64,000 bases of DNA from Glutamicibacter sp. PS (GTDB lineage: Bacteria > Actinomycetota > Actinomycetes > Actinomycetales > Micrococcaceae): assembly GCA_031317595.1 (NCBI GenBank), contig JANCMB010000001.1, forward strand, positions 3,044,325 to 3,108,324. Reading direction: 5' to 3'. The translations under genes were made by a program, and so were the position numbers. The first letter of the stretch is position 1, and each line of letters opens with the position of its first letter. The notes beneath the pieces are model-generated. The model worked only from the letters and a program-made list of their open reading frames with translations. It had not been told where the DNA came from and searched no databases. Shown one piece after another: positions 1-64,000 of the stretch.

Positions 1-109
1 GACGTGCCAGCTCCGCATCAATACGAGCCGCCACCTCCGGATCCAACTCCGCCAAGGACTGCGTCAACGACGCCGGGGCAAGAGATTCAAACTGAGCTTG
101 CTGTGTCAT
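1..109 (-). CDS. glyA: Serine hydroxymethyltransferase, N-terminal fragment
   Basis: Only the first 36 codons are inside the window; the gene continues past the left edge. The translated start, with the segment LAELDPEVAARIDAEL, matches the conserved N-terminus of GlyA, the PLP enzyme that interconverts serine and glycine with tetrahydrofolate and methylene-THF. The ATG is at 109-107. Its position at the end of a betaine-demethylation island suggests a role in turning the glycine and methylene-THF produced there into serine. No catalytic residue is visible in the fragment, so the call rests on the N-terminal match plus context. Confidence 0.75.
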   Translation of the reverse strand, partial: MTQQAQFESLAPASLTQSLAELDPEVAARIDAELAR

Positions 110-121
110 CGCGTGTCTTCC

Positions 122-149
122 AATCTATGATCAACGACTGATATATCAA
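122..149 (-). promoter_or_regulatory. glyA promoter with overlapping palindromic operator
   Basis: Reading the minus strand there is a -35-like TTGATA (149-144), a 16-base spacer and a -10-like TAGATT (127-122), about 12 bases before the glyA ATG. The perfect palindrome TGATATATCA (139-148) overlaps the -35. The same motif recurs upstream of purU/gntR1 (2868), gntR2 (3723) and pntA (14963). Repressor binding here would block the -35. The assignment to the neighbouring GntR proteins is inference. Confidence 0.5.
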
Positions 150-249
150 GAACTGATCACAATCGTATGTGTCATGCATCATAGGGTCAAGAGGAGTAGC
201 CAACCATTTTTAAATGACTTCATCTCGGCACTCCCAGGCGGCGAATCTT

Positions 250-265
250 CCCCGGAATTCCGGGG
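250..265. repeat. Short perfect palindrome between glyA and folD
   Basis: CCCCGGAATTCCGGGG is a perfect 16-base palindrome in the gap between the folD stop and glyA. It could add a second hairpin to the folD-operon end. It has no T-tract on either strand, so its role is uncertain. Confidence 0.4.
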
Positions 266-306
266 GTTCCGGCACCTAATGCAGCAAAAATTCGATCGGC
301 ATATGA

Positions 307-344
307 CAAGACCCCCGGAAGAACATGTTCTTCCGGGGGTCTTG
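307..344 (-). terminator. Large perfect hairpin after folD
   Basis: Positions 307-325 and 326-344 are perfect reverse complements, giving a 19-base-pair arm on each side (the realistic loop is about AACATGTT). It begins 15 bases beyond the folD stop codon and is the probable end of the purU-fchA-folD transcript. No clear U-run follows, so it may end transcription in the U-poor manner common in actinomycetes, or protect the 3' end. Confidence 0.6.
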
Positions 345-358
345 AGGCAGCGAGGTCT

Positions 359-1273
359 TTACCAGCTGCCGCTCCACGGCTCGGCGACCAAGGGCGCGTC
401 GGATACCCAACGCTCGGCGCAGGGCCGGCCGAGGCGAAGCGCCGACTCGACGACATGCAGGAGCAACAGCGACGTTGTCACCGTTCCCACACCGCCCGGT
501 ACGGGCGTGACGGCCTGAGCAGCCTCGGTCGCCGCGGCGTAGTCAACGTCGCCGACAAGGTTGCCCTGCTCATCGACATTGGTTCCCACATCGATCACCA
601 CGGCCTGCGGATTCAGGTGCTCGGCGGTAATGAGGTCCCTGCTGCCCGCAGCGGCCACCACGATGTCGGCCCGGCGCGTATGCGCGGCCAAATCGACTGT
701 GCGCGAGTGGCAGGCCGTCACGGTAGCGTGACGGTTCAGCAGCAGCTGCATCACCGGTCGGCCGATCACCATTGAACGGCCCACGACGGCTACATCTTGC
801 CCCGCGATGGGGACCTCATAGTGATCCAGGATCTCGATAACCGCACGCGCCGTGGCCGGCGCGTAGGCCGGAAGCCCAGCGGAGAGACACCCAAAGCTCA
901 TGGGGTTGACCCCATCAATGTCTTTTTCCACCGCAATATGCGAGGCCAGAATCTCCAGGGATGCGCCCTCGGGCAAAGGGGTCTGCAGAATAATGCCGTG
1001 GACTTCGCGATCGGCACTAAGCCGATTCAACGTCTCGGCAATGATCTGCACCGTGGCCCGACTACCCAAATCATGCACATCGCAGGCTATGCCTGCGCGA
1101 TGAGCTGACTGCTCGATAGAGCGGACATACCATTGAGTCGCACCGTTGTCGGTGGCCACCACGATGGCAAGCTTCGGCTTTACATTCGACTGTTGGAGCT
1201 GTTCGACCTTCTGGGCCACTTCTTCGCGGATGCGCGCGGCCACAGGCTTTCCGCCTAGCACATGAGCCGTCAT
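359..1273 (-). CDS. folD: Methylene-THF dehydrogenase FolD lacking the cyclohydrolase lysine
   Basis: 304 residues, usual for FolD. Conserved blocks visible are IILQTPLP (about 94-101), EKDIDGVNP (about 116-124), the NADP-fold GRSMVIGRP and the signature TPVPGGVGTVT near the C-terminus. FolD normally oxidises 5,10-methylene-THF to methenyl-THF and hydrolyses that to 10-formyl-THF. The YxxxK active-site motif reads YVRSI here: the lysine (E. coli Lys54) is Ile53 (codon ATC at 1117-1115). Family knowledge says this lysine is essential for the cyclohydrolase step, so the protein is probably dehydrogenase only. It overlaps fchA by ATGA, and fchA would supply the missing activity. Likely function: oxidation of methylene-THF released by dimethylglycine/sarcosine oxidation. 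Confidence 0.9.
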   Translation of the reverse strand: MTAHVLGGKPVAARIREEVAQKVEQLQQSNVKPKLAIVVATDNGATQWYVRSIEQSAHRAGIACDVHDLGSRATVQIIAETLNRLSADREVHGIILQTPLPEGASLEILASHIAVEKDIDGVNPMSFGCLSAGLPAYAPATARAVIEILDHYEVPIAGQDVAVVGRSMVIGRPVMQLLLNRHATVTACHSRTVDLAAHTRRADIVVAAAGSRDLITAEHLNPQAVVIDVGTNVDEQGNLVGDVDYAAATEAAQAVTPVPGGVGTVTTSLLLLHVVESALRLGRPCAERWVSDAPLVAEPWSGSW

Positions 1274-1893
1274 GCCGCGACCACCTGACGCACACCACGA
1301 GCCACATCTTCCGCGTCAATTACGGCCCGCTCCCCGAGCGCCACACAGGCGCGCAGTTTTGCCCCGACCTCGGGGTCTCGGATTTCGGCGATGTTGATCT
1401 CCAAGGTAGCCAAGGAGGTGCCAATGGCGGCACGCGCAGATTCCGCGGCCACCGCCACGTCACTGAGCACATTGGGATTACCGAAGTCCTTGAGTTCAGA
1501 GCATAGATCGATCAGCTCGATGGACAACGCCACTAAACGCTGGGGCGGGCGACTGGCCAGGCCCAGCGCCTGCTGTATCTGCGCCGTCTTCGCAGCCTTC
1601 TCCGCTTCCGTGGTAGCCGGTAGTCGGTAGGCAGCAATGACCGAGGCGAAAGCGGTCTCGTCCTCATCTGCAGCACTCAGGGACAGAGTGATCAGCTCCT
1701 GCGCGCGGGCCGCCATGGCTTGAGCGCGCGCCTCGTGGGCTTTGAACTTTTCACCGGTGCTATACAGCGCCACCATGCTGACCAACGCAGCACCCTGAGC
1801 TGCATGCAGGGCACCCACCGCGCCTCCGCCGGGAGTTGGCGCGCGTGAGGCCAATCGTTCCAGATACGCGCCAATAGGCTCGTCTTTAATCAT
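1270..1893 (-). CDS. fchA: Methenyl-THF cyclohydrolase, FTCD_C/FchA family
   Basis: 207 residues, the length of stand-alone FchA-type proteins. The N-terminal APTPGGGAVGAL glycine-rich turn and the later EINIAEI segment mark the formiminotransferase-cyclodeaminase C-terminal fold. The expected reaction is methenyl-THF + water to 10-formyl-THF. Its stop overlaps the folD ATG by four bases (1270-1273), so the two are translationally coupled. Because this FolD lacks its cyclohydrolase lysine, FchA is inferred to be the working cyclohydrolase. A cyclodeaminase acting on formimino-THF is the alternative within the family, but no histidine-degradation or glutamate formiminotransferase gene is nearby. 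Confidence 0.85.
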   Translation of the reverse strand: MIKDEPIGAYLERLASRAPTPGGGAVGALHAAQGAALVSMVALYSTGEKFKAHEARAQAMAARAQELITLSLSAADEDETAFASVIAAYRLPATTEAEKAAKTAQIQQALGLASRPPQRLVALSIELIDLCSELKDFGNPNVLSDVAVAAESARAAIGTSLATLEINIAEIRDPEVGAKLRACVALGERAVIDAEDVARGVRQVVAA

Positions 1894-1924
1894 CGAGTAC
1901 TCCTGCTCATTCTTTCTTTATGGC

Positions 1925-2827
1925 CTAACGGAAAACCACGGTGCTTGCACCGTCGCGTAGTACGCGATGTTCGCAGTGCCACTTCACGGCACGCGAGAGA
2001 GCCAACACTTCCGCATCCTGGCCCACGGAGGCCAGGTTTTTCGGAGAGTACGTGTGGTCGACGCGGATGACCTCTTGCTCAATAATTGGGCCTTCATCCA
2101 GGTCGGCGGTGACATAGTGCGCGGTGGCACCAATTAGCTTCACGCCGCGGGAATGGGCCTGGTGGTAGGGGCGGGCACCCTTGAAACCAGGCAGGAAGGA
2201 GTGGTGAATGTTGATGGCCCGCCCCTCGAGCTTCCGGCACAGGTCATCCGAAAGTACCTGCATGTAACGGGCGAGCACTACGAGATCGATATTGTATTGC
2301 TCCACCAGCTCCAGCAGACGCGCCTCGGCAGCTTCCTTGGTATCGGGCTGCACGGGAATGTGCACGAAGGGTAGACCCGCCGACTCCGCCATCGGGCGCA
2401 GATCTTCGTGGTTCGACACCACGAGGGCCACCTCGCCGCCGAGCTGCCCGTTACGATCCTTGAAGATCAGGTCGTTGAGGCAGTGGCCGGCCTTGGAGAC
2501 CATCACCAGTAGCTGCGGAGCTTTTTGGTCATAGAAGTTGTAGGTCAGGCCAAACCATGACGCCGTATCCAGGAAGTCATCGGCGAGCGTTTCGGTCGCC
2601 AGACCCACCGGCCCGGTGAATGACGTGCGCCCATGTAGGGTGCCATTCTCCGTGTCATCAAACTGCTGATGCTGTCGAATATTGCATCCCTTTTCAAGGA
2701 GGAAAGTGGTGACAGCGTGGATAATTCCAGGGCGATCAAGGCCGGAAAAAGTTAAGATGAAAGTAGGCGATTCGACGCTACCTTCCCAGATTTCCAGATC
2801 TTTATCGGCGGGCTGAAGAAGCTCCAT
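1925..2827 (-). CDS. purU: Formyltetrahydrofolate deformylase
   Basis: 300 residues. An N-terminal ACT domain (about 20-95, with SGLDRPGIIHAVT) is followed by a formyltransferase-fold domain. The catalytic set is visible as Asn206 and His208 in NIHHSFLPGFKGARPYH and Asp244 in ADLDEGP. PurU hydrolyses 10-formyl-THF to formate and THF, which regenerates THF for folate-dependent demethylases and passes carbon to formate dehydrogenase. It is the first gene of the purU-fchA-folD unit (31 bases before fchA). GGAG lies 6 bases before the ATG. In Arthrobacter, genes for dimethylglycine and sarcosine degradation are known to cluster with purU and folD. Confidence 0.93.
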   Translation of the reverse strand: MELLQPADKDLEIWEGSVESPTFILTFSGLDRPGIIHAVTTFLLEKGCNIRQHQQFDDTENGTLHGRTSFTGPVGLATETLADDFLDTASWFGLTYNFYDQKAPQLLVMVSKAGHCLNDLIFKDRNGQLGGEVALVVSNHEDLRPMAESAGLPFVHIPVQPDTKEAAEARLLELVEQYNIDLVVLARYMQVLSDDLCRKLEGRAINIHHSFLPGFKGARPYHQAHSRGVKLIGATAHYVTADLDEGPIIEQEVIRVDHTYSPKNLASVGQDAEVLALSRAVKWHCEHRVLRDGASTVVFR

Positions 2828-2867
2828 TGGGACTCCAGACTTATAGATACACCAGAGTGTGCATGAC

Positions 2868-2877
2868 TGATATATTA
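2868..2877. promoter_or_regulatory. TRATATATYA operator between purU and gntR1
   Basis: TGATATATTA sits in the divergent purU/gntR1 spacer; the wider GACTGATATAT (2865-2875) is identical to 136-146 upstream of glyA. On the plus strand it falls between a possible -35 (ATGACT, 2863) and -10 (GATAGT, 2886), so a bound regulator could repress gntR1 and control purU together. Inferred target of one or both GntR proteins. Confidence 0.5.
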
Positions 2878-2955
2878 GAGGTTAAGATAGTCTAGAGCGC
2901 AGAAAGAACAGGGGTCAATAGCCTGAGGAAAATCTGCGAAAGGGGCGGCGAGAAC

Positions 2956-3633
2956 GTGTCGTACTTTGCCATGGACCGGACTGCCGGCACCGAGACATCT
3001 TTGGCGGACAAGGCCTACGCAGCAATCCAGCGCAAGCTCCTCTTTCTCGAAATCGCCCCGGGCGAGGCAATCCACGATGCCAAGTTGGCCGAGGAATTCG
3101 GCATGGGACGCACCCCCGTGCGAGAGGCGCTCAAGCGACTCGAGGTGGACCGGCTGGTCATCAGCTATCCCAAACGCGGCACGTTCGCCACGCGCGTGGA
3201 GATTACCGACCTGTCCTATATCTCTGAAGTACGCACGCTCCTGGAGCCCATGGCCGCCGCGCGCGCCGCTAGGGTCGCTTCCCCAGAGCAGCGTGCCGGG
3301 CTCAAGAACCTCATCGAGCAGCTCAAATCCTTCGATATCGAAGAGGCGACAACCACCGAAGTTCTCGAATGCGACGCTTCGATTCACCGAGCAATCTACA
3401 GTGCTGCCGGGAATCCACACCTCGAGGATTCACTGATTCGCTACAACAATTTGGCCACTCGCATCTGGTGCCTCGTTATCGAACGCTTACCCCGCGTGGC
3501 AGACCACGTCAGCGAAAGTGTTGCGCTGCTCCAAGCCATTATCGATGGCGATGAAGATAAGGCCAGTGAACTCGCCCACCACCACGTTTCCGACTTTGAG
3601 TCCTCGGTCCACAGCGCACTGTTTAGCGGATAG
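2956..3633 (+). CDS. GntR-family regulator, FCD type (first of two)
   Basis: 225 residues from a GTG start. The N-terminal winged helix-turn-helix (about 15-80) contains the GntR hallmark MGRTPVREALKRLE and the wing SYPKRGTFA. An FCD effector domain follows, with Asp and His in CDASIHRAIY and a later HHHVSDFE, the usual metal/effector pocket of this class. It is divergent from purU and is followed by a close paralogue, so it is a good candidate for control of the one-carbon genes. The effector is unknown; an organic acid such as glyoxylate or formate would fit the family but is not shown. Confidence 0.88.
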   Translation: MSYFAMDRTAGTETSLADKAYAAIQRKLLFLEIAPGEAIHDAKLAEEFGMGRTPVREALKRLEVDRLVISYPKRGTFATRVEITDLSYISEVRTLLEPMAAARAARVASPEQRAGLKNLIEQLKSFDIEEATTTEVLECDASIHRAIYSAAGNPHLEDSLIRYNNLATRIWCLVIERLPRVADHVSESVALLQAIIDGDEDKASELAHHHVSDFESSVHSALFSG

Positions 3634-3722
3634 CCCTTTCAGGGCTGCTAGCTTGGCAAATCCTGGGCAAGCACTCCCCGAAAAGGCAATTAAGCGCTAG
3701 TGTGTGACTCAATAGAATTCTC

Positions 3723-3732
3723 TAATACATCA
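3723..3732. promoter_or_regulatory. TRATATATYA-like operator upstream of gntR2
   Basis: TAATACATCA, embedded in CTCTAATACATCA (3720-3732). This matches 12 of 13 bases of the reverse complement of the purU/gntR1 site. It lies 25 bases before gntR2, suggesting that the second regulator belongs to the same regulon. Confidence 0.4.
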
Positions 3733-3756
3733 ATAGTGAGATGAGAGGCATATCAG

Positions 3757-4419
3757 GTGTCCATCACAGTCCAGAAACCCAGCGCCAGCGATAAATCAAT
3801 GGCCGAACACGCCTATGAATCGCTGCGCGATCAACTCATCCTCTTGGACATCGCCCCGGGACAGCCGATTCACGAAGCTCAGCTCGCAGCCGACCTAAAC
3901 GTTGGGCGCACTCCGATTCGCGAAGCACTCAAGCGTTTGGAGACCGATCACCTGGTGGTTTCCTACCCACGACGCGGCACCTTCGCCACCGCCGTTGAAT
4001 TCCGTGAACTCTCGCAAATTTCAGAAATCCGCCAGCGCCTCGAGCCGCTGGCCGTTCGCAATGCCGCACTGAACCCAGACGCGGCCATTCGCACCGAAAT
4101 CGCTGAACAGTTAGAGCGGATCGATGCACTAGGTGAGATCAACGATCAGCGTAGCCTATTGCTCACGGACATGCATATTCACCGTCTCATTTATAAGGCA
4201 TGCGATAACACGCACCTTGAAGAGACGCTGGTGAGACTCGACAGCTTAGTTACCCGCATTTGGTGCCTGGTGATCGACCAGCTGCCCGACATTGCCGGAC
4301 ACATCCGGGAGCACTCCGGGCTACTGCGCGCAATTCTCGACGGCGATGCAGACCGGGCCGCGGAATTAGTATCGAGCCATGTGCGCAACTTTGAAGCCGC
4401 CATCCGCCAGACCCTTTAG
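3757..4419 (+). CDS. GntR-family regulator, FCD type (second of two)
   Basis: 220 residues from a GTG start; clearly paralogous to the gene just upstream. It has the same VGRTPIREALKRLE helix and SYPRRGTFAT wing, and the shared FCD segment TRIWCLVI with flanking Asp/His residues. The pair may act on the same operator with different effectors, or as a heterodimer; both are inference. A GC-rich hairpin closes the gene at 4435-4480. Confidence 0.87.
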   Translation: MSITVQKPSASDKSMAEHAYESLRDQLILLDIAPGQPIHEAQLAADLNVGRTPIREALKRLETDHLVVSYPRRGTFATAVEFRELSQISEIRQRLEPLAVRNAALNPDAAIRTEIAEQLERIDALGEINDQRSLLLTDMHIHRLIYKACDNTHLEETLVRLDSLVTRIWCLVIDQLPDIAGHIREHSGLLRAILDGDADRAAELVSSHVRNFEAAIRQTL

Positions 4420-4434
4420 CACCCCCTTAACTCA

Positions 4435-4480
4435 CAGCGCCGCCAGGGCACGGCAAGATAGCCGTGCGCTGGCGGCGCTG
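4435..4480 (+). terminator. Hairpin after gntR2
   Basis: CAGCGCCGCCAG (4435-4446) pairs perfectly with CTGGCGGCGCTG (4469-4480), with a second short pairing in the loop (CACGGC/GCCGTG). There is no U-tract. Probable end of the gntR transcript. Confidence 0.55.
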
Positions 4481-4540
4481 TGACGTCACGACAGGGTGCA
4501 CCCACAAGCTTCTGCGAGCGGGGTCTAGGGCATGACAAAA

Positions 4541-4570
4541 GAGGTGGATCGGGTTGCTCCGATCCACCTC
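4541..4570 (-). terminator. Rho-independent terminator of the formaldehyde dehydrogenase gene
   Basis: GAGGTGGATCGG and CCGATCCACCTC (4541-4552 with 4559-4570) form a perfect 12-bp stem with a 6-base loop. On the minus strand it is followed by TTTTG. It lies 17 bases past the stop of the minus-strand dehydrogenase gene. Confidence 0.75.
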
Positions 4571-4586
4571 TTAAGCAGTGGGGATA

Positions 4587-5801
4587 TTAGCGACGAATCA
4601 TACCGTGCGGATCCAGCACGAACTTCTGAGCCGCACCCTCGTCGAAGGCGGCGTAGCCCTGCGGAGCCTCGGACAACGGGATCGCGGTCGCGTTCACATT
4701 CTTGGCAATCGACACCTTGTCGTTCAGGATCGCCTGCATCAGGCCACGGTGGTACTTCATGACCGGGCACTGACCGGTCACGAAGGTGTGGGACTTAGCC
4801 CAGCCCAGGCCGAAGCTCATCGACAACGAGCCCACCTTGGCAGCTTCGTCCACGGCACCTGGGTCACCGGTGACATAGAGACCCGGAATACCGATGGAGC
4901 CACCGGCACGGGTGATGTCCATCATCGAGTTAAGCACCGTGGCCGGCTGCTCGCTGGCTGCACCGTGGCCGTGGCCACGAGCCTCGAAGCCCACTGCGTC
5001 AATCGCGCAGTCAACCTCGGGAACGCCGAGCAGCTGCTCGATCTGGTCCTTCGGGTCGCCCAGCGAGACGTCGATGGTTTCGCACCCGAAGCTGCGCGCC
5101 TGCGCCAGGCGATCGGCGTTCAGGTCACCAACAATGACAACGGCTGCACCGAGGAGCTGCGCCGAGGTGGCAGCGGCAAGGCCCACCGGACCGGCGCCGG
5201 CCACGTACACGGTCGAACCTACGGTCACGCCAGCGCCGACCGCGCCATGGAAACCAGTTGGGAAGATGTCCGAAAGCATGGTCAGGTCGAGGATCTTCTC
5301 CAGGGCCTGGTCACGATCCGGGAACTTCAGGGCGTTCCAGTCTGCGTAGGGCACCAGAACGTACTCGGCCTGGCCGCCGACCCAGCCACCCATGTCGACG
5401 TAGCCGTAGGCCGATCCGGGGCGATCCGGGTTGACGTTCAGGCAAATGCCGGTCTGTCCCTCTTTACAGTTGCGGCAACGTCCGCAGGAGATGTTGAAGG
5501 GAACCGAAACCATGTCGCCGACCTTGAGGAACTCGACGTCGGGACCGACCTCGACCACTTCACCGGTGATCTCGTGCCCGAGGACTAGGCCTTCTGGTGC
5601 GGTGGTGCGACCGCGCACCATGTGCTGGTCAGAACCGCAGATGTTGGTGGCCACCGTGCGCAGAATGACGCCGTGCGGGACCTTTCGACCAACGTTTGCC
5701 GGGTTGACGCCCGGGCCGTCCTTCAGTTCGAACTCTGGGTAGGGGGTGTCGATCAGCTCGACTTTGCCTGGACCGGCGTAGCTGACTGCCAAGTTGCTCA
5801 T
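4587..5801 (-). CDS. fdhA: Glutathione-independent formaldehyde dehydrogenase
   Basis: Zinc alcohol-dehydrogenase superfamily, 404 residues from the chosen ATG at 5801; a longer frame reaches 5858, but AAGGTGG stands 5 bases before 5801. Catalytic zinc residues are in NICGSDQHM (Cys55) and GHEITG (His76). Four structural-zinc cysteines lie at 106, 109, 112 and 120. The Rossmann turn is VAGAGPVGLAA. The long loop SAYGYVDMGGWVGGQAEY and EARGHGHG are characteristic of Pseudomonas putida FdhA, which carries tightly bound NAD and oxidises formaldehyde to formate without a thiol cofactor. It would detoxify formaldehyde released by the adjacent betaine monooxygenase. Confidence 0.93.
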   Translation of the reverse strand: MSNLAVSYAGPGKVELIDTPYPEFELKDGPGVNPANVGRKVPHGVILRTVATNICGSDQHMVRGRTTAPEGLVLGHEITGEVVEVGPDVEFLKVGDMVSVPFNISCGRCRNCKEGQTGICLNVNPDRPGSAYGYVDMGGWVGGQAEYVLVPYADWNALKFPDRDQALEKILDLTMLSDIFPTGFHGAVGAGVTVGSTVYVAGAGPVGLAAATSAQLLGAAVVIVGDLNADRLAQARSFGCETIDVSLGDPKDQIEQLLGVPEVDCAIDAVGFEARGHGHGAASEQPATVLNSMMDITRAGGSIGIPGLYVTGDPGAVDEAAKVGSLSMSFGLGWAKSHTFVTGQCPVMKYHRGLMQAILNDKVSIAKNVNATAIPLSEAPQGYAAFDEGAAQKFVLDPHGMIRR

Positions 5802-5907
5802 TGTCCACCTTTTCTTCATTGAAATATCAGTTGGATACCTATTGGCGAATACCCCCAATCATGCCACTCGCTCAGTTGGTGTCAATACTCAGCGCAGGAA
5901 ATTTTTC

Positions 5908-6984
5908 CTACTCAGAGGTATGTTGATAATCATTCTCAATTAGCGCCAGCTCGTCTTCCGTCTTGTGCTCTTCGGCCAGACGTTCGGCCAGAATTACTCG
6001 GGCGTTACTCTGGAGCACTTCAAGCGATTGACGGATCACCGGGGACGACATGCTCCCCTTGCGGGCCACGGCAACAATGCGACGCGCAGGCTTGGCCCTG
6101 CCGGCAATACGCAAACGAGTAACATTCTCGGCCTGCCAGAGCGACGCCAAGCGCGGAACCAGCCCAACTCCCATGCCGGCACCAATGAAGGCCACCATGG
6201 TTTCCCATTCGACGGCCTCGTGAACCACCCGCGGCGTTGCGCCAATCATCGTGAAGGCGGCTGTGAACAGGGAGCGATAGACGGAACCGTGCACATCGGT
6301 AATCCAGTCATCCCCGGCCAACTCTTCGAGCGTGACCGAGTCCCGGGCCGCCAGCGGGTGACTCGAAGGCAGGATGACATCTAGCGGGTCATCGAGCAAC
6401 GGCGTCTGCTCGAAACGCTCCGCATCGGCGGGCTGCGCCTCAATATGCGAAGCAACAATAACCGCCACATCGATCCGTTCGGCCAGGAGCAATTCCAGGC
6501 AACGTTGCGGCTGGGCCTCCATCACGTGGACCGATAACTTCGGATGCGTCACCCGCAGGGAACTAACCAGCGGAGCCAGCAGATGGGCTGCTGCGGTTGA
6601 AAATCCACCAAGGCCTAAATTCGCCGGCAACTGACCGCCAGCGTGCATGGACTCGGCGCGCAGCTGCTCCCACTGCGACATAATTGCGTCAATTCCCGTC
6701 ACCAAGTGACGTCCCGTCGCGGTCAATCGCACCCCGCGACCGTCGCGTACAACAAGCTTCATATCGAGCGCTCGTTGCAATTCACGTATCTGCGCCGAGA
6801 CCGCAGAGGCCGAGTATCCGGTAAGGTCTGCGGTAGCGGCGATGGTACCAGTGGTGGCAAGCACCCTGAGGGTTTTGAGCCGTGCATCAATCATGCAACG
6901 AAACTGTACAGTTGCAGACACTTTCTTGCGCTTTTGTTTCAGCGCCAAAGTGCTTACCGTCAATTTAGAGGTGATTGCTGTCAC
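5908..6984 (-). CDS. LysR-family transcriptional regulator
   Basis: A LysR protein with an N-terminal winged helix (IAATADLTGYSASAVSAQIRELQRAL) and a periplasmic-binding-like effector domain (about 120-320, with GAGMGVGLVPRL). The start is open: GTG at 6984 has a strong GGGGGGAAG 5 bases upstream and adds 30 mostly basic residues to the usual LysR start, which would be ATG at 6894 with no clear ribosome site. It is divergent from gbcA across a 63-base gap, so it probably controls the betaine genes; in Pseudomonas that role is played by the AraC-type GbdR. The effector is unknown. Confidence 0.85.
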   Translation of the reverse strand: MTAITSKLTVSTLALKQKRKKVSATVQFRCMIDARLKTLRVLATTGTIAATADLTGYSASAVSAQIRELQRALDMKLVVRDGRGVRLTATGRHLVTGIDAIMSQWEQLRAESMHAGGQLPANLGLGGFSTAAAHLLAPLVSSLRVTHPKLSVHVMEAQPQRCLELLLAERIDVAVIVASHIEAQPADAERFEQTPLLDDPLDVILPSSHPLAARDSVTLEELAGDDWITDVHGSVYRSLFTAAFTMIGATPRVVHEAVEWETMVAFIGAGMGVGLVPRLASLWQAENVTRLRIAGRAKPARRIVAVARKGSMSSPVIRQSLEVLQSNARVILAERLAEEHKTEDELALIENDYQHTSE

Positions 6985-6998
6985 CTACTTCCCCCCTT

Positions 6999-7014
6999 AT
7001 AACTCCGTTCTTAT
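6999..7014. promoter_or_regulatory. Possible LysR box between lysR and gbcA
   Basis: ATAA-N8-TTAT is an inverted repeat containing the T-N11-A pattern expected of LysR sites, in the short divergent gap. Weak because the arms are only four bases. Confidence 0.25.
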
Positions 7015-7047
7015 GAACCCGTTCTCTGTGCATCTAGGAGTACGACA

Positions 7048-8352
7048 ATGACTGCTTCGGTCAGCGCACCGCGCACCACACCCGGCAAGCTCACAGCGAC
7101 ACTTACCGATACTCGTCTCGCTGAAATCAAGACGCTGTTCGAAAACCGTCGCGAAGGGTACTCGCTGGAAGGTCCGTTCTATACCGATCCAGATCTCTTC
7201 AAGGTCGATATGGAAGCTATCTTCGGCAAGCACTGGCTCTTCGCGGCCAGCATCGCCGAGATCCCCGAGCCGGGCGACTACGTCACCTTGGACTACGGGC
7301 CCTACTCGCTCATCGTGTTGCGTAACGACGACGGCGGGGTCAATGTCCTGCACAACGTTTGCCGTCACCGTGGCGCTCGCGTACTCACCGAGGCTCAGGG
7401 CACCACCGGCAACCTCGTCTGCGGTTACCACTCCTGGACCTACTCGCCAGAAGGCAGCCTCATCCACGCCTCCTCGCCGGGCGAAGGAAAGTTTGATAAG
7501 AACTGCTTCGCGCTCAAGAAGGCACATAGCCGCATCTACGCCGGCCTGATCTTCGTGTGCATCGCCGAAGAACCGCCAACCGACTTCGACGAAGTCGCCA
7601 AGATCTTCGAGCCATACCTGGCACCGCATGACCTGGGCAAGACCAAGGTTGCCTACCAGCAGAACATCATCGAAGAGGGCAACTGGAAGCTCGTCATGGA
7701 GAACAATCGCGAGTGCTACCACTGCGATGGTCACCCAGAGCTTGCCTGCTCGCTATTCCCGACCTGGGGCCTGACCGACGGCATCATCCCGCCGCACCTG
7801 GAAGAGGTCTGGGAGCGCAACAAGACCGCGCAGGCGGATCTGGAAGCACGTTGCCGCCGCTACGGCCTGCCGTACGAGGTGCTCGAGGAACTGGACACCC
7901 GCATCGCCGGTTTCCGCATTTCCCGTGAATCCCTCGACGGGGACGGCGAATCCTTCTCCGCCGATGGCCACCGTCTCTCCAAGAAGCTGCTCGGCGACCT
8001 GCGCGACTTCCGCCTTGGCCGCTGCTCCATGCACCTGCAGCCAAACAGCTGGTTCCACTTCCAGTCCGACCACGTGATCACCTTCGGTGCATTCCCGATC
8101 AACGAACACCAGACCCTGGTGCGCACCACCTGGCTCGTCGCCGATGACGCAGTCGAAGGCGATGACTACGATCTGGAGAAACTGACCTACACCTGGAAGC
8201 AGACCAACCTGCAGGATAAGAACTTCGTGGAACTCTGCCAGGTAGGTGCCGCAAGCCCGGCCTACGAGCAGGGCCCGTACATGAAGAGCGAATACCAGGT
8301 TGAGGCCTTCATCAACTGGTACACCCAGCGCGCCCTGGAGCACCTGGCATGA
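7048..8352 (+). CDS. gbcA: Glycine betaine monooxygenase, Rieske oxygenase subunit
   Basis: 434 residues, ring-hydroxylating-dioxygenase alpha-subunit family. Rieske [2Fe-2S] ligands are Cys105-x-His107 and Cys125-x2-His128. The mononuclear iron site is in ENNRECYHCDGH, with His225 and His229. The ENNRECYHC sequence and the partner genes (reductase, dimethylglycine oxidase, formaldehyde dehydrogenase) point to N-demethylation of glycine betaine to dimethylglycine plus formaldehyde. Other quaternary amines such as stachydrine or carnitine are possible substrates. AGGAG lies 9 bases before the ATG. It overlaps gbcB by ATGA. Confidence 0.87.
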   Translation: MTASVSAPRTTPGKLTATLTDTRLAEIKTLFENRREGYSLEGPFYTDPDLFKVDMEAIFGKHWLFAASIAEIPEPGDYVTLDYGPYSLIVLRNDDGGVNVLHNVCRHRGARVLTEAQGTTGNLVCGYHSWTYSPEGSLIHASSPGEGKFDKNCFALKKAHSRIYAGLIFVCIAEEPPTDFDEVAKIFEPYLAPHDLGKTKVAYQQNIIEEGNWKLVMENNRECYHCDGHPELACSLFPTWGLTDGIIPPHLEEVWERNKTAQADLEARCRRYGLPYEVLEELDTRIAGFRISRESLDGDGESFSADGHRLSKKLLGDLRDFRLGRCSMHLQPNSWFHFQSDHVITFGAFPINEHQTLVRTTWLVADDAVEGDDYDLEKLTYTWKQTNLQDKNFVELCQVGAASPAYEQGPYMKSEYQVEAFINWYTQRALEHLA

Positions 8353-9767
8353 GCGAAGAAGTCGCCACTCTGAGTACGACGGTGGAGGCTCAGCGCATCC
8401 GCGGACTGGAAATGCCGTGGAACCGGGTACTGAGCAGCTCCGAGGGTCCCGCTGGCGCGGCCCGCGCTCTGGGTCCGTGGCGGCCCCAGGAATTCCTCGC
8501 CGAGTGCGTGGAGACCATCCCCGAGGCCGGCGGACTGATGACTTTCGTCTTCCGCCGCGCCGACGGCGCCCCGCTGGCCTTTCGCGCCGGGCAATACCTA
8601 AATATTGCCTTTCCGGTCAACGGCCCGGACGAGGACCCGGTCGATCGTAGCTACTCGATCTCCAGCGCCCCCACCGAACCATGGACCTTCAGCGTTACCA
8701 TCAAACGTGACCCTAAGGGCCTGGTCTCCGGCTGGGCGCACGACAATGTGCGCCCCGGCATGGTGCTGGACATGCTTGGCCCAGTGGGTGCCTTCCACCT
8801 GCCCGACGCCGATCGCCGCGCCCGCTACCTCTTCCTGGCCGCGGGTGCCGGTATCACCCCGATCATGTCGATGGTGCGCACCATCTGCTCGCTTCCGGGT
8901 CAGGCCGACGTGGTCATTCTGTACCACGGCGCCGAGCCTGGCGGTTTCGCCTTCTCCCAGGAGCTCGAGTACCTCTCGCAGGTCGATTCGCGCGTTAAGG
9001 TCTTCTACTCATTGGGCGACCGAAGCAAGCCGGGCGTGTGGGAAGGAATGATCGGACGGCTCACCGCCGAAATGATCGATCAGGTGGCTCCGGATGCCAA
9101 CGGGCGCAAGGTGTTCGCCTGTGGCCCGGAAGGCTACCTGAATATCGCCGCGGAGTTGCTGAACAAGGTGGGTGTGGACGACACCTCCATCTTCATGGAG
9201 TTCTTCTCCGGAGATCGCCAGACCATCCTCGAGTACGCGCAGGAAGTCGAGATCGCGGGAGAGATCGCTGGCGAGTACGCCGAGGAAATTGCCGAGTCGG
9301 CCGAGGAGTACTTCGAGGCACAGCCCGAGGCACTGAGCATGTACGAACCGGCTTATGACTCCGAAGGCACGCTGGAGGCTAGCGGCATGGAGCTGGTGGC
9401 CGTTGACGCCGAGGTTCCGGTGCCGGTTTCCGAGGCCGAGACTCCGGCCGAGGACGCTGCCCCGTCGACACCCGACACGGGCTCGTTCAAGACCGTCGGT
9501 GAGGGCGAACTGACCATGTCGTTTACCCGCACCAAGGTGAATGTGCGCATTAGCCCGGACGAGTTCATTCTCAACGCCGCGCAGCGCGCGGGCGTGCGTA
9601 TCGGCGCAAACTGTCAAGAAGGCATGTGCGGCTCCTGCAAGGTCGTGAAGCTTTCCGGTGAGATCGATATGAACCACCAAGGTGGCATTCGCGCCCGCGA
9701 AATCGAGGCCGGAAAGTTCTTGCCCTGCTGCTCCACCGCGAACAGTGACCTTGTCATCGACGCCTAG
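8349..9767 (+). CDS. gbcB: Betaine monooxygenase reductase with acidic linker
   Basis: 472 residues in three parts. A ferredoxin-NADP reductase module spans about 44-290: flavin motif RSYSISS at 100-106, nucleotide motif LAAGAGITPIMSM at 163-175 and CGPEG at 258-262. A Glu/Ala-rich acidic linker follows at about 291-385. A C-terminal plant-type [2Fe-2S] ferredoxin has Cys422-x4-Cys427-x2-Cys430-x29-Cys460. It passes electrons from NAD(P)H to the Rieske subunit. Family members are usually about 100 residues shorter, so the linker is unusual. The ATGA overlap with gbcA supports a 1:1 complex. Confidence 0.88.
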   Translation: MSEEVATLSTTVEAQRIRGLEMPWNRVLSSSEGPAGAARALGPWRPQEFLAECVETIPEAGGLMTFVFRRADGAPLAFRAGQYLNIAFPVNGPDEDPVDRSYSISSAPTEPWTFSVTIKRDPKGLVSGWAHDNVRPGMVLDMLGPVGAFHLPDADRRARYLFLAAGAGITPIMSMVRTICSLPGQADVVILYHGAEPGGFAFSQELEYLSQVDSRVKVFYSLGDRSKPGVWEGMIGRLTAEMIDQVAPDANGRKVFACGPEGYLNIAAELLNKVGVDDTSIFMEFFSGDRQTILEYAQEVEIAGEIAGEYAEEIAESAEEYFEAQPEALSMYEPAYDSEGTLEASGMELVAVDAEVPVPVSEAETPAEDAAPSTPDTGSFKTVGEGELTMSFTRTKVNVRISPDEFILNAAQRAGVRIGANCQEGMCGSCKVVKLSGEIDMNHQGGIRAREIEAGKFLPCCSTANSDLVIDA

Positions 9768-9808
9768 CGTCACGTCACACCAACCACACCACACGCTTTA
9801 ATACTTAG

Positions 9809-12337
<2,529 letters not shown>

Positions 12338-12353
12338 ACCCGCCAGTTCCCCA

Positions 12354-12393
12354 CGGCCGGTCACCCCTTCCATCTGGTGGGTGTGGCCGGCCG
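12354..12393 (+). terminator. Hairpin between dmg and the formate dehydrogenase gene
   Basis: CGGCCGG (12354-12360) pairs with CCGGCCG (12387-12393), with CACCC/GGGTG extending the stem inside. It lies 16 bases after the dmg stop. There is no strong U-run, so this may be a partial terminator or processing site setting lower expression of the next gene. Confidence 0.4.
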
Positions 12394-12459
12394 TAGGCAT
12401 CTGCGAGAGAATTTCCTTAGATCCCCCTTACCTCCCCGTTCGTACGAAGGACAACGACC

Positions 12460-14781
12460 ATGCATCGCAAGGCCCCGATCGAAGATATAAACGAAGACGA
12501 CCTTAAGGTCAGTAAACCCAAATCAAGTGCCGCGGGTCTCGAAGCGGTAATGGTCTCCTTGCAGCGCGGGTTCGCGCAGGCCGGCCCCTCGCGCACGGTC
12601 CGTTCAATGTTGCGCGTGAATCAGCGCGGCGGATTCGACTGCCCCGGCTGCGCTTGGCCCGAGTCGATTACCGGCAAGCGGAAGCCAGCCGAGTTCTGCG
12701 AGAACGGCGCCAAGGCCATCGCCGAGGAATCGACCGCCCGAACCGTAACTCCAGAGTGGTTCGAAGAGCACCCGATTTCGGTGCTCGAACAGAAAACCGA
12801 GTACTGGCTCGGTTCACAGGGCCGCATTACTCACCCCATGATTATTCGTGCGGGCGAAACTCACTACACCCCGATCAGCTGGGGCGATGCCTTTGCGACG
12901 ATCGCCGAGCACGTGAATGCCACCACCCCGGACCGGTGCGTGTTCTACACCTCGGGGCGTACGGCGAACGAGACTGCATTCTTGTACCAGCTCTTGGCCC
13001 GCAGCATCGGCACCAACAACCTGCCGGACTGCTCAAATATGTGCCACGAGTCCTCGGGTACCGCCATGAATCCCACGATCGGCATCGGTAAAGGCACGGT
13101 CAGCCTCGAAGATTTCGATCATGCGGAACTGATTTTCGTGGTCGGTCAGAATCCCGGAACGAACCACCCGCGCATGCTTTCGGCGCTGTCCGAGGCGCGC
13201 GAGCGTGGTGCCCGCGTGGTGTCCATTAACCCATTGCCAGAAGCCGGGCTCATGGGGTTCAAGGACCCGCAACGGGCCTCGGGCATGATGGGTAAGTCGG
13301 CACCGATTAGTAGCGACTTTCTGCAAATCAAGGTCGGCGGCGATCTGGCCTTGTTCCAGGCTTTCGGGCACCTGCTCCTGCAGGCCGAGGAGCAGAACCC
13401 GGGTACCGTCATCGACCAGGCATTCATCGATTCTGCCACCGAAGGCTTTGAGGCCTACCGTCAGGCACGTTCCGAAATCGATTGGGCGGCCACGGAGGAA
13501 GCCACGGGCCTATCGCGGGAGCAAATCACCGAGATCGCACAACTGTTGGCAAAGTCCAAGGCCACCATCATTTGCTGGGCGCTGGGTCTGACCCAGCAGC
13601 CGCACTCGGTGCCTACGTTGAAGGAAATCATTAACCTGCTGTTGCTGCAGGGGAACTTCGGTAAGCCAGGGGCTGGCGCGTGCCCGGTACGCGGACACTC
13701 AAACGTTCAGGGCGATCGCACCATGGGTATTTGGGAGAAGCCCACCGAGGCACTGCTGGCTTCCCTGGACGCCGAGTTCGGGATTACCTCTCCGCGCGCC
13801 CACGGGTACGACTCGACCGAGACTCTGCATGCCTTTGAGCATGACGAGGTGGATGTCTTCGTGTCCATGGGTGGAAACTTCGCGTTGGCGAATTCGGACA
13901 CCGAGGCGTTGGAAGCCGGAATGCGCCGGGCGAAGCTCACGGTACACGTTTCCACGAAGCCGAACCGTTCACATGTGGTTCACGGGCAGACTTCGCTGAT
14001 CTTGCCGACGCTGGGACGTACCGATAAAGACGATAAGCACCCGAAGGGAGCGCAGTTCCTCTCAGTGGAGGACTCGATGTCGGTCATCCACTCCACCCAG
14101 GGCCGACTGACGCCGGTTTCTGAGCACTTGCTGGCCGAGCCGGTGATCGTGGCACGGATGGCGCAGGCGATTTTAGGCGATGACCACCCGGTAGATTGGC
14201 GCAGCATGGCCGAGGATTACGATGTGATCCGCGACCACATTGCACGGGTGTTGCCGGGCTTTGAGGATTTCAACCGGCGGGTTCGCCAGAAGAATGGCTT
14301 TGTGTTGCCGAATCCTCCTCGCGATACCCGTTCCTTTGCCACCTCCAGCGGTCGAGGTCAGTTCACGGTCAGCGAGTTTGAGTCGCTGAGCGCTCCGGAA
14401 GGACACTTGATCCTGCAGACCATGCGGTCACACGATCAGTACAACACCACCTTCTATGGCCTGGACGACCGGTACCGCGGTATTAAGGATGGGCGTCGCG
14501 TAATTCTGATCCATCCCGATGATTTGGCGGAGACCGGCTTCGCCGATCGTGATTTGGTAGATGTGATTTCGACCTTTGCCGGTAGCGAGCGGCGGGCGAA
14601 CCGGTTCCGGCTGGTCTCCTACCCCACTGCTCGGGGTTGCGTGGCGGCGTACTACCCGGAAGCGAATGCCTTGGTGCATCGCGATCTGGTGGCGCGTGAG
14701 TCGAACACGCCAGGGTTCAAGGCGATGATGGTGCGCTTCGTACCTCATGAGCTGCAGCCAGGACCTACCCTGGACAGCTAA
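12460..14781 (+). CDS. Formate dehydrogenase-like molybdopterin oxidoreductase (FdhF/YdeP family)
   Basis: 773 residues. The N-terminal CPGCAWP plus EFCENGAK (Cys61, Cys64, Cys80) and the molybdenum-site segment NMCHESSG, with Cys195-His196 at the place of SeCys-His in FdhF, identify the YdeP/FdhF-alpha family of bis-MGD enzymes. A C-terminal molydopterin-dinucleotide domain (about 640-765) is present. It appears as a single catalytic subunit with no iron-sulfur or membrane partner and no FdhD beside it. Position after dmg and before pntAB supports oxidation of formate from PurU and FdhA to CO2. The electron acceptor cannot be read from the sequence. Confidence 0.8.
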   Translation: MHRKAPIEDINEDDLKVSKPKSSAAGLEAVMVSLQRGFAQAGPSRTVRSMLRVNQRGGFDCPGCAWPESITGKRKPAEFCENGAKAIAEESTARTVTPEWFEEHPISVLEQKTEYWLGSQGRITHPMIIRAGETHYTPISWGDAFATIAEHVNATTPDRCVFYTSGRTANETAFLYQLLARSIGTNNLPDCSNMCHESSGTAMNPTIGIGKGTVSLEDFDHAELIFVVGQNPGTNHPRMLSALSEARERGARVVSINPLPEAGLMGFKDPQRASGMMGKSAPISSDFLQIKVGGDLALFQAFGHLLLQAEEQNPGTVIDQAFIDSATEGFEAYRQARSEIDWAATEEATGLSREQITEIAQLLAKSKATIICWALGLTQQPHSVPTLKEIINLLLLQGNFGKPGAGACPVRGHSNVQGDRTMGIWEKPTEALLASLDAEFGITSPRAHGYDSTETLHAFEHDEVDVFVSMGGNFALANSDTEALEAGMRRAKLTVHVSTKPNRSHVVHGQTSLILPTLGRTDKDDKHPKGAQFLSVEDSMSVIHSTQGRLTPVSEHLLAEPVIVARMAQAILGDDHPVDWRSMAEDYDVIRDHIARVLPGFEDFNRRVRQKNGFVLPNPPRDTRSFATSSGRGQFTVSEFESLSAPEGHLILQTMRSHDQYNTTFYGLDDRYRGIKDGRRVILIHPDDLAETGFADRDLVDVISTFAGSERRANRFRLVSYPTARGCVAAYYPEANALVHRDLVARESNTPGFKAMMVRFVPHELQPGPTLDS

Positions 14782-14816
14782 CCTCCGCGAGCTACGGCAT
14801 ATCGCCGAGCAAGGTT

Positions 14817-14848
14817 GACCCCGGGCCGCACTTCTCCGGTTCGGGGTC
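14817..14848 (+). terminator. Hairpin after the formate dehydrogenase-like gene
   Basis: GACCCCG (14817-14823) pairs with CGGGGTC (14842-14848), followed by TTGGCTCGTTTG. It lies 35 bases beyond the stop codon, separating this transcript from pntAB. Confidence 0.5.
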
Positions 14849-14962
14849 TTGGCTCGTTTGGGCGGGAAACGGCGCCGTTGTGCGGCGCAGAGCACGGCCC
14901 AGTTTTCGGACAATATATACATTTCCTAGCCAACATCGACCGGCTAGTAGTATATTCGTTCG

Positions 14963-14972
14963 TAATATATCA
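14963..14972. promoter_or_regulatory. TRATATATYA operator upstream of pntA
   Basis: TAATATATCA is identical to the reverse complement of the core upstream of purU and lies 38 bases before the pntA ATG in an AT-rich promoter region. This suggests pntAB is co-regulated with glyA and purU-fchA-folD. GATATA just downstream (14975-14980) could be the -10. Confidence 0.45.
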
Positions 14973-15010
14973 AAGATATACCAAGCTTGATGTCGTGAAC
15001 GTTCCGGGCA

Positions 15011-16600
15011 ATGATGCCCGCTCGAGTAACGAAAGTGAGTTTCAATTTGACGCAATTAGGCATCGTGGCCGAAGCGGGTCACGAAACACGTGTTGCGGCC
15101 ACACCGGCCACGGTTAAACAACTTCTGGCCCTAGGCTTCGAGGTTCTCGTCGAGACTCAGGCAGGAGCGGCCTCTTCCTTCCCGGATGACGCCTATGTCC
15201 AGTCTGGGGCTCGCATTGTGAGTACGACCGAGGCTTGGGCCAGCGATGTAGTCCTTAAGATCAATCCTCCGACCAATGATGAGCTAGACCAGCTGCAGAC
15301 GGGGGCCACACTGATCGCACAACTCAGTCCGGGCCTGCGTCCGGAGCTGGTTGAAGATCTGGCTCGGCGCCCGATTACCGCACTGGCATTGGATGCAGTG
15401 CCGCGCATTTCCCGTGCGCAATCCATGGATGTGCTCAGTTCCATGGCCAATATCGCCGGATACCGAGCGGTGGTCGAAGCTGCCCATGAGTTTGGGCGCT
15501 TCTTCACCGGTCAGGTCACCGCGGCGGGCAAGGTTCCACCGGCCAAGGTCTTGGTCGCTGGAGCCGGTGTCGCGGGGCTCGCGGCGATCGGTGCTGCCAG
15601 TAGCCTCGGTGCCATTGTGCGCGCAACCGACCCGCGGCCCGAAGTAGCCGATCAGGTCAAGTCGATCGGCGGCGAATACCTCAAGGTCGAGGTCGAAGAG
15701 CAGATGCAGTCGACCGACGGTTACGCGAAAGCGACCAGCGACGCGTACAACGAGCGCGCCGCCCAGATCTATAGCGAACAGGCCGCCGAGGTCGACATCA
15801 TCATCACCACTGCGCTGATTCCGGGCCGTGCCGCGCCCCGACTCATCACGGCGGCAGACGTCGCCAGCATGAAGCCCGGTAGCGTCATCGTTGACATGGC
15901 TGCCGGCCAAGGTGGAAATGTCGAAGGTTCTGTCGCTGGAGAGCGCGTGGTGACTCCAAATGGCGTCATCATCCTCGGCTACACCGACCTGCCCGGACGT
16001 CTCCCCGCCCAGGCCTCACAGCTCTACGGCACGAATATCCTCAACCTGCTGAAGCTTTTGACCCCCGGCAAGGACGGGCAGCTCGTGCTGGACTTCGAGG
16101 ACGTGGTGCAGCGCTCGGTCACCGTGGTGCGCTCGGGAGAAAAGACCTGGCCGCCTCCCCCGGTACAGGTTGCCGCGGCCCCGCCACAGCAGCAACCAGC
16201 CGAGCCGATTACGCCGGCCAGCGAACACTCCGGCGGTCTTGGCGCCAAGGGGCAAGGCGTTCTCATTGGTGTCGGCATTGCCTTGCTGTTCCTCGTCAAC
16301 GCGGTGGCCCCAGCTCCGCTCGCGCAGCATTTCACGGTACTAATCTTGTCTGTCGTCATTGGTTTCTACGTCATCGGCAAGGTTAAGCACGCGTTACACA
16401 CGCCACTGATGTCGGTCACCAACGCGATCTCCGGCATTATCGTGGTCGGCGCGATGGTGCAGATCACCTCGGGAAATCTGCTGGTGCAGATCCTCTCGGC
16501 CTGCGCGGTCCTACTGGCCACAATCAATATTTTTGGTGGCTTCGCGGTGACCCGACGAATGCTCGCGATGTTCTCACGCGGAGGTTCGGCTCATGACTAA
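15011..16600 (+). CDS. pntA: NAD(P) transhydrogenase alpha subunit
   Basis: 529 residues. The NAD-binding domain I (about 12-390) has ETRVAATPATVKQLL and VLVAGAGVAGLAAIGAA. After a Pro/Gln-rich linker (about 390-415), four hydrophobic segments form the membrane domain. It is a fused PntA like that of E. coli, rather than the split PntAA/PntAB found in some actinobacteria. With PntB it couples hydride transfer between NADH and NADP+ to proton movement. Start uncertain: ATG 15011 lacks a good ribosome site, and GTG 15035 (MSFNLTQLG) fits family starts equally well. Context suggests balancing of NAD(P)H from formaldehyde, formate and methylene-THF oxidation. Confidence 0.92.
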   Translation: MMPARVTKVSFNLTQLGIVAEAGHETRVAATPATVKQLLALGFEVLVETQAGAASSFPDDAYVQSGARIVSTTEAWASDVVLKINPPTNDELDQLQTGATLIAQLSPGLRPELVEDLARRPITALALDAVPRISRAQSMDVLSSMANIAGYRAVVEAAHEFGRFFTGQVTAAGKVPPAKVLVAGAGVAGLAAIGAASSLGAIVRATDPRPEVADQVKSIGGEYLKVEVEEQMQSTDGYAKATSDAYNERAAQIYSEQAAEVDIIITTALIPGRAAPRLITAADVASMKPGSVIVDMAAGQGGNVEGSVAGERVVTPNGVIILGYTDLPGRLPAQASQLYGTNILNLLKLLTPGKDGQLVLDFEDVVQRSVTVVRSGEKTWPPPPVQVAAAPPQQQPAEPITPASEHSGGLGAKGQGVLIGVGIALLFLVNAVAPAPLAQHFTVLILSVVIGFYVIGKVKHALHTPLMSVTNAISGIIVVGAMVQITSGNLLVQILSACAVLLATINIFGGFAVTRRMLAMFSRGGSAHD

Positions 16601-16642
16601 CCCCGCAATCGCCCTTGACCTTCTGACCTTAGGAGTTCTCTC

Positions 16643-18067
16643 GTGACCGATCAGCTTCCCGGTCTCTTGACCGTTGGCTCCTTGGCGAGCGCGGCTTACA
16701 TCACCGCCGGTCTCCTCTTTATTCTCAGCCTTGCCGGGCTCAGCAAGCACGAAACCTCACGGCGAGGCGTCGTCTTTGGCATCATCGGCATGACCTTGGC
16801 CCTACTTTCAACCGTCGCGTTGAGCCTGTTTGGTGATCCCGGCGAAGGTAACCAGAGACTTGGCCTCACCCTGCTCGTGGTCACGGTCGTCGTGGGTGGC
16901 GCCATTGGACTCTGGCGTGCCCGGGTTGTGGAAATGACAGGGATGCCCGAACTCATCGCCCTACTGCACAGCTTCGTCGGTTTGGCCGCCGTGCTGGTCG
17001 GTTGGAACGGCCATCTCGAGCACCCACCGCTCGATGGTGCACTGGAGAATATTCACCGGGGTGAGGTATTCATCGGCATCTTCATCGGTGGCGTGACCTT
17101 CACCGGGTCGATCGTGGCATTCCTGAAGCTCTCGGCACGGATGAAGTCGCGACCGCTCACGCTTCCGGGCAAGAATCTCATCAACCTGGTGCTGTTGGTG
17201 GCTTTTGTGGTGCTCACGGTGCTGTATGTGCAGAACACTGCCCTCTGGCAGCTCGTGACCGTCACCGTTCTGGCATTCGTGCTGGGCTGGCATCTGGTCG
17301 CATCCATTGGCGGCGGCGATATGCCGGTGGTGGTCTCCATGCTCAACAGTTACTCGGGCTGGGCTGCTGCGGCCGCTGGCTTCCTGCTGAGCAACGATCT
17401 GCTCATTATCACCGGTGCGCTGGTGGGTTCCTCCGGTGCCTACCTGTCCTACATCATGTGCAAGGCGATGAACCGTTCCTTCCTCTCGGTGATCGCCGGC
17501 GGCTTTGGTATCGAAGCCTCCGCCTCGAAGGACGAGGAGCAGGGCGAACACCGCGAAATCACCGCCGAGGAAACGGCCGAGCTTCTTGCTTCGGCCGATA
17601 GCGTAGTGATCACTCCGGGCTACGGCATGGCCGTCGCTCAGGCACAGTACCCGGTGGCCGAACTAGCTCACCGCCTCACCGAACAGGGCGTTAAGGTTCG
17701 CTTCGGTATCCACCCGGTGGCGGGCCGACTGCCCGGGCACATGAACGTGCTTTTGGCCGAGGCTAAGGTGCCCTACGACATCGTGCTGGAAATGGACGAG
17801 ATCAACGACGAGCTGAGCGAAACCACCGTGGTGCTCGTGATCGGTGCCAACGACACGGTGAACCCGGCAGCCGCTGAAGATCCCGGTAGCCCCATCGCCG
17901 GAATGCCGGTGCTCCGCGTCTGGGAGTCGGAGCGAGTGATCGTCTTCAAGCGCTCCATGGCCAGTGGCTACGCCGGCGTGCAAAACCCGTTGTTCTTCAG
18001 GGAGAACTCGCAAATGCTCTTCGGTGACGCCAAGGAGCGCGTCGAAGACATTCTGCGCACCCTCTAA
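16643..18067 (+). CDS. pntB: NAD(P) transhydrogenase beta subunit
   Basis: 474 residues. Eight or nine hydrophobic segments fill residues 1-290. The soluble NADP-binding domain III follows, with [39 protein letters not shown] and [12 protein letters not shown], all classic PntB motifs. It starts 42 bases after pntA with TTAGGAG before a GTG start, forming a two-gene operon. Membrane protein. Confidence 0.95.
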
Positions 18068-18091
18068 CTAACGCACCCGGTCCTCTCCCAC

Positions 18092-18130
18092 CAATCCGCC
18101 GCAACCTCTTCAAGGGGGTGCGGCGGATTG
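18092..18130 (+). terminator. Terminator of pntAB
   Basis: CAATCCGCCGCA (18092-18103) pairs with TGCGGCGGATTG (18119-18130) and is followed by TCGTTT. It lies 24 bases after the pntB stop. Confidence 0.75.
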
Positions 18131-18244
18131 TCGTTTCGCAAAGAGTCCTACGCTGTCCTTAGGTCCACCCGCGTTCGCCGGCCAGCAAGGCGAGCCGTGG
18201 TGAGTAGGTACCGTGCTAGGCCCCGCCCGCTGGCGAACCCAGCG

Positions 18245-18817
18245 TTAGTGAGTAGCGGCAGGAACCTCGATCCCTAGTTCCCCCGCCAGCTCGTATAGCC
18301 GTGGCAAGGGTACGGGCAGCATCTCGCCATTGGCGACCGGCTCGGGCAAACGACACCCGAGCAGAGCATCACGCAACCGGCGCATGGCACCGCCGTGGCT
18401 CACGCAAAGAATGCGTTGTCCCGGGTACTCTTCGGCGAGCGCACACAGGGCCTCAGTCAATCGGGCGGTCACCGCGTGGCTCGATTCTGCCGATTCCAAT
18501 AACTGTTCATAAGCTCCCTCGGGAAGTTCCGCCGGGATCCGCCCCTCCAGCTCGCCAAAGAATCGCTCCATCACCCCGGCAACCGGTCGGCCGGTGGCCA
18601 GCCCCGCTTCTTCGGCGATGAGCTCCGCCGTCTGCTGTGCCCGACCCAGTGGCGAGGCGAGTACCAAGTCCCAGGCGCCCGCCTGAAGCGAGCGGCCGAC
18701 CTCGCGCGCCTGTTGTCGTCCCGTAGCGTTTAGTGGGATGTCCGTTTGACCTTGCAGGCGCCCGGCCAGGTTCCAGTCGGTTTGTCCGTGGCGAATTAGG
18801 GCAATCGAAGCAGTCAT
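18245..18817 (-). CDS. Histidine phosphatase family protein
   Basis: 190 residues from the ATG at 18817, chosen because the phosphatase fold begins right after it; the upstream frame to 18871 adds 18 unrelated residues. The RHG catalytic motif is IRHGQTDWN, the downstream helper is GRLQGQTDIPLN, and the second catalytic His is in CVSHGGAMRRL. Phosphoglycerate-mutase-like fold; the substrate cannot be named. A second, similar phosphatase is at 53899. Divergent from the metY riboswitch. Confidence 0.85.
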   Translation of the reverse strand: MTASIALIRHGQTDWNLAGRLQGQTDIPLNATGRQQAREVGRSLQAGAWDLVLASPLGRAQQTAELIAEEAGLATGRPVAGVMERFFGELEGRIPAELPEGAYEQLLESAESSHAVTARLTEALCALAEEYPGQRILCVSHGGAMRRLRDALLGCRLPEPVANGEMLPVPLPRLYELAGELGIEVPAATH

Positions 18818-18900
18818 AGCACCGAGTCTAACCACCGTAGGCCGCAACGTTACGACGCATACTTGGTTCACAAACGGTCACATTGGCAAACTGTTACGTA

Positions 18901-18989
18901 CCATCCCGAGCGGCCGAGAGATCTGGTTCGATGACGCCGCAGCAACCTGCCACAGCCGGTGGTTACGGTGCTACCGCCAGAAACGATGG
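18901..18989 (+). promoter_or_regulatory. SAM-I (S-box) riboswitch upstream of metY
   Basis: P1 forms from CCATC (18901-18905) and GATGG (18985-18989). Between them are the S-box core strings GGCCGAGAG (18912-18920), CTGGTTCGATGACGC (18923-18937) and GCAGCAACC (18939-18947), plus a GGTGGTTACGGTGCTACC hairpin (18959-18976). This is the conserved aptamer that binds S-adenosylmethionine. It ends about 100 bases before metY, leaving room for a translation- or termination-based switch. AAGGAG at about 19071 is the likely sequestered ribosome site. Confidence 0.85.
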
Positions 18990-19087
18990 AGCAACTTTCC
19001 GCCTCGACTCGATGGCCGCAAAGTGACATTGAGCCTCGGGATTCCTTGCCTCGAATTCAGCCTCGACTAAGGAGCCGATACCTTCCC

Positions 19088-20449
19088 ATGGCCGACCATA
19101 CTTTCGGGTTCCGCACCCGCGCACTACACGCCGGCGGCACCCCCGACGCCGAACACGGTGCCCGCGCGGTCCCGATCTACCAAAGCACGTCCTTCGTCTT
19201 CAAGGACTCCGACGATGCCGCGAACCTGTTCGCGTTGCAAAAGTACGGAAATATATACTCACGCATCGGCAACCCGACGGTCGCCGCATTCGAAGAACGC
19301 ATGGCCTCCCTCGAAGGCGGCATCGGTGCCGTCGCCACCGGGTCCGGCATGGCCGCGGAGTTCATCACTTTCGCAGCGCTGGCACAAGCCGGGGACCACA
19401 TCGTCGCCTCGGCGAAGCTCTATGGCGGCACCATCACCCAGCTCGATGTGTCACTACGGCGCTTTGGTATCGAAACCACCTTCATCGATTCCAATGAAGC
19501 CGCAGATTTTGAGGCGGCGATTCGCCCCAATACCAAGGCGCTCTACACGGAGGTAGTCGCCAACCCCTCCGGCGATATTGCCGACGTGAAGGGACTTGCC
19601 GAGGCGGCGCACCGTCACGACATCCCCCTTGTGGTGGACTCGACGCTGACTCCTCCCTACCTGCTCCGACCCATCGAGCACGGCGCAGATATTGTGATCC
19701 ACTCGGCCACGAAATTTATCGGCGGGCACGGCACCACCTTGGGCGGCGTGGTCATCGAGGCCGGCAGCTTCAACTGGGGCAATGGAAAATTCCCGACCAT
19801 GACCGAACCGGTTCCCAGCTACGGAAATGTTTCGTGGTGGGGCAACTTTGGTGAATACGGCTTCTTGACCAAGCTCCGTAGCGAACAGCTACGCGACTTT
19901 GGCCCGGCGCTACCGGCGCAGTCGGCATTCCAATTGCTGCAAGGCCTCGAGACGCTGCCCCAGCGGATGGACGCTCACTTGGCCAACGCCAAGGCTGTGG
20001 CGGCCTGGCTGGAAGCAGATGAGCGAGTCAGCTACGTCAATTACGCCGGCCTGCCGGGACATCCGCAACACCAGCGGGCCAGTGAGCTCCTGCCGCTGGG
20101 CGTCGGCTCGGTCTTCAGTTTCGGTGTGGCCGGAGGGCGGGCCGCGGGAGCGAAATTCATCGATTCCCTGCAACTGGCCAGCCATCTGGCCAATATTGGT
20201 GATGCCCGTACCTTGGTACTGCACCCGGCCTCCACCACCCACCAGCAGCTCACCGCCGAACAGCTCGTGTCAGCCGGCGTTCCCGAAGACCTGATCCGCC
20301 TCTCCGTCGGCCTTGAAGATGTTGAGGACATTATTTGGGATCTCGATCAGGCCCTGACAGCCGCGCAGCAGGTTGCCGAGCCATCGCCAGCCGTAGCGGC
20401 AAACTTCAATGGCGCAGCCTGCACCATCACTACTCCGAAGGGGGCTTAA
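19088..20449 (+). CDS. metY: O-acetylhomoserine sulfhydrylase
   Basis: 453 residues from the ATG at 19088; the frame is open back to 18959, but that would place coding sequence inside the riboswitch. Cys/Met-metabolism PLP family: FRTRALHAGG start, IYQSTSFVF, YSRIGNPT, and the PLP lysine Lys209 in IHSATKFIGGHGT. It makes homocysteine from O-acetylhomoserine and sulfide. Regulation by SAM through the upstream S-box is expected. The next gene starts 2 bases after the stop. Confidence 0.93.
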   Translation: MADHTFGFRTRALHAGGTPDAEHGARAVPIYQSTSFVFKDSDDAANLFALQKYGNIYSRIGNPTVAAFEERMASLEGGIGAVATGSGMAAEFITFAALAQAGDHIVASAKLYGGTITQLDVSLRRFGIETTFIDSNEAADFEAAIRPNTKALYTEVVANPSGDIADVKGLAEAAHRHDIPLVVDSTLTPPYLLRPIEHGADIVIHSATKFIGGHGTTLGGVVIEAGSFNWGNGKFPTMTEPVPSYGNVSWWGNFGEYGFLTKLRSEQLRDFGPALPAQSAFQLLQGLETLPQRMDAHLANAKAVAAWLEADERVSYVNYAGLPGHPQHQRASELLPLGVGSVFSFGVAGGRAAGAKFIDSLQLASHLANIGDARTLVLHPASTTHQQLTAEQLVSAGVPEDLIRLSVGLEDVEDIIWDLDQALTAAQQVAEPSPAVAANFNGAACTITTPKGA

Positions 20450-20451
20450 GC

Positions 20452-20943
20452 ATGACGCACGATCGCAGCTGGCAGGGGCCTTCGGCCGCCGAGCGACTGA
20501 AGATTCTGCGCGAGACGAAGAGCATCGCCATTGTCGGTGCCTCCAATAAGCCGTCGCGGGCTAGCTATTTTGTGGCCACCTACCTGCTCTCTTCAAGTAA
20601 GTACACCGTGTACTTCGTGAACCCGGTGCTGGATGAAATTCTGGGACAACCGGTCTACAAGTCGCTGGCCGACCTTCCCGAGGTGCCCGACATGGTCGAA
20701 GTTTTCCGCAAACATGATGACCTTCCCGGGGTATTGGACGAGGCGCTAGCCGTTGGCTCCAAGACCCTATGGCTACAGTTGGGATCCTGGCATGAAGAGG
20801 TTGCTCGTCGCGCCGAAGCTGCCGGCATGAATGTGGTGATGGATCGGTGCGTGAAGATTGAGCATGCACGCTTCTACGGCGGCTTGCGTTTGGCCGGTTT
20901 CAATACCGGGGTTATATCCTCCAAGCGACAGCAACTGGCCTGA
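20452..20943 (+). CDS. CoA-binding domain protein (YccU-like)
   Basis: 163 residues from the ATG at 20452. A single Rossmann-like CoA-binding domain: IAIVGASNKPSRASYFVATYL, YFVNPVLDEILGQPVYKSL, then VVMDRCVKIEH. Function of these stand-alone proteins is unknown. It starts 2 bases after metY, so it is co-transcribed under the SAM riboswitch, as often seen with metY genes. Confidence 0.85.
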   Translation: MTHDRSWQGPSAAERLKILRETKSIAIVGASNKPSRASYFVATYLLSSSKYTVYFVNPVLDEILGQPVYKSLADLPEVPDMVEVFRKHDDLPGVLDEALAVGSKTLWLQLGSWHEEVARRAEAAGMNVVMDRCVKIEHARFYGGLRLAGFNTGVISSKRQQLA

Positions 20944-20954
20944 GACTTCGCAGT

Positions 20955-20985
20955 AGCGGAGGGCACCGGGCTGGGTCCCTCCGCT
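20955..20985 (+). terminator. Terminator of the metY operon
   Basis: AGCGGAGGG (20955-20963) pairs with CCCTCCGCT (20977-20985), 11 bases after the stop. A second hairpin, CTGGCCGCC with GGCGGCCAG, follows at 20998-21027. Confidence 0.65.
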
Positions 20986-21102
20986 GCTCATTACCCCCTG
21001 GCCGCCGTTCCCTACCCGGCGGCCAGCCTGGCCAAGCTAACGCAGGAATTGCGGGAAACGACCGCCGCTTTGATGTTCCGTCCGCGCTAGGTTCCACCCT
21101 GT

Positions 21103-21108
21103 TATGAT
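21103..21108 (+). promoter_or_regulatory. -10 element of a leaderless arr transcript
   Basis: TATGAT ends 6 bases before the GTG start codon at 21115. No ribosome binding site is present, so transcription probably begins at the GTG (leaderless mRNA), which is common in actinomycetes. Confidence 0.5.
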
Positions 21109-21114
21109 CGCGGC

Positions 21115-21540
21115 GTGAGCTCACAGAACGCCAACGATCAGGACACCTTCTTCCATGGAACCCGCGCCGTACTGCGACCGGGCGACCTCATTATCGCCGG
21201 ACACCCCTCGAACTATCGTCCGGAGATCACCATGAACCACGTGTATTTCACCGCGCAGCGTGATGGAGCCGGGCTGGCCGCTGAGATTGCCGCAATGCTG
21301 GGGCCCGAGGGCGCGAGCGCCCATGTTTACCGGGTGGAACCCACCGGTGACTTTGAAGATGACCCAAATGTCACGGATAAGAAGTTTCCCGGCAATCCGA
21401 CGCGCTCCTACCGGAGCGTAGCGCCACTAAGAGTGCTCGAGGAAGTGACCGACTGGACTCGCCTCACCCAAGAGCAACTCGCGCTCTGGCGCGAGAGGAT
21501 CGCCGGGATTCGCGAATCTAAAGCAGAGATCATTAACTAG
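21115..21540 (+). CDS. arr: Rifamycin NAD-dependent ADP-ribosyltransferase
   Basis: 141 residues, the normal Arr size. The H-Y-D catalytic set is visible: His14 in FFHGT, Tyr44 in HVYFTA, and an Asp in FEDDPNVTD (82-88). The signature KKFPGNPTRSYRS follows. Arr inactivates rifampicin by ADP-ribosylation of its C23 hydroxyl. It stands alone without integron or transposon sequence, so it looks like a chromosomal, intrinsic arr as in mycobacteria. GTG start, apparently leaderless. Confidence 0.9.
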   Translation: MSSQNANDQDTFFHGTRAVLRPGDLIIAGHPSNYRPEITMNHVYFTAQRDGAGLAAEIAAMLGPEGASAHVYRVEPTGDFEDDPNVTDKKFPGNPTRSYRSVAPLRVLEEVTDWTRLTQEQLALWRERIAGIRESKAEIIN

Positions 21541-21635
21541 GTCGATTCCGTGAACGGCTCGGACTCAATGCGTCCCTGAGCCTGCATATAACTGACCGGG
21601 CGGGCACTTCCCGCAATGCACTTCGTCGAAAGGTT

Positions 21636-22562
21636 ATGACCGTCATGGATTCCAGGGACAAACGGGCACTGGTAGTCGGGGCCACCGGCTACGTCGGACG
21701 CTTTCTCGTCGCACGGCTTAAGGCACAGGGTTTCATCATCCGTGTCGTGGTGCGCGACCAAGACCGGGCAATTGCCACCGGCTCCTTCGGCGCACCGGCC
21801 CTGGAAGGTTTGGTCGATGAGTGGGTCGTCGCTCGCGACGCATCCGAGCTCGGGAGCTCGGTCGTCGATGGGGTGCACCACGTATTCTCGGCGTTGGGCG
21901 TGACACGGCAGAAGGCCGATCCTTGGGACATCGATTTCCGCCTGAACTTGCGCTATCTCGAGCTGGCCGAGGAAGCGAGGGTGGATTCATTCCTATACGT
22001 CGGGGTGATGAATGCCGCCGAGGGCACCTCGGCGCTGATGCGCGCGAAATACGCCTTCATGCAGGCGCTCAAACGTTCGAAGGTCACCGGTCAGATCGTG
22101 AATCCTTCCGGCTACTTCTCCGATCTGACCGAGATTTTCGAGCTCACCCGGCGCGGACTGGCCGTGGGTCTCGGAGACGGGAGTGTCCGGCTGAGCCCCA
22201 TCCACGGCGCGGACTTGGCCGAGTTCTGTGTCCAGCGCCTGTCGTATGGGGCGGGTTCGTGGGATGTTGGAGGCCCCGAGGCACTGAGCTACCGCGAGAT
22301 CGTGGAGCTGGCGGCCGAGGCTGCGGGAAAGACCCCTCGCTATGTCGCCGTCCCGCATGCTCTGGCCTCCTGCGCAACCTGGGTTGCGGATCGGATGGGG
22401 CCACGTAGCGGTTCGTTGACCCGCTTCTTCATCGAGGGCATGCAACGAGACTCTGTGGGTGAGCTACACGGTTCGCGCACCCTGCGCTCTTACTACGTAT
22501 CGCTGGCCAATGTGCAAAACTCCGAGGCAGATTCAACGACGGGTACGCCCCGGGCACCATAA
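21636..22562 (+). CDS. Atypical short-chain dehydrogenase / NAD(P)H-binding protein
   Basis: 308 residues. The N-terminal ALVVGATGYVGRFLV (TGxxGxxG) nucleotide motif opens an extended Rossmann domain. SFLYVGVMNAAEG and SPIHGADLAEF are in the positions seen in atypical SDRs (NmrA/complex-I-assembly type). There is no canonical YxxxK, so catalysis is doubtful and it may be a sensor or chaperone. ATG 21636 or ATG 21645 could start translation; AAAGG suits the second better. Substrate unknown. Confidence 0.75.
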   Translation: MTVMDSRDKRALVVGATGYVGRFLVARLKAQGFIIRVVVRDQDRAIATGSFGAPALEGLVDEWVVARDASELGSSVVDGVHHVFSALGVTRQKADPWDIDFRLNLRYLELAEEARVDSFLYVGVMNAAEGTSALMRAKYAFMQALKRSKVTGQIVNPSGYFSDLTEIFELTRRGLAVGLGDGSVRLSPIHGADLAEFCVQRLSYGAGSWDVGGPEALSYREIVELAAEAAGKTPRYVAVPHALASCATWVADRMGPRSGSLTRFFIEGMQRDSVGELHGSRTLRSYYVSLANVQNSEADSTTGTPRAP

Positions 22563-22641
22563 GCCGGGGCTGGACCACGAACCGGCACGTGCCCGGGTAC
22601 TGCGTTCCTTGAGGCAACCGGTTGTAGGGCACACTGGTGAG

Positions 22642-23082
22642 ATGGATGATCTGCTCGTACCGCCGGGACCCGGGGCACCCAAGGGGCTGCGAATTCCAGC
22701 CGCCGAACTCAGTGAGCAGTTTTCGCGCGCCTCGGGGCCGGGCGGTCAGGGCGTCAATACCACCGACTCACGGGTGCAACTCAGTTTAGATCTGGCCAAC
22801 ACCACGGCTTTGGATGAAGAGCAACGTCTGAGGGCGCTGAAGGAACTAGCGAGCAAACTGAGCGGAACGGTGCTGAGTATCGATGCCTCAGAGTTCCGTT
22901 CACAACGACAGAATCGTGCCGCGGCGCGCGAACGTTTAGCCGGACTCCTGCGTGAGGCGCTGGCTCCACCGATACCTCGGCGTCCCACGCGCCCCACGAA
23001 GGGCTCGCAACGCCGACGTATCGAGGCGAAACGGCGCCGCTCCGAGACTAAGAGCTTCCGGCGCCGCCCGGGCACCGACTAG
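22642..23082 (+). CDS. arfB: Alternative ribosome-rescue peptidyl-tRNA hydrolase ArfB
   Basis: 146 residues from the ATG at 22642 (GGTGAG before it); the longer frame upstream has no family match. Release-factor domain with the catalytic GGQ at 34-36 (ASGPGGQGVNTTDSRVQL) and a basic C-terminal tail (Arg/Lys-rich from about 110), which enters the empty mRNA channel. It releases peptides from stalled ribosomes lacking a stop codon. The tail is retained, so it is a complete ArfB/YaeJ. Confidence 0.88.
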   Translation: MDDLLVPPGPGAPKGLRIPAAELSEQFSRASGPGGQGVNTTDSRVQLSLDLANTTALDEEQRLRALKELASKLSGTVLSIDASEFRSQRQNRAAARERLAGLLREALAPPIPRRPTRPTKGSQRRRIEAKRRRSETKSFRRRPGTD

Positions 23083-23112
23083 GGTACGGCGAGTTGTGCC
23101 GCCGCCGGAATG

Positions 23113-23880
23113 CTAGCTACGCCAGGCAGCCAATTGCTCCTTGGAGGTCTCGGCTAACCACATCTGCCACAATGGGCCAAAGCTTACCCGGCGCACACCC
23201 AGTGCGGTAAGCGCGCTCAGATCCCCGGCGCCGTGGCCCTTGACCGGATGCGCGGTGACATTCAACGGGACGTTCACGGAGGCCACCAGCTTGGTCACTT
23301 GCTCTGCCGTGCTCAAGCCAACGGGATAGACCGCACGGGCCCCGGCCTGTTCCATCAGTTGAATGCGAGCCTCGGCCTCGGCCAGCGGGTCGGTGAAGAC
23401 GTCCGTGCCGAGCTTGACCGCATCGGTCCGACCGTTAATGACGAAGTCCACACCGGCGTTATCGGCTGCCTGGCGGGCGGCGGCGATGTAGTCGGCGTGC
23501 TCGTTGCGATCGCGCACTCGATCACCTTCGCGGTGAACCACATCTTCGATATTGGCTCCCACGGCTCCAACTTCAAGGAGCCGATTGATCAGTTCCTCCG
23601 GGGCAAGGCCATATCCTGATTCGACATCGGCGCTAACAGGCACCTCGACGGAGGAAGTGATGCGCTGGACCACCGCCAGATACTGCGTGAAATCCATCTT
23701 TTCGCCGTCCGCGCTACCGATTGCGTCGGCTACCGGATGGCTACCAACGGTGAGCCCTTCGAAACCTGCATCGACGGCCACGGCGGCGCTGAACGTGTCC
23801 CAGACGGTGGGAAGCACGAGCAAACGACCCGAGCTGTGAGCGGTGGATAGTGTGCTGGCCAGTTCGTGAACATTGGGCAT
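23113..23880 (-). CDS. Isocitrate lyase/phosphoenolpyruvate mutase family protein
   Basis: 255 residues from the ATG at 23880, with AAGGAGA before it. Visible: LVLPTVWDTFSAAVAVDAGF, GSHPVADAIGSADGE, SADVESGYG (metal-binding Asp/Glu), GANIEDVVH and VINGRTDA. This fold cleaves or forms C-C or C-P bonds next to a carboxylate. Stand-alone members of this size are often oxaloacetate decarboxylase- or carboxyphosphonoenolpyruvate-mutase-like. The exact reaction is not predictable. Confidence 0.82.
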   Translation of the reverse strand: MPNVHELASTLSTAHSSGRLLVLPTVWDTFSAAVAVDAGFEGLTVGSHPVADAIGSADGEKMDFTQYLAVVQRITSSVEVPVSADVESGYGLAPEELINRLLEVGAVGANIEDVVHREGDRVRDRNEHADYIAAARQAADNAGVDFVINGRTDAVKLGTDVFTDPLAEAEARIQLMEQAGARAVYPVGLSTAEQVTKLVASVNVPLNVTAHPVKGHGAGDLSALTALGVRRVSFGPLWQMWLAETSKEQLAAWRS

Positions 23881-24003
23881 GTGAGTCTCCTTGGCTCGAT
23901 GGGCACCGGCGAGATCTCGCCGGTGCTCTCGCCTCAGGCTAACAGAGCACCATCGACACTTCACCAGCCCAGTCTGCGCTCTGAGCAAACTCTCATCCGG
24001 TGC

Positions 24004-24272
24004 TTAATCGGCGCTCTCGGCGACCTGACCTTGCAGCTGTTCTCGTAGCTCGCTGGGTGATTCGCGCCAATCAAGGTCGAGCTCGGCGCCGGCCAGCACC
24101 ACAACATGGTGCGTGAGATTTGCCCCGGATAGGCGTCGCACAACCTCAGATGGATTTCCACCGGGCCAAGGGTACTTAGGACCGCTGGATCGGCGAGACC
24201 GATCGCTTCCAGCCGTTGCGCCGAGGCCGACCCCATATTGCGTACGGTGGTCCAAGCTTGTGGAGTGGTCAT
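24004..24272 (-). pseudogene. TfoX C-terminal-like protein, frameshifted
   Basis: ATG at 24272 overlaps the upstream DUF421 stop by ATGA. The frame reads TTVRNMGSASAQRLEAIG and continues to a TfoX-C-type helical pattern ending RTMLW. The rest of the domain (LAGAELDLDWRESPSELREQ, then the stop at 24004) is in another frame. Joining the two needs one extra base near 24094-24104, where the minus strand reads TTGTGGTGCTGG; a lost G in a GGG run would explain it. TfoX_C is a small helix-hairpin-helix-like domain of unclear function. Either a true pseudogene or a sequencing error. Confidence 0.65.
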
Positions 24273-24808
24273 TGCTGCACCGATTTCAGGTAGTCGACGC
24301 CTATAACCGAGTCGAAGATTTCCAAGGAGATAGGTTGCCCCGCGCGGATCACGCTCAATGCTCCGGAAGGTTCGAATACCACTGCACCTACTTGCGAAGG
24401 ATGCGAAATGCCAGCGAGCCGTAGCCGCGAGTCGAGCTCCGCATGCGACACGTGGCAACGGCTCATATGTTCCTCAATGATCTTCGGTCCGGCCATCAGG
24501 AGGACCGGACGGTTGGCGATCAATGAAGAACCGAATCGCGTGCGGCGCAGCAGCCCCGAGACTGCCTGCAATCCCACCAGCGTCACCAATGCCACGATGC
24601 CTCCGCCCAGACGTGGAGAATCCCCCAGCGCTGCCCGGGCGATAATTCCGCCGAACGCAATCACTGCAGCAAGGTCGTAGCTGGACATGCTCGAGAGCAT
24701 GCGTTGGCCCAGCAATCGCACCAGAAGGATCAGAGCCACATACATTCCCACCGTGGCCAGAGCGACCGCACTGGCTTCGAGCCATGTAATACCTAGCAAC
24801 CGATCCAC
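24269..24808 (-). CDS. DUF421 (YetF-type) membrane protein
   Basis: 179 residues from the GTG at 24808, chosen because AGGAGG sits 6 bases upstream; an ATG at 24832 is possible. Three hydrophobic segments occupy about 8-80, with the conserved LLVRLLGQRMLSSMSSYDL and VIAFGGIIARA. A soluble alpha/beta domain follows, with SLIANRPVLLMAGPKI and the Arg-rich RCHVSHAELDSRLRLAG. Typical YetF/YcaP-like organisation; the function is not established. ATGA coupling to the TfoX-C-like gene. Confidence 0.8.
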   Translation of the reverse strand: MDRLLGITWLEASAVALATVGMYVALILLVRLLGQRMLSSMSSYDLAAVIAFGGIIARAALGDSPRLGGGIVALVTLVGLQAVSGLLRRTRFGSSLIANRPVLLMAGPKIIEEHMSRCHVSHAELDSRLRLAGISHPSQVGAVVFEPSGALSVIRAGQPISLEIFDSVIGVDYLKSVQQ

Positions 24809-24875
24809 TGCCCGCCTCCTGCATCTACCCATCTACTCTATGTGCAGAACTCTGACGAGCGCTAAGCGTCGGCGT

Positions 24876-25133
24876 TCAAGGGGTCATGAGACGCACCATC
24901 GCGCGCTCGGCAATGAGCGTCGACAGGAGCAAGGCACCGGCGGCGAAGAGCCAGGGTACGTAGCTGGCGAAACCCGTCGCCGGGGCAAGAAGCCACGAGG
25001 AGATCACGAAAACCCCGATGGCCATTACGAGGCTCACACCGGCGGCGAGCGCACGCTTAGCCCTGCTGACCCCGTGCCAGAGCGGCGGATGTGAACCATC
25101 GGAGGCAGTGTTTAGTCCGAGGTAATTTCGCAT
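24876..25133 (-). CDS. Small two-helix membrane protein
   Basis: 85 residues from the ATG at 25133, supported by AAAGGAG 5 bases upstream; longer starts lack this. Two hydrophobic segments (about 32-50 and 57-75) separated by a short turn, with a Arg/Lys-containing N-terminal half. No family recognised. Confidence 0.6.
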   Translation of the reverse strand: MRNYLGLNTASDGSHPPLWHGVSRAKRALAAGVSLVMAIGVFVISSWLLAPATGFASYVPWLFAAGALLLSTLIAERAMVRLMTP

Positions 25134-25239
25134 ACGTACTCCTTTGACATGTCGACTCACTTGACCAGCTAGGGCGCTCATTAGCCTACATACCTGACAA
25201 TATCGTCTCAAGTGAATAGGTCATTAGAGTTCCTTCGAT

Positions 25240-25671
25240 TCACTGGTCGTGGAGGTTGCATAGGCGCACGAGGGCGGCGAATCCGTCCGCGGAACCGGGC
25301 CAGTGGGCGCGCACCGCGTCGATACCGGCCCGGCGCACGACCTGACGTAGCACCAAGACCACGATGATGGCATCGTCGGCATAACCTATCACCGGGAGAA
25401 AATCGGGCACTAGGTCAATGGGTAGTGCCAGATAGAGCATGAGCAACACGATGCGCACGCGTACCCCACGCGGCAGCGCGCGGTCTGCTGCCACTCGGCG
25501 CAATAGCCGCAACAGATCCGGCAAGAGCCGCAACGCCTCGCGCAGTAGATCACCGCGGGGCCGCACGAGCACCAACGCCACGATAAGCGTAAGCCAAAAC
25601 ACCAGAAGTCCAACCAAGACTCCCAGTGGCACGTCCCACCACAACGATCCGGCCATCGGCATCCCCACCAC
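25240..25671 (-). CDS. DUF1232 (YkvA-like) membrane protein
   Basis: 143 residues. An N-terminal membrane segment (about 10-36) is followed by an Arg/Leu-rich amphipathic stretch and the DUF1232 signature PIDLVPDFLPVIGYADD with a second hydrophobic segment. The function of the family is unknown. Several Met codons lie close together at the N-terminus, so the start is approximate. Confidence 0.75.
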   Translation of the reverse strand: MVGMPMAGSLWWDVPLGVLVGLLVFWLTLIVALVLVRPRGDLLREALRLLPDLLRLLRRVAADRALPRGVRVRIVLLMLYLALPIDLVPDFLPVIGYADDAIIVVLVLRQVVRRAGIDAVRAHWPGSADGFAALVRLCNLHDQ

Positions 25672-25721
25672 AGAGCCTCAAGGCATCAGACCCGTGGCAC
25701 GTCAACGAAACTCCGGATAGT

Positions 25722-26330
25722 TTATCGACCGCTACGCCGGGCGATCACGTCGAAGACATGCCAATACTTCGGACCACTGAAGGACATTCCGTCGTACTCG
25801 GCCTCCCGTAGCTCGACCCGCTCCAGCCCCGCGAAGAGTGCTTCGATCTCCGACCGCTCTCAGAAGTTCATCGACGTATCGGCAGCCCACGTATCGGACA
25901 CCCCGAAAAGATTGACTGCCACCCAGCCGCCGGGACGAACAGATTCGGTGAGCAACGGCCAAAAATCGCCAAATGCGTTGCGATCCATAAAGGGTAGCGA
26001 GTACCCCGCGTAAACCAGATCACTGGCCGGTAGCGCATCGAGATCCGCAAAGGAGTGCTCGCCAATGGTTAATCGGGCGGCGCGCTCGCCCGTGAGGCCC
26101 TCTCGAATCTGCGTGGCGCTACCTGGGGCGGAGTCGATCGCGTGGACCGACCATCCGGCGGCAAGCAGGGCTCGGGTTTCCACTCCCGCACCGGCCCCAA
26201 GGTCCAGCGCACGGCGCCCCGCACCGGGACCGGCCCCGTCGATAATCTCCGCGCAGAGGTCGCGCACCCCACGAGTGCGCTGCGCCTTGTTATAGCGCGG
26301 CCAATGATCGGTGTCTGCTCGCGTTGCCAT
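25722..26330 (-). pseudogene. Class I SAM methyltransferase interrupted by an in-frame TGA
   Basis: The first 156 codons encode a methyltransferase core with ALDLGAGAGVETRALLAAGWSVHAID cut by nothing, the acidic loop and SVRPGGWVAVNLFGV. A TGA at 25862-25860 then interrupts it just after TSMNF. Reading on in the same frame for 45 more codons gives IEALFAGLERVELREAEYDG and FSGPKYWHVFDVIARR before TAA at 25724-25722. That is the expected C-terminal end of this family. So a single base change appears to split one gene. Pseudogene, sequencing error or stop readthrough are the options; the truncated protein may still fold. Confidence 0.75.
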
Positions 26331-26400
26331 GGCTTCATCTTGGCACCCGGGCCCTTAATTCGGCTTAACTCCCCACGTCAGCGGCCCGCCAGTGGCCAGT

Positions 26401-26503
26401 CAAACAGAAGCACTGCAACAAAAACACAGATACTCGTAAAATTCTCCCGAAATTAAGCTTGACGATGCCACATAAACGGGCATAAAGTCATACAAACACA
26501 GAA
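26401..26503. promoter_or_regulatory. Repeated CAAACA-type boxes upstream of the fructose operon
   Basis: AAACACAGA occurs at 26422-26430 and 26494-26502, and CAAACAGAA at 26401. On the minus strand these read as TGTTTG-containing boxes. The DeoR-family PTS regulator SugR of Corynebacterium glutamicum is reported to use TGTTTG motifs, so these are candidate sites for the adjacent DeoR protein. Confidence 0.35.
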
Positions 26504-26532
26504 CGTGTGGCAGGTCACGAAGGGTGGAGACG

Positions 26533-27309
26533 ATGTTTGCCGAGGAACGCCAGCAGGCCATTACGGAGCTGCTAGCCAGCGCCGGAAAGGTCACCGTCGC
26601 GGACTTGGCCCAGCGTTTTGAAATCACCCGAGAAACCGTGCGTCGCGATCTGGATCAGCTCGAACAGCTCGGCTCGCTACGCCGTGTGCACGGCGGGGCC
26701 GTCAGCACCCTGAGCTCCAGCACCCGCGAGGAAAGCCATCTGGTGCGCAGCACGCTCCACGCCGATGACAAGGCGCGGATCGCGCGGGCCGCCTTTAACC
26801 TCATTCCCGCCGCGGATACCTCGATCCTGCTCGATGCCGGTAGCAGCACCGGGCTCCTGGCCGAACTCATCGCCCAAAGCCCCAGCGAACATCAGCACCT
26901 GCTGATCACCCACGCTCTGCCCATCGCCACGAGTATCAGTGCCAACCCAGAACTGCCGATCGAGTTCATCGGCGGACGCATCCGCGGACTCACCGGCGCG
27001 GCCAGCGGGTCGCGCACGGTGTCCGAGCTCGACGGACTCAGCGCCGACATCGCCTTCGTCGGCACCAACGCCATCGACCCGAGCTTCGGGCTGAGCACCC
27101 CGGACCCCATGGAAGCAGACGTCAAACGCGCCATTGTGGCCGCCGCGAAGCGCGTGGTGGTTTTGGCCGACGCCTCGAAGTTCAACGAACGTTCACTGGT
27201 GCGCTTTGCCGAGCTCGCCGAAATCGACACCCTGATAACCACCGGCACTCCCGACGCCTCCCTCGCGTCGGCTCTGGCCGATGCCGATGTGGAGGTGCTC
27301 TACGCATGA
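26533..27309 (+). CDS. DeoR-family regulator of the fructose PTS operon
   Basis: 258 residues from the ATG at 26533 (GGTGGAG four bases before it). The N-terminal DeoR helix-turn-helix has ITETR-like ITRETVRRDLDQLEQLG and the hallmark RRVHGGAVS. The C-terminal DeoR sensor domain includes DAGSSTGLLAEL and FVGTNAID. It is the first gene of the operon and overlaps fruK by ATGA, so it most likely represses the operon and responds to fructose-1-phosphate, as FruR proteins of actinobacteria do. Confidence 0.87.
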   Translation: MFAEERQQAITELLASAGKVTVADLAQRFEITRETVRRDLDQLEQLGSLRRVHGGAVSTLSSSTREESHLVRSTLHADDKARIARAAFNLIPAADTSILLDAGSSTGLLAELIAQSPSEHQHLLITHALPIATSISANPELPIEFIGGRIRGLTGAASGSRTVSELDGLSADIAFVGTNAIDPSFGLSTPDPMEADVKRAIVAAAKRVVVLADASKFNERSLVRFAELAEIDTLITTGTPDASLASALADADVEVLYA

Positions 27310-28271
27310 TCCTGACCCTGACCCTGAACCCCGCACTGGACCAAACCGTGCAACTGGCCGACAGCCTGGCCCCCGGCGAGGTGCAACGCGCCGTGCAGAG
27401 CTCGGTGCAGGCCGCCGGCAAAGGGGTGAACGTCGCTCGGGCCGTCGCCCAAGCTGGCGAACCCACGCTGGCCGTGCTACCCGGGGCCGACGACGACCCG
27501 CTGGTGTTGGCGCTGGCCGCCGACGCGCTGGCTTACCGCAACATCCCAATCGAAGCCCGACTCCGCACCAATATCACCCTGGCCGACCCGGCGGGCGTCA
27601 CCACGAAGATCAACGAACCGGGCCCGGCACTGGAACCGCAGACGCTGGACCAGGTGCTCGCCACCTTGATCGAGTATGCGGAGCAGGCCAGCTGGGTGGT
27701 ACTCGCCGGTTCGCTGCCCCCTGGAGTGGCCGAGGACTACTACCTCACGCTGACCCAGGCACTGCGCGAGGCGCTCGGCGAGAGTTGCCCACCCATTGCG
27801 ATGGACACCTCCGACGCGCCGCTACTGGCCCTGCGGGAGGCCAACCCGGCCAGCCTGCCCGACCTGATCAAACCCAACGCTCAGGAACTGGCAGAACTCA
27901 CCGGCACAACCCAAGATTTGGAAGCCGATCTGCAAGCCGCCGCCGCGGCGGCCGCAACACTGGTCGACCGCGGGGTCGGGCTCGTGCTGGCCACCCTCGG
28001 TTCCGCCGGAGCGGTGCTGGTCTCGAGTATCCAGGCGCTGCACGCGGTACATGAACCGGTGACCGCACGCAGCACCGTCGGTGCCGGCGATTCGGCCCTG
28101 GCCGGTTTCCTCTTGGCTTCAAGTGCAGGCGATCCACTTTCTGATTGCCTCATCCGCGCCGTGGCATACGGCTCGGCGGCGGTGGCGCTTCCCGGCTCCA
28201 CCATCCCCACCCCCAACGACCTAACAGTGAATGCGGTTTCCCTCCGGGACCTGCACAAGGCAAAGGCATAA
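27306..28271 (+). CDS. fruK: 1-phosphofructokinase
   Basis: 321 residues, PfkB family. Starts LTLTLNPALDQTV, has the sugar-contact GKGVNVARAV, KPNAQELAELTG, and the ATP/catalytic-base motif STVGAGDSALAGFL. It phosphorylates fructose-1-phosphate made by FruA to fructose-1,6-bisphosphate. ATGA overlap with the regulator and 2 bases before fruA. Confidence 0.93.
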   Translation: MILTLTLNPALDQTVQLADSLAPGEVQRAVQSSVQAAGKGVNVARAVAQAGEPTLAVLPGADDDPLVLALAADALAYRNIPIEARLRTNITLADPAGVTTKINEPGPALEPQTLDQVLATLIEYAEQASWVVLAGSLPPGVAEDYYLTLTQALREALGESCPPIAMDTSDAPLLALREANPASLPDLIKPNAQELAELTGTTQDLEADLQAAAAAAATLVDRGVGLVLATLGSAGAVLVSSIQALHAVHEPVTARSTVGAGDSALAGFLLASSAGDPLSDCLIRAVAYGSAAVALPGSTIPTPNDLTVNAVSLRDLHKAKA

Positions 28272-28273
28272 CA

Positions 28274-30292
28274 ATGACCGAATTGATTACCCCCGAGTTG
28301 GTGAGCCTCGACGCACCGCTGGGTTCCAGCAGTGCCGAGGTTATCAAGGAGCTGTCGGCCCTGCTGGCCGGCACCGGCCGCGCAACCGACGCGGATGCCC
28401 TGGCCGCCGACGGGCTGGCCCGCGAGGAAAAGACCCCTACCGGTGTCCCCGGCGGCATCGCGATTCCGCACTGCCGTTCGGCCGCCGTCGCCGTGCCCAG
28501 CTTGGCCATGGCCCGGTTGCCGCAGACCGTGGATTTCGGCGCCAAGGACGGCGGAGCGGATCTCATCTTCTTCATCGCCGCCCCCGCCGGTGCCGATAAG
28601 GACCATCTCAAACTGCTCTCCAAGCTGGCCCGTGCACTGGTGAAGAAGACCTTCACCTCTGCGCTGCGCGAGGCTCAGACCCCCGAAGAGATCGTCGAAC
28701 TAGTCCGTGCGGTAACCTCCGAGGCCCCGCAGGCCCCCGCCGCCCAGGCACCGGCCGAAACCGCTGCCGCCACCGAGGCACCGGCGGCGAAGAAGCGCAT
28801 CGTGGCCGTCACCGCCTGCCCGACCGGCATCGCACACACCTACATGGCCGCCGACTCGCTCGCACAAACCGCAGCCGATCTGGGCGTCGAGTTCGCCGTT
28901 GAAACTCAGGGCTCCTCGGGCTCCACCCCGCTGCCGGCTGAGACCATCGCCGCCGCGGACGCGGTCATCTTTGCCGTGGATGTCGACGTGCGCGATCGCG
29001 CCCGCTTCGCCGGTAAGCCGGTGATCCAGGTGCCGGTGAAGCGCGGCATCGACGAGCCAGAAAAGCTCATCAAGGACGCCATCGCCGCCTCCAGTGACCC
29101 GAATGCGCGCAAGGTACCAGCCGGCGGCCCCAGCGAGTCCAGCGAAGAGACCGGCGGCAAGGAATCCGTCGGTGCCGGACTGAAGCGAGCACTGCTGACC
29201 GGTGTCAGCTACATGATCCCCTTCGTCGCCGGTGGTGGTCTGCTGATCGCGCTGGGCTTCCTACTCGGCGGTTACGACATCACCGATATCGCCGACGACG
29301 TCTTGGGCGCTAATACGCTGTTCAACCTGCCCGAAGGTGGCCTCGCCGCCTACCTAGGGGCGGTGGCCTTCAAGATCGGTGCACTGTCCATGGGCTTTTT
29401 GGTGCCGGCGCTCGCCGGTTACATCGCCTACGCCTACGCGGACCGTCCGGGTATTGCCCCGGGCTTCACCGCCGGTGCCGTCGCCGGGTTCATGGGCGCC
29501 GGATTCCTCGGCGGTATCGTCGGTGGTCTGCTCGCCGGTCTCGCGGCGCGTTGGATCAACTCGTGGAATGTGCCGCGGTTTATGCGCGGGCTGATGCCCG
29601 TGGTGATCGTGCCACTGTTGGGATCAATCATCGCCTCCGGCTTGATGTTCCTGTTCCTCGGCGGCCCGATCGCCAAGCTCACCGTCGCATTGAACGACTG
29701 GCTCTCGGGCATGTCCGGTGCCGCCGCCGCGGTGCTTGGTCTGATCCTCGGTCTGATGATGGCCATCGACCTGGGCGGTCCGGTGAACAAGGTTGCCTAC
29801 TCCTTCGCCGTGGCCGGTCTAGGAACCGGGTCGATCACCGAGAACCCGGCCCCGTTGATGATCATGGCCGCGGTGATGGCCGCCGGTATGGTTCCGCCGC
29901 TGGCGCTGGCCCTCGCTACGGTGCTCTCCCCCAAGCTCTTCAGCCAGGCCGAACGCGAAAACGGCAAGGCCGCCTGGTTGCTCGGCGCCGCATTTATCTC
30001 GGAAGGCGCGATCCCCTTCGCAGCGGCCGACCCGCTGCGCGTTATCCCAGCCGCCATGGTCGGAGCCGGTGTGACCGGGTCGCTGATCATGAGCTTCGGG
30101 GTGCTCTCCCAGGCCCCGCACGGTGGTATCTTCGTCTTCTTCGCCATGAACAACACCTGGCCGATGTTCCTGGTGGCCACCGCCATCGGCACCGTCGTCT
30201 CCGCTGGACTGGTCGTATCGCTCAAGAAGTTCGCCCGCCGTTCGGTACCCGTTGAAGCCAGCGCTGCCACGGCAGGAAAGGTCGCAGCATGA
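28274..30292 (+). CDS. fruA: PTS fructose transporter EIIABC
   Basis: 672 residues from the ATG at 28274, directly after fruK. EIIA domain: about 1-150, phospho-His66 in GIAIPHCRS. Ala/Pro-rich linker: about 150-173. EIIB: about 174-275, phospho-Cys182 in VTACPTGIAHTYMAA. EIIC: about 300-655, many membrane segments with GVSYMIPFVAGGGLLIA. It imports fructose while phosphorylating it at C1. A complete three-domain enzyme II in A-B-C order. Confidence 0.95.
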   Translation: MTELITPELVSLDAPLGSSSAEVIKELSALLAGTGRATDADALAADGLAREEKTPTGVPGGIAIPHCRSAAVAVPSLAMARLPQTVDFGAKDGGADLIFFIAAPAGADKDHLKLLSKLARALVKKTFTSALREAQTPEEIVELVRAVTSEAPQAPAAQAPAETAAATEAPAAKKRIVAVTACPTGIAHTYMAADSLAQTAADLGVEFAVETQGSSGSTPLPAETIAAADAVIFAVDVDVRDRARFAGKPVIQVPVKRGIDEPEKLIKDAIAASSDPNARKVPAGGPSESSEETGGKESVGAGLKRALLTGVSYMIPFVAGGGLLIALGFLLGGYDITDIADDVLGANTLFNLPEGGLAAYLGAVAFKIGALSMGFLVPALAGYIAYAYADRPGIAPGFTAGAVAGFMGAGFLGGIVGGLLAGLAARWINSWNVPRFMRGLMPVVIVPLLGSIIASGLMFLFLGGPIAKLTVALNDWLSGMSGAAAAVLGLILGLMMAIDLGGPVNKVAYSFAVAGLGTGSITENPAPLMIMAAVMAAGMVPPLALALATVLSPKLFSQAERENGKAAWLLGAAFISEGAIPFAAADPLRVIPAAMVGAGVTGSLIMSFGVLSQAPHGGIFVFFAMNNTWPMFLVATAIGTVVSAGLVVSLKKFARRSVPVEASAATAGKVAA

Positions 30293-31983
30293 GTCACGCA
30301 ATCCAACAAGTGTTCGCCGGAGTCGGCGTCAGCGCCGGACGGGTGATCGGCCCGGTGCTCAGGATGCCCGACCCGATCGCGGCCCCGGCCGACGGGGCTC
30401 CGCTCCCGCCAGGGGCCAGCGTAGAAACCGAAACCCAGCGCCTAGCCGATGCCGCCGCCCAGGTCGCGGCGCAGCTCAAGGAACGCGCCGCACACGCCAC
30501 CGGCAACGCTCAGGCCGTGCTGAAGGCTACCGCGCTGATGGCCGCGGACCGCTCGCTGTTGAAGTCCGCGACCAAGCTCGTCGCCTCGGGCACCTGCGCC
30601 GAGTCGGCCATCTGGGAAGCCGCCGACGCCGTGGCCACCCAGCTCACCGCCCTGGGCGGCTACATGGCCGAACGCGCCACCGACGTGCTGGACGTCCGCG
30701 CCCGTATCGTCGCGACCCTGCGCGGGGTGCCCGCCCCCGGAATTCCCGACGCTAACGAACCGTTCGTGCTGGCCGCCGTGGACCTAGCGCCGGCCGATAC
30801 GGCAACCCTCGACCCGGCCAAGGTACTGGCCCTAGTGACCTCCGATGGCGGGCCCCAGTCGCATACCGCAATCATCGCCCGTTCGCTCGGCTTGCCGGCC
30901 ATAGTCGCCGCCGGGCAGAGCACCGAGCTGGCCGACGGTGACCTCGTCTTCGTCGACGGCATCGATGGCCGCGTGGTGCGCAACCCCGGTAGCGCGGAAA
31001 TCGCCTTGGCCACCGCCTACGCCTCACGCGAGCAGGTGCCGGAATTCTCGGGTACCGGGGAATTGGCCGACGGCCACCTCGTCCCGTTGCTGGCCAATGT
31101 GGGTAGCGGCAGCGACGCGCAGGCCGCCGCGGCGGCAGGGGCGCAGGGCGTGGGCTTGTTGCGCACCGAATTCTGCTTCTTGAACCGGGATAAGGAACCG
31201 AGCCACGAAGAACAGGTCGAGGCCTATGGCGCGGTGTTCGAGGCCTTCGCTGGGGCGAAGGTTGTGGTGCGTACCCTCGATGCGGGTGCGGATAAGCCAC
31301 TGCCGTTCCTCACCGACGCCAGCGAACCGAACCCGGCACTGGGTGTGCGCGGTTACCGCACGGACGGGGCCACCCCGGGTGTGTTGGCCCGTCAGCTCGC
31401 CGCCATTGCCCAGGCTGCGGCGGACCACGAGGCCGAAGTTTGGGTGATGGCCCCGATGATCTCCACCCCGGCCGAAGCCGCAAACTTTGCGCAGCTGGCC
31501 ACCGAGGCAGGGCTGCGCACCACCGGCGTGATGATCGAGGTGCCCTCCGCTGCCTTGCTGGCCGAACCAATTCTCGGCACCTGCGACTTCGTGTCTATCG
31601 GCACCAACGACCTGACCCAGTACACCATGGCCGCCGACCGGCAGCTCGGTGCGTTGGCGGAACTGAACGACCCGTGGCAGCCGGCCGTTCTGCAGTTGGT
31701 CGCCGCCTCCTGCCGGGGCGCCCAGAATGCCGGGGGTAAGCCCGTCGGTGTGTGCGGTGAAGCCGCAGCGGATCCGGCCCTTGCGGTGGTGCTGGTCGGT
31801 TTGGGCGTCGCCACGCTCTCGATGAACAAGCGAGCGCTGGCCCCGGTGGCTGCCGTACTGCGCACCATCAACCTGTCGAGGGCCCGCAGCCTTGCCGAGC
31901 GGGCGCTGGCCGCGCCTAGCGCGGTAGAGGCACGTGCGCTGGTGCGCGCCGAACTACCCGAACTCGAACGCTACGGCCTGTAA
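30289..31983 (+). CDS. ptsI: PTS enzyme I (phosphoenolpyruvate-protein phosphotransferase)
   Basis: 564 residues. Phospho-His192 is in GGPQSHTAIIARSLGLPA. The PEP-binding barrel has GVGLLRTEFCFL, RTLDAGADKPL, SIGTNDLTQYTMAADR and GVCGEAAADP. It takes phosphate from PEP to HPr. ATGA overlap with fruA, so the general PTS component is built into the fructose operon, as in other actinomycetes. Confidence 0.95.
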   Translation: MSHAIQQVFAGVGVSAGRVIGPVLRMPDPIAAPADGAPLPPGASVETETQRLADAAAQVAAQLKERAAHATGNAQAVLKATALMAADRSLLKSATKLVASGTCAESAIWEAADAVATQLTALGGYMAERATDVLDVRARIVATLRGVPAPGIPDANEPFVLAAVDLAPADTATLDPAKVLALVTSDGGPQSHTAIIARSLGLPAIVAAGQSTELADGDLVFVDGIDGRVVRNPGSAEIALATAYASREQVPEFSGTGELADGHLVPLLANVGSGSDAQAAAAAGAQGVGLLRTEFCFLNRDKEPSHEEQVEAYGAVFEAFAGAKVVVRTLDAGADKPLPFLTDASEPNPALGVRGYRTDGATPGVLARQLAAIAQAAADHEAEVWVMAPMISTPAEAANFAQLATEAGLRTTGVMIEVPSAALLAEPILGTCDFVSIGTNDLTQYTMAADRQLGALAELNDPWQPAVLQLVAASCRGAQNAGGKPVGVCGEAAADPALAVVLVGLGVATLSMNKRALAPVAAVLRTINLSRARSLAERALAAPSAVEARALVRAELPELERYGL

Positions 31984-32015
31984 TCTTCAAACAACCCACA
32001 CCAATAGGAGTCATC

Positions 32016-32294
32016 ATGGCAGAACGCATTGCAACCATTGGCAGCCGTGTAGGCCTGCACGCCCGTCCGGCCGCGATCTTCGCCGAGGCCGCCTCCGAGC
32101 AGCCGCTGGAGGTCACCATCGCCCTCGAAGGTGAGCCGGCCGAGGACGCGCTGGATGCTTCGAGCATCCTCTCGCTCATGGGCCTCGGCGCCGAATACGG
32201 CACCAAGGTCGTGCTACGCGCCGAGGGCGAAGGGGCCGAAGCGGTCCTCGATACCCTTGCCGCCGTGCTGGAAACCGACCACGACACCGAGTAA
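32016..32294 (+). CDS. ptsH: PTS phosphocarrier HPr
   Basis: 92 residues. Phospho-His15 is in RVGLHARPAA; ASSILSLMGLGA surrounds the position of the regulatory serine of Firmicutes HPr. AGGAG precedes the ATG. Last gene of the operon, 32 bases after ptsI. Confidence 0.95.
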   Translation: MAERIATIGSRVGLHARPAAIFAEAASEQPLEVTIALEGEPAEDALDASSILSLMGLGAEYGTKVVLRAEGEGAEAVLDTLAAVLETDHDTE

Positions 32295-32325
32295 TACTCG
32301 CTGCGCGCCGCCGGCGCGCACAGAA

Positions 32326-32363
32326 CGAAGGCAGGCGCCCGGATCATCGGTCGCCTGCCTTCG
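32326..32363 (+). terminator. Terminator of the fructose PTS operon
   Basis: CGAAGGCAGGCG (32326-32337) and CGCCTGCCTTCG (32352-32363) form a perfect 12-bp stem, 31 bases after ptsH. No strong U-run. Confidence 0.7.
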
Positions 32364-32387
32364 CCGGTTAAGTCTGCTGTGGGTCGT

Positions 32388-32819
32388 TTAGGGCGCGCCC
32401 TCGGCGTAGCGCTTGAGTTGATACAGCGTGGCCCCGTCGCGTTTGGCGACCTCTTCGGCCAGATCCGCGAGTTCCGCGCTGGACAGATCCGGGTTCAGCA
32501 CCGTGATGCGCAGCAGCATTTTGGCCTGTCCCGCGCTCTCGTCGAGGCTAAAGCTATAGGCCAAGGAGTCCGGGCCATCTCCGGTGCGCAAAACCAAGCG
32601 CTTTTCTGGTTCAACTTCGTGGACGGTGAGTTGACGCTCATGCCCCGCACTGAGGTAGTCCAGACGCAAACCGGGAGCCAAGCGGTCCTCGGCCGGTTGC
32701 ATGCGCTGCACCCCGGGCGCCCACAGCGGCATGGAAACCCAGTCAGTGAGAAGTTCCCAGACGCGGGCCACGGACAGCCGGATCACCCCGGAGGACTCAA
32801 ATACCGTCACTTCACTCAT
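32388..32819 (-). CDS. SRPBCC (START/Bet v1-like) domain protein
   Basis: 143 residues. Starts VFESSGVIRLSVARVWELLTDW, continues MPLWAPGVQRM and VHEVEPEKRLVLRT, the usual pattern of polyketide-cyclase/SRPBCC ligand-binding proteins. It probably binds a hydrophobic ligand; nothing more specific can be said. It is divergent from the acetyltransferase at 32935. Confidence 0.75.
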   Translation of the reverse strand: MSEVTVFESSGVIRLSVARVWELLTDWVSMPLWAPGVQRMQPAEDRLAPGLRLDYLSAGHERQLTVHEVEPEKRLVLRTGDGPDSLAYSFSLDESAGQAKMLLRITVLNPDLSSAELADLAEEVAKRDGATLYQLKRYAEGAP

Positions 32820-32934
32820 ACCCGCATCATGCCATTACGCCGCGGTCCGCGGCTATGGTCTGCCGGAAAATTCACAGTGCCCTGTGTGCTGAAACGCGCG
32901 ACGCTCCCCGCTGCGCTTCGGCAATAATGTGGGC

Positions 32935-33513
32935 ATGACTTCGCACAGACCGCCGTTCGCCACCAGCGGTGACGCCATCGAGCCAACGCCACCAATCCAA
33001 CTAGTTCCGATGACGGAGGCACACTGGCCGCGCGTCAACGAAATTTTCGCCGTCGGGATCGCTTCCGGTCACGCCACCTTCGCCGAAGCACCACCCGAGG
33101 ACTGGGCAGAGTTCTGTACAGGCAAAGTTCCGGGCCTCAGCGCCGTGGCGCGGTCCGCGGAACAGGAAGTACTCGGCTGGTGCGCCGCCAGCCGGGTATC
33201 GACTCGTGAGGTCTACGCCGGGGTGGTTGAGCATTCACTCTACGTGGATCCAACGCGTCGCGCGCAAGGCATCGGCAAGGCGCTACTGGGCCACCTCATT
33301 GCGCAGGCCGAGGTCAACGGCATCTGGATGTTGCAAGCATCGATCTTTCCCGAAAACGCGGCCAGTCTCGCCCTGCATCAGCGCCACGGATTTCGCGTCG
33401 TGGGGGTGCGCGAAGGGATCGGTCTGATGAGCCACGGTCCGCTGGCCGGACACTGGCGCAACACCGTATTACTCGAACGCCGGCTGGCTTCCCCTCACGC
33501 GCCCGGGCAGTAA
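32935..33513 (+). CDS. GNAT acetyltransferase, phosphinothricin/amino-acid N-acetyltransferase type
   Basis: 192 residues from the ATG at 32935; a GTG two codons earlier is possible. Motif A is HSLYVDPTRRAQGIGKALLG. The late segments NGIWMLQASIFPENAASLALHQRHGF and LAGHWRNTVLLERRL match the PAT/MnaT group, which acetylates phosphinothricin or methionine derivatives. The real substrate is unknown. No ribosome site; TAATGT upstream may be a -10 for a leaderless mRNA. Its stop is directly adjacent to that of the convergent MerR gene. Confidence 0.8.
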   Translation: MTSHRPPFATSGDAIEPTPPIQLVPMTEAHWPRVNEIFAVGIASGHATFAEAPPEDWAEFCTGKVPGLSAVARSAEQEVLGWCAASRVSTREVYAGVVEHSLYVDPTRRAQGIGKALLGHLIAQAEVNGIWMLQASIFPENAASLALHQRHGFRVVGVREGIGLMSHGPLAGHWRNTVLLERRLASPHAPGQ

Positions 33514-33867
33514 TTAACGCCCGGTCAATTCGTCCAACAGGGCATCCGCGCGCTCCAAATTCAGCGCCAATTTATCGCGCTTGGCCTGTGCCGAAGCCAC
33601 ATAAGCGGCGAATTTCTCGCGCACCGCGGGGTCGGTGGGATCGGCGTCCAAGGCGTCAATGGTGTCCAAGAGCTCACGCATTTCATCGAGGGTAAAGCCC
33701 AATGGTTTCATCGAGCGGATCCGAAGCATGCGCCGCAAGTCCGATTCGGAATACACTCGGTAGCCCCCTTCGCTCCGGGTGCTGGCGGGCAGAAGACCGA
33801 CCTCGTCATAGTGGCGAATGGTTCGATGGGACAGGCCGGTGGCCTCGACCAGATCACCTATCAGCAT
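33514..33867 (-). CDS. MerR-family regulator
   Basis: 117 residues. The helix-turn-helix begins MLIGDLVEATGLSHRTIRHYDEVGL, followed by GGYRVYSESDLRRM and the dimerising coiled coil (about 75-115). No metal-binding cysteines, so it is likely a non-metal sensor of the short MerR type. It is divergent from the SulP transporter, and a dyad suited to MerR lies between them. Confidence 0.85.
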   Translation of the reverse strand: MLIGDLVEATGLSHRTIRHYDEVGLLPASTRSEGGYRVYSESDLRRMLRIRSMKPLGFTLDEMRELLDTIDALDADPTDPAVREKFAAYVASAQAKRDKLALNLERADALLDELTGR

Positions 33868-33929
33868 CAGCCGGCCTCTCTTCGTAGCTCAATGTTCACC
33901 GCGATTATACGCACAGAAATTTCAACTCT

Positions 33930-33950
33930 ACCCTTACGTTAGGTTAGGGT
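33930..33950. promoter_or_regulatory. MerR-type dyad between merR and sulP
   Basis: ACCCT (33930-33934) and AGGGT (33946-33950) form an inverted repeat around TACGTTAGGTT. MerR proteins typically bind such short dyads inside over-long promoter spacers. It is the only strong dyad in this 211-base divergent gap. Confidence 0.45.
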
Positions 33951-34078
33951 TAAGCTCTGTCCCGGAGACTTGCCAACAAGGCACCATCCGTCTTCGACCG
34001 CGCATCGCCGCGCGCAGCCCGGATTCCCCACAGATCGCAGGAATCATCCCTGTCCCTTTCATGAATGGAGCCCATTTC

Positions 34079-35629
34079 GTGAGCACTCACGCCGCGACGG
34101 CTACGCACGAACTCACACCGCTGGAACGGCAATCCGTTCTACATACCTTGAAATCCCCTCGGCTACTGAAGACCGAGGTCTTGGCCGGTCTCGTGGTGGC
34201 GCTGGCGCTGATCCCCGAGGCCATCGCCTTCTCGGTAATCGCCGGCGTGGACCCACGTTTAGGCCTCTTCGCCTCCTTTACGATGGCCGTGACCATCGCC
34301 TTCGTCGGCGGACGGCCGGCCATGATCTCGGCGGCCACGGGCGCGGTGGCATTGGTGATCGCCCCTCTGGTCAAGAGCCACGGGCTGGACTACTTCATCG
34401 CCGCGGTGATTCTGGCCGGCGCGCTGCAGATCATCCTCGCACTGCTGGGCGTTGCTAGGTTGATGCGTTTCATCCCACGCTCGGTGATGGTGGGATTCGT
34501 CAACGGTCTGGCCATCCTCATCTTCATGTCGCAGCTCGGTGAATTGGGTATCGACACCCACAACTGGACGCTTTTCGGCGTTCCGTGGATGGTATATCCG
34601 CTGGCGCTCCTGGCGCTGGCGATCGTACTATTCTTACCCAAGCTCACCACTGTGGTCCCCGCACCGCTGGTAGCCATCGTTACATTGACCCTTATTGTGG
34701 TCTTCGCCGGCATCGACGTTCCAAACGTGAATAGCAAAGGCGAACTGCCCGACAGCCTCCCATCATTATTCTTCCCCGACGTTCCACTCAATCTGGAAAC
34801 CCTCCAGATCATCTTCCCATTCTCGCTATCCATGGCGCTCGTAGGATTGCTTGAATCCCTGATGACCGCCAAGCTCGTCGACGACATCACAGATACCCAT
34901 TCAAATAAGACCCGCGAGTCGTGGGGCCAAGGCGTAGCTAACATCGTCACCGGCTTCTTCGGTGGCATGGGCGGTTGCGCAATGATCGGTCAGACGATGA
35001 TCAACACCAAGGTCTCCGGCGCTCGCACCCGCATTTCCACCTTCTTGGCCGGACTCTTCTTGCTCATTCTGGTCGTAGCCTTTGGCGATATCGTGGGCAT
35101 CATTCCAATGGCAGCCCTGGTCGGCATCATGGTCTTCGTCGCCTACGCCACCTTCGATTGGCACTCCATCAGCTATAACTCGCTGAAGACCATGCCTAAG
35201 TCGGAAACCACGGTCATGGTGGTCACCGTCATCCTGACCGTCGCGACGCACAATCTGGCCATCGGCGTCATCGGAGGCGTGATCTTGGCGATGGTTCTCT
35301 TTGCGCGTCGTGTGGCGCATTTCGTGACCGTCGATCGTCGCATCGAGGAGCACTTCGGCGAGCAGATTGTGAAATACGAGGTCGACGGCGAGCTATTCTT
35401 CGCCTCCTCCAATGACCTCTATTACCAGTTCCAGTACGCCGAAGACCCCAACCACGTGGTCATCGACATGTATAAGTCGCATCTTTGGGATGCCTCGACC
35501 ATCGCCGCACTGGATTCCATTCAGGAGAAGTACGCGAAGTATGGAAAGACCGTTGAGATCGAGGGGCTCAATCAGGCCAGCCAGCAAATGCAGGAACGCC
35601 TGGCCGGGAAGCTCGGAGGCGGTCACTAG
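34079..35629 (+). CDS. SulP-family anion transporter with STAS domain
   Basis: 516 residues from the GTG at 34079, chosen because GGAG lies 9 bases before; ATG 34061 lacks a site. About 10-12 membrane segments with the SLC26 start LLKTEVLAGLVVALALIPEAIAFS and GLFASFTMAV. The C-terminal STAS domain (about 410-510) contains FFASSNDLYYQF and DASTIAALD. It moves sulfate, bicarbonate or another anion; the substrate is not predictable. Possible target of the divergent MerR protein. Confidence 0.88.
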   Translation: MSTHAATATHELTPLERQSVLHTLKSPRLLKTEVLAGLVVALALIPEAIAFSVIAGVDPRLGLFASFTMAVTIAFVGGRPAMISAATGAVALVIAPLVKSHGLDYFIAAVILAGALQIILALLGVARLMRFIPRSVMVGFVNGLAILIFMSQLGELGIDTHNWTLFGVPWMVYPLALLALAIVLFLPKLTTVVPAPLVAIVTLTLIVVFAGIDVPNVNSKGELPDSLPSLFFPDVPLNLETLQIIFPFSLSMALVGLLESLMTAKLVDDITDTHSNKTRESWGQGVANIVTGFFGGMGGCAMIGQTMINTKVSGARTRISTFLAGLFLLILVVAFGDIVGIIPMAALVGIMVFVAYATFDWHSISYNSLKTMPKSETTVMVVTVILTVATHNLAIGVIGGVILAMVLFARRVAHFVTVDRRIEEHFGEQIVKYEVDGELFFASSNDLYYQFQYAEDPNHVVIDMYKSHLWDASTIAALDSIQEKYAKYGKTVEIEGLNQASQQMQERLAGKLGGGH

Positions 35630-35650
35630 CCGGCTGTAGTCGCCGGGGCA

Positions 35651-35688
35651 AATTCAGATGTTTCTGAATTCATGGTTCCATGTACTAT
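35651..35688 (+). promoter_or_regulatory. ArsR operator and leaderless promoter
   Basis: AATTCAG-N6-CTGAATT (35651-35670) is a perfect inverted repeat, followed by CATGG-TT-CCATG (35671-35682). A -10-like TACTAT at 35683-35688 ends 6 bases before ATG 35695. The layout fits an autoregulated, leaderless arsR transcript with the operator over the promoter. Confidence 0.55.
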
Positions 35689-35694
35689 GAATTT

Positions 35695-36027
35695 ATGAGC
35701 ACACTTGCCCCGGTTTCGCATGCGGCCACCCTGGCCCGCATCGGCCACGCGCTATCGGATGCCACCCGCGTGGGAATCCTCCTCGCCCTGCGCGAGAAAC
35801 CCGCATTCCCCTCCGATCTGGCCGACGAACTGAATGTCTCACGCCAAGTGATGTCCAACCAGCTCGCCTGTTTGCGCGGCTGTGGACTTGTCGAGGCCGA
35901 ACCCGAAGGGCGACGTAGCCGCTACCGCATCGGCAACGAGCACCTGGCCGCCGCCCTCGACGAGCTAGCCAAGGTGGCCCTGCACCCCTCGAAGGACTGC
36001 TGCGAAGGGCCGGCCTGCACATGCTAG
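35695..36027 (+). CDS. ArsR/SmtB-family metal-responsive repressor
   Basis: 110 residues from ATG 35695 (ATG 35680 lies inside promoter elements). Winged helix with LSDATRVGILLALREKP, LNVSRQVMSNQLACLRGCGLV and a basic wing EGRRSRYRI. Cys residues in the recognition region (CLRGCG) and in the tail KDCCEGPACTC could bind a soft metal, as in CmtR (cadmium/lead). It overlaps the following transporter by seven bases, so it probably represses it until metal is present. Confidence 0.87.
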   Translation: MSTLAPVSHAATLARIGHALSDATRVGILLALREKPAFPSDLADELNVSRQVMSNQLACLRGCGLVEAEPEGRRSRYRIGNEHLAAALDELAKVALHPSKDCCEGPACTC

Positions 36028-36695
36028 ATTCCCCCGCGCTAAGCCCCGGACGCCGCGAGCTTCTCAAGCAACGCATGCGCCTCATTGTCGGCCTGACGAT
36101 CGGCTACAACGTCATCGAGGCCATTATTGCCCTCGCCGCAGGAGCCGGCGCCTCGTCCGTGGCACTGATTGGATTTGGCCTCGACTCGATTGTCGAGGTG
36201 CTCTCGGCCGCAGCCGTCGCCTGGCAGTTTGCCGGCCCCGACCCAGAGTCTCGCGAAAAGAAGGCCCTGCGGCTGATCGCCATTTCCTTCTTCGCGCTAG
36301 CCGCCTACGTCTCGATCAGCGCGGTACTGACCCTCGCCGGAGCCATGCAGCCCGAGCACAGCAAGGTGGGGATCATCCTGACGGTCACGAGCCTCGTGAT
36401 CATGCCGCTGCTGAGTTGGCTCGAGCGGCGCGCCGGGCGAGAACTCGGATCGGCCTCCGCCGTGGCAGACTCCAAGCAAACCTTGATCTGCTCCTATCTC
36501 TCCGCCGCCGTCCTCGTTGGCCTGCTGGCAAATAGCCTCTTCGGCTGGAGCTGGGCCGATCCCGTGGCGGCTCTGTTTATCGCCGCTTTCGCGGTACGCG
36601 AGGGGCTGGAGGCTTGGCGCGGTGAGGCCTGCACCCAACCGGTAGCCGCCCTGACCGGCGAGCAAGCTGCGGATAACTGTTCCGGGTGCTGCTGA
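36021..36695 (+). CDS. Cation transporter, CDF-like, regulated by ArsR
   Basis: 224 residues with about six hydrophobic segments. The metal-site helices are recognisable as ALIGFGLDSIVEVLSAA and SAVADSKQTLICSYLSA, which correspond to helices 2 and 5 of cation-diffusion-facilitator proteins. It ends in the Cys-rich tail DNCSGCC and has no cytoplasmic CDF domain, so it is shorter than usual CDFs. Likely metal efflux, overlapping its ArsR repressor. The metal is unknown; Cd, Pb or Zn are plausible. Confidence 0.8.
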   Translation: MLDSPALSPGRRELLKQRMRLIVGLTIGYNVIEAIIALAAGAGASSVALIGFGLDSIVEVLSAAAVAWQFAGPDPESREKKALRLIAISFFALAAYVSISAVLTLAGAMQPEHSKVGIILTVTSLVIMPLLSWLERRAGRELGSASAVADSKQTLICSYLSAAVLVGLLANSLFGWSWADPVAALFIAAFAVREGLEAWRGEACTQPVAALTGEQAADNCSGCC

Positions 36696-36807
36696 CCATC
36701 ACGCAATGCACCACCGAAGCACCCGACGAGCCCGCAAGAATACTGATTGACAGAACTCAATCACTAGCCTGAGAATGGTGTTACCGCACGTACCTCAGGA
36801 GCAACAC

Positions 36808-38106
36808 ATGCAAGCTATCCGATCCTCCGTGCTGCGCCTGACCAAGCCCTTTCACCAAAGGGACTACGTCGTACTGGCCAGCGCTTTCATCATCGCGACC
36901 TTTGCCTCGGGTATGTGGGCGGTGGCCATGGTCTATCAGGTTCGCCAACTAGGCGGCGGACCCCTCGAACTGTCCATGGTCGCGACGTCCAACGCCATGG
37001 GGCTCTTGCTCTTCGTGCTCCTCGGCGGGGTGATGGCCGATCGCCACTCTTGTCGTCGCATCGTCATCGGCGTCGAAGCGATCAACGCCGTGGTTCTTAG
37101 TGTCACGGCGTTACTCGCACTTACCGGACAGCTTGCCCTGTGGCATCTGATGGTCACCGGCTTCGTCACTGGCTCCGCCATGGCATTTTTCTTCCCGGCG
37201 TACTCGGCACTACTGCCTCGGATCCTCCCCGCGGATGACCTGTTGGCCGCCAATGGACTCGAAGGTACCGTTCGACCGGTGGTGCACACGGCGCTAGGTC
37301 CGATGTCCGCGGGCTTTCTCGTCGCCGCGCTGTCTCCAGCCGCAGCTATCTTCGGTGTTGCGGCCTGCTACGCAGTGGCCTGGGCCGTCCTTTGCCTCAT
37401 CCGTAAGAACCCGGATTACGACCGGGTTGAACAGGATTCCGAGGATGAGCATGGCCCCAAAATGCTTCAGCAGTTGCGCGAAGGAGCCAGCTACACCTTC
37501 AAAACCCCGTGGTTGCTGTGGACCCTACTGTTTTCGATCGTGTCGGTGTTTACTTTCATCGGGCCCTTTGAAGTGCTGATCCCGTTCGTGGTCAGCGATA
37601 ATCTGGGCGGCGACGCACGCACCTTTGGTGTGGTGTTGGCTTGCTTCGGGGTGGGCTCCGCGCTGGGATCCATGCTGACCGCATCCGCGCGCTTCCCCCG
37701 TCGCTACCTGAGCGTGATGACCGCCTGCTGGTCACTCGGGACGATCCCGTTGGCACTGGTGGGCGTGCTCGACTCATTGGTCGTGCTCTGCTCCATCCTG
37801 TTTCTCTTCGGGGTCACCGACGCCATCGGCATGGTTATCTGGGGCACGTTGCTGCAACGTCGGGTGCCGAAGCGTTTGCTCGGACGGATCTCCAGCCTGG
37901 ACTTCTTTGTGTCCTTGGCGCTGATGCCCCTGTCGATGGCGGTGGCAGGTCCATTGGCCGAACTGGTGGGGCTGACCGCGATTTTCGTCGTGGCCGGGCT
38001 GGCCTCTCCGATCTTTGGGGTGATCGCTTGGAAGGCCGGAGCCTTTGCACGCGACGAACTGGAGCATCCACTGCGCGCTGCGGATACGGTTCAGCGCACG
38101 GACTAA
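36808..38106 (+). CDS. Major facilitator superfamily exporter
   Basis: 432 residues from ATG 36808, which has AGGAG 6 bases upstream; a start at 36775 lacks one. About 12 membrane segments; MFS loop 2-3 motif GGVMADRHSCRRIV. Resembles the MFS_3/enterobactin exporter-like and Tet(V)-like group. Drug or metabolite export is likely, but the substrate is unknown. The stop overlaps that of the convergent membrane protein at 38103. Confidence 0.83.
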   Translation: MQAIRSSVLRLTKPFHQRDYVVLASAFIIATFASGMWAVAMVYQVRQLGGGPLELSMVATSNAMGLLLFVLLGGVMADRHSCRRIVIGVEAINAVVLSVTALLALTGQLALWHLMVTGFVTGSAMAFFFPAYSALLPRILPADDLLAANGLEGTVRPVVHTALGPMSAGFLVAALSPAAAIFGVAACYAVAWAVLCLIRKNPDYDRVEQDSEDEHGPKMLQQLREGASYTFKTPWLLWTLLFSIVSVFTFIGPFEVLIPFVVSDNLGGDARTFGVVLACFGVGSALGSMLTASARFPRRYLSVMTACWSLGTIPLALVGVLDSLVVLCSILFLFGVTDAIGMVIWGTLLQRRVPKRLLGRISSLDFFVSLALMPLSMAVAGPLAELVGLTAIFVVAGLASPIFGVIAWKAGAFARDELEHPLRAADTVQRTD

Positions 38107-38498
38107 ACCGCGATGATCAGGCCGAGGATCAGGATCGGCAGGGTGAAAACTCCGCCAAGCAGGGCGATCAGTCCGATAAGCGGCCCGGGCAACGAGGAGA
38201 TGCGCACCAGCACCACTATCAACGCCCAACCGCCAAAGACTGCCCCCAGTAGCGCGGGGATCCCAGCGACGGTGCCGATCAGGTAGAGGGTGTCGTAGCT
38301 GGTCCACGCGCAGCTATCGCAGATCCCATGCCGGGTCCCTTCGGGGACCCGGCTGAGTGCGGCGGCGGTGAGCGCCGCGTAAGTCTTGTAGCTCGCGCAG
38401 ATCACGAAGACGAGCGTTATCCATGCCTGAAGCCTGCGTCGACGGCGATCTTCAAGTTCCCTGGCGGCTTGGCGGGCCGTTTGTGGTGGCTGAGTCAT
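38103..38498 (-). CDS. Small membrane protein (paralogue of the next gene)
   Basis: 131 residues from ATG 38498. Basic N-terminus, then three hydrophobic segments (about 25-45, 70-95, 105-130) and a CDSC pair in the first outer loop. The arrangement (TM - loop with two Cys - TM - TM) resembles 38572-38946. No family recognised. Confidence 0.6.
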   Translation of the reverse strand: MTQPPQTARQAARELEDRRRRRLQAWITLVFVICASYKTYAALTAAALSRVPEGTRHGICDSCAWTSYDTLYLIGTVAGIPALLGAVFGGWALIVVLVRISSLPGPLIGLIALLGGVFTLPILILGLIIAV

Positions 38499-38571
38499 GG
38501 CCCCAGACTCCGCGCTCCTGCGATGTCTCGGCCCGCCACGAACCAAACTGTGGATAACTTACTGCTGGTGG

Positions 38572-38946
38572 CTAGTACGCCGCAAAGAGCAGAACAAAGC
38601 CAAGCACCAGCGACAGCAGTAGCGCCCCGATGGCACTGATCAGACCGATCAGCACCGGATGCATGTCGGTACGTCTTAGGAGCAAGGCTGCCGTGGCACC
38701 GCCAAATATGATCAGTCCGATCAGCACCGGAAGACCGAGCAGAAATCCAAAGAACAGCAACGCGTTGCGCGGGGTCAGAGTGCACCCAAAGCCAATGCCG
38801 CTGCACTGACCGCTGGCGTTGACGTCCGGCGCAAGCCAAAGGGCCAGAAAATAACCCGCGACAGCAAGTCCCGCCACGCACACCATGGTCAATACCGCCC
38901 GAGCCGTACGCCCCTTTCGAGCGACCGTGGCATCATCGAAGTTCAT
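38572..38946 (-). CDS. Small membrane protein (paralogue of the previous gene)
   Basis: 124 residues from ATG 38946; ATG 38967 is possible. Three hydrophobic segments with a Cys-containing loop (GQCSGIGFGCTL) after the first. HPVLIGLISAIGALLLSLVLG near the end parallels LPGPLIGLIALLGGVF of the downstream gene. Probable tandem duplicates in one operon. Function unknown. Confidence 0.6.
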   Translation of the reverse strand: MNFDDATVARKGRTARAVLTMVCVAGLAVAGYFLALWLAPDVNASGQCSGIGFGCTLTPRNALLFFGFLLGLPVLIGLIIFGGATAALLLRRTDMHPVLIGLISAIGALLLSLVLGFVLLFAAY

Positions 38947-39031
38947 AGGTGCATTCTGCCCCGCCACCCGCCCGACCGGCTAGCGACTGCGGGGCTTGAT
39001 GTTCTAGTCGGTCACCGTGCAGTCTGGAACC

Positions 39032-39793
39032 ATGACCGACAGAATCGCGCGTCGTACGCGCCCTGCGGTGTTACTCGCCGCGCTGTCCCTTGCCGTGGGC
39101 TGTACCGCGGCACCCGCCGAAGACCCTGCGCCCACCACCCGGGGCGTAGAGCAATCACCGGCGCCGGTCGACTGCTCGGTGGCACGCTGTATCGCACTGA
39201 CCTATGACGATGGCCCGGGCGCGAATACCGATCGGCTCTTGCGGATCCTCGACGAACACCACGCACCAGCCACCTTTTTCGTCCTCGGACACAAGGTGGC
39301 GGCGGGCCACGACACACTGCGCACCATGACCGAACAGGGGCATCAAATCGGCGCCCATGGCTTCAGCCACGCACGATTCACCGAGCTGAGTGATGCGCAA
39401 CTGGCCGAGGAGCTGGCGCGGACCAATGAAGTGATCGAGCAGGCCACCGGGGTTAGGCCGCAGATCTTCCGCCCGCCCTATGGCGCCTATGATGCCCGCG
39501 TCGCCGCGCGCACGCCAATGCCGCTGGTGCTCTGGGATGTGGGTAGCAATGACACCCGGGATCAGGATCCACAGAAATTGGTGAAGACCGTGATCTCGCA
39601 GGCGCGGCCTGGCTCGATTGTGCTCATGCATGAGCACAATGACAGTACCGTGCGCGCCGCGGCTCCGTTGATTCGGTCCCTGCGCAAAGCCGGCTTCACC
39701 CTGGTGCGCATTGAGGACCTCTTCGCCGGCACCGAGATGCGAGACGGGCAGGCCTATACGCGCCGTGAGGACGGCTCGGCGAGGCGGGGTTAG
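39032..39793 (+). CDS. Polysaccharide deacetylase lipoprotein (NodB-like), copy 1
   Basis: 253 residues from ATG 39032. A signal segment ends LSLAVGC (probable lipobox). The carbohydrate esterase 4 domain has TYDDGPG (catalytic Asp pair), the metal histidines in AHGFSH, RPPYGAYD and LVLWDVGSND. Expected to deacetylate peptidoglycan or a cell-wall polysaccharide outside the membrane, which can confer lysozyme resistance. A paralogue is 560 bases downstream. Confidence 0.85.
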   Translation: MTDRIARRTRPAVLLAALSLAVGCTAAPAEDPAPTTRGVEQSPAPVDCSVARCIALTYDDGPGANTDRLLRILDEHHAPATFFVLGHKVAAGHDTLRTMTEQGHQIGAHGFSHARFTELSDAQLAEELARTNEVIEQATGVRPQIFRPPYGAYDARVAARTPMPLVLWDVGSNDTRDQDPQKLVKTVISQARPGSIVLMHEHNDSTVRAAAPLIRSLRKAGFTLVRIEDLFAGTEMRDGQAYTRREDGSARRG

Positions 39794-39796
39794 CTC

Positions 39797-40165
39797 CTAC
39801 CAGCCCTCTTCGTCGTCGGCCTCTGAAACCCCCAGCTCGGGCTCTTGCTGTTGGTCGAAGTCGTACCAAGCCTGCGCGAAGTCGGCGAGCGCTTCGAGGG
39901 CCTCGAGCTGCTCATCATCCAGTTCGTCGGTGGCCTCTTGGGTGCGCAGGATGGCGGAGACGGCATGATGCGGGTGCCGCTCGAAGTAGTGCAGCGGCGA
40001 CGATTCAGGGTTGAAGGTCAACTCTTCGCTGCGTGCGAAGAGGTCAATGTACTGGTCCACGGCCACGGGCAACCGGGTGAGGTTCAGCCCGGTCACCGAT
40101 TCGTTGTAGATCTCTGCGGTTGCATCGGCCCACGCTTCGATGAGCTCCTCGCCCATATGCGACAT
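39797..40165 (-). CDS. Acidic hypothetical protein
   Basis: 122 residues from ATG 40165, with AAGGTGG upstream. Soluble and acidic, with a Glu/Asp-rich tail (QQQEPELGVSEADDEEGW) and a helical N-terminus. No family recognised. It sits antiparallel between the two deacetylase genes. Confidence 0.65.
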   Translation of the reverse strand: MSHMGEELIEAWADATAEIYNESVTGLNLTRLPVAVDQYIDLFARSEELTFNPESSPLHYFERHPHHAVSAILRTQEATDELDDEQLEALEALADFAQAWYDFDQQQEPELGVSEADDEEGW

Positions 40166-40353
40166 TCTGTGTCCACCTTTTTCACTGTTGGCACTGCACC
40201 ACCGGCTCACGGTGGCATTTCATCCTAAACCGGGCGCGCGCCGGTGCCAAGATGCTCGCCGGACTGGGGCGAAGCTCACGCTTTGCATAAAGTTTCGGAT
40301 ACGTTCCGCGCGCCGCAATCGGGTGGCATGCGGCGCTCGGCGAAGGTAGTCTC

Positions 40354-41121
40354 ATGCCCGTTCGCCTCAAGTCTTCGCGTGCCCTGTGCGGCCTAGCCAT
40401 GGCCGCCGCACTGTTATTGTCCAGCTGCTCTGCGCCGGCACAACCTGCCGCCGATACGGCACCCGATTCCCCTGCCGCCCCAGCGCCGGTGGACTGCAGC
40501 GTCGATGCGTGCGTTGCGCTGACCTTCGATGACGGACCGGGCAAATACACCGATCGGTTGTTGGATGAACTAACCGAGGTGCAGTCCCCGGGCACCTTCT
40601 TCGTGCTGGGCAAGAATGTACCCAAGTTCCCGGAGGCGCTACGTCGCATGGTGGCCGAGGGACATGAGATCGCCAGCCATACCTATGACCACCGAGACCT
40701 CACCAAGTCCACCCGCGAACAGATCGAGCGGGAAGTGTCGGCCACGAATAAGGCGATCGACAAAGCGGCCGGGGTGACTCCGCGGCTGCTTCGTCCTCCC
40801 TATGGCGCCCATGGGGTGGTCTATGACCGGCTGATTCCGATGCCGCTGGTGCTCTGGGACGTAGATACCCTGGACTGGAAGACTCTTGATGCTAAGAAGA
40901 CGGTGTCCACGGCGCTGGATGAGGTCAAGCCGGGGTCCATACTGCTGATGCACGATATCCACGAAAGTTCGGTTCAGGCGGTGCCGAATCTGGTGAGCAA
41001 GCTCAAGGAGCGGGGCTATCATCTGGTGACCGTCTCGAAGCTGTTCGAGTCGCGCGAGCTCAAACCCTCTAAGGCGTACAGTCGGCTGGAGAATCCCGGC
41101 ACGAAACTCGCCGAGCACTGA
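40354..41121 (+). CDS. Polysaccharide deacetylase lipoprotein (NodB-like), copy 2
   Basis: 255 residues. Clear lipobox LLLSSC at about 20-25, Ala/Pro-rich spacer, then PVDCSVDACVALTFDDGPG, SHTYDH (metal His), RPPYGAHG, LVLWDVDTLDW and LLMHDIH. Same layout as copy 1, including the two-Cys start DCS-x3-C, so a duplication is likely. Cell-surface CE4 deacetylase. Confidence 0.87.
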   Translation: MPVRLKSSRALCGLAMAAALLLSSCSAPAQPAADTAPDSPAAPAPVDCSVDACVALTFDDGPGKYTDRLLDELTEVQSPGTFFVLGKNVPKFPEALRRMVAEGHEIASHTYDHRDLTKSTREQIEREVSATNKAIDKAAGVTPRLLRPPYGAHGVVYDRLIPMPLVLWDVDTLDWKTLDAKKTVSTALDEVKPGSILLMHDIHESSVQAVPNLVSKLKERGYHLVTVSKLFESRELKPSKAYSRLENPGTKLAEH

Positions 41122-41133
41122 GCGCTCCCGCGG

Positions 41134-42594
41134 CTAGGCTCCCTCGGCCAAAAGCGCAGCCCCCATGAGCAGGAAGAGCGCCGCTCCGATCAGGTGGGCT
41201 GCCACGTAATACAGCGCTCCGAGGTTGCCACGCACCAAGGCCCAGCGGCGGAATCGGGCGGAGGCGCTGATCGTTGAACCGACCGCCCAGGCGTTCTTGC
41301 GCGGTCCGAGCCGCAACTGCCAGTAGCCCACCACGCAGCCGGTACTCAGCAGGCCGAGCCCGAGTACCACGGCGATCACCCCACCCAGGGGCGATTCGAT
41401 CCCGGTGCAGAGCATGTTTAATACAAAGATCACCCCGCCGGTGAGTAGTCGGCGCAGTCCTCCGGCGGCAAGCAATCCGCTGCGACGCAAACCAAAACGC
41501 TCGAACTGTGCGACGTCGGCAGTACGTGGCACCGGCCCGGCCGCCTGACGCAGCGTGCCCTGTATCGCGAATTGTGCGGCGAGCGCCCCTACCAGCAGTA
41601 ACGCCATGGATACCGAAAGGGAGGGCTCGAAGACCGCACCGACCGCACCGGCGACGCCGGCCAGTAGCCCCGCACCGGCCACCATTCCGGCCCGTCCCAG
41701 CGGCCGGTGTGCGGCCATCACGTCTTTTAGATAACCCGCTGGCATATGCTGGGCGACTTGCCGTAGCCGCAAATAGCCGTAGCCCACTAGTGCGCCGGTA
41801 GCTAGCACGATCAGCGACACCACCAGCCACCTCGCCCCCTCGCTGGCCCGGGCGCCGAACGCGGCCAGCGCGGCAACCACCGGAATGTGTAGCCACAGCA
41901 GATTGCTCAAGGTGGCAGCCCGGGACACAAACTGTCCGGCAAAATCCCGATGCAAACGTTCGTCGGTGGGATTTTGCGCGATCATGCCCCTCAGTAACGC
42001 ACCACCGTCGCCGACGACCTTCTCACCACCGTCGATGGTCATGGCCGCCAATTTCAGACCCTCATCCTGAGGGGCGAGGGATAACCCAGTACGCAGGTAC
42101 TGCTGGGCTGCCGTGCGATCGTCCATGAGGTCGGCGGCCACGGCGGCCGCCTGATAGACATATGGGTCTTCGGGGTCCAGGTGCAACGCGTGATCGAACG
42201 CCGCGCGCGCTAGCACCAGATCGTCGCGGCTGGCCGAACGCGAGAGTAGGAACAGACCGAATCGGTAATGGCCACCGGGATACTCGGGAAACTGTTCGAT
42301 AAGCACGCGGATCAGGGCGATGGCTTCGTCGACCCGCCCCTGTGCGTACACCGCGTTGGCCAGCAATTCGGCAAGATTGGGAATCTGGTGATTAAGGTCC
42401 AGCCCCTGCCGTGCGGCCTGCTCGGCTTCGACGTTGCGCTCCAGCGCCAGGAGCGCCGCGGCATAATAAAGCCAGAAGTGCGGCTCGCCGCGGTGCTCGG
42501 TGAGGTGCTCGGCCAGCAAACGGTGAGCGGTTTCTGGTTGCGAGATCGCCAGCGCATGCCGTACACGCACCGCCAAGGTGTCAAAATCGAGCAT
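41134..42594 (-). CDS. TPR-repeat membrane protein, partner of the AAA+ ATPase
   Basis: 486 residues. The N-terminal half (about 1-225) is tetratricopeptide-like (AAALLALERNVEAEQAARQGL, LANAVYAQGRVDEAIALIRVL, FDHALHLDPEDPYVYQAAA). The C-terminal half holds about seven hydrophobic segments. It starts 3 bases after the ATPase stop, so the two are co-translated and probably form a complex at the membrane. The pair's job is unknown. Confidence 0.75.
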   Translation of the reverse strand: MLDFDTLAVRVRHALAISQPETAHRLLAEHLTEHRGEPHFWLYYAAALLALERNVEAEQAARQGLDLNHQIPNLAELLANAVYAQGRVDEAIALIRVLIEQFPEYPGGHYRFGLFLLSRSASRDDLVLARAAFDHALHLDPEDPYVYQAAAVAADLMDDRTAAQQYLRTGLSLAPQDEGLKLAAMTIDGGEKVVGDGGALLRGMIAQNPTDERLHRDFAGQFVSRAATLSNLLWLHIPVVAALAAFGARASEGARWLVVSLIVLATGALVGYGYLRLRQVAQHMPAGYLKDVMAAHRPLGRAGMVAGAGLLAGVAGAVGAVFEPSLSVSMALLLVGALAAQFAIQGTLRQAAGPVPRTADVAQFERFGLRRSGLLAAGGLRRLLTGGVIFVLNMLCTGIESPLGGVIAVVLGLGLLSTGCVVGYWQLRLGPRKNAWAVGSTISASARFRRWALVRGNLGALYYVAAHLIGAALFLLMGAALLAEGA

Positions 42595-42597
42595 CGC

Positions 42598-43860
42598 CTA
42601 GAGCATTCCGCGTGATTTCAAGTAGTGCGCGAGATCGTCGTACCGTCCGTTCTCGTTGCTAAAGCGCACCACATTGCGGGCCGCTTCCAGCCACGGAAGC
42701 ACCGATGGTTTCACTTCCTTGAGCGCCAGCGCCATGTGATCCATGCTCACCGGCGTGAGGTTATCGGCGGCGATGGACTGCATCATGGCCTTCTCCGCGG
42801 CGGTCACGCACAGATGTTCAAGGTCGGCCCCGGAAAAACCGTCGGTCTGCGCGGCGAGTTGCGCGAGATTGATCCGGGCGATCGGCCGCTGTTCCAGATG
42901 GGTTTTCAAGATGCTTTCGCGGGCCGGAGCGTCGGGCGGGCTCACCAGTACTGAACGATCCAACCGTCCAGGACGCAGCAGCGCCTCATCCAAATCCCAT
43001 GGATGGTTCGTAGCGGCTAGGACGTAGAGCCCGTCGTTATTCGACGCCATCGAGTCCATTTCCAGCAACAGCTGGTTCACCATTTGCCGAAGCCAGGAGG
43101 CCGATCCGGTGAGCGATCCACGACGTAGCCCCAGGGCGTCGATTTCATCGAGGAAGAGCACCGCCGGGGCCGCGGCCCGCGCTTCATCGAAAAGCTTCCG
43201 GAGGTTCTTTTCGCTCTCGCCGATGTATGGGGAGAGCACATCGGCCATCGAGACCTGCAGGAAGGAGGCCCCCAATTCCCCGGCCACGGCGCGGGCCAGA
43301 AAGGTTTTGCCGCAGCCCGGTGGCCCGTAAAGCAACAGGCCGCCGCGCATGGATTTTCCGAAGGCTTTTGCGATTTCGGCGTTGCGCAGTGGCGCGAGGA
43401 ATGACTCGGTGAGGCGCTGTTTCACCGCATCTAAGCCGCCGACATCTGCAAGGGTGATCCGCTGCGGCGGGGTCGGCTCCAATGGCGCCGCGGCATTTTC
43501 GTCGGTAACCGAGCTGGTGGAGAGTTTTGGCTCCTCGGACACAAAGGGATCGGCACCCAGATCACCGAGTTGCGCGGCGGCGGAGTCCCAGTCGAAGCCA
43601 TCTTCGGCAGTGTTTTGCTCGGAGGTGTCGATCGTGGTCTCCGCGTTCTGCGCTCCGGCCAACGCAGTACTGATGCTCGACAACAAGCCAAGTGCCTGGC
43701 GGTTTCCCGGCTCTAACTGAATCACCACGTTGACGTGCTCTAAGGCCTCGGCGTGCCGGGCCGCGTCGGTTAGCAACTGGGCGAGATGCAGGCGCAACGC
43801 CGGGTCTTGCGGCGCCGCATTCACGGCCCGCTCAAGGCTTTGGATCAGTGCATCGTTCAT
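42598..43860 (-). CDS. TPR-containing AAA+ ATPase (Cdc48/FtsH-like module)
   Basis: 420 residues from ATG 43860; upstream ATGs have poorer sites. The N-terminal region has a single TPR-like helix pair (LRLHLAQLLTDAARHAEALEH), then an acidic linker (about 75-130). The AAA+ module has Walker A GPPGCGKT (179-186), pore-loop-like SPYIGES, Walker B VLFLDEIDAL (234-243), second-region arginines in LLRPGRLDRS and sensor-2 FSGADLEHLC. It lacks the protease of FtsH. With the TPR membrane partner it may remodel or extract membrane proteins (inference). Confidence 0.82.
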   Translation of the reverse strand: MNDALIQSLERAVNAAPQDPALRLHLAQLLTDAARHAEALEHVNVVIQLEPGNRQALGLLSSISTALAGAQNAETTIDTSEQNTAEDGFDWDSAAAQLGDLGADPFVSEEPKLSTSSVTDENAAAPLEPTPPQRITLADVGGLDAVKQRLTESFLAPLRNAEIAKAFGKSMRGGLLLYGPPGCGKTFLARAVAGELGASFLQVSMADVLSPYIGESEKNLRKLFDEARAAAPAVLFLDEIDALGLRRGSLTGSASWLRQMVNQLLLEMDSMASNNDGLYVLAATNHPWDLDEALLRPGRLDRSVLVSPPDAPARESILKTHLEQRPIARINLAQLAAQTDGFSGADLEHLCVTAAEKAMMQSIAADNLTPVSMDHMALALKEVKPSVLPWLEAARNVVRFSNENGRYDDLAHYLKSRGML

Positions 43861-43960
43861 CGGCGCTTGCCTCTTCTCCCCCAGTGCCTTCGCACGCTTC
43901 GCGGCGCGATCTTCACTTGGCATCCTATCGAGTTGGCTGGACGGCGAAGAAAAAGCGCAG

Positions 43961-44014
43961 TGCAATTTTCTGCAACGATCTATGCAAAATGGTGTTTCTG
44001 CATCTACTCTTGCA
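43961..44014. promoter_or_regulatory. Clustered TGCA/TTCTGCA boxes upstream of rpiR
   Basis: TGCAATTTTCTGCA (43961-43974), TGCAAAAT-N4-TTTCTGCA (43983-44002) and TTGCAA (44010-44015) form three related boxes. Two are near-palindromic and end in TTTTCTGCA or TTTCTGCA. They occupy the gap before the RpiR gene and are the probable autoregulatory operator. Confidence 0.5.
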
Positions 44015-44067
44015 ATCAAGGATGCGCGTTATGCCGCGCATCACATATTTCGCCCAAGGAGCCACCC

Positions 44068-44931
44068 ATGCCCGACACCGACGCGACCGTACCCGCCACC
44101 GCGTGGCACGGTGAACTGTTCGCCGGCGCGAAACTCACCAAATCCCAGCAACGCGTGGTGGAAGCGCTGAGCATGACCCCGAAATTCGCCGCCTACGCGG
44201 AGCTTTCCGAAGTGGCCGCACGCGCCGGAGTCAATAGCTCCACGGTGGTGCGCACCGCACAAGCCCTGGGATACAGCGGTTGGAGCGACCTGCAGCGAGA
44301 GCTACGCGCACAGTTTCTGGTCTACGTCTCGCACAGTGCGCCCTTCAGTAACTTGGTACCGGTCACCTCGCCAGTGCACGACTCGCTAACTCAGGACAGC
44401 AAGAATCTAGAGATGGCACGCTCGCTGATCAGCGCGGAGGCCGTGGACGCGAGCATCGAAGCCCTCTGTGGGGCGCGGCGCATCCTCTGCCTGGGCCAGG
44501 GTTCGCACGGCGCGCCCTCGCTGGTCCTTGCTCATCTAGCGTCGGTCATGGGTTACCCGGCCATCCACGAGCAACGCTCGGGTGTGCACCTGGCGGCGGC
44601 CCTCAACTCTCTGGGGCCAGAAGACGTGGTGTTCATAACCCATCTGTGGCGTCCGATTCGCGAGCTCGGCACCGCAGCACGGATCGCCGCAGCACGCAAG
44701 GCAACCGTCATTGCCGTCACCGACCTCTCGACCTCCCCGGTGGCCAAACATAGTACGCATATCTTGCCGGTGCCCAGCGAAGGAGTTTTCTCGTTCCAGT
44801 CGGCCACCGCCGCCCTATCGGTGGTCTATGGACTCCTCGCTGGCATGGAAGCTCATCAATCACGCAGTATTCGTCCCCATCTCGAACAGGTCAACGAGCT
44901 ATGGGACGCACTGGATCTCTACGACAGATAA
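44068..44931 (+). CDS. RpiR/MurR-family regulator with SIS domain
   Basis: 287 residues from ATG 44068 with AAGGAG upstream. The N-terminal HTH_6 domain has FAAYAELSEVAARAGVNSSTVVRTAQALGYSG cut at about residues 40-75. The C-terminal SIS domain has ILCLGQGSHGAPSLVLAHLA and VVFITHLWRPIRE. These regulators usually sense a phosphorylated sugar or related ligand. It heads the cluster with an M20 amidohydrolase and a DUF3100 protein, which it likely controls. Confidence 0.85.
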   Translation: MPDTDATVPATAWHGELFAGAKLTKSQQRVVEALSMTPKFAAYAELSEVAARAGVNSSTVVRTAQALGYSGWSDLQRELRAQFLVYVSHSAPFSNLVPVTSPVHDSLTQDSKNLEMARSLISAEAVDASIEALCGARRILCLGQGSHGAPSLVLAHLASVMGYPAIHEQRSGVHLAAALNSLGPEDVVFITHLWRPIRELGTAARIAAARKATVIAVTDLSTSPVAKHSTHILPVPSEGVFSFQSATAALSVVYGLLAGMEAHQSRSIRPHLEQVNELWDALDLYDR

Positions 44932-44945
44932 GGACCGAATATCAC

Positions 44946-46142
44946 ATGAGTAAACTCATTGCGCACGACGCCGAACTTTCGCGCAGCCTAGAGCAGAACT
45001 ATGCCGCCGTTCAGGACACGGTTGAAGCCATGGCACGGGATATCCACGCTCACCCGGAACTATCTTTCGAAGAGCACCGCGCCGCGGGCACCATTGCCAA
45101 GGTGCTACGCGATGCCGGGTTCACGGTCACCGAGGGTATCTGCGACCTGCCCACTGCCTTCGAGGGCACCATTGGTCAGGGCGAGCTCGTGGTGGGCATC
45201 TGCGTGGAATATGACTGCCTGCCGGTTGTCGGGCACGCATGCGGCCATAACCTCATTGCCGGATCCACCGTGGGTGCGGCCCTGGCGCTCGCCCCGCTGG
45301 TCGACGAGCTCGGCATTACGCTCAAGGCCATCGGCACCCCAGCGGAAGAGCACGGAGGCGGCAAGGCCTTACTCCTTGAACGTGGCGCCTTCGACGGCGT
45401 CGGGCTCTCGCTCATGGCTCATCCAATGTCCGAAGGAGTCAGCTGCAACCCGCTGGGCACTACCACGCAGGCCGTAGGCCGCTTCAAGGCGATGTTCCGG
45501 GGGCAGGCCGCGCATGCCGCCGCCATGCCCCACCGCGGGATCAACGCTGCCGATGCCGCCACCCTGTCCCAGGTGGCCATCGGTCTGCTGCGCCAGCAAC
45601 TACCGGACCAGCACCGGGTCGCCTCATACATCGCCGAAGCCGGGCAGGTTACCAACATCATCCCCGACTACTCCGAAGTGCACTTCGAGGTCCGCGCCTT
45701 CTCGCTCGAGGAGTACGAACAGACACTGGGCAAGGTGCGCCGTTGCTTTGAAGGAGCCAGCATTGCCACCGGCACCAGTCTCGAGTTCGAAGCCACCGAG
45801 CCACTCTACGAACCCGTTCTTCAGGACCCGGCTCTGGCGGCCTTCTGGAATGACGCGATGGCCGTGCGCGGCAATGACGTGACCGAGCTTCCTGCCGGAA
45901 CCGGCGGTGGCGGCTCGACCGACATGGGCAACGTTTCGCAGCTCATCCCCTCGATCCACCCGATGTTCGCCGTTCCCGGCGCCACCGCCCCGGTACACTC
46001 CGCCGGGTTCACCGCTTCGGCCAACACCGAGATGGCCTACACGGCCATGAACGACGCCGCACTCGGTCTCGCGGCCACGGTCGCCGGCGCCGTGCGCGCC
46101 GACCGAGAGCGTTACATCACCGCCGCCTACCAGCGGGCCTAG
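44946..46142 (+). CDS. M20 family amidohydrolase/peptidase
   Basis: 398 residues from ATG 44946. M20D-type features: IHAHPELSFEE, CVEYDCLPVVGHACGHNL (metal His/Cys/Asp), GTPAEEHGGGKALLLE (catalytic Glu pair), FRGQAAHAAAMPHRGINAADA and APVHSAGF. Similar to aminobenzoyl-glutamate/acyl-amino-acid hydrolases. Lies 14 bases after rpiR and 29 before a DUF3100 membrane protein, suggesting import and cleavage of an N-acyl amino acid or dipeptide-like compound. Confidence 0.85.
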   Translation: MSKLIAHDAELSRSLEQNYAAVQDTVEAMARDIHAHPELSFEEHRAAGTIAKVLRDAGFTVTEGICDLPTAFEGTIGQGELVVGICVEYDCLPVVGHACGHNLIAGSTVGAALALAPLVDELGITLKAIGTPAEEHGGGKALLLERGAFDGVGLSLMAHPMSEGVSCNPLGTTTQAVGRFKAMFRGQAAHAAAMPHRGINAADAATLSQVAIGLLRQQLPDQHRVASYIAEAGQVTNIIPDYSEVHFEVRAFSLEEYEQTLGKVRRCFEGASIATGTSLEFEATEPLYEPVLQDPALAAFWNDAMAVRGNDVTELPAGTGGGGSTDMGNVSQLIPSIHPMFAVPGATAPVHSAGFTASANTEMAYTAMNDAALGLAATVAGAVRADRERYITAAYQRA

Positions 46143-46171
46143 CGGCCCACCCACTCGCATTAGGACCTTTC

Positions 46172-47533
46172 ATGAAAACCATTTCCGCGCCCGCCGCCAT
46201 CGGTGCCAAACATGCGTTGCCCATCTCGGCGCTCGCCCTGCTGGTCGCCATCATCGCCGAACTCATCGGCAAGAAATCCTTCGACATCGGGATCGGTACC
46301 CTGCTGGTTTTCCCGATGGTGTGGGGTTTGATCATCGGCACCGTGCTGACCTTGCAAAAGTTCAAGCCCGTATCCATTCGTGCCCAGAAAATTGCCGCCA
46401 GCTTCTCGGCTGTTGCGGTGCTCCTTCTGGTGGTACGTCTGGCCGCCGATATTGGCCCGCAGATCCCGGTACTCATCTCTGCTGGTCCGGCCCTTTTCCT
46501 GCAAGAGATTGGCCACCTGCTGGGCACCATTGTGCTGGCCCTGCCGCTCGCGGTGTTGTTGCGCATGGGGCGCTCGACGGTGGGTGCCACCTTCTCCATC
46601 GACCGCGAGTCCTCTTTCGCGATGGTCTCCGCTCGCTTCGGTTCGAACTCCGATGAGTACCGCGGCGTGCTGGCGATGTATGTTTTTGGCACCATCTTCG
46701 GCGCGATCTACATTTCGCTCTTGACCTCCGTCGTGGCCAGCTGGGGGATCTTCGATCCGCTAGCCATGGCCATGGGCGCCGGCGTGGGTTCCGGGTCGAT
46801 GATGGCCGCTTCCGCGGCCAGTATCGCCGCCGCCCACCCCGAGATGGAACAAGCCATTTTGTCTATGGCGGCGGTGTCGAACCTGATCACCACCATCATG
46901 GGCACCTACGTAGGCATGTTCGTTGCCCTGCCGCTGGCGAACAGGTGCTACAACCTGCTCACCGGAGCCAAGCGCAAGGCCCAGGCCGCCACTACCGCCG
47001 CGGCCAGCGGCGAACTCGCCGATCAGGACATCGCCCGCAGCAAGGTCGAGGAATCCAACGCACAATTCGCCGAGTCGGCTTCAGAGGTCGGTGCCGTAGA
47101 GAACGTGCCGCTGTGGGTCACCCTGCCGGTGCTCTCGATTATGGGCATCGCTACCGCGGTGATCGCCGAAGGCTTCACTTGGCAGTTGGTCTTCTCCTAC
47201 GTGATTATCAGCCTCTTAGTGGTGCTCGGAGCGTATCTAGCTAAGCTCACGAAGAACAAGATCCCTTCGCTGATCTGGCTGACGACGCTGATCGCGGCAG
47301 CCTGCAGCCCCATTTCACCGATCGCTGACTTCCTCGTCACGACGCTCACCGCGGTCCCCTTCCTCTCGATCACCACCGTGGTGCTCACCTGTGCAGGACT
47401 ATCCCTGGGCAAGGATGTGGGCTTGTTGAAGAAAATTGGTTGGAGGATCGTGCCGGTGGGCCTGGTCGCCATTACGGCCTCCTTCGTGCTGGCCACCATC
47501 ATCGCAGAGTTCGCGCTGGGCCTCTGGCACTAG
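46172..47533 (+). CDS. DUF3100 membrane protein
   Basis: 453 residues with about ten hydrophobic segments, interrupted by an Ala/Gln-rich soluble stretch at about 270-310. RESSFAMVSARFGSNSDEYRG and GAGVGSGSMMAASAASIAAAHP are the conserved cores of DUF3100. It probably transports the substrate or product of the adjacent M20 hydrolase (inference from repeated pairing of these families). Confidence 0.8.
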   Translation: MKTISAPAAIGAKHALPISALALLVAIIAELIGKKSFDIGIGTLLVFPMVWGLIIGTVLTLQKFKPVSIRAQKIAASFSAVAVLLLVVRLAADIGPQIPVLISAGPALFLQEIGHLLGTIVLALPLAVLLRMGRSTVGATFSIDRESSFAMVSARFGSNSDEYRGVLAMYVFGTIFGAIYISLLTSVVASWGIFDPLAMAMGAGVGSGSMMAASAASIAAAHPEMEQAILSMAAVSNLITTIMGTYVGMFVALPLANRCYNLLTGAKRKAQAATTAAASGELADQDIARSKVEESNAQFAESASEVGAVENVPLWVTLPVLSIMGIATAVIAEGFTWQLVFSYVIISLLVVLGAYLAKLTKNKIPSLIWLTTLIAAACSPISPIADFLVTTLTAVPFLSITTVVLTCAGLSLGKDVGLLKKIGWRIVPVGLVAITASFVLATIIAEFALGLWH

Positions 47534-47547
47534 ACCCAATTACTGCG

Positions 47548-47583
47548 CACGCCGCCCACTAACTAAGGTTCGTGGGCGGCGTG
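47548..47583 (+). terminator. Terminator of the rpiR-M20-DUF3100 operon
   Basis: CACGCCGCCCAC (47548-47559) pairs perfectly with GTGGGCGGCGTG (47572-47583) and is followed by TTCTGTTT. It lies 14 bases after the last stop. Confidence 0.85.
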
Positions 47584-47663
47584 TTCTGTTTACCTGTGGT
47601 CGGCAGAGAATTGATACGCTCGGCGACTGAGCCTACTGGCCAGTATCGACGAGAGAGTTCACC

Positions 47664-48503
47664 ATGCCGCGCGCCTACCCCTATGCCCAAGTCGACGTGT
47701 TCTCCGAGGACGCCTTCGGCGGAAACCCGGTCGCGGTGATCCTCGATGCCGGGGATTTAAGCGCCGAGCAAATGCAACGTATCGCCCGATGGACGAACCT
47801 CTCGGAAACTACCTTCCTGCTACCAAGCAGCGACCCAGCGGCAGATTACCGAGCACGGATTTTCACTCCGCATTCCGAACTCCCCTTCGCCGGGCACCCC
47901 ACCCTTGGCTCGGCACGGGCCTGGTTGCACTACGGTGGGCAACCGCAGGTCCCAGGGGAAGTGACGCAGGAGTGCACCGCTGGCTTGATTCGAGTACGCG
48001 CCGAACAATCCACACTTTCTTTCGCGGCCCCACCGACCCTACGTTCGGGGCCACTGGAGGAGGAACTGCTCGTTCGCATCGCCGCCGCGTTTTCCATCGA
48101 GCGCGCGCAAATCCTTGATCACCAGTGGGTCGATAACGGTCCGGGCTGGGCAGTGGTACAGCTGGCCAGCGCTTCTAACGTCCTGGCTCTCGAACCGCAC
48201 GTGGAGGCCCTCGCCGGCACCAAGGTTGGCGCCATCGGCGCCTATCCCACCGGCTCGGCTGCTTCCTTCGAAATCCGTGCCTTCACCCCGCATGGTCCCG
48301 CGCTCGAGGACCCGATCACGGGAAGTCTAAACGCTGGTGTCGCGCAGTGGATGATTCGTACGGGGAAGGCTCAGGCCAGCTATTACGTGGCGCAGGGTCA
48401 ACGACTTGGCCGCACTGGGAGAATCGAGATTAGCTCCGAGGACGGCATCACCTGGGTGGGTGGTCGCACCGCGATCGGCTTTGAGGGCGTTGCCCGGCTG
48501 TAG
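47664..48503 (+). CDS. PhzF-family isomerase/epimerase
   Basis: 279 residues. VDVFSEDAFGGNPVAVI at the N-terminus, the catalytic Glu in TNLSETTFLL, ELPFAGHPTLGSA, and near the end AFTPHGPALEDPITGSLN are diagnostic of PhzF. These enzymes isomerise small acids such as dihydrohydroxyanthranilate. No phenazine genes are nearby, so the substrate is unknown. Confidence 0.88.
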   Translation: MPRAYPYAQVDVFSEDAFGGNPVAVILDAGDLSAEQMQRIARWTNLSETTFLLPSSDPAADYRARIFTPHSELPFAGHPTLGSARAWLHYGGQPQVPGEVTQECTAGLIRVRAEQSTLSFAAPPTLRSGPLEEELLVRIAAAFSIERAQILDHQWVDNGPGWAVVQLASASNVLALEPHVEALAGTKVGAIGAYPTGSAASFEIRAFTPHGPALEDPITGSLNAGVAQWMIRTGKAQASYYVAQGQRLGRTGRIEISSEDGITWVGGRTAIGFEGVARL

Positions 48504-48558
48504 GTCAGCGGCACACGCTGTGCGCGTGAAGCGAGCCTAAATACACACCCGCGGTATG

Positions 48559-48588
48559 TTGACTTTTTACATAGATCGAAACCATACT
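48559..48588 (+). promoter_or_regulatory. Promoter of the PadR gene
   Basis: TTGACT (48559-48564), 18-base spacer, CATACT (48583-48588), then the GTG start at 48595. The short distance indicates a leaderless transcript. Confidence 0.6.
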
Positions 48589-48594
48589 TAGAGT

Positions 48595-48897
48595 GTGCGC
48601 GGAACCAAGACCTACAACCAGCTGAAGCGGGCATTCCTACCCTTCGCGGTACTCAAGTCCATCCAACAGGGCCACACGCACGGATACGCCATCCTTCAGG
48701 AGCTCGAGGCCATGGAGATTTCCGGCATTAAGAGCGGCACCCTTTATCCGCTGTTACGAACCCTTGAAGAAGATGGCCTCGTCGCGGCGACATGGGAAAC
48801 ATCAGACAGAGGGCCCGCGCGGAAAATCTTCGAACTCACCGCTGACGGAAAGCGCAACTTCGAGAACATGCGCACCTGGATTGACACCTTGACCTAG
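48595..48897 (+). CDS. PadR-family regulator
   Basis: 100 residues from GTG 48595. Winged helix with FAVLKSIQQGHTHGYAILQEL and SGTLYPLLRTLEEDGLV, plus ARKIFELTADGK, typical PadR. It lacks a long coiled-coil tail (class 2). It pairs with the HAAS-type membrane protein 9 bases downstream, the common PadR/HAAS arrangement that controls membrane-stress or transporter operons. Confidence 0.85.
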   Translation: MRGTKTYNQLKRAFLPFAVLKSIQQGHTHGYAILQELEAMEISGIKSGTLYPLLRTLEEDGLVAATWETSDRGPARKIFELTADGKRNFENMRTWIDTLT

Positions 48898-48906
48898 GAG
48901 AACAAT

Positions 48907-49296
48907 ATGAAAACCGTGGATGACTACCGACGCGAACTTCGTTTCTCACTCTTCCTTCAAGAGCTCGACAAGACAACCATCCGGGACATACTTGATGAGG
49001 TTTCGAGTGAGTGCTCGACCTATGCTGAGGCTGTCGAAAAATTTGGCGAGCCGGAGGAGTACGCGTCAGCTTTCCCGGAGGTTAAGACCAAACGTCGTAT
49101 GCCCCTGTTCATGTTCATCGGGAGTACGCTCGCCATACTGTGGATAATTTCCAACATCGTCCGACGCGAGACGTCCGCCGACGACGCCGTCACGCTTGGG
49201 CACATGCTGGTAACTTTCCTCCCTGCGCTTGGGATCATTGCCCTCTGCATCCTCATAGACTTCCTGCGCGCGCTACGCCGAGCCTCGAAAATCTAG
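48907..49296 (+). CDS. HAAS-type small membrane protein
   Basis: 129 residues. The soluble N-terminal HAAS-like helices (about 1-60, MKTVDDYRRELRFSLFLQEL then EVSSECSTYAEAVEKFGEPEEYASAF) are followed by two membrane segments (about 66-83 and 97-120). It is co-transcribed with PadR and may feed a membrane signal to it. AGGAG precedes the ATG. Confidence 0.7.
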   Translation: MKTVDDYRRELRFSLFLQELDKTTIRDILDEVSSECSTYAEAVEKFGEPEEYASAFPEVKTKRRMPLFMFIGSTLAILWIISNIVRRETSADDAVTLGHMLVTFLPALGIIALCILIDFLRALRRASKI

Positions 49297-49358
49297 CGAG
49301 TTATGGCGTAACGGCCCGGAGATACCCCTCCCGGACCGCTACGCTGTACCAAGATTTC

Positions 49359-49378
49359 TCGGAATCGCTAGATTCCGA
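49359..49378. terminator. Hairpin at the 3' end of the secreted-peptide gene
   Basis: TCGGAATC (49359-49366) pairs with GATTCCGA (49371-49378); the TAG stop of the minus-strand gene is in the loop. It may serve both converging genes. Confidence 0.4.
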
Positions 49379-49799
49379 TAATCCACTTAATGACGTCGTA
49401 GATCACCGCGGCAGAGATGCTGCCCAGGATGCCCGGCATATGCGGTCGGATGTACTTGTTGTACCAGGCCACGAACTTCTTCTTGCCCAGCCCGACTTTT
49501 GAGATGATCTTGTTGTAAAGCTTCTTGTTGGTCTTCTTCAACGCCATCAAGGCGGCCTTGACCGCGTACTTCTGCCAGAAGGCGGCTTCGCCACCCTGCG
49601 GAATGCCCTGCTGCAGCACCCGGGAAGTCTGCTCATACTGCAGCATTCCAACGCTTCCGCCGCCGGTGGGTTGCGTCATTACACGCTCAACCGAAACCTT
49701 TGGGGCCGGCGCGGTCTGCGCCACGGCCGGTGCAGCAATGCCGGTTCCTAGGCTCAGCGCGACAACCACGGCCACGGATCGACTTATCCTCTTTTTCAT
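49368..49799 (-). CDS. Small secreted cationic protein, possible antimicrobial peptide precursor
   Basis: 143 residues. Sec signal peptide (MKKRISRSVAVVVALSLG..., likely cut at AVA/QT after residue 27). A spacer follows (28-75). A strongly basic helix-like block lies at 76-120 (about a dozen Lys/Arg, e.g. ALKKTNKKLYNKIISKVGLG). A hydrophobic C-terminus (122-143, GILGSISAAVIYDVIKWIIGI) ends the protein. The charge and hydrophobic pattern resembles secreted bacteriocins or SdpC-like toxins, but no family was recognised and no immunity gene is obvious. Lower GC than its neighbours by eye. Confidence 0.65.
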   Translation of the reverse strand: MKKRISRSVAVVVALSLGTGIAAPAVAQTAPAPKVSVERVMTQPTGGGSVGMLQYEQTSRVLQQGIPQGGEAAFWQKYAVKAALMALKKTNKKLYNKIISKVGLGKKKFVAWYNKYIRPHMPGILGSISAAVIYDVIKWIIGI

Positions 49800-50032
49800 G
49801 GCTACCTTTCATAGATTGAGGGGATTTACCGCCATAAATCTACAATTCTGCTTTATCTTGTTACAAGCAATTGGGGAGAAGTACCCATGGGCTCGCACTA
49901 GTTATTCGAGTTAATTGGCATGCTCGACCCTATGCAACGGCAAGCGCACCCAAGCCAGCGCCCGGCCACGAGGGATTCCGTAGTCCTGATTCACTGCTCG
50001 CAGACCTAGGCTCATCCCCACAGGTTGTTGCC

Positions 50033-50575
50033 TTAGAGTGCAGCAGGCTCGCGGGGCAGATCCAAGTTAAACACTTGGCTGCATTCATCGTAGTAGGCCT
50101 CACTCGTTGGGCCTTGAACCATGCCAATCCGCCGGCACACCCGGCGCGACGCCTCGTTGCGCGGATCAACCACGGCAATCACGTGCTTCAGCCCGCGCGT
50201 AGCGGCATCATCCAAGATCGTGACAGCGGCCTCCGTGGCATAACCCGCACCCTGCGCGTCGGGATGCAGATGCCAACCTACTTCCACGGGCGCCGGGCCC
50301 GCGACTCCACTCGAGAGGCGTACCGGTTTGAGCAAAAGGTTACCCAGTGGATGCTGCGTGGCACGGTCGACGATAAGCCAAATCCCGTGAATCGGATGGC
50401 GCAACGCACGCCGACGTGCAATGGAAGCACGCGCTTCTGAGCGCGAGACCATTGGTCGCGCGGCAGGCCCCAGATAACGCACGGTTTCCCAGCGCGACTC
50501 GAGGTCAAAAAGAAAATCTTCGTCCGTGGCTCGCCAGGGACGAAGCTCGACTCGGGGACCGGTAACCGTACGCAC
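50033..50575 (-). CDS. GNAT acetyltransferase, RimJ/RimL type
   Basis: 180 residues from a GTG start. VELRPWRATDEDFLFDL, the long EVGWHLHPDAQGAGYATEAA acetyl-CoA motif and VIAVVDPRNEASRRVCRRIGM are typical of the Acetyltransf_3 group that acetylates ribosomal proteins or antibiotics. Substrate unknown. It lies just upstream of the purA 3' end on the opposite side of a hairpin. Confidence 0.82.
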   Translation of the reverse strand: MRTVTGPRVELRPWRATDEDFLFDLESRWETVRYLGPAARPMVSRSEARASIARRRALRHPIHGIWLIVDRATQHPLGNLLLKPVRLSSGVAGPAPVEVGWHLHPDAQGAGYATEAAVTILDDAATRGLKHVIAVVDPRNEASRRVCRRIGMVQGPTSEAYYDECSQVFNLDLPREPAAL

Positions 50576-50600
50576 ACTTCAAGTATGCACCGTGCATAAG

Positions 50601-50640
50601 CAACGGCCTCGGGCAACATGTCGTTACCCGAGGCCGGTTG
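50601..50640 (-). terminator. Terminator of purA
   Basis: CAACGGCCTCGGG (50601-50613) pairs with CCCGAGGCC-G-GTTG (50627-50640). It lies 28 bases past the purA stop. No U-run. Confidence 0.65.
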
Positions 50641-50667
50641 AATTGGTTCGCGAACGTCGCGAAACGC

Positions 50668-51957
50668 TTAGTCGTTGATCAGGTCGTAGCGCACGATCGT
50701 CTGGTCACGATCCGGTCCCACACCAATGGCGGAGAACCGGGTACCGCTGAGCTTCTCGAGGGCCAACACGTAGTTACGCGCATTCTCCGGCAGGTCTTCG
50801 AGTGTCTTAGCCCCGGAGATATCCTCGGTCCAGCCATCGAAGTATTCGAAGATCGGCTTGGCATGGTGGAAGTCGGTCTGCGTCATCGGCATCTCATCGT
50901 GGCGCACGCCATCGACGTCATAGGCCACGCACACCGGGATCTTCTCGATGTTGGTAAGCACATCCAGCTTGGTCACAAAGTAGTCGGTGAAGCCGTTAAC
51001 GCGCGAGGCATGACGGGCCAACACGGCGTCATACCAACCGCAGCGACGCGGACGACCGGTGTTCACACCGAACTCGCCACCGGTCTTCTGCAGGTATTCG
51101 CCCATTTCATCGAACAGCTCGGTGGGGAACGGCCCGGCACCTACGCGGGTGGTGTAAGCCTTGATGATGCCGATGGAGCGGTTGATACGGGTCGGACCGA
51201 TGCCCGAACCTACCGAGGCGCCGCCGGCGGTGGGGTTGGAGGAGGTCACGAACGGGTAGGTGCCATGATCCACGTCGAGGAACGTGGCCTGACCGCCTTC
51301 CATGAGCACGACCTTGTCCTCGTCCAATGCCTTGTTGAGCACGTAGGTGGAGTCAATGACCAGCGGGCGCAGACGCTCGGCGTAGGAGAGGAAGTACTCG
51401 ACGATCTCCTCAACCTCAACGCTGCGGCGGTTGTAGACCTTGAGCAGCAACTGGTTCTTCTGGCGCAACGCACCTTCGACCTTTTGGCGCAGGATGGACT
51501 CGTCGAAGACGTCCTGCACGCGGATGCCCAGACGCCCCACCTTGTCCATGTAGGCCGGGCCAATGCCGCGGCCGGTGGTGCCAATGGCGCGCTTGCCCAG
51601 GAAGCGCTCGGTGACCTTGTCCATGGTCTGGTGGTACGGGGCCACCAGGTGGGCGTTGGCCGAGACGCGCAGGCGAGAGGTGTCGGCGCCGCGCGCTTCG
51701 AGACCGTCGATTTCGCTGAAGAGGGCCTCCAGGTTCACCACGCAGCCATTGCCGATGATCGGGGTTGCGTTCGGGGAGAGAATGCCGGCCGGAAGTAGCT
51801 TCAGCTCGTATTTTTCCCCGTTAACCACCACGGTGTGCCCGGCGTTGTTACCGCCGTTGGGCTTGACCACGTAGTCGACCTCGCCGCCGAGCAGGTCGGT
51901 GGCCTTTCCCTTACCTTCGTCGCCCCACTGGGCTCCGACGATCACGATTGCTGGCAT
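50668..51957 (-). CDS. purA: Adenylosuccinate synthetase
   Basis: 429 residues from ATG 51957 with GGGGGAGG upstream; the frame extends to 52053 through the leader RNA but that part is unrelated. Signature [16 protein letters not shown] with the catalytic Asp and the P-loop-like segment, NNAGHTVV (catalytic His), [11 protein letters not shown] and later [11 protein letters not shown]. It makes adenylosuccinate from IMP, aspartate and GTP in AMP synthesis. Confidence 0.97.
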
Positions 51958-52024
51958 GGGATCCTCCCCCTTGCGAAAAAGCAGTGGACCGGCGTGCTTC
52001 GCGCCGTCCCGACACGGTGCCGGG

Positions 52025-52092
52025 CAGAAATAAACCCCTAACACTTCTCGCATGGCCCATGGGGCTCCATGTAAGAGTTAGGGGGCTCTTAC
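52025..52092 (-). ncRNA. Candidate structured leader RNA of purA
   Basis: On the minus strand: hairpin 1 GUAAGAG (52092-52086), loop CCCCCUAA, CUCUUAC (52077-52071). Its loop is complementary to the downstream GUUAGGGG (52042-52035), which is followed by UUUAUUU. So either hairpin 1 or a long terminator-like stem can form, or both as a pseudoknot. CAUGG/CCAUG pairings lie between. A -10-like TAAACT (52104-52099) would start the RNA at hairpin 1. No other minus-strand gene lies upstream, so this is a purA leader, not a terminator of something else. Class unknown. Confidence 0.5.
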
Positions 52093-52313
52093 GACCAAAG
52101 TTTACCGAACCGTGCGCGGATGTGCGAGCCGACAGGCGAGCCATCGGGTCGCGGCCTGATCTCAATTTGGCAACGGGCGGCGGCATTCCGGGCTCAGGAC
52201 CGAATCATTTCGCTCCAAAACCTTGATTAAAGGCCGGCGCACGACATCATGGACACACAGCTTAACTTCACTCCACTGTGCACCGCACGCTCGACCTACG
52301 CGAAGGATCCACG
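52093..52313. other. Gene-free stretch between the purA leader and the lipoprotein gene
   Basis: Together with the purA leader this makes about 356 bases without a gene. Apart from the possible purA -10 (52099-52104) and the GAAGGA ribosome site of the next gene, no repeat, hairpin or coding frame was recognised here. Confidence 0.5.
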
Positions 52314-53036
52314 ATGAAACCCGTACGTCGGTGGCTCGCCGTTATACCGGCCCTCATGCTGCTCATCTCCTGCAGTTCGCCGCAGGCCGAGCCCTCTCCC
52401 AATGAGCCCTCCCCCACTCGCTCGGCACCGACCATAGACCCCACAAGTACGAGCCCCTCCATGCCACCGGACGGAGCCGATACCGCAAACTGGAAGAGCT
52501 TTGAAAGCTTTAATATCTCCTTCAAGTACCCGCCGAACTGGGTGATCCGCGCGGATGACGACGGCCCCTCTGCGGATCCCAAGAACCCTTACCGGCAGTG
52601 GGAAATCGTGACCGACCGAGGATTCGCGATCGCGACTTTCGAGGCCAACTCGGCCAAGGACACCGACGGCGACACGGATCATTACGCGCGCACCAGGCTG
52701 GAAACACGTGAGGTGGCGGCCGACCTGCATACACCGGCGGTGTTCGTGGCCGAACAATATGTCAAGACCGAACCCGGCAACGCGGCAGATGAGGAAAAGA
52801 AGATCGTCCTATTCCTCAGTACCGCCGACCGAGCGCAACAACGCGGCTCCGGGCCGGAATTGTCCTATTTCATGCCGCGCGCGGACTACTATTCGATCCT
52901 CGAATCCACCGAGGATTTTGCGCAGGCTGCAGGCTTCGACGATGACAGCGTGGATCTTGCGGCAGCCCGGGAAATCATGCAGTCCGAGGTGTACTGGCAA
53001 CTGCGCGAGATCATGCTCAGCGTCACTAGCCGCTAA
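52314..53036 (+). CDS. Lipoprotein of unknown function
   Basis: 240 residues from ATG 52314 (GAAGGA upstream). Lipobox LLISC (17-21), a Pro/Ser/Thr-rich spacer (about 22-55), then a globular domain with FNISFKYPPNWVIRAD, the start pattern of PsbP/lipoprotein ligand-binding domains. Anchored outside the membrane. No enzymatic motif. Confidence 0.75.
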   Translation: MKPVRRWLAVIPALMLLISCSSPQAEPSPNEPSPTRSAPTIDPTSTSPSMPPDGADTANWKSFESFNISFKYPPNWVIRADDDGPSADPKNPYRQWEIVTDRGFAIATFEANSAKDTDGDTDHYARTRLETREVAADLHTPAVFVAEQYVKTEPGNAADEEKKIVLFLSTADRAQQRGSGPELSYFMPRADYYSILESTEDFAQAAGFDDDSVDLAAAREIMQSEVYWQLREIMLSVTSR

Positions 53037-53089
53037 GCTAACGCCAGACCCCTTGACCCTGACACAGTGGCAGATTGGATAACTAAAAC

Positions 53090-53902
53090 ATGCTATCCAT
53101 TGGAGCCTTCGCGCAGATCGGTCAGGTAACCCACCGCATGTTGCGGCATTGGGACACGGCCGGTCTGCTCGTACCCGCCCATGTCGATCGCTTCACCGGT
53201 TACCGTTCCTACGATCCCTCGCAGCTGGCTCGCTTGCACCGCATTGTGGCGTTGCGGCAGCTGGGGTTCGGCCTTGAGGATATTGCACTGATCCTGCAGC
53301 AGGGAGTTGACGCCGAACGTTTGACCGAGCTGCTGCAGCTCCGTCACGACGAGGTTGAACGGGAATATCAGACCGCGGCGGCCCGACTGCGCGATGTACA
53401 GCGACGGCTTCACCTGATCGAAAGGGAAAACGCCATGTCCACCATCGAAATCGTCGAGAAGTCACTCCCAGCCCTACGACTGCTCGGGGCGCGTCACACG
53501 GTCAGCGAGCAGCCCGAGGTCGGGGCCGTTGTGGGTCCGCTCTTCCACCGCGTCGAGGCGACGCTGGAGGGAACAGATCTCGGCATGCCGATCGCTCAAT
53601 ACGAGGCCACAGAGAACGGATTGCACATCTGCGTGGGCTACGAGCTCGAGATCCCCGCACCCGAGGGGCTCGAAGAGATTCAGTTGCCGGCCGAGGCCAC
53701 AGCAATCTGCGGGGTGCACCTTGGATCCATGGACCGCATCGCCGAAAGTTGGCAGAGCATCCACGCACAGTTGATCGCCCGCGGACTAGTGCCCTCGGGC
53801 CCCTGCCGCGAGCTTTATGTGCGTTGCGACTCCGCCGATCAGCAGGATTGGGTCACCGAATTGCAGCAACCGGTACGTTGGGCTGATTCAATGGAGGGGT
53901 GA
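53090..53902 (+). CDS. MerR-family regulator with GyrI-like effector domain
   Basis: 270 residues. MerR helix-turn-helix at the start (MLSIGAFAQIGQVTHRMLRHWDTAGL), coiled coil (about 75-112) and a C-terminal GyrI/AraC-E_bind domain (about 118-265) with a CVGYELEIPAP core. The build matches BmrR/TipA-like multidrug-sensing activators. It overlaps the phosphatase gene by GTGA. Target unknown. Confidence 0.85.
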   Translation: MLSIGAFAQIGQVTHRMLRHWDTAGLLVPAHVDRFTGYRSYDPSQLARLHRIVALRQLGFGLEDIALILQQGVDAERLTELLQLRHDEVEREYQTAAARLRDVQRRLHLIERENAMSTIEIVEKSLPALRLLGARHTVSEQPEVGAVVGPLFHRVEATLEGTDLGMPIAQYEATENGLHICVGYELEIPAPEGLEEIQLPAEATAICGVHLGSMDRIAESWQSIHAQLIARGLVPSGPCRELYVRCDSADQQDWVTELQQPVRWADSMEG

Positions 53903-54459
53903 AACTAGGATTCGTCCGCCACGGACAAACGCAATGGAACCTCGAAGGTCGACTGCAGGGCAGTAGCGATATTCCGCTCAACGACACCGGTCGCGAGCAG
54001 GCTCGCCAGGCAGTGCAGGTGCTCGGCGCGGGAGACTGGGATGTGATCGTCTCCTCCCCGCTCTCCCGCGCACGGGAAACGGCGCAGATTATCGCCGAAG
54101 GGCTGGGCCTTGAGCTCGGGCCCGCCTATGACCTGTTGATCGAACGCGATTACGGCCAAGGCGAAGGCGTGGAAGAAACGGCGGCCGCCGAGCGCTGGCC
54201 CGGGAAGATCGGCGGCGGCATCGAACCTCTGGACTCCGTCGTGGATCGCGGGTTGCGAGCCATCGAGCGCATCGCCGCCGATTACCCCGATAAGAATGTG
54301 GCAGTGGTCTGCCACGGCACGATCATCCGCTATACGCTCTCGCATTTTGCCGGGCACACCCTGGACACCATTCGCAATGGATCGGTGGCCCTGCTGGAGC
54401 GCGAAAGCACCGGATGGGTTCTTCGCATGGTCAACGACGAGGTGCTCAGCCAGAGCTAG
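53899..54459 (+). CDS. Histidine phosphatase family protein
   Basis: 186 residues from GTG 53899. LGFVRHGQTQWNLEGRLQGSSDIPLN (RHG motif, shown in part), VSSPLSRARETAQIIAEG, and the second His in VVCHGTIIR. Phosphoglycerate-mutase-like fold; substrate unknown. Coupled to the MerR gene. Its TAG and the stop of the convergent LacI gene share the four bases CTAG. Confidence 0.85.
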   Translation: MKLGFVRHGQTQWNLEGRLQGSSDIPLNDTGREQARQAVQVLGAGDWDVIVSSPLSRARETAQIIAEGLGLELGPAYDLLIERDYGQGEGVEETAAAERWPGKIGGGIEPLDSVVDRGLRAIERIAADYPDKNVAVVCHGTIIRYTLSHFAGHTLDTIRNGSVALLERESTGWVLRMVNDEVLSQS

Positions 54460-55481
54460 TCGCGCACAGACTGCCGCTCGATGAGTGGCATGTCGATCAG
54501 TTGCTCGCCGGAGTGCTCCTGCTGTCCGAGCACGCTGCGCACCGCCCGGACGCCCATCTGCTCGTAGGGCAGGGCGATGGTGGTCAGTTGGGGACGCAGA
54601 TAACCGGCGATGACCTCGTCGTCGAAGGAAATCACCGAAAGATCCGCGCCCGGGGTCAAGCGGTGTTCGGCGAGCGCCTGATAGGCCCCCATGGCGACGC
54701 GGTCGTTGGCACAGATCAACGCGTCGGGTCGGTGCCCCTGCGCGAGGAGCTGCGTGGTGGCCACATAGCCATCGGCCGGGTTCCAGTCCTCCAGTTCCCA
54801 CTGCCCCAGTAAGTGCAGGGGCGAGTTATCCAACGCCTGATTCAAGGCCGCGAAGCGTCGGGTGATCCCGGGGTAGCTTTCCGGGCTCGATTGGGCCGCG
54901 CGCAGCGCACCGACCAGCGCCACGGTACGCGCTCCGGTCTGCGCAAGGCGTTCCACGGCCTGCCGACCGGCCGCGTTTTCATCCGGCATCACGCTGGGGT
55001 GCTGTTGCACGTCGTGGGAGTTCACCAGGACCACGGGCCGATCCTCGGGTAGCTCGGGAAGATCGCGAAGCCGCGAGTCCATGAAGCCGAGGATGAGGCC
55101 GTCCACATCGCGCTGTCGCAACTGATCCAGGGCCTTGGTCAATTCGGCCGGCTCGCCGCGGGTTTCGGTAATCAGCACCGTATGGTCGTTATCGGCCGCG
55201 GCCCGCAGAATTCCGGTGATCATCGCCGAAGCAAATCGGGTCACCGTCACTTGATCCGAAATGAATCCCAGCGTGCGGGTTTTGCCCAGCCGCAACGATT
55301 GCGCCGCGACGTTGGGCCGATAGCCTAACCGTTCCGCCGCTTCGCGGACGCGTTTCACCGCCGCGGCGGACAGCCTGCTTCCGGGGCGATTATTCAGGAT
55401 GAGGCTGACCGACGCCTTGGACATGCCCGAGGCCTCGGCCACGTCCGCCAGGGTGACTCGCTTGGATTTTTCTGCGCTCAC
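54456..55481 (-). CDS. LacI-family repressor of the sucrose/fructan operon
   Basis: 341 residues from a GTG start. LacI headpiece VTLADVAEASGMSKASVSLILN and hinge AERLGYRPNVAAQSLR; periplasmic-binding-like sensor with GLILGFMDSR and PDALICANDRVAMGAYQAL. Divergent from the GH32 gene across a gap that contains a perfect 18-base LacI-type palindrome, so it most likely represses that operon (CscR/ScrR-like role). Confidence 0.9.
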   Translation of the reverse strand: MSAEKSKRVTLADVAEASGMSKASVSLILNNRPGSRLSAAAVKRVREAAERLGYRPNVAAQSLRLGKTRTLGFISDQVTVTRFASAMITGILRAAADNDHTVLITETRGEPAELTKALDQLRQRDVDGLILGFMDSRLRDLPELPEDRPVVLVNSHDVQQHPSVMPDENAAGRQAVERLAQTGARTVALVGALRAAQSSPESYPGITRRFAALNQALDNSPLHLLGQWELEDWNPADGYVATTQLLAQGHRPDALICANDRVAMGAYQALAEHRLTPGADLSVISFDDEVIAGYLRPQLTTIALPYEQMGVRAVRSVLGQQEHSGEQLIDMPLIERQSVRD

Positions 55482-55562
55482 GTATCCCTCTTGCTACCGC
55501 TGTCTTTGCAATTGTTTGAGCCTAGCCTATTGCTCGGCGCCGACTCCACTGCTATGGTTTTG

Positions 55563-55580
55563 TGCTAAATCAATTTAGCA
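55563..55580. promoter_or_regulatory. LacI operator of the sucrose operon
   Basis: TGCTAAAT-CA-ATTTAGCA is a nearly perfect 18-base palindrome (only the central CA breaks symmetry) 19 bases before the TTG start of the GH32 gene and 81 bases from lacI. Placement and symmetry are typical for LacI-family sites. Confidence 0.75.
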
Positions 55581-55599
55581 ACGATCGCGAGGAGCGTTC

Positions 55600-57075
55600 T
55601 TGTCGCAGCTATCCATCGCTCACGTCCCGCGCCCCATGCGCCACTTCACCCCGGCTCAACACTGGATGAACGATCCCAACGGGCTCTTCTTCGACGGCGA
55701 GCTGTACCACCTGTACTTTCAGTACAACCCGCACGGTGTAGAGCACGGGAACATGTCCTGGGGCCACGCCACCAGCAGCGATCTCGTGAACTGGAGCGAA
55801 CACCCGGTGGCCATCCTGCACGACGAGAGGCATGACATCTTCTCGGGTTCGATCGTCATCGACCGGCATAACAGCAGCGGGTTGGGCGACGGGAGCACGG
55901 CACCGGTCATCGCGCTCTACACGGCTGCGGCCCGCGACGGCTCGAACCAGGCGCAGGCGCTGGCCTACTCGCTAGATGGGGGCTACAGCTTCACCAAGTA
56001 CGCCGGCAATCCAGTACTCGATCGCAACTCCGCCGACTTTCGCGACCCCAAGGTCTTTCATTACTCCGGTCCGGCCGGGGACTACTGGGTGATGGTGGCC
56101 GTGGAGGCCGTCGAACGGCGGGTGCTGTTCTATCGCTCCGAAAACCTACTGGAGTGGGACGAGCTATCGGGCTTTGGGCCGCAGGCAGCCTGCGCGGGTG
56201 TCTGGGAATGCCCGGATCTTCTCGAGCTTCCAGTCGAAGACAGCGCCGAAACGAAGTGGGTGCTCGTGCTCTCGCTGAATCCCGGGGGTGTAGCCGGCGG
56301 TTCGGGCACGCAGTACTTCATCGGCGATTTCGACGGCACCAGCTTTACCCCCGACCACGAGCAACCGGCCCGAGATCACACGGATTTCGCTACCCTTGCC
56401 GAAGGAGCCTGGCTAGATTGGGGACGCGATAACTACGCCGGCGTCAGTTTCCATGGCCTGCCCCGTAACCGATGCACGCTGATCGCCTGGATGAGCAATT
56501 GGGACTACGCCCGTCAGCTGCCCCATGAGCGGTGGCGCGGATCCATGACCACCGCCCGCAAGGTGGACTTACTGCGCACCGATACCGGCTACGCGGTACG
56601 CCAACGCTTCGTGGGACTTCCCGCCGCGGCGGCCGCGGAAAGCTATGGAGCTGGCACCCACGAGCTGGCACTTCAAGGACCGACGCTCATCGACGTGCAG
56701 GCCCGCGACCTGGGCGAGGAACCGGTGCGTGCACGCTTTTTCCGCGCCGACGGTAGCCCGCTCAGCGAACTGCTCCTCGGCGCGCAACAGATCTCCCACC
56801 AGCGACCGTCGGGCCGTGTCGACCACGAGCTCTACCCCTCAACCCAGCACATGCCGCTTCCACCATCGGATGGACGGCTCTGCGCGCAACTCCTGCTCGA
56901 CGCCGGGTCACTTGAAGTGCTCGCCGCCGGTGGCCTGCGCTCGCTGACCGACCAACTCACCGGAGAAGAGACACCGGCCCGCGTGCTACTGACCATTCCC
57001 GGCGGTGCGCAGAGTGACGTAGCCTGTACGCCACTACCCCAGCACGGGTCTACAGCCACTCAGGAGCTCAAATGA
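55600..57075 (+). CDS. GH32 beta-fructofuranosidase (sucrose hydrolase)
   Basis: 491 residues from a TTG start with GAGGAG upstream. GH32 catalytic set: nucleophile Asp25 in HWMNDPNG, stabiliser Asp149 in FRDPK, acid/base Glu203 in WECPDL. No signal peptide, so it acts in the cytoplasm on sucrose, sucrose-6-phosphate or short fructans. Partner genes (fructokinase, LacY-family permease) favour unphosphorylated sucrose. ATGA overlap with the fructokinase. Confidence 0.9.
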   Translation: MSQLSIAHVPRPMRHFTPAQHWMNDPNGLFFDGELYHLYFQYNPHGVEHGNMSWGHATSSDLVNWSEHPVAILHDERHDIFSGSIVIDRHNSSGLGDGSTAPVIALYTAAARDGSNQAQALAYSLDGGYSFTKYAGNPVLDRNSADFRDPKVFHYSGPAGDYWVMVAVEAVERRVLFYRSENLLEWDELSGFGPQAACAGVWECPDLLELPVEDSAETKWVLVLSLNPGGVAGGSGTQYFIGDFDGTSFTPDHEQPARDHTDFATLAEGAWLDWGRDNYAGVSFHGLPRNRCTLIAWMSNWDYARQLPHERWRGSMTTARKVDLLRTDTGYAVRQRFVGLPAAAAAESYGAGTHELALQGPTLIDVQARDLGEEPVRARFFRADGSPLSELLLGAQQISHQRPSGRVDHELYPSTQHMPLPPSDGRLCAQLLLDAGSLEVLAAGGLRSLTDQLTGEETPARVLLTIPGGAQSDVACTPLPQHGSTATQELK

Positions 57076-57974
57076 CCAAGATTGTTGTATTAGGCGAGTC
57101 TCTCGTCGATGTCGTCGACTCGATTGCCCATCCGGGCGGCTCACCGCTGAACGTCGCGGTGGGACTCTCCCGTCTCGGTCAGCAGGTGCGCTTCTATACC
57201 GAATTTGGCCGCGACAACTACGGACGCGCAATTGCCGAACACCTCGCCGCGTCGGGCGTTGAGCTCGCCGACGGCTCGGTGAGCGACCGGAGCACCTCGG
57301 TAGCACTGGTGAAAATGGATGAACATTCCAACGCGCACTACACCTTCGACATTCACCAGCAATTACCGCCAGTGCGCGAGGCCGAAGCACCCGAGCTCAT
57401 GCACACCGGCTCGATCGCCGCCTGGATCGAACCTTCTGGACATAGCATTGTCGAAGCCTTCGGTGCGGCGCAGCCGAGCACGTTACGAAGCTACGATCCG
57501 AACCTGCGCCCCGATCTCGTGACCGACCGCGCCGCGACCGTGGGGCGCATCGAAGAGTTGGTGGTGCTCAGTCACGTCGTTAAGCTCAGCGACGTCGACG
57601 CGCAGTGGCTCTATCCGGAACTCGATCAATGGCAGGTGCTAGAGCACCTAGCCGAGCTGGGCGCAAAGCTGTGCGTCATGACCCGCGGAGCCGACGGCTG
57701 CCGCGCGTTAGCCGATGGCCAGCGTTACGAGGCCACGGCGCTACCGACCACGCTGCAAGACACCATCGGTGCCGGTGACGCGTTTATGTCGGGCCTGCTC
57801 CACGGCGTACTCAGCGGAGAACTGGCCCAGGCCCTGCGCGCCGGCAGCTCACCGACCGCGCCCGAGGTACGCCGTGCACTACATCATGCCCTAGCTTCCG
57901 CGGCGCTGACCGTGGCCCAGCGCGGGGCCAACCCTCCATGGGCCAAGACATTTGCCGCCGCCCTATCCGACTAG
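57072..57974 (+). CDS. PfkB-family fructokinase
   Basis: 300 residues. VVLGESLVDVVD and GGSPLNVAVGLSRLG at the start, and the catalytic DTIGAGDAFMSGLLHG near 230-245, typical of ribokinase-like fructokinases. It would phosphorylate fructose released by the GH32 enzyme to fructose-6-phosphate. ATGA overlap upstream. Confidence 0.9.
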   Translation: MTKIVVLGESLVDVVDSIAHPGGSPLNVAVGLSRLGQQVRFYTEFGRDNYGRAIAEHLAASGVELADGSVSDRSTSVALVKMDEHSNAHYTFDIHQQLPPVREAEAPELMHTGSIAAWIEPSGHSIVEAFGAAQPSTLRSYDPNLRPDLVTDRAATVGRIEELVVLSHVVKLSDVDAQWLYPELDQWQVLEHLAELGAKLCVMTRGADGCRALADGQRYEATALPTTLQDTIGAGDAFMSGLLHGVLSGELAQALRAGSSPTAPEVRRALHHALASAALTVAQRGANPPWAKTFAAALSD

Positions 57975-58008
57975 CCGATCCCCTCCTAGAAGAGAAGTAC
58001 CGTCAACG

Positions 58009-59292
58009 ATGACCGCCACACACCCTTTCAAGAACCCCGCCTACCTACACAGCTCGCTGTCCATGCTGCTGTTTTTCGCCTCTTGGGGTATCTGGTGGTC
58101 GTTTTTCCAGATCTGGCTCACTAGTAAGGACTCGGGGCTCGGACTGAGCGGGTCGATGGTCGGCACGGTTTACTCGGTAAATTCGTTGGTCACGCTCCTG
58201 TTGATGTTTGGCTACGGCGCCGCGCAGGACCGGCTGGGCTCCAAGAAACACCTGGCCATTCTCGTGGCAGCGGTTTCCACACTGGTCGGGCCCTTTGCCC
58301 TGTGGGTGTATCAACCGCTGTTGCAAACCCATTTCATGCTGGGCGTTGTCGTGGGGGCGGTGGTGCTCTCGGTGGCCTTCTTAGCGGGCGTGGGCCTACT
58401 GGAGGCTCTCACCGAACGGTTCAGTCGCCGCTACGGCTTCGAGTATGGCCAGGCTCGAATGTGGGGTTCCTTCGGCTATGCAATGGTCGCGCTCGCCGCG
58501 GGTTTCCTGTTCACCATCAATCCAATGATCAATTTCTTTGCGGGTTCGGCGTTCGGCCTGCTTCACCTGCTACTTCTCGTATTCTGGCCGGCGGGCGACA
58601 CCCAACTAACCGAAGGTTCTCACCAGCAGCTGTCTACGTCCTCCACCCCCGGGTTACGGGACATGCTGGGCCTGCTACGCCTGCCAAGTCTTTGGCTGAT
58701 CATTGTGTTCGTCATGTTCTCTTGGACCTTCTACACGGTCTTCGATCAGCAGATGTTCCCCGATTTCTACACCGGGCTCTTCGCTAGCCAGGAAACCGGC
58801 CAGCAGGTTTACGGGGTACTCAATTCGGTGCAGGTCTTCGTCGAGGCGGCCATGATGGGCGTTGTTCCCCTGCTGATGCGCCGCGTGGGCGTTCGCACAG
58901 CACTTCTTTTAGGCGTGGGAATCATGTTTTTCCGCATCCTAGGATGCGCCCTCGTCGACGACCCGGTCTTGGTCTCGGCCATTAAGATGTTGCATGCCAT
59001 CGAGACACCGCTGTTCATTCTTCCGGTCTTTCGCTACTTCACATTGCACTTCAATCCAGCCCTCTCGGCGACCCTGTATATGGTCGGCTTCCAAGTTTCG
59101 GCTCAGGTCGGCAACGTACTGCTCTCGGCGCCGCTGGGCTGGTTGCATGAAACGACCGGCTACCGCACGACCTTTCTGCTCATCGCCGCGGTGGTCTTGC
59201 TAGCCGGGATCTACGGGTATTTCACGCTCAAGAAGGATCGGGAACAGGTACCGGGCGATCCCTTTTTGCGTCACCGCGAGCCGGTGGCTTAA
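58009..59292 (+). CDS. Oligosaccharide:H+ symporter (LacY/CscB family)
   Basis: 427 residues from ATG 58009. About 12 membrane segments. FFASWGIWWSFFQIWLTSKDSGLGLSGS near the N-terminus, the MFS motif YGAAQDRLGSKKHL and YGFEYGQARMWGSFGYA belong to the LacY/CscB/RafB group. Sucrose is the likely substrate given its operon. The last 65 bases overlap the convergent EamA gene. Confidence 0.88.
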   Translation: MTATHPFKNPAYLHSSLSMLLFFASWGIWWSFFQIWLTSKDSGLGLSGSMVGTVYSVNSLVTLLLMFGYGAAQDRLGSKKHLAILVAAVSTLVGPFALWVYQPLLQTHFMLGVVVGAVVLSVAFLAGVGLLEALTERFSRRYGFEYGQARMWGSFGYAMVALAAGFLFTINPMINFFAGSAFGLLHLLLLVFWPAGDTQLTEGSHQQLSTSSTPGLRDMLGLLRLPSLWLIIVFVMFSWTFYTVFDQQMFPDFYTGLFASQETGQQVYGVLNSVQVFVEAAMMGVVPLLMRRVGVRTALLLGVGIMFFRILGCALVDDPVLVSAIKMLHAIETPLFILPVFRYFTLHFNPALSATLYMVGFQVSAQVGNVLLSAPLGWLHETTGYRTTFLLIAAVVLLAGIYGYFTLKKDREQVPGDPFLRHREPVA

Positions 59293-60184
59293 CTCTCGGT
59301 CGCGCCGGACTCAGCAGCAGAATCAGCGAAAGGCCGATTAACGCAATGCCGCACCATCCATAGACTCCAAGCCGCTCCCCGGCAATGAGCACGGCTAGCA
59401 CTGCGGCCACCGCGGGCTCACTGAGCGTGACGGTCGTGGCGGTGCTCGCGGAAACATGGGTCAGGGCCATCCCGAAAAGCAGGTATCCAAGGAACATGGG
59501 GATGACCGCCAAATAGGCGAGCACCAGAACGTTATGCGCGGCAGCGAACAGTCCGTGGGAGGTGATGACAAACACCGGCATCAGCAGCAGCCCGCCGAGC
59601 CCAAAAATAGACCCCACGGCCGCACCACGCGGCACCCCCGCGGAAAGCAGACACGCCGTTGCCCAAGAGTACACAGCGTAGCTGGCCCCGGCCAGTAGCC
59701 CCAACCCCACGCTGATAGCCACCACGACCACGGGCATCGCGTCCTGTCCGGCGGTGCGCGATACTCCCAGCAGCGCCGTTCCGGCGATGCCCAGACCGGC
59801 CGAAGCCCACCACCGACGGGTGAGTTTTCCCGTACCGAGCAGCCGCTCCAGCACGCCACAGAATAACGGGGCACTCCCGAGTGAAATGATGGTACCCAGC
59901 GCAATGCCACCGATAGCCATAGAACTATAGAAGGCCAGTGGATACACCACAATACCCAGGGCGCCGACCACGATCGTGCGGAGTTGTATAGCCAGCTGAG
60001 CGCGAGCACTTCGTAGGGCCGGCAGCGCAATGCAAGCCTGCAGTAACCCACCGAACCCTAGGGATGCGGCGCCAATGGCCAGCGGTGAGAGCCCCTGCGC
60101 GAAGTGCGCCGCGGTACCCGTGGTGCCCCAGAGCACCGATGCCACCAACAGTGGCAACATCCCGGCGGTGGCGCGCGTCGTCAC
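59228..60184 (-). CDS. EamA (DMT) family transporter
   Basis: 318 residues with ten hydrophobic segments in two EamA repeats (VASVLWGTTGTAAHFA and LAYLAVIPMFLGYLLFGMAL), and a basic Pro/Arg-rich tail. Drug/metabolite exporter of unknown substrate. ATGA overlap with the upstream TetR gene, which probably represses it. Confidence 0.85.
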   Translation of the reverse strand: MTTRATAGMLPLLVASVLWGTTGTAAHFAQGLSPLAIGAASLGFGGLLQACIALPALRSARAQLAIQLRTIVVGALGIVVYPLAFYSSMAIGGIALGTIISLGSAPLFCGVLERLLGTGKLTRRWWASAGLGIAGTALLGVSRTAGQDAMPVVVVAISVGLGLLAGASYAVYSWATACLLSAGVPRGAAVGSIFGLGGLLLMPVFVITSHGLFAAAHNVLVLAYLAVIPMFLGYLLFGMALTHVSASTATTVTLSEPAVAAVLAVLIAGERLGVYGWCGIALIGLSLILLLSPARPRVKPPARGDAKRDRPVPVPDPS

Positions 60185-60744
60185 CGCCCACCCGCTAACT
60201 CGAGAATGAGTGTTCGCGCCTTGCGCAGGGCGGAACTATTTCCTTCGAGACCGGACAGGGCCATGGCCCCTTCCAGTACAAAGGAGCAGTGGCTGGCCAT
60301 TTCCTGGGGGTCCGCGCAGCCATTCGCTTCGAGGTGCTCGGCGAAAAAGCCTCGCACCTGGGCCTTGTGTCCGGCAACGACCGCCCGTCCGGGTTCCCCG
60401 ACCGGAAGTTCAGCCGCGGCGTTGAGCAGTCCACATCCCCGAAACCCGTGGGCATAGCCGGCCTCGGCATGATCGATATAGGCGTCGACCACCGCGAGCA
60501 CCCGCTCGAGTGCCGAGGTGCTGCTCGCCAGCCGCGCGGCGTAGAGCTCAAGCCATTCGGTATGCCGCTGCTCCAAGTAGGCCATGACGAGTCCGGACTT
60601 CGACTCAAAGTTGTTGTACAGGCTCATTTTGGCCACACCGGCGTCGGCGATGATCGCGTCGATGCCGGTGGCCGAAATCCCGTCGGCGTAAAAGCGGTCC
60701 GCCGCGGCCTGCAAAATTCTTGTGCGTGCACTGGGTTTCGTCAC
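60181..60744 (-). CDS. TetR-family regulator of the EamA transporter
   Basis: 187 residues from a GTG start with GGAGGTGG upstream. HTH: RILQAAADRFYADGISATGIDAIIADAGVAKMSLYNNF (shown in part as TGIDAIIADAGVAKMSLY). The C-terminal half is all helical. Two similar operator boxes lie directly upstream, so it is likely autoregulated and controls the coupled EamA gene. Confidence 0.88.
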   Translation of the reverse strand: MTKPSARTRILQAAADRFYADGISATGIDAIIADAGVAKMSLYNNFESKSGLVMAYLEQRHTEWLELYAARLASSTSALERVLAVVDAYIDHAEAGYAHGFRGCGLLNAAAELPVGEPGRAVVAGHKAQVRGFFAEHLEANGCADPQEMASHCSFVLEGAMALSGLEGNSSALRKARTLILELAGGR

Positions 60745-60759
60745 CTACACCACCTCCAC

Positions 60760-60794
60760 TAGACAGACTAGTCTAAATAGACAGACCTGTCTAT
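60760..60794. promoter_or_regulatory. Twin TetR operators
   Basis: TAGACAGACTAGTCTA (60760-60775) and TAGACAGACCTGTCTA (60778-60793) are two near-identical palindromic boxes 18 bases apart, just upstream of the TetR GTG. They are well placed for cooperative binding of two dimers. Confidence 0.7.
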
Positions 60795-60842
60795 GAGACG
60801 TAAATAGGCTATACCTCCAACCACAGCACTAGAATTGAAGGC

Positions 60843-61376
60843 ATGGCATTGACGAAGACGACGGTCATCAACACCGCGCTGGATATTCTGCAGCGATTCG
60901 GCCTAGCCGATCTGTCGATGCGTCGCCTGGCCAAGGAACTAGATGTTCAGGTCGGCGCCCTCTACTGGCATGTGAAGAATAAGCAAGAACTGCTGGCCCA
61001 GGTCGCGGGGCAACTCCTTAACGCGCCGGGACTGAGCATCGACCCGAGCGCCTATCCACGGCCCGCCGAAGCCGTGCTCCACCTAGCCCGTAAGCTTTAT
61101 GTCGCCCTGCTACCGATTCAGGACAGCCCCGAAGTTGTACAAGTGGCGATCGCATTACAGAGCGAACCACTACGCCCGCTGGTGCAACTTATCGAGCTCC
61201 TTCAGTCCGCCGGACTGACCGAAATGCAGGCCGGATTCGGACAGCAACTACTGTTGAACCACATCCTCGGCTCGGTGGCCCACCGGCAAAACCTCGTACA
61301 ACTGGATATCGACGCTCCGGTGGCCGATGGATTCGACTTTGGCCTAGAACGCGCGGTCGCTGGGCTCCTGCCCTAG
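60843..61376 (+). CDS. TetR-family regulator (second, divergent)
   Basis: 177 residues. HTH with ALDILQRFGLADLSMRRLAKEL and GALYWHVKNKQELL, which is close to the tetracycline-repressor subfamily (TetR_C_1). TAGAAT ends 8 bases before the ATG, so the mRNA may be leaderless. Target unknown. Its TAG shares CTAG with the stop of thymidine kinase. Confidence 0.82.
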   Translation: MALTKTTVINTALDILQRFGLADLSMRRLAKELDVQVGALYWHVKNKQELLAQVAGQLLNAPGLSIDPSAYPRPAEAVLHLARKLYVALLPIQDSPEVVQVAIALQSEPLRPLVQLIELLQSAGLTEMQAGFGQQLLLNHILGSVAHRQNLVQLDIDAPVADGFDFGLERAVAGLLP

Positions 61377-61996
61377 CCCAGAGCGCCACCCGAGAGCTCG
61401 AGGTAGCACTTCGCGCACAGCGACTCGTACCAGACATCCTGTCCATCGATGGCCACCTGGTCCCCGTCGAAAACCACCGCATCCCCCACGCGCCGTGTAT
61501 TGAACATCGCCTTGCGCCCGCAACGGCAGATGGTTTTCAGCTCCTCAAGGGTGTGCGCCAGTTCCATCAAACGGGCGGCCCCCGGAAATGCGTTGGTGCG
61601 AAAATCCGTCCGGATGCCATAAGCCAACACCGGAACGTCATCGAGTACGGCAATGCGCAAGAGGTCATCGACCTGTTCACGGGTCAGAAACTGGGCTTCG
61701 TCCACGAGTAGGCATGCCACCGGCGGTGCGTCCACGTGCGTGAGCAGGGCGTTGGGATCATCGCCCGAAGCCTGAGCACGAAATTGTTCCCGCACCGAAT
61801 CTTTGGGACCAATGAGAAAATCAACATCGCGCTGCAATCCAAGCCGCGAAACAATCGATGCCTCGCCCTTGGTATCGATACCGGGCTTGGCCAAGAGAAT
61901 TCGTTGACCGCGCTCCTCATAGTTGAAGGCGGCCTGCAGCAAACCCGTCGACTTGCCGGAGTTCATCGCCCCATACCGAAAATACAGTTTCGCCAC
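61373..61996 (-). CDS. tdk: Thymidine kinase
   Basis: 207 residues, type II (TK1-like). P-loop GAMNSGKST (9-17), the Walker-B-like LLVDEAQFL, and structural zinc cysteines in ICRCGRKA and CAKC. It phosphorylates thymidine in the salvage pathway. Confidence 0.95.
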   Translation of the reverse strand: MAKLYFRYGAMNSGKSTGLLQAAFNYEERGQRILLAKPGIDTKGEASIVSRLGLQRDVDFLIGPKDSVREQFRAQASGDDPNALLTHVDAPPVACLLVDEAQFLTREQVDDLLRIAVLDDVPVLAYGIRTDFRTNAFPGAARLMELAHTLEELKTICRCGRKAMFNTRRVGDAVVFDGDQVAIDGQDVWYESLCAKCYLELSGGALG

Positions 61997-62043
61997 GTTT
62001 CATCCTTTATCGCCACTGAGCCCCTACCGGGCCGCGTACCAGC

Positions 62044-63447
62044 TTAGTCCAGTCGCTCCGGACCGCCGGGGCGCCCGGCACGCCGACGACGCTGGCCGGT
62101 GGCGAGGTAGAGCAGTGAAATCAGCGCCGTAAAGGGCAGCCCGAAGATCAGCGTCAGCCGAAATTGTTCGGTAAAAATCGAGGTCACCAGCAGTGCGCCC
62201 AATAGCAGCGCGCCGACCAGGGAAGCTAGCGGATATCCGGGCAGACGGAACTCGAGGGTGCGTCCCGCCGCGCTCAGCTTGCGTCGGAAGGCCACGTGGG
62301 TCAGCAAGATGAGCAGCCAGGTAGCCATGGCCCCGAAGGTGGCCAGCGAGATCATCACCCCAAGGCCTCCCGAAGGAGTGGCCATGTAGACCAGTGCCGC
62401 CACCGCGATACCGGCCGCGGAGAGCACCACGGCGGATACCGGGGCACCGTTCGAGGCAAGCCGCGCGGCGAAGGAGGGCGCAAGGCCCGCCGTAGCCAGC
62501 GATCGTAGGGTACGGGTGGCGGCGTAAAGCTGCGCGTTCATCGCCGAAAGCGCGGCCACGATCAGCACAACATTCAGTACCGAATCGGCGAAGGGAATAC
62601 CCACCGTGCTCATCACGGTGACGAACGGAGAACCCGCGCCCAAGAGCGCGCTGGCCGGCGCCAGCGCCAAAATCAGCCCCATGGTCAGCACGTAGAACAC
62701 CAGCAGGCGCAGAAAGGTCACCTTAAAGGCCTTTCGGACCGCGAGCGACGGATTCTTGGACTCGGCGGCGGCGATGGCAATAACTTCGACACCCATATAC
62801 GAGAAAATAGCGACGATGACGGCGGCAAACATACCTCCGAAGCCATGTGCAAAGAATCCAGATTCCGCCGTGTAGTTGGCAAACCCATAAGACGGATTAC
62901 CGGACCCGAAGACCAGCCAAGCGGCCAAGATAATGAAGGCCACCACGGCAAAGACCTTGATCGCCGAGAACCAGTACTCGGTGGTGCCAAAGGCTCGGAC
63001 ATTAGCCAGGTTGACCGCCAGCAGGGCCGCGGAAAAGAGCACCACCCAAAAGATCGCCGGGACCTCGGGGAACCACAATTGCATGTAGTCGCCGACCGCA
63101 CTGACCTCGGTACCCACCGCAAGAACCAGTGCGGACCAGTAGATGTACCTGATCAGGTAGCCGCCGAAGTCGCCGAGATAGTCCTGTGCGTATTGGCCGA
63201 AGGATCCGGCCGCGGCTCGATAGACGGTCATTTCGGCCAAGGCACCCATAACCAGTAACGCGATGAGGCCACCGATCAGGTAGCTCAAGATCACGCTGGA
63301 TCCTGCCATCGCGATTCCCAATTGGCTGCCCATAAACAGCCCGGTGCCGATGGCACCACCAAGGGCGATCATGGTCAGCTGGCGAGAGGTCAGCACCCGG
63401 CGTAGCCCGTTCGATTCCTGACTGGACTGTGTCGGTGTGCCGATCAT
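62044..63447 (-). CDS. Amino-acid permease (APC superfamily)
   Basis: 467 residues from ATG 63447. About 12 membrane segments; the conserved start LTMIALGGAIGTGLFMGSQ and GVEVIAIAAAESKNP define the amino acid transporter (AAT) group. It lies downstream of kynureninase on the same strand, so uptake of tryptophan or another aromatic amino acid is a reasonable inference. Confidence 0.85.
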   Translation of the reverse strand: MIGTPTQSSQESNGLRRVLTSRQLTMIALGGAIGTGLFMGSQLGIAMAGSSVILSYLIGGLIALLVMGALAEMTVYRAAAGSFGQYAQDYLGDFGGYLIRYIYWSALVLAVGTEVSAVGDYMQLWFPEVPAIFWVVLFSAALLAVNLANVRAFGTTEYWFSAIKVFAVVAFIILAAWLVFGSGNPSYGFANYTAESGFFAHGFGGMFAAVIVAIFSYMGVEVIAIAAAESKNPSLAVRKAFKVTFLRLLVFYVLTMGLILALAPASALLGAGSPFVTVMSTVGIPFADSVLNVVLIVAALSAMNAQLYAATRTLRSLATAGLAPSFAARLASNGAPVSAVVLSAAGIAVAALVYMATPSGGLGVMISLATFGAMATWLLILLTHVAFRRKLSAAGRTLEFRLPGYPLASLVGALLLGALLVTSIFTEQFRLTLIFGLPFTALISLLYLATGQRRRRAGRPGGPERLD

Positions 63448-63532
63448 AAAAACCTGTGCCCTCTTTCCCGAATGTCGTGGGCACGCTCGGCCCACGACCT
63501 TCAAGCTTAGCGTGCCATCGCCGGGCGCTGGC

Positions 63533-64000
63533 TTAGGTCACCGCGTTACGCACCCGATACTCCTCGCGTTGCCAGGCACCGGTGTGCAAGACGTCGCGCA
63601 GGATCTGCACCGCATCGTAGACATCGGTACGCGAGAGGTAGAGCGGCGTGATGCCAAAGCGCAGCACTTCTGGCTCGCGGTAGTCGCCGATGACGCCGCG
63701 ATCGATCAGCGCGGCCATGATCTCGTAGCCATGTGCGTGGCGGAAACTCACATGGCTACCGCGCTGCGCGTGGTCCCGCGGGGTGATCAACTCGAGGCCA
63801 AAGTCGGCGCACTGAGTTTCGACCAGCTCGATGAACAGGTCGGTGAACTCCAAGGAGGCACGGCGTAGCGCATCGAGCCCGGCCTCAAGGCTAATGTCTA
63901 GGCCGTTTTCGACCATGGCCATCGAGGTGATGGGCTGGGTACCGCACATAAAGCGGCGAATGTCGTCAGCCGGCGCATAGTTCTCGGCCATCGCGAACGG
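63533..64000 (-). CDS. kynU: Kynureninase, C-terminal fragment
   Basis: The last 155 codons are present; the frame is open to the right edge. RRFMCGTQPITSMAMVENGL, GLELITPRDHAQRGSHVSFRH and the end DVYDAVQILRDVLHTGAW match the C-terminal third of kynureninase, the PLP enzyme that cleaves kynurenine to anthranilate and alanine. The PLP lysine is outside the window. The permease follows 85 bases downstream. Confidence 0.88.
   Translation of the reverse strand, partial: PFAMAENYAPADDIRRFMCGTQPITSMAMVENGLDISLEAGLDALRRASLEFTDLFIELVETQCADFGLELITPRDHAQRGSHVSFRHAHGYEIMAALIDRGVIGDYREPEVLRFGITPLYLSRTDVYDAVQILRDVLHTGAWQREEYRVRNAVT

Follow-up and report, generated by a model that had tools for sequence, protein, structure and literature searches.

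Within the window, by which we mean the whole 64,000-nucleotide stretch of DNA that was analyzed, the minus strand carries three successive genes in the order purU (2827-1925), fchA (1893-1270), and folD (1273-359). The first encodes a formyl-THF deformylase, which converts 10-formyl-THF to formate and THF (NCBIfam PurU, 312.7 bits against a cut-off of 285.95). The second encodes a 207-residue protein of the FTCD_C family (Pfam PF04961, 5e-49), predicted to be a stand-alone methenyl-THF cyclohydrolase. The coding part of folD runs from 1273 to 362, with the stop codon at 361-359, and its 304-residue product matches both FolD domains above cut-off (PF00763, 6.5e-28; PF02882, 1.6e-54), which together with its FolD fold places it in the FolD superfamily. 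We predict that it is a methylene-THF dehydrogenase, likely NADP+-dependent, without cyclohydrolase activity. A first-pass annotation had described the two genes as overlapping by ATGA, and this is borne out: at 1273-1270, fchA ends in the same four bases whose ATG (1273-1271) starts folD.

The same annotation had placed an Ile at the lysine of the YxxxK active-site motif. Direct reading of the translation gives Tyr49-Val-Arg-Ser-Ile53 (YVRSI), and the alignment around the motif is gapless, so that Ile53 (codon ATC, minus strand, 1117-1115) does occupy the position of human Lys56 and E. coli Lys54. The alignment also shows that Tyr49, Gln97 (codon 983-985, minus strand; human Gln100), Asp120 (human Asp125), and the GRS and CHS residues are retained. 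Thr267 (codon 473-475, minus strand) corresponds to human Val280 in the hydrophobic cage of the lysine, with the C-terminal numbering offset by 13; bifunctional FolDs have Ile, Val, or Arg at this site. The window FolD therefore shares both domains, the fold, and the Tyr, Gln, and Asp with bifunctional FolD and the MTHFD1 D-C domain (1b0a, 1a4i, 3p2o), whereas it differs from them in lacking the YxxxK lysine, in carrying Thr at the Val280 site, and in having FchA adjacent. When a predicted structure (mean pLDDT 89) was compared with the bifunctional FolDs of the PDB, 271-285 residues could be aligned with most of them. Thirty NCBIfam models matched the protein; all 25 among the matches listed bear bifunctional names, and the protein falls under the cut-off of every one of these 25. 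Arg166 and Ser190 match human residues tied to NADP+, a role that we take human Arg173, the counterpart of Arg166, to have. For human Ser197, the tie to NADP+ is given in the excerpted text of PMC9173628. These matches make NADP+ the likely cofactor, which the nearby PntAB fits.

The genes that flank folD-fchA look like a set for glycine betaine breakdown, as judged from their family matches. On the minus strand, a glutathione-independent formaldehyde dehydrogenase lies at 4587-5858 (TIGR02819, 743 bits, cut-off 637). The plus strand carries a gbcA-gbcB-like pair for a Rieske glycine betaine monooxygenase and its reductase (7048-9767; GbcA and GbcB are the top NCBIfam models, and neither reaches its cut-off), a dimethylglycine oxidase-like gene (9818-12337; Pfam DAO, FAO_M, GCV_T, and GCV_T_C), a candidate formate dehydrogenase of the FdhF/YdeP oxidoreductase family (12460-14781; TIGR01701, 913 bits, cut-off 582), and pntA-pntB for an NAD(P) transhydrogenase (15011-18067; NCBIfam models over cut-off). 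The GCV_T half of the dimethylglycine oxidase-like protein is folate-binding, and from knowledge of the family we presume that this protein is the likely source of methylene-THF. Between purU and the formaldehyde dehydrogenase gene are two neighboring regulators (2956-3633 and 3757-4419), both of which match one NCBIfam model without reaching its cut-off; they may be duplicates of a single cluster regulator.

Taken with the residues, this setting makes it very probable that the window FolD acts as a methylene-THF dehydrogenase and no longer has methenyl-THF cyclohydrolase activity, with the co-translated FchA supplying that step. We infer the activities, the cofactor, and the direction of flux as follows. 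Dimethylglycine oxidase would yield 5,10-methylene-THF, which FolD would oxidize to 5,10-methenyl-THF, likely with NADP+; FchA would hydrolyze this to 10-formyl-THF, and PurU would free formate from it. Formate dehydrogenase and PntAB would complete the oxidation, and PntAB could hand the NADPH from FolD on to NADH. Biosynthesis could be served by a second, lysine-bearing FolD elsewhere in the genome. A normal second copy had been anticipated by the first-pass annotation, and one was found (G000:C1:2023529-2024383) with both Lys and Gln, 37% identical to the window FolD.

The same association recurs in the host's family. Twenty folD-fchA loci were sampled for their context, 18 as stretches of 19.9 kb and two shortened by contig ends. 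Dimethylglycine oxidase (at least 58% identity) occurs in 18 of the 20, PurU in 16, and one or the other in 19, the sole locus with neither in its stretch being L489. FchA loci of the family that have no FolD gave 0/17 with dimethylglycine oxidase or PurU in the 8.5-10 kb covered at each. These FchA-like genes (L175-L187 and L189-L192) include one, L184, in which FchA is visible solely by profile search.

The identity of the window FchA bears directly on this proposal. Its Pfam family bears the cyclodeaminase name, and it scores 140.5 bits against the 275-bit cut-off of the NCBIfam FchA equivalog NF045657, as would suit a formimino-THF cyclodeaminase in a cell whose second, normal FolD provides the cyclohydrolase. 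We consider this improbable, since the protein is stand-alone, is co-translated with folD, and lies near purU and the dimethylglycine oxidase gene, and since the closest solved structure is one named methenyl-THF cyclohydrolase (7vg4, 1.2e-25). Its size points the same way. Of 35 Chloroflexota genomes that carry a normal FolD and were searched for FTCD_C, 22 gave no match; in 12, the match lies in an open frame of 505-569 residues, which we read from frame length as fused FTCD, and in one it lies in a 192-residue frame. Twelve of the 13 matches are thus of the fused kind, against 207 residues for the window protein. A genome search found FchA in a single copy.

We then asked how the catalytic residues of FolD vary with its neighbor, the comparison that the first-pass annotation had proposed as a check. 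FchA loci were drawn from the host's family, its phylum, named genome contigs (the 80 best among 174 loci), the phylum of a Clostridia genome, and further Actinomycetota. FolD loci came from Pfam-ranked searches, which supplied 30 each for the family and for the phyla of Clostridia, Chloroflexota, and Actinomycetota. Top-ranked lists favor canonical FolDs; a further 60 loci were taken from lower down the FolD rankings. Nineteen Clostridia-phylum pairs were chosen among the best-scoring FolD matches listed. FchA loci for which the stretch analyzed contained no FolD (47 from the named contigs, and 20 of 30 in the Clostridia-phylum sample) stay outside the counts. The 389 matches, from 384 loci, came down to 344 distinct FolDs once three matches missing the relevant columns were dropped, and a FolD was called linked if an FchA on the same strand lay within 300 bases of its open frame.

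In the first 30 FchA loci of the host's family, FolD lies within 1.5 kb in 22, the window included, and the residue at the lysine site is Ile in 22/22, so that Ile53 is not a chance substitution; later loci of the family added Leu (L193, L194, L243) and Thr (L188, L233, L234). The FolD search of the same family gave Lys in 30/30, none adjoining FchA. Across all samples, not one of the 160 linked FolDs has both Lys and Gln: 55 have Gln without Lys, 83 have neither, and 22 have Lys without Gln. The lysine is thus absent from 138 of the 160, and the 22 that keep it all have Glu for Gln. This is the opposite of the outcome that the first-pass annotation had named as refuting its proposal, a lysine retained in most FolDs adjoining fchA. 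The window protein keeps the catalytic Gln, and many of the other linked FolDs have Glu, Leu, Phe, or Met in its place. Among 184 unlinked FolDs, 166 have both residues, and the remaining 18 lack Lys. The division survives reduction to one row per 62% identity cluster (both residues in 0/37 linked against 45/55 unlinked), and it appears in the 60 down-ranking loci (0/12 against 43/49). Tyr49 is conserved in 344/344 FolDs and Asp120 in 151 of 160 linked ones (8 Glu, 1 gap). The lysine-less class spans Actinomycetota, Chloroflexota, Nitrospirota, Clostridia, and others, and by its adjacent stand-alone FchA and its lost lysine the window FolD belongs among these FchA-paired enzymes. Gene order, counted over 161 pairs (one truncated pair beyond the 160 linked), is fchA-folD in all lysine-less pairs but one and folD-fchA in 22/22 Lys/Glu pairs, which come from the phylum of a Clostridia genome (L305-L323, L266, L267, L274). 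Of 137 fchA-folD pairs, 46 share a start/stop overlap of 4 bases, and 32 of these 46 are Ile/Gln.

Two simpler forms of the rule were rejected. A rule on the lysine alone fails on the 22 pairs of the Clostridia-phylum sample that keep it. A rule that FchA anywhere in a genome means no lysine fails in the host's family, where some genomes with an FchA-like gene that has no neighboring FolD keep the FolD lysine; G092 and G105, for example, each have such a gene and a single FolD match, with lysine (L174, L169). It also fails in the two genomes behind L130 and L137, where FchA coexists with a FolD that retains Lys and Gln (L195, L197). The 18 unlinked lysine-less FolDs come from 17 genomes. A good FTCD_C match lies elsewhere in 13 of these, namely G610 (locus L099) and 12 of the 16 searched; the match in G322 lies in a 772-residue open frame. 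A weak, two-piece match in a 208-residue frame was found in G779, and genome searches of G330, G996, and G939 found no FTCD_C match. In G996, G939, and G779, a lysine-less and a normal folD stand in tandem (L346:511-2370, L348:550-2367, L482:1111-2947), and in G330 the lysine-less gene reaches the contig end, with a normal FolD lying elsewhere (L451). Each of the 17 has either an FTCD_C match or a normal FolD and so does not lack a candidate cyclohydrolase.

When the classes were compared column by column, position 267 stood out together with position 53. We tallied the Val280 position in the 336 FolDs of at least 240 residues. Normal FolDs have Ile, Arg, or Val there in 162/162 cases (polar in 0/162), and FchA-linked FolDs have Thr, Asn, Asp, or Ser in 151 of 156. 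Within the latter, the polar set accounts for 129 of 134 lysine-less proteins (4 Val, 1 gap) and Thr for 22/22 Lys/Glu proteins; 15 of the 18 unlinked lysine-less FolDs are polar here as well. In the portion of PMC3368264 at hand, human Val280 is among the hydrophobic neighbors thought to keep Lys56 uncharged. These counts could mean that a FolD adjacent to FchA is always cyclohydrolase-dead, by one of two routes (lysine loss or Gln to Glu) that both end in a polar residue at Val280, and that this position marks a hidden dehydrogenase-only class across several phyla and may let the dehydrogenase run without the lysine; we would put the chance of this wider reading at about even.

Published mutants fall at the two positions that are changed in FchA-linked FolDs. 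In E. coli FolD, the excerpts of PMC5688156 give ∼19% dehydrogenase and undetectable cyclohydrolase for K54N and ∼8% dehydrogenase and ∼1% cyclohydrolase for Q98H. The corresponding silkworm MTHFD results, in the passages of PMC6443876 that report them, disagree: K53A retains cyclohydrolase (kcat/Km 0.097 vs 0.13), and Q97A raises it to 0.22. The published lysine-site substitutions cited here are to Asn (E. coli) and Ala (silkworm), and the window residue is Ile. The simulation in PMC9173628, as excerpted, finds that neither lysine nor Gln can be the base, and a catalytic role for the lysine is not excluded there. The first-pass statement that the lysine is needed for the cyclohydrolase step thus holds for the E. 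coli enzyme and is contradicted by the silkworm one. Both the silkworm result and the lack of a clear base role for the lysine in the simulation are what one would expect if the window FolD were bifunctional despite its lost lysine, with FchA merely adding capacity. That seems unlikely to us in view of K54N, of the coincidence of FchA linkage with loss of Lys or Gln in 160/160 pairs, and of the third pocket residue, which covaries with that loss. Against our preferred reading, a dehydrogenase paired with a separate cyclohydrolase, stand the deep loss of dehydrogenase activity in K54N, for which the lysine-less enzyme would have to be compensated, and the many FchA genes that have no neighboring FolD. 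Since carolacton is anchored by the E. coli FolD lysine (PMC5688156, excerpted text), we predict that it would bind lysine-less FolDs poorly.

The low dehydrogenase activity left in the two E. coli mutants could also be taken to mean that FolD without its lysine has no catalytic activity or serves in regulation, which we regard as very improbable. Tyr49 is invariant, Asp120 and the nucleotide-site residues are retained, and the full fold is predicted by modeling. Moreover, among the named-locus genomes, which are drafts, a lysine-less FolD is the sole FolD match in 34 of the 41 that have one; unless these drafts are incomplete, it must be the dehydrogenase there. Five FchA-locus genomes (G615, G616, G618, G623, G630) gave no FolD match at all.

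A monofunctional FolD with FchA is already known as a kind, to which the window pair belongs, here in an aerobic-looking catabolic setting. Clostridium perfringens reportedly has a dehydrogenase-only FolD with a separate FchA (work ascribed to Aluri, 2016); by this description, the division of labor is the same as that proposed for the window, in another phylum and pathway. A monofunctional FolD is reported for Acetobacterium woodii as well. The excerpted descriptions of acetogen Wood-Ljungdahl clusters name both FchA and folD (PMC3584212, PMC10213532, PMC12003927), and folD is still labeled bifunctional in that of PMC12003927. Compared by gene names, these acetogen pairs stand with fhs in C1 fixation, whereas the window pair stands with purU in C1 oxidation. 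What the analysis adds is the residue/neighbor rule, for which searches of open-licence literature showed no prior statement, and the Val280 mark. FolD is commonly named bifunctional, and the three residues taken with the neighboring gene would flag those FolDs unable to make 10-formyl-THF alone, which bears on models of folate flux, on gene choice in acetogen and C1 engineering, and on the disputed role of the lysine. The natural lysine-loss and Gln-to-Glu forms adjoin a replacement enzyme, so that the cyclohydrolase residues can be tested on working enzymes.

The 160 pairs are related sequences and represent far fewer independent events. Changes between Lys and non-Lys number three on a FastTree tree of all 344 FolDs, seven on a 92-row tree, and five on the same tree without its long MTD1-like row; changes between both residues and not both number two, six, and four on the same trees. 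Many branches are weak, and a single clade for the class, and with it a single origin, is not rejected (p-AU 0.434), so we set aside the idea of many independent losses. Differences in residue and in gene order between the forms hint that there were two or more routes. We also rejected a recent split in the window operon, the class being broad and the window FolD just 37% identical to its own second copy. The earlier proposal of a bifunctional enzyme divided into two proteins is supported as to its outcome, with one qualification: the residues and gene order support a dehydrogenase-only FolD plus FchA, and nothing shows that the split took place in this operon.

Yeast MTD1 (1edz) is a monofunctional NAD dehydrogenase in which Thr replaces the Lys and Tyr the Gln. 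The window FolD, which has Ile and Gln at these sites, is only distantly related to it (5.8e-6). Thr and Tyr do occur there in L234, whose FolD has 1edz as its nearest match in a PDB search (E 1.1e-56 vs 4.2e-15 for the next FolD), and in L188 and L233. That an FchA-linked FolD type is nearest to a monofunctional enzyme speaks for the dehydrogenase-only reading. All three belong to one genus (g16) of the host's family, in which an MTD1-like gene stands beside an FchA-like gene (L188:3615-5180, L233:2583-3863, L234:2627-3892), and the g16 genomes G015, G045, and G069 have one FolD-domain match each.
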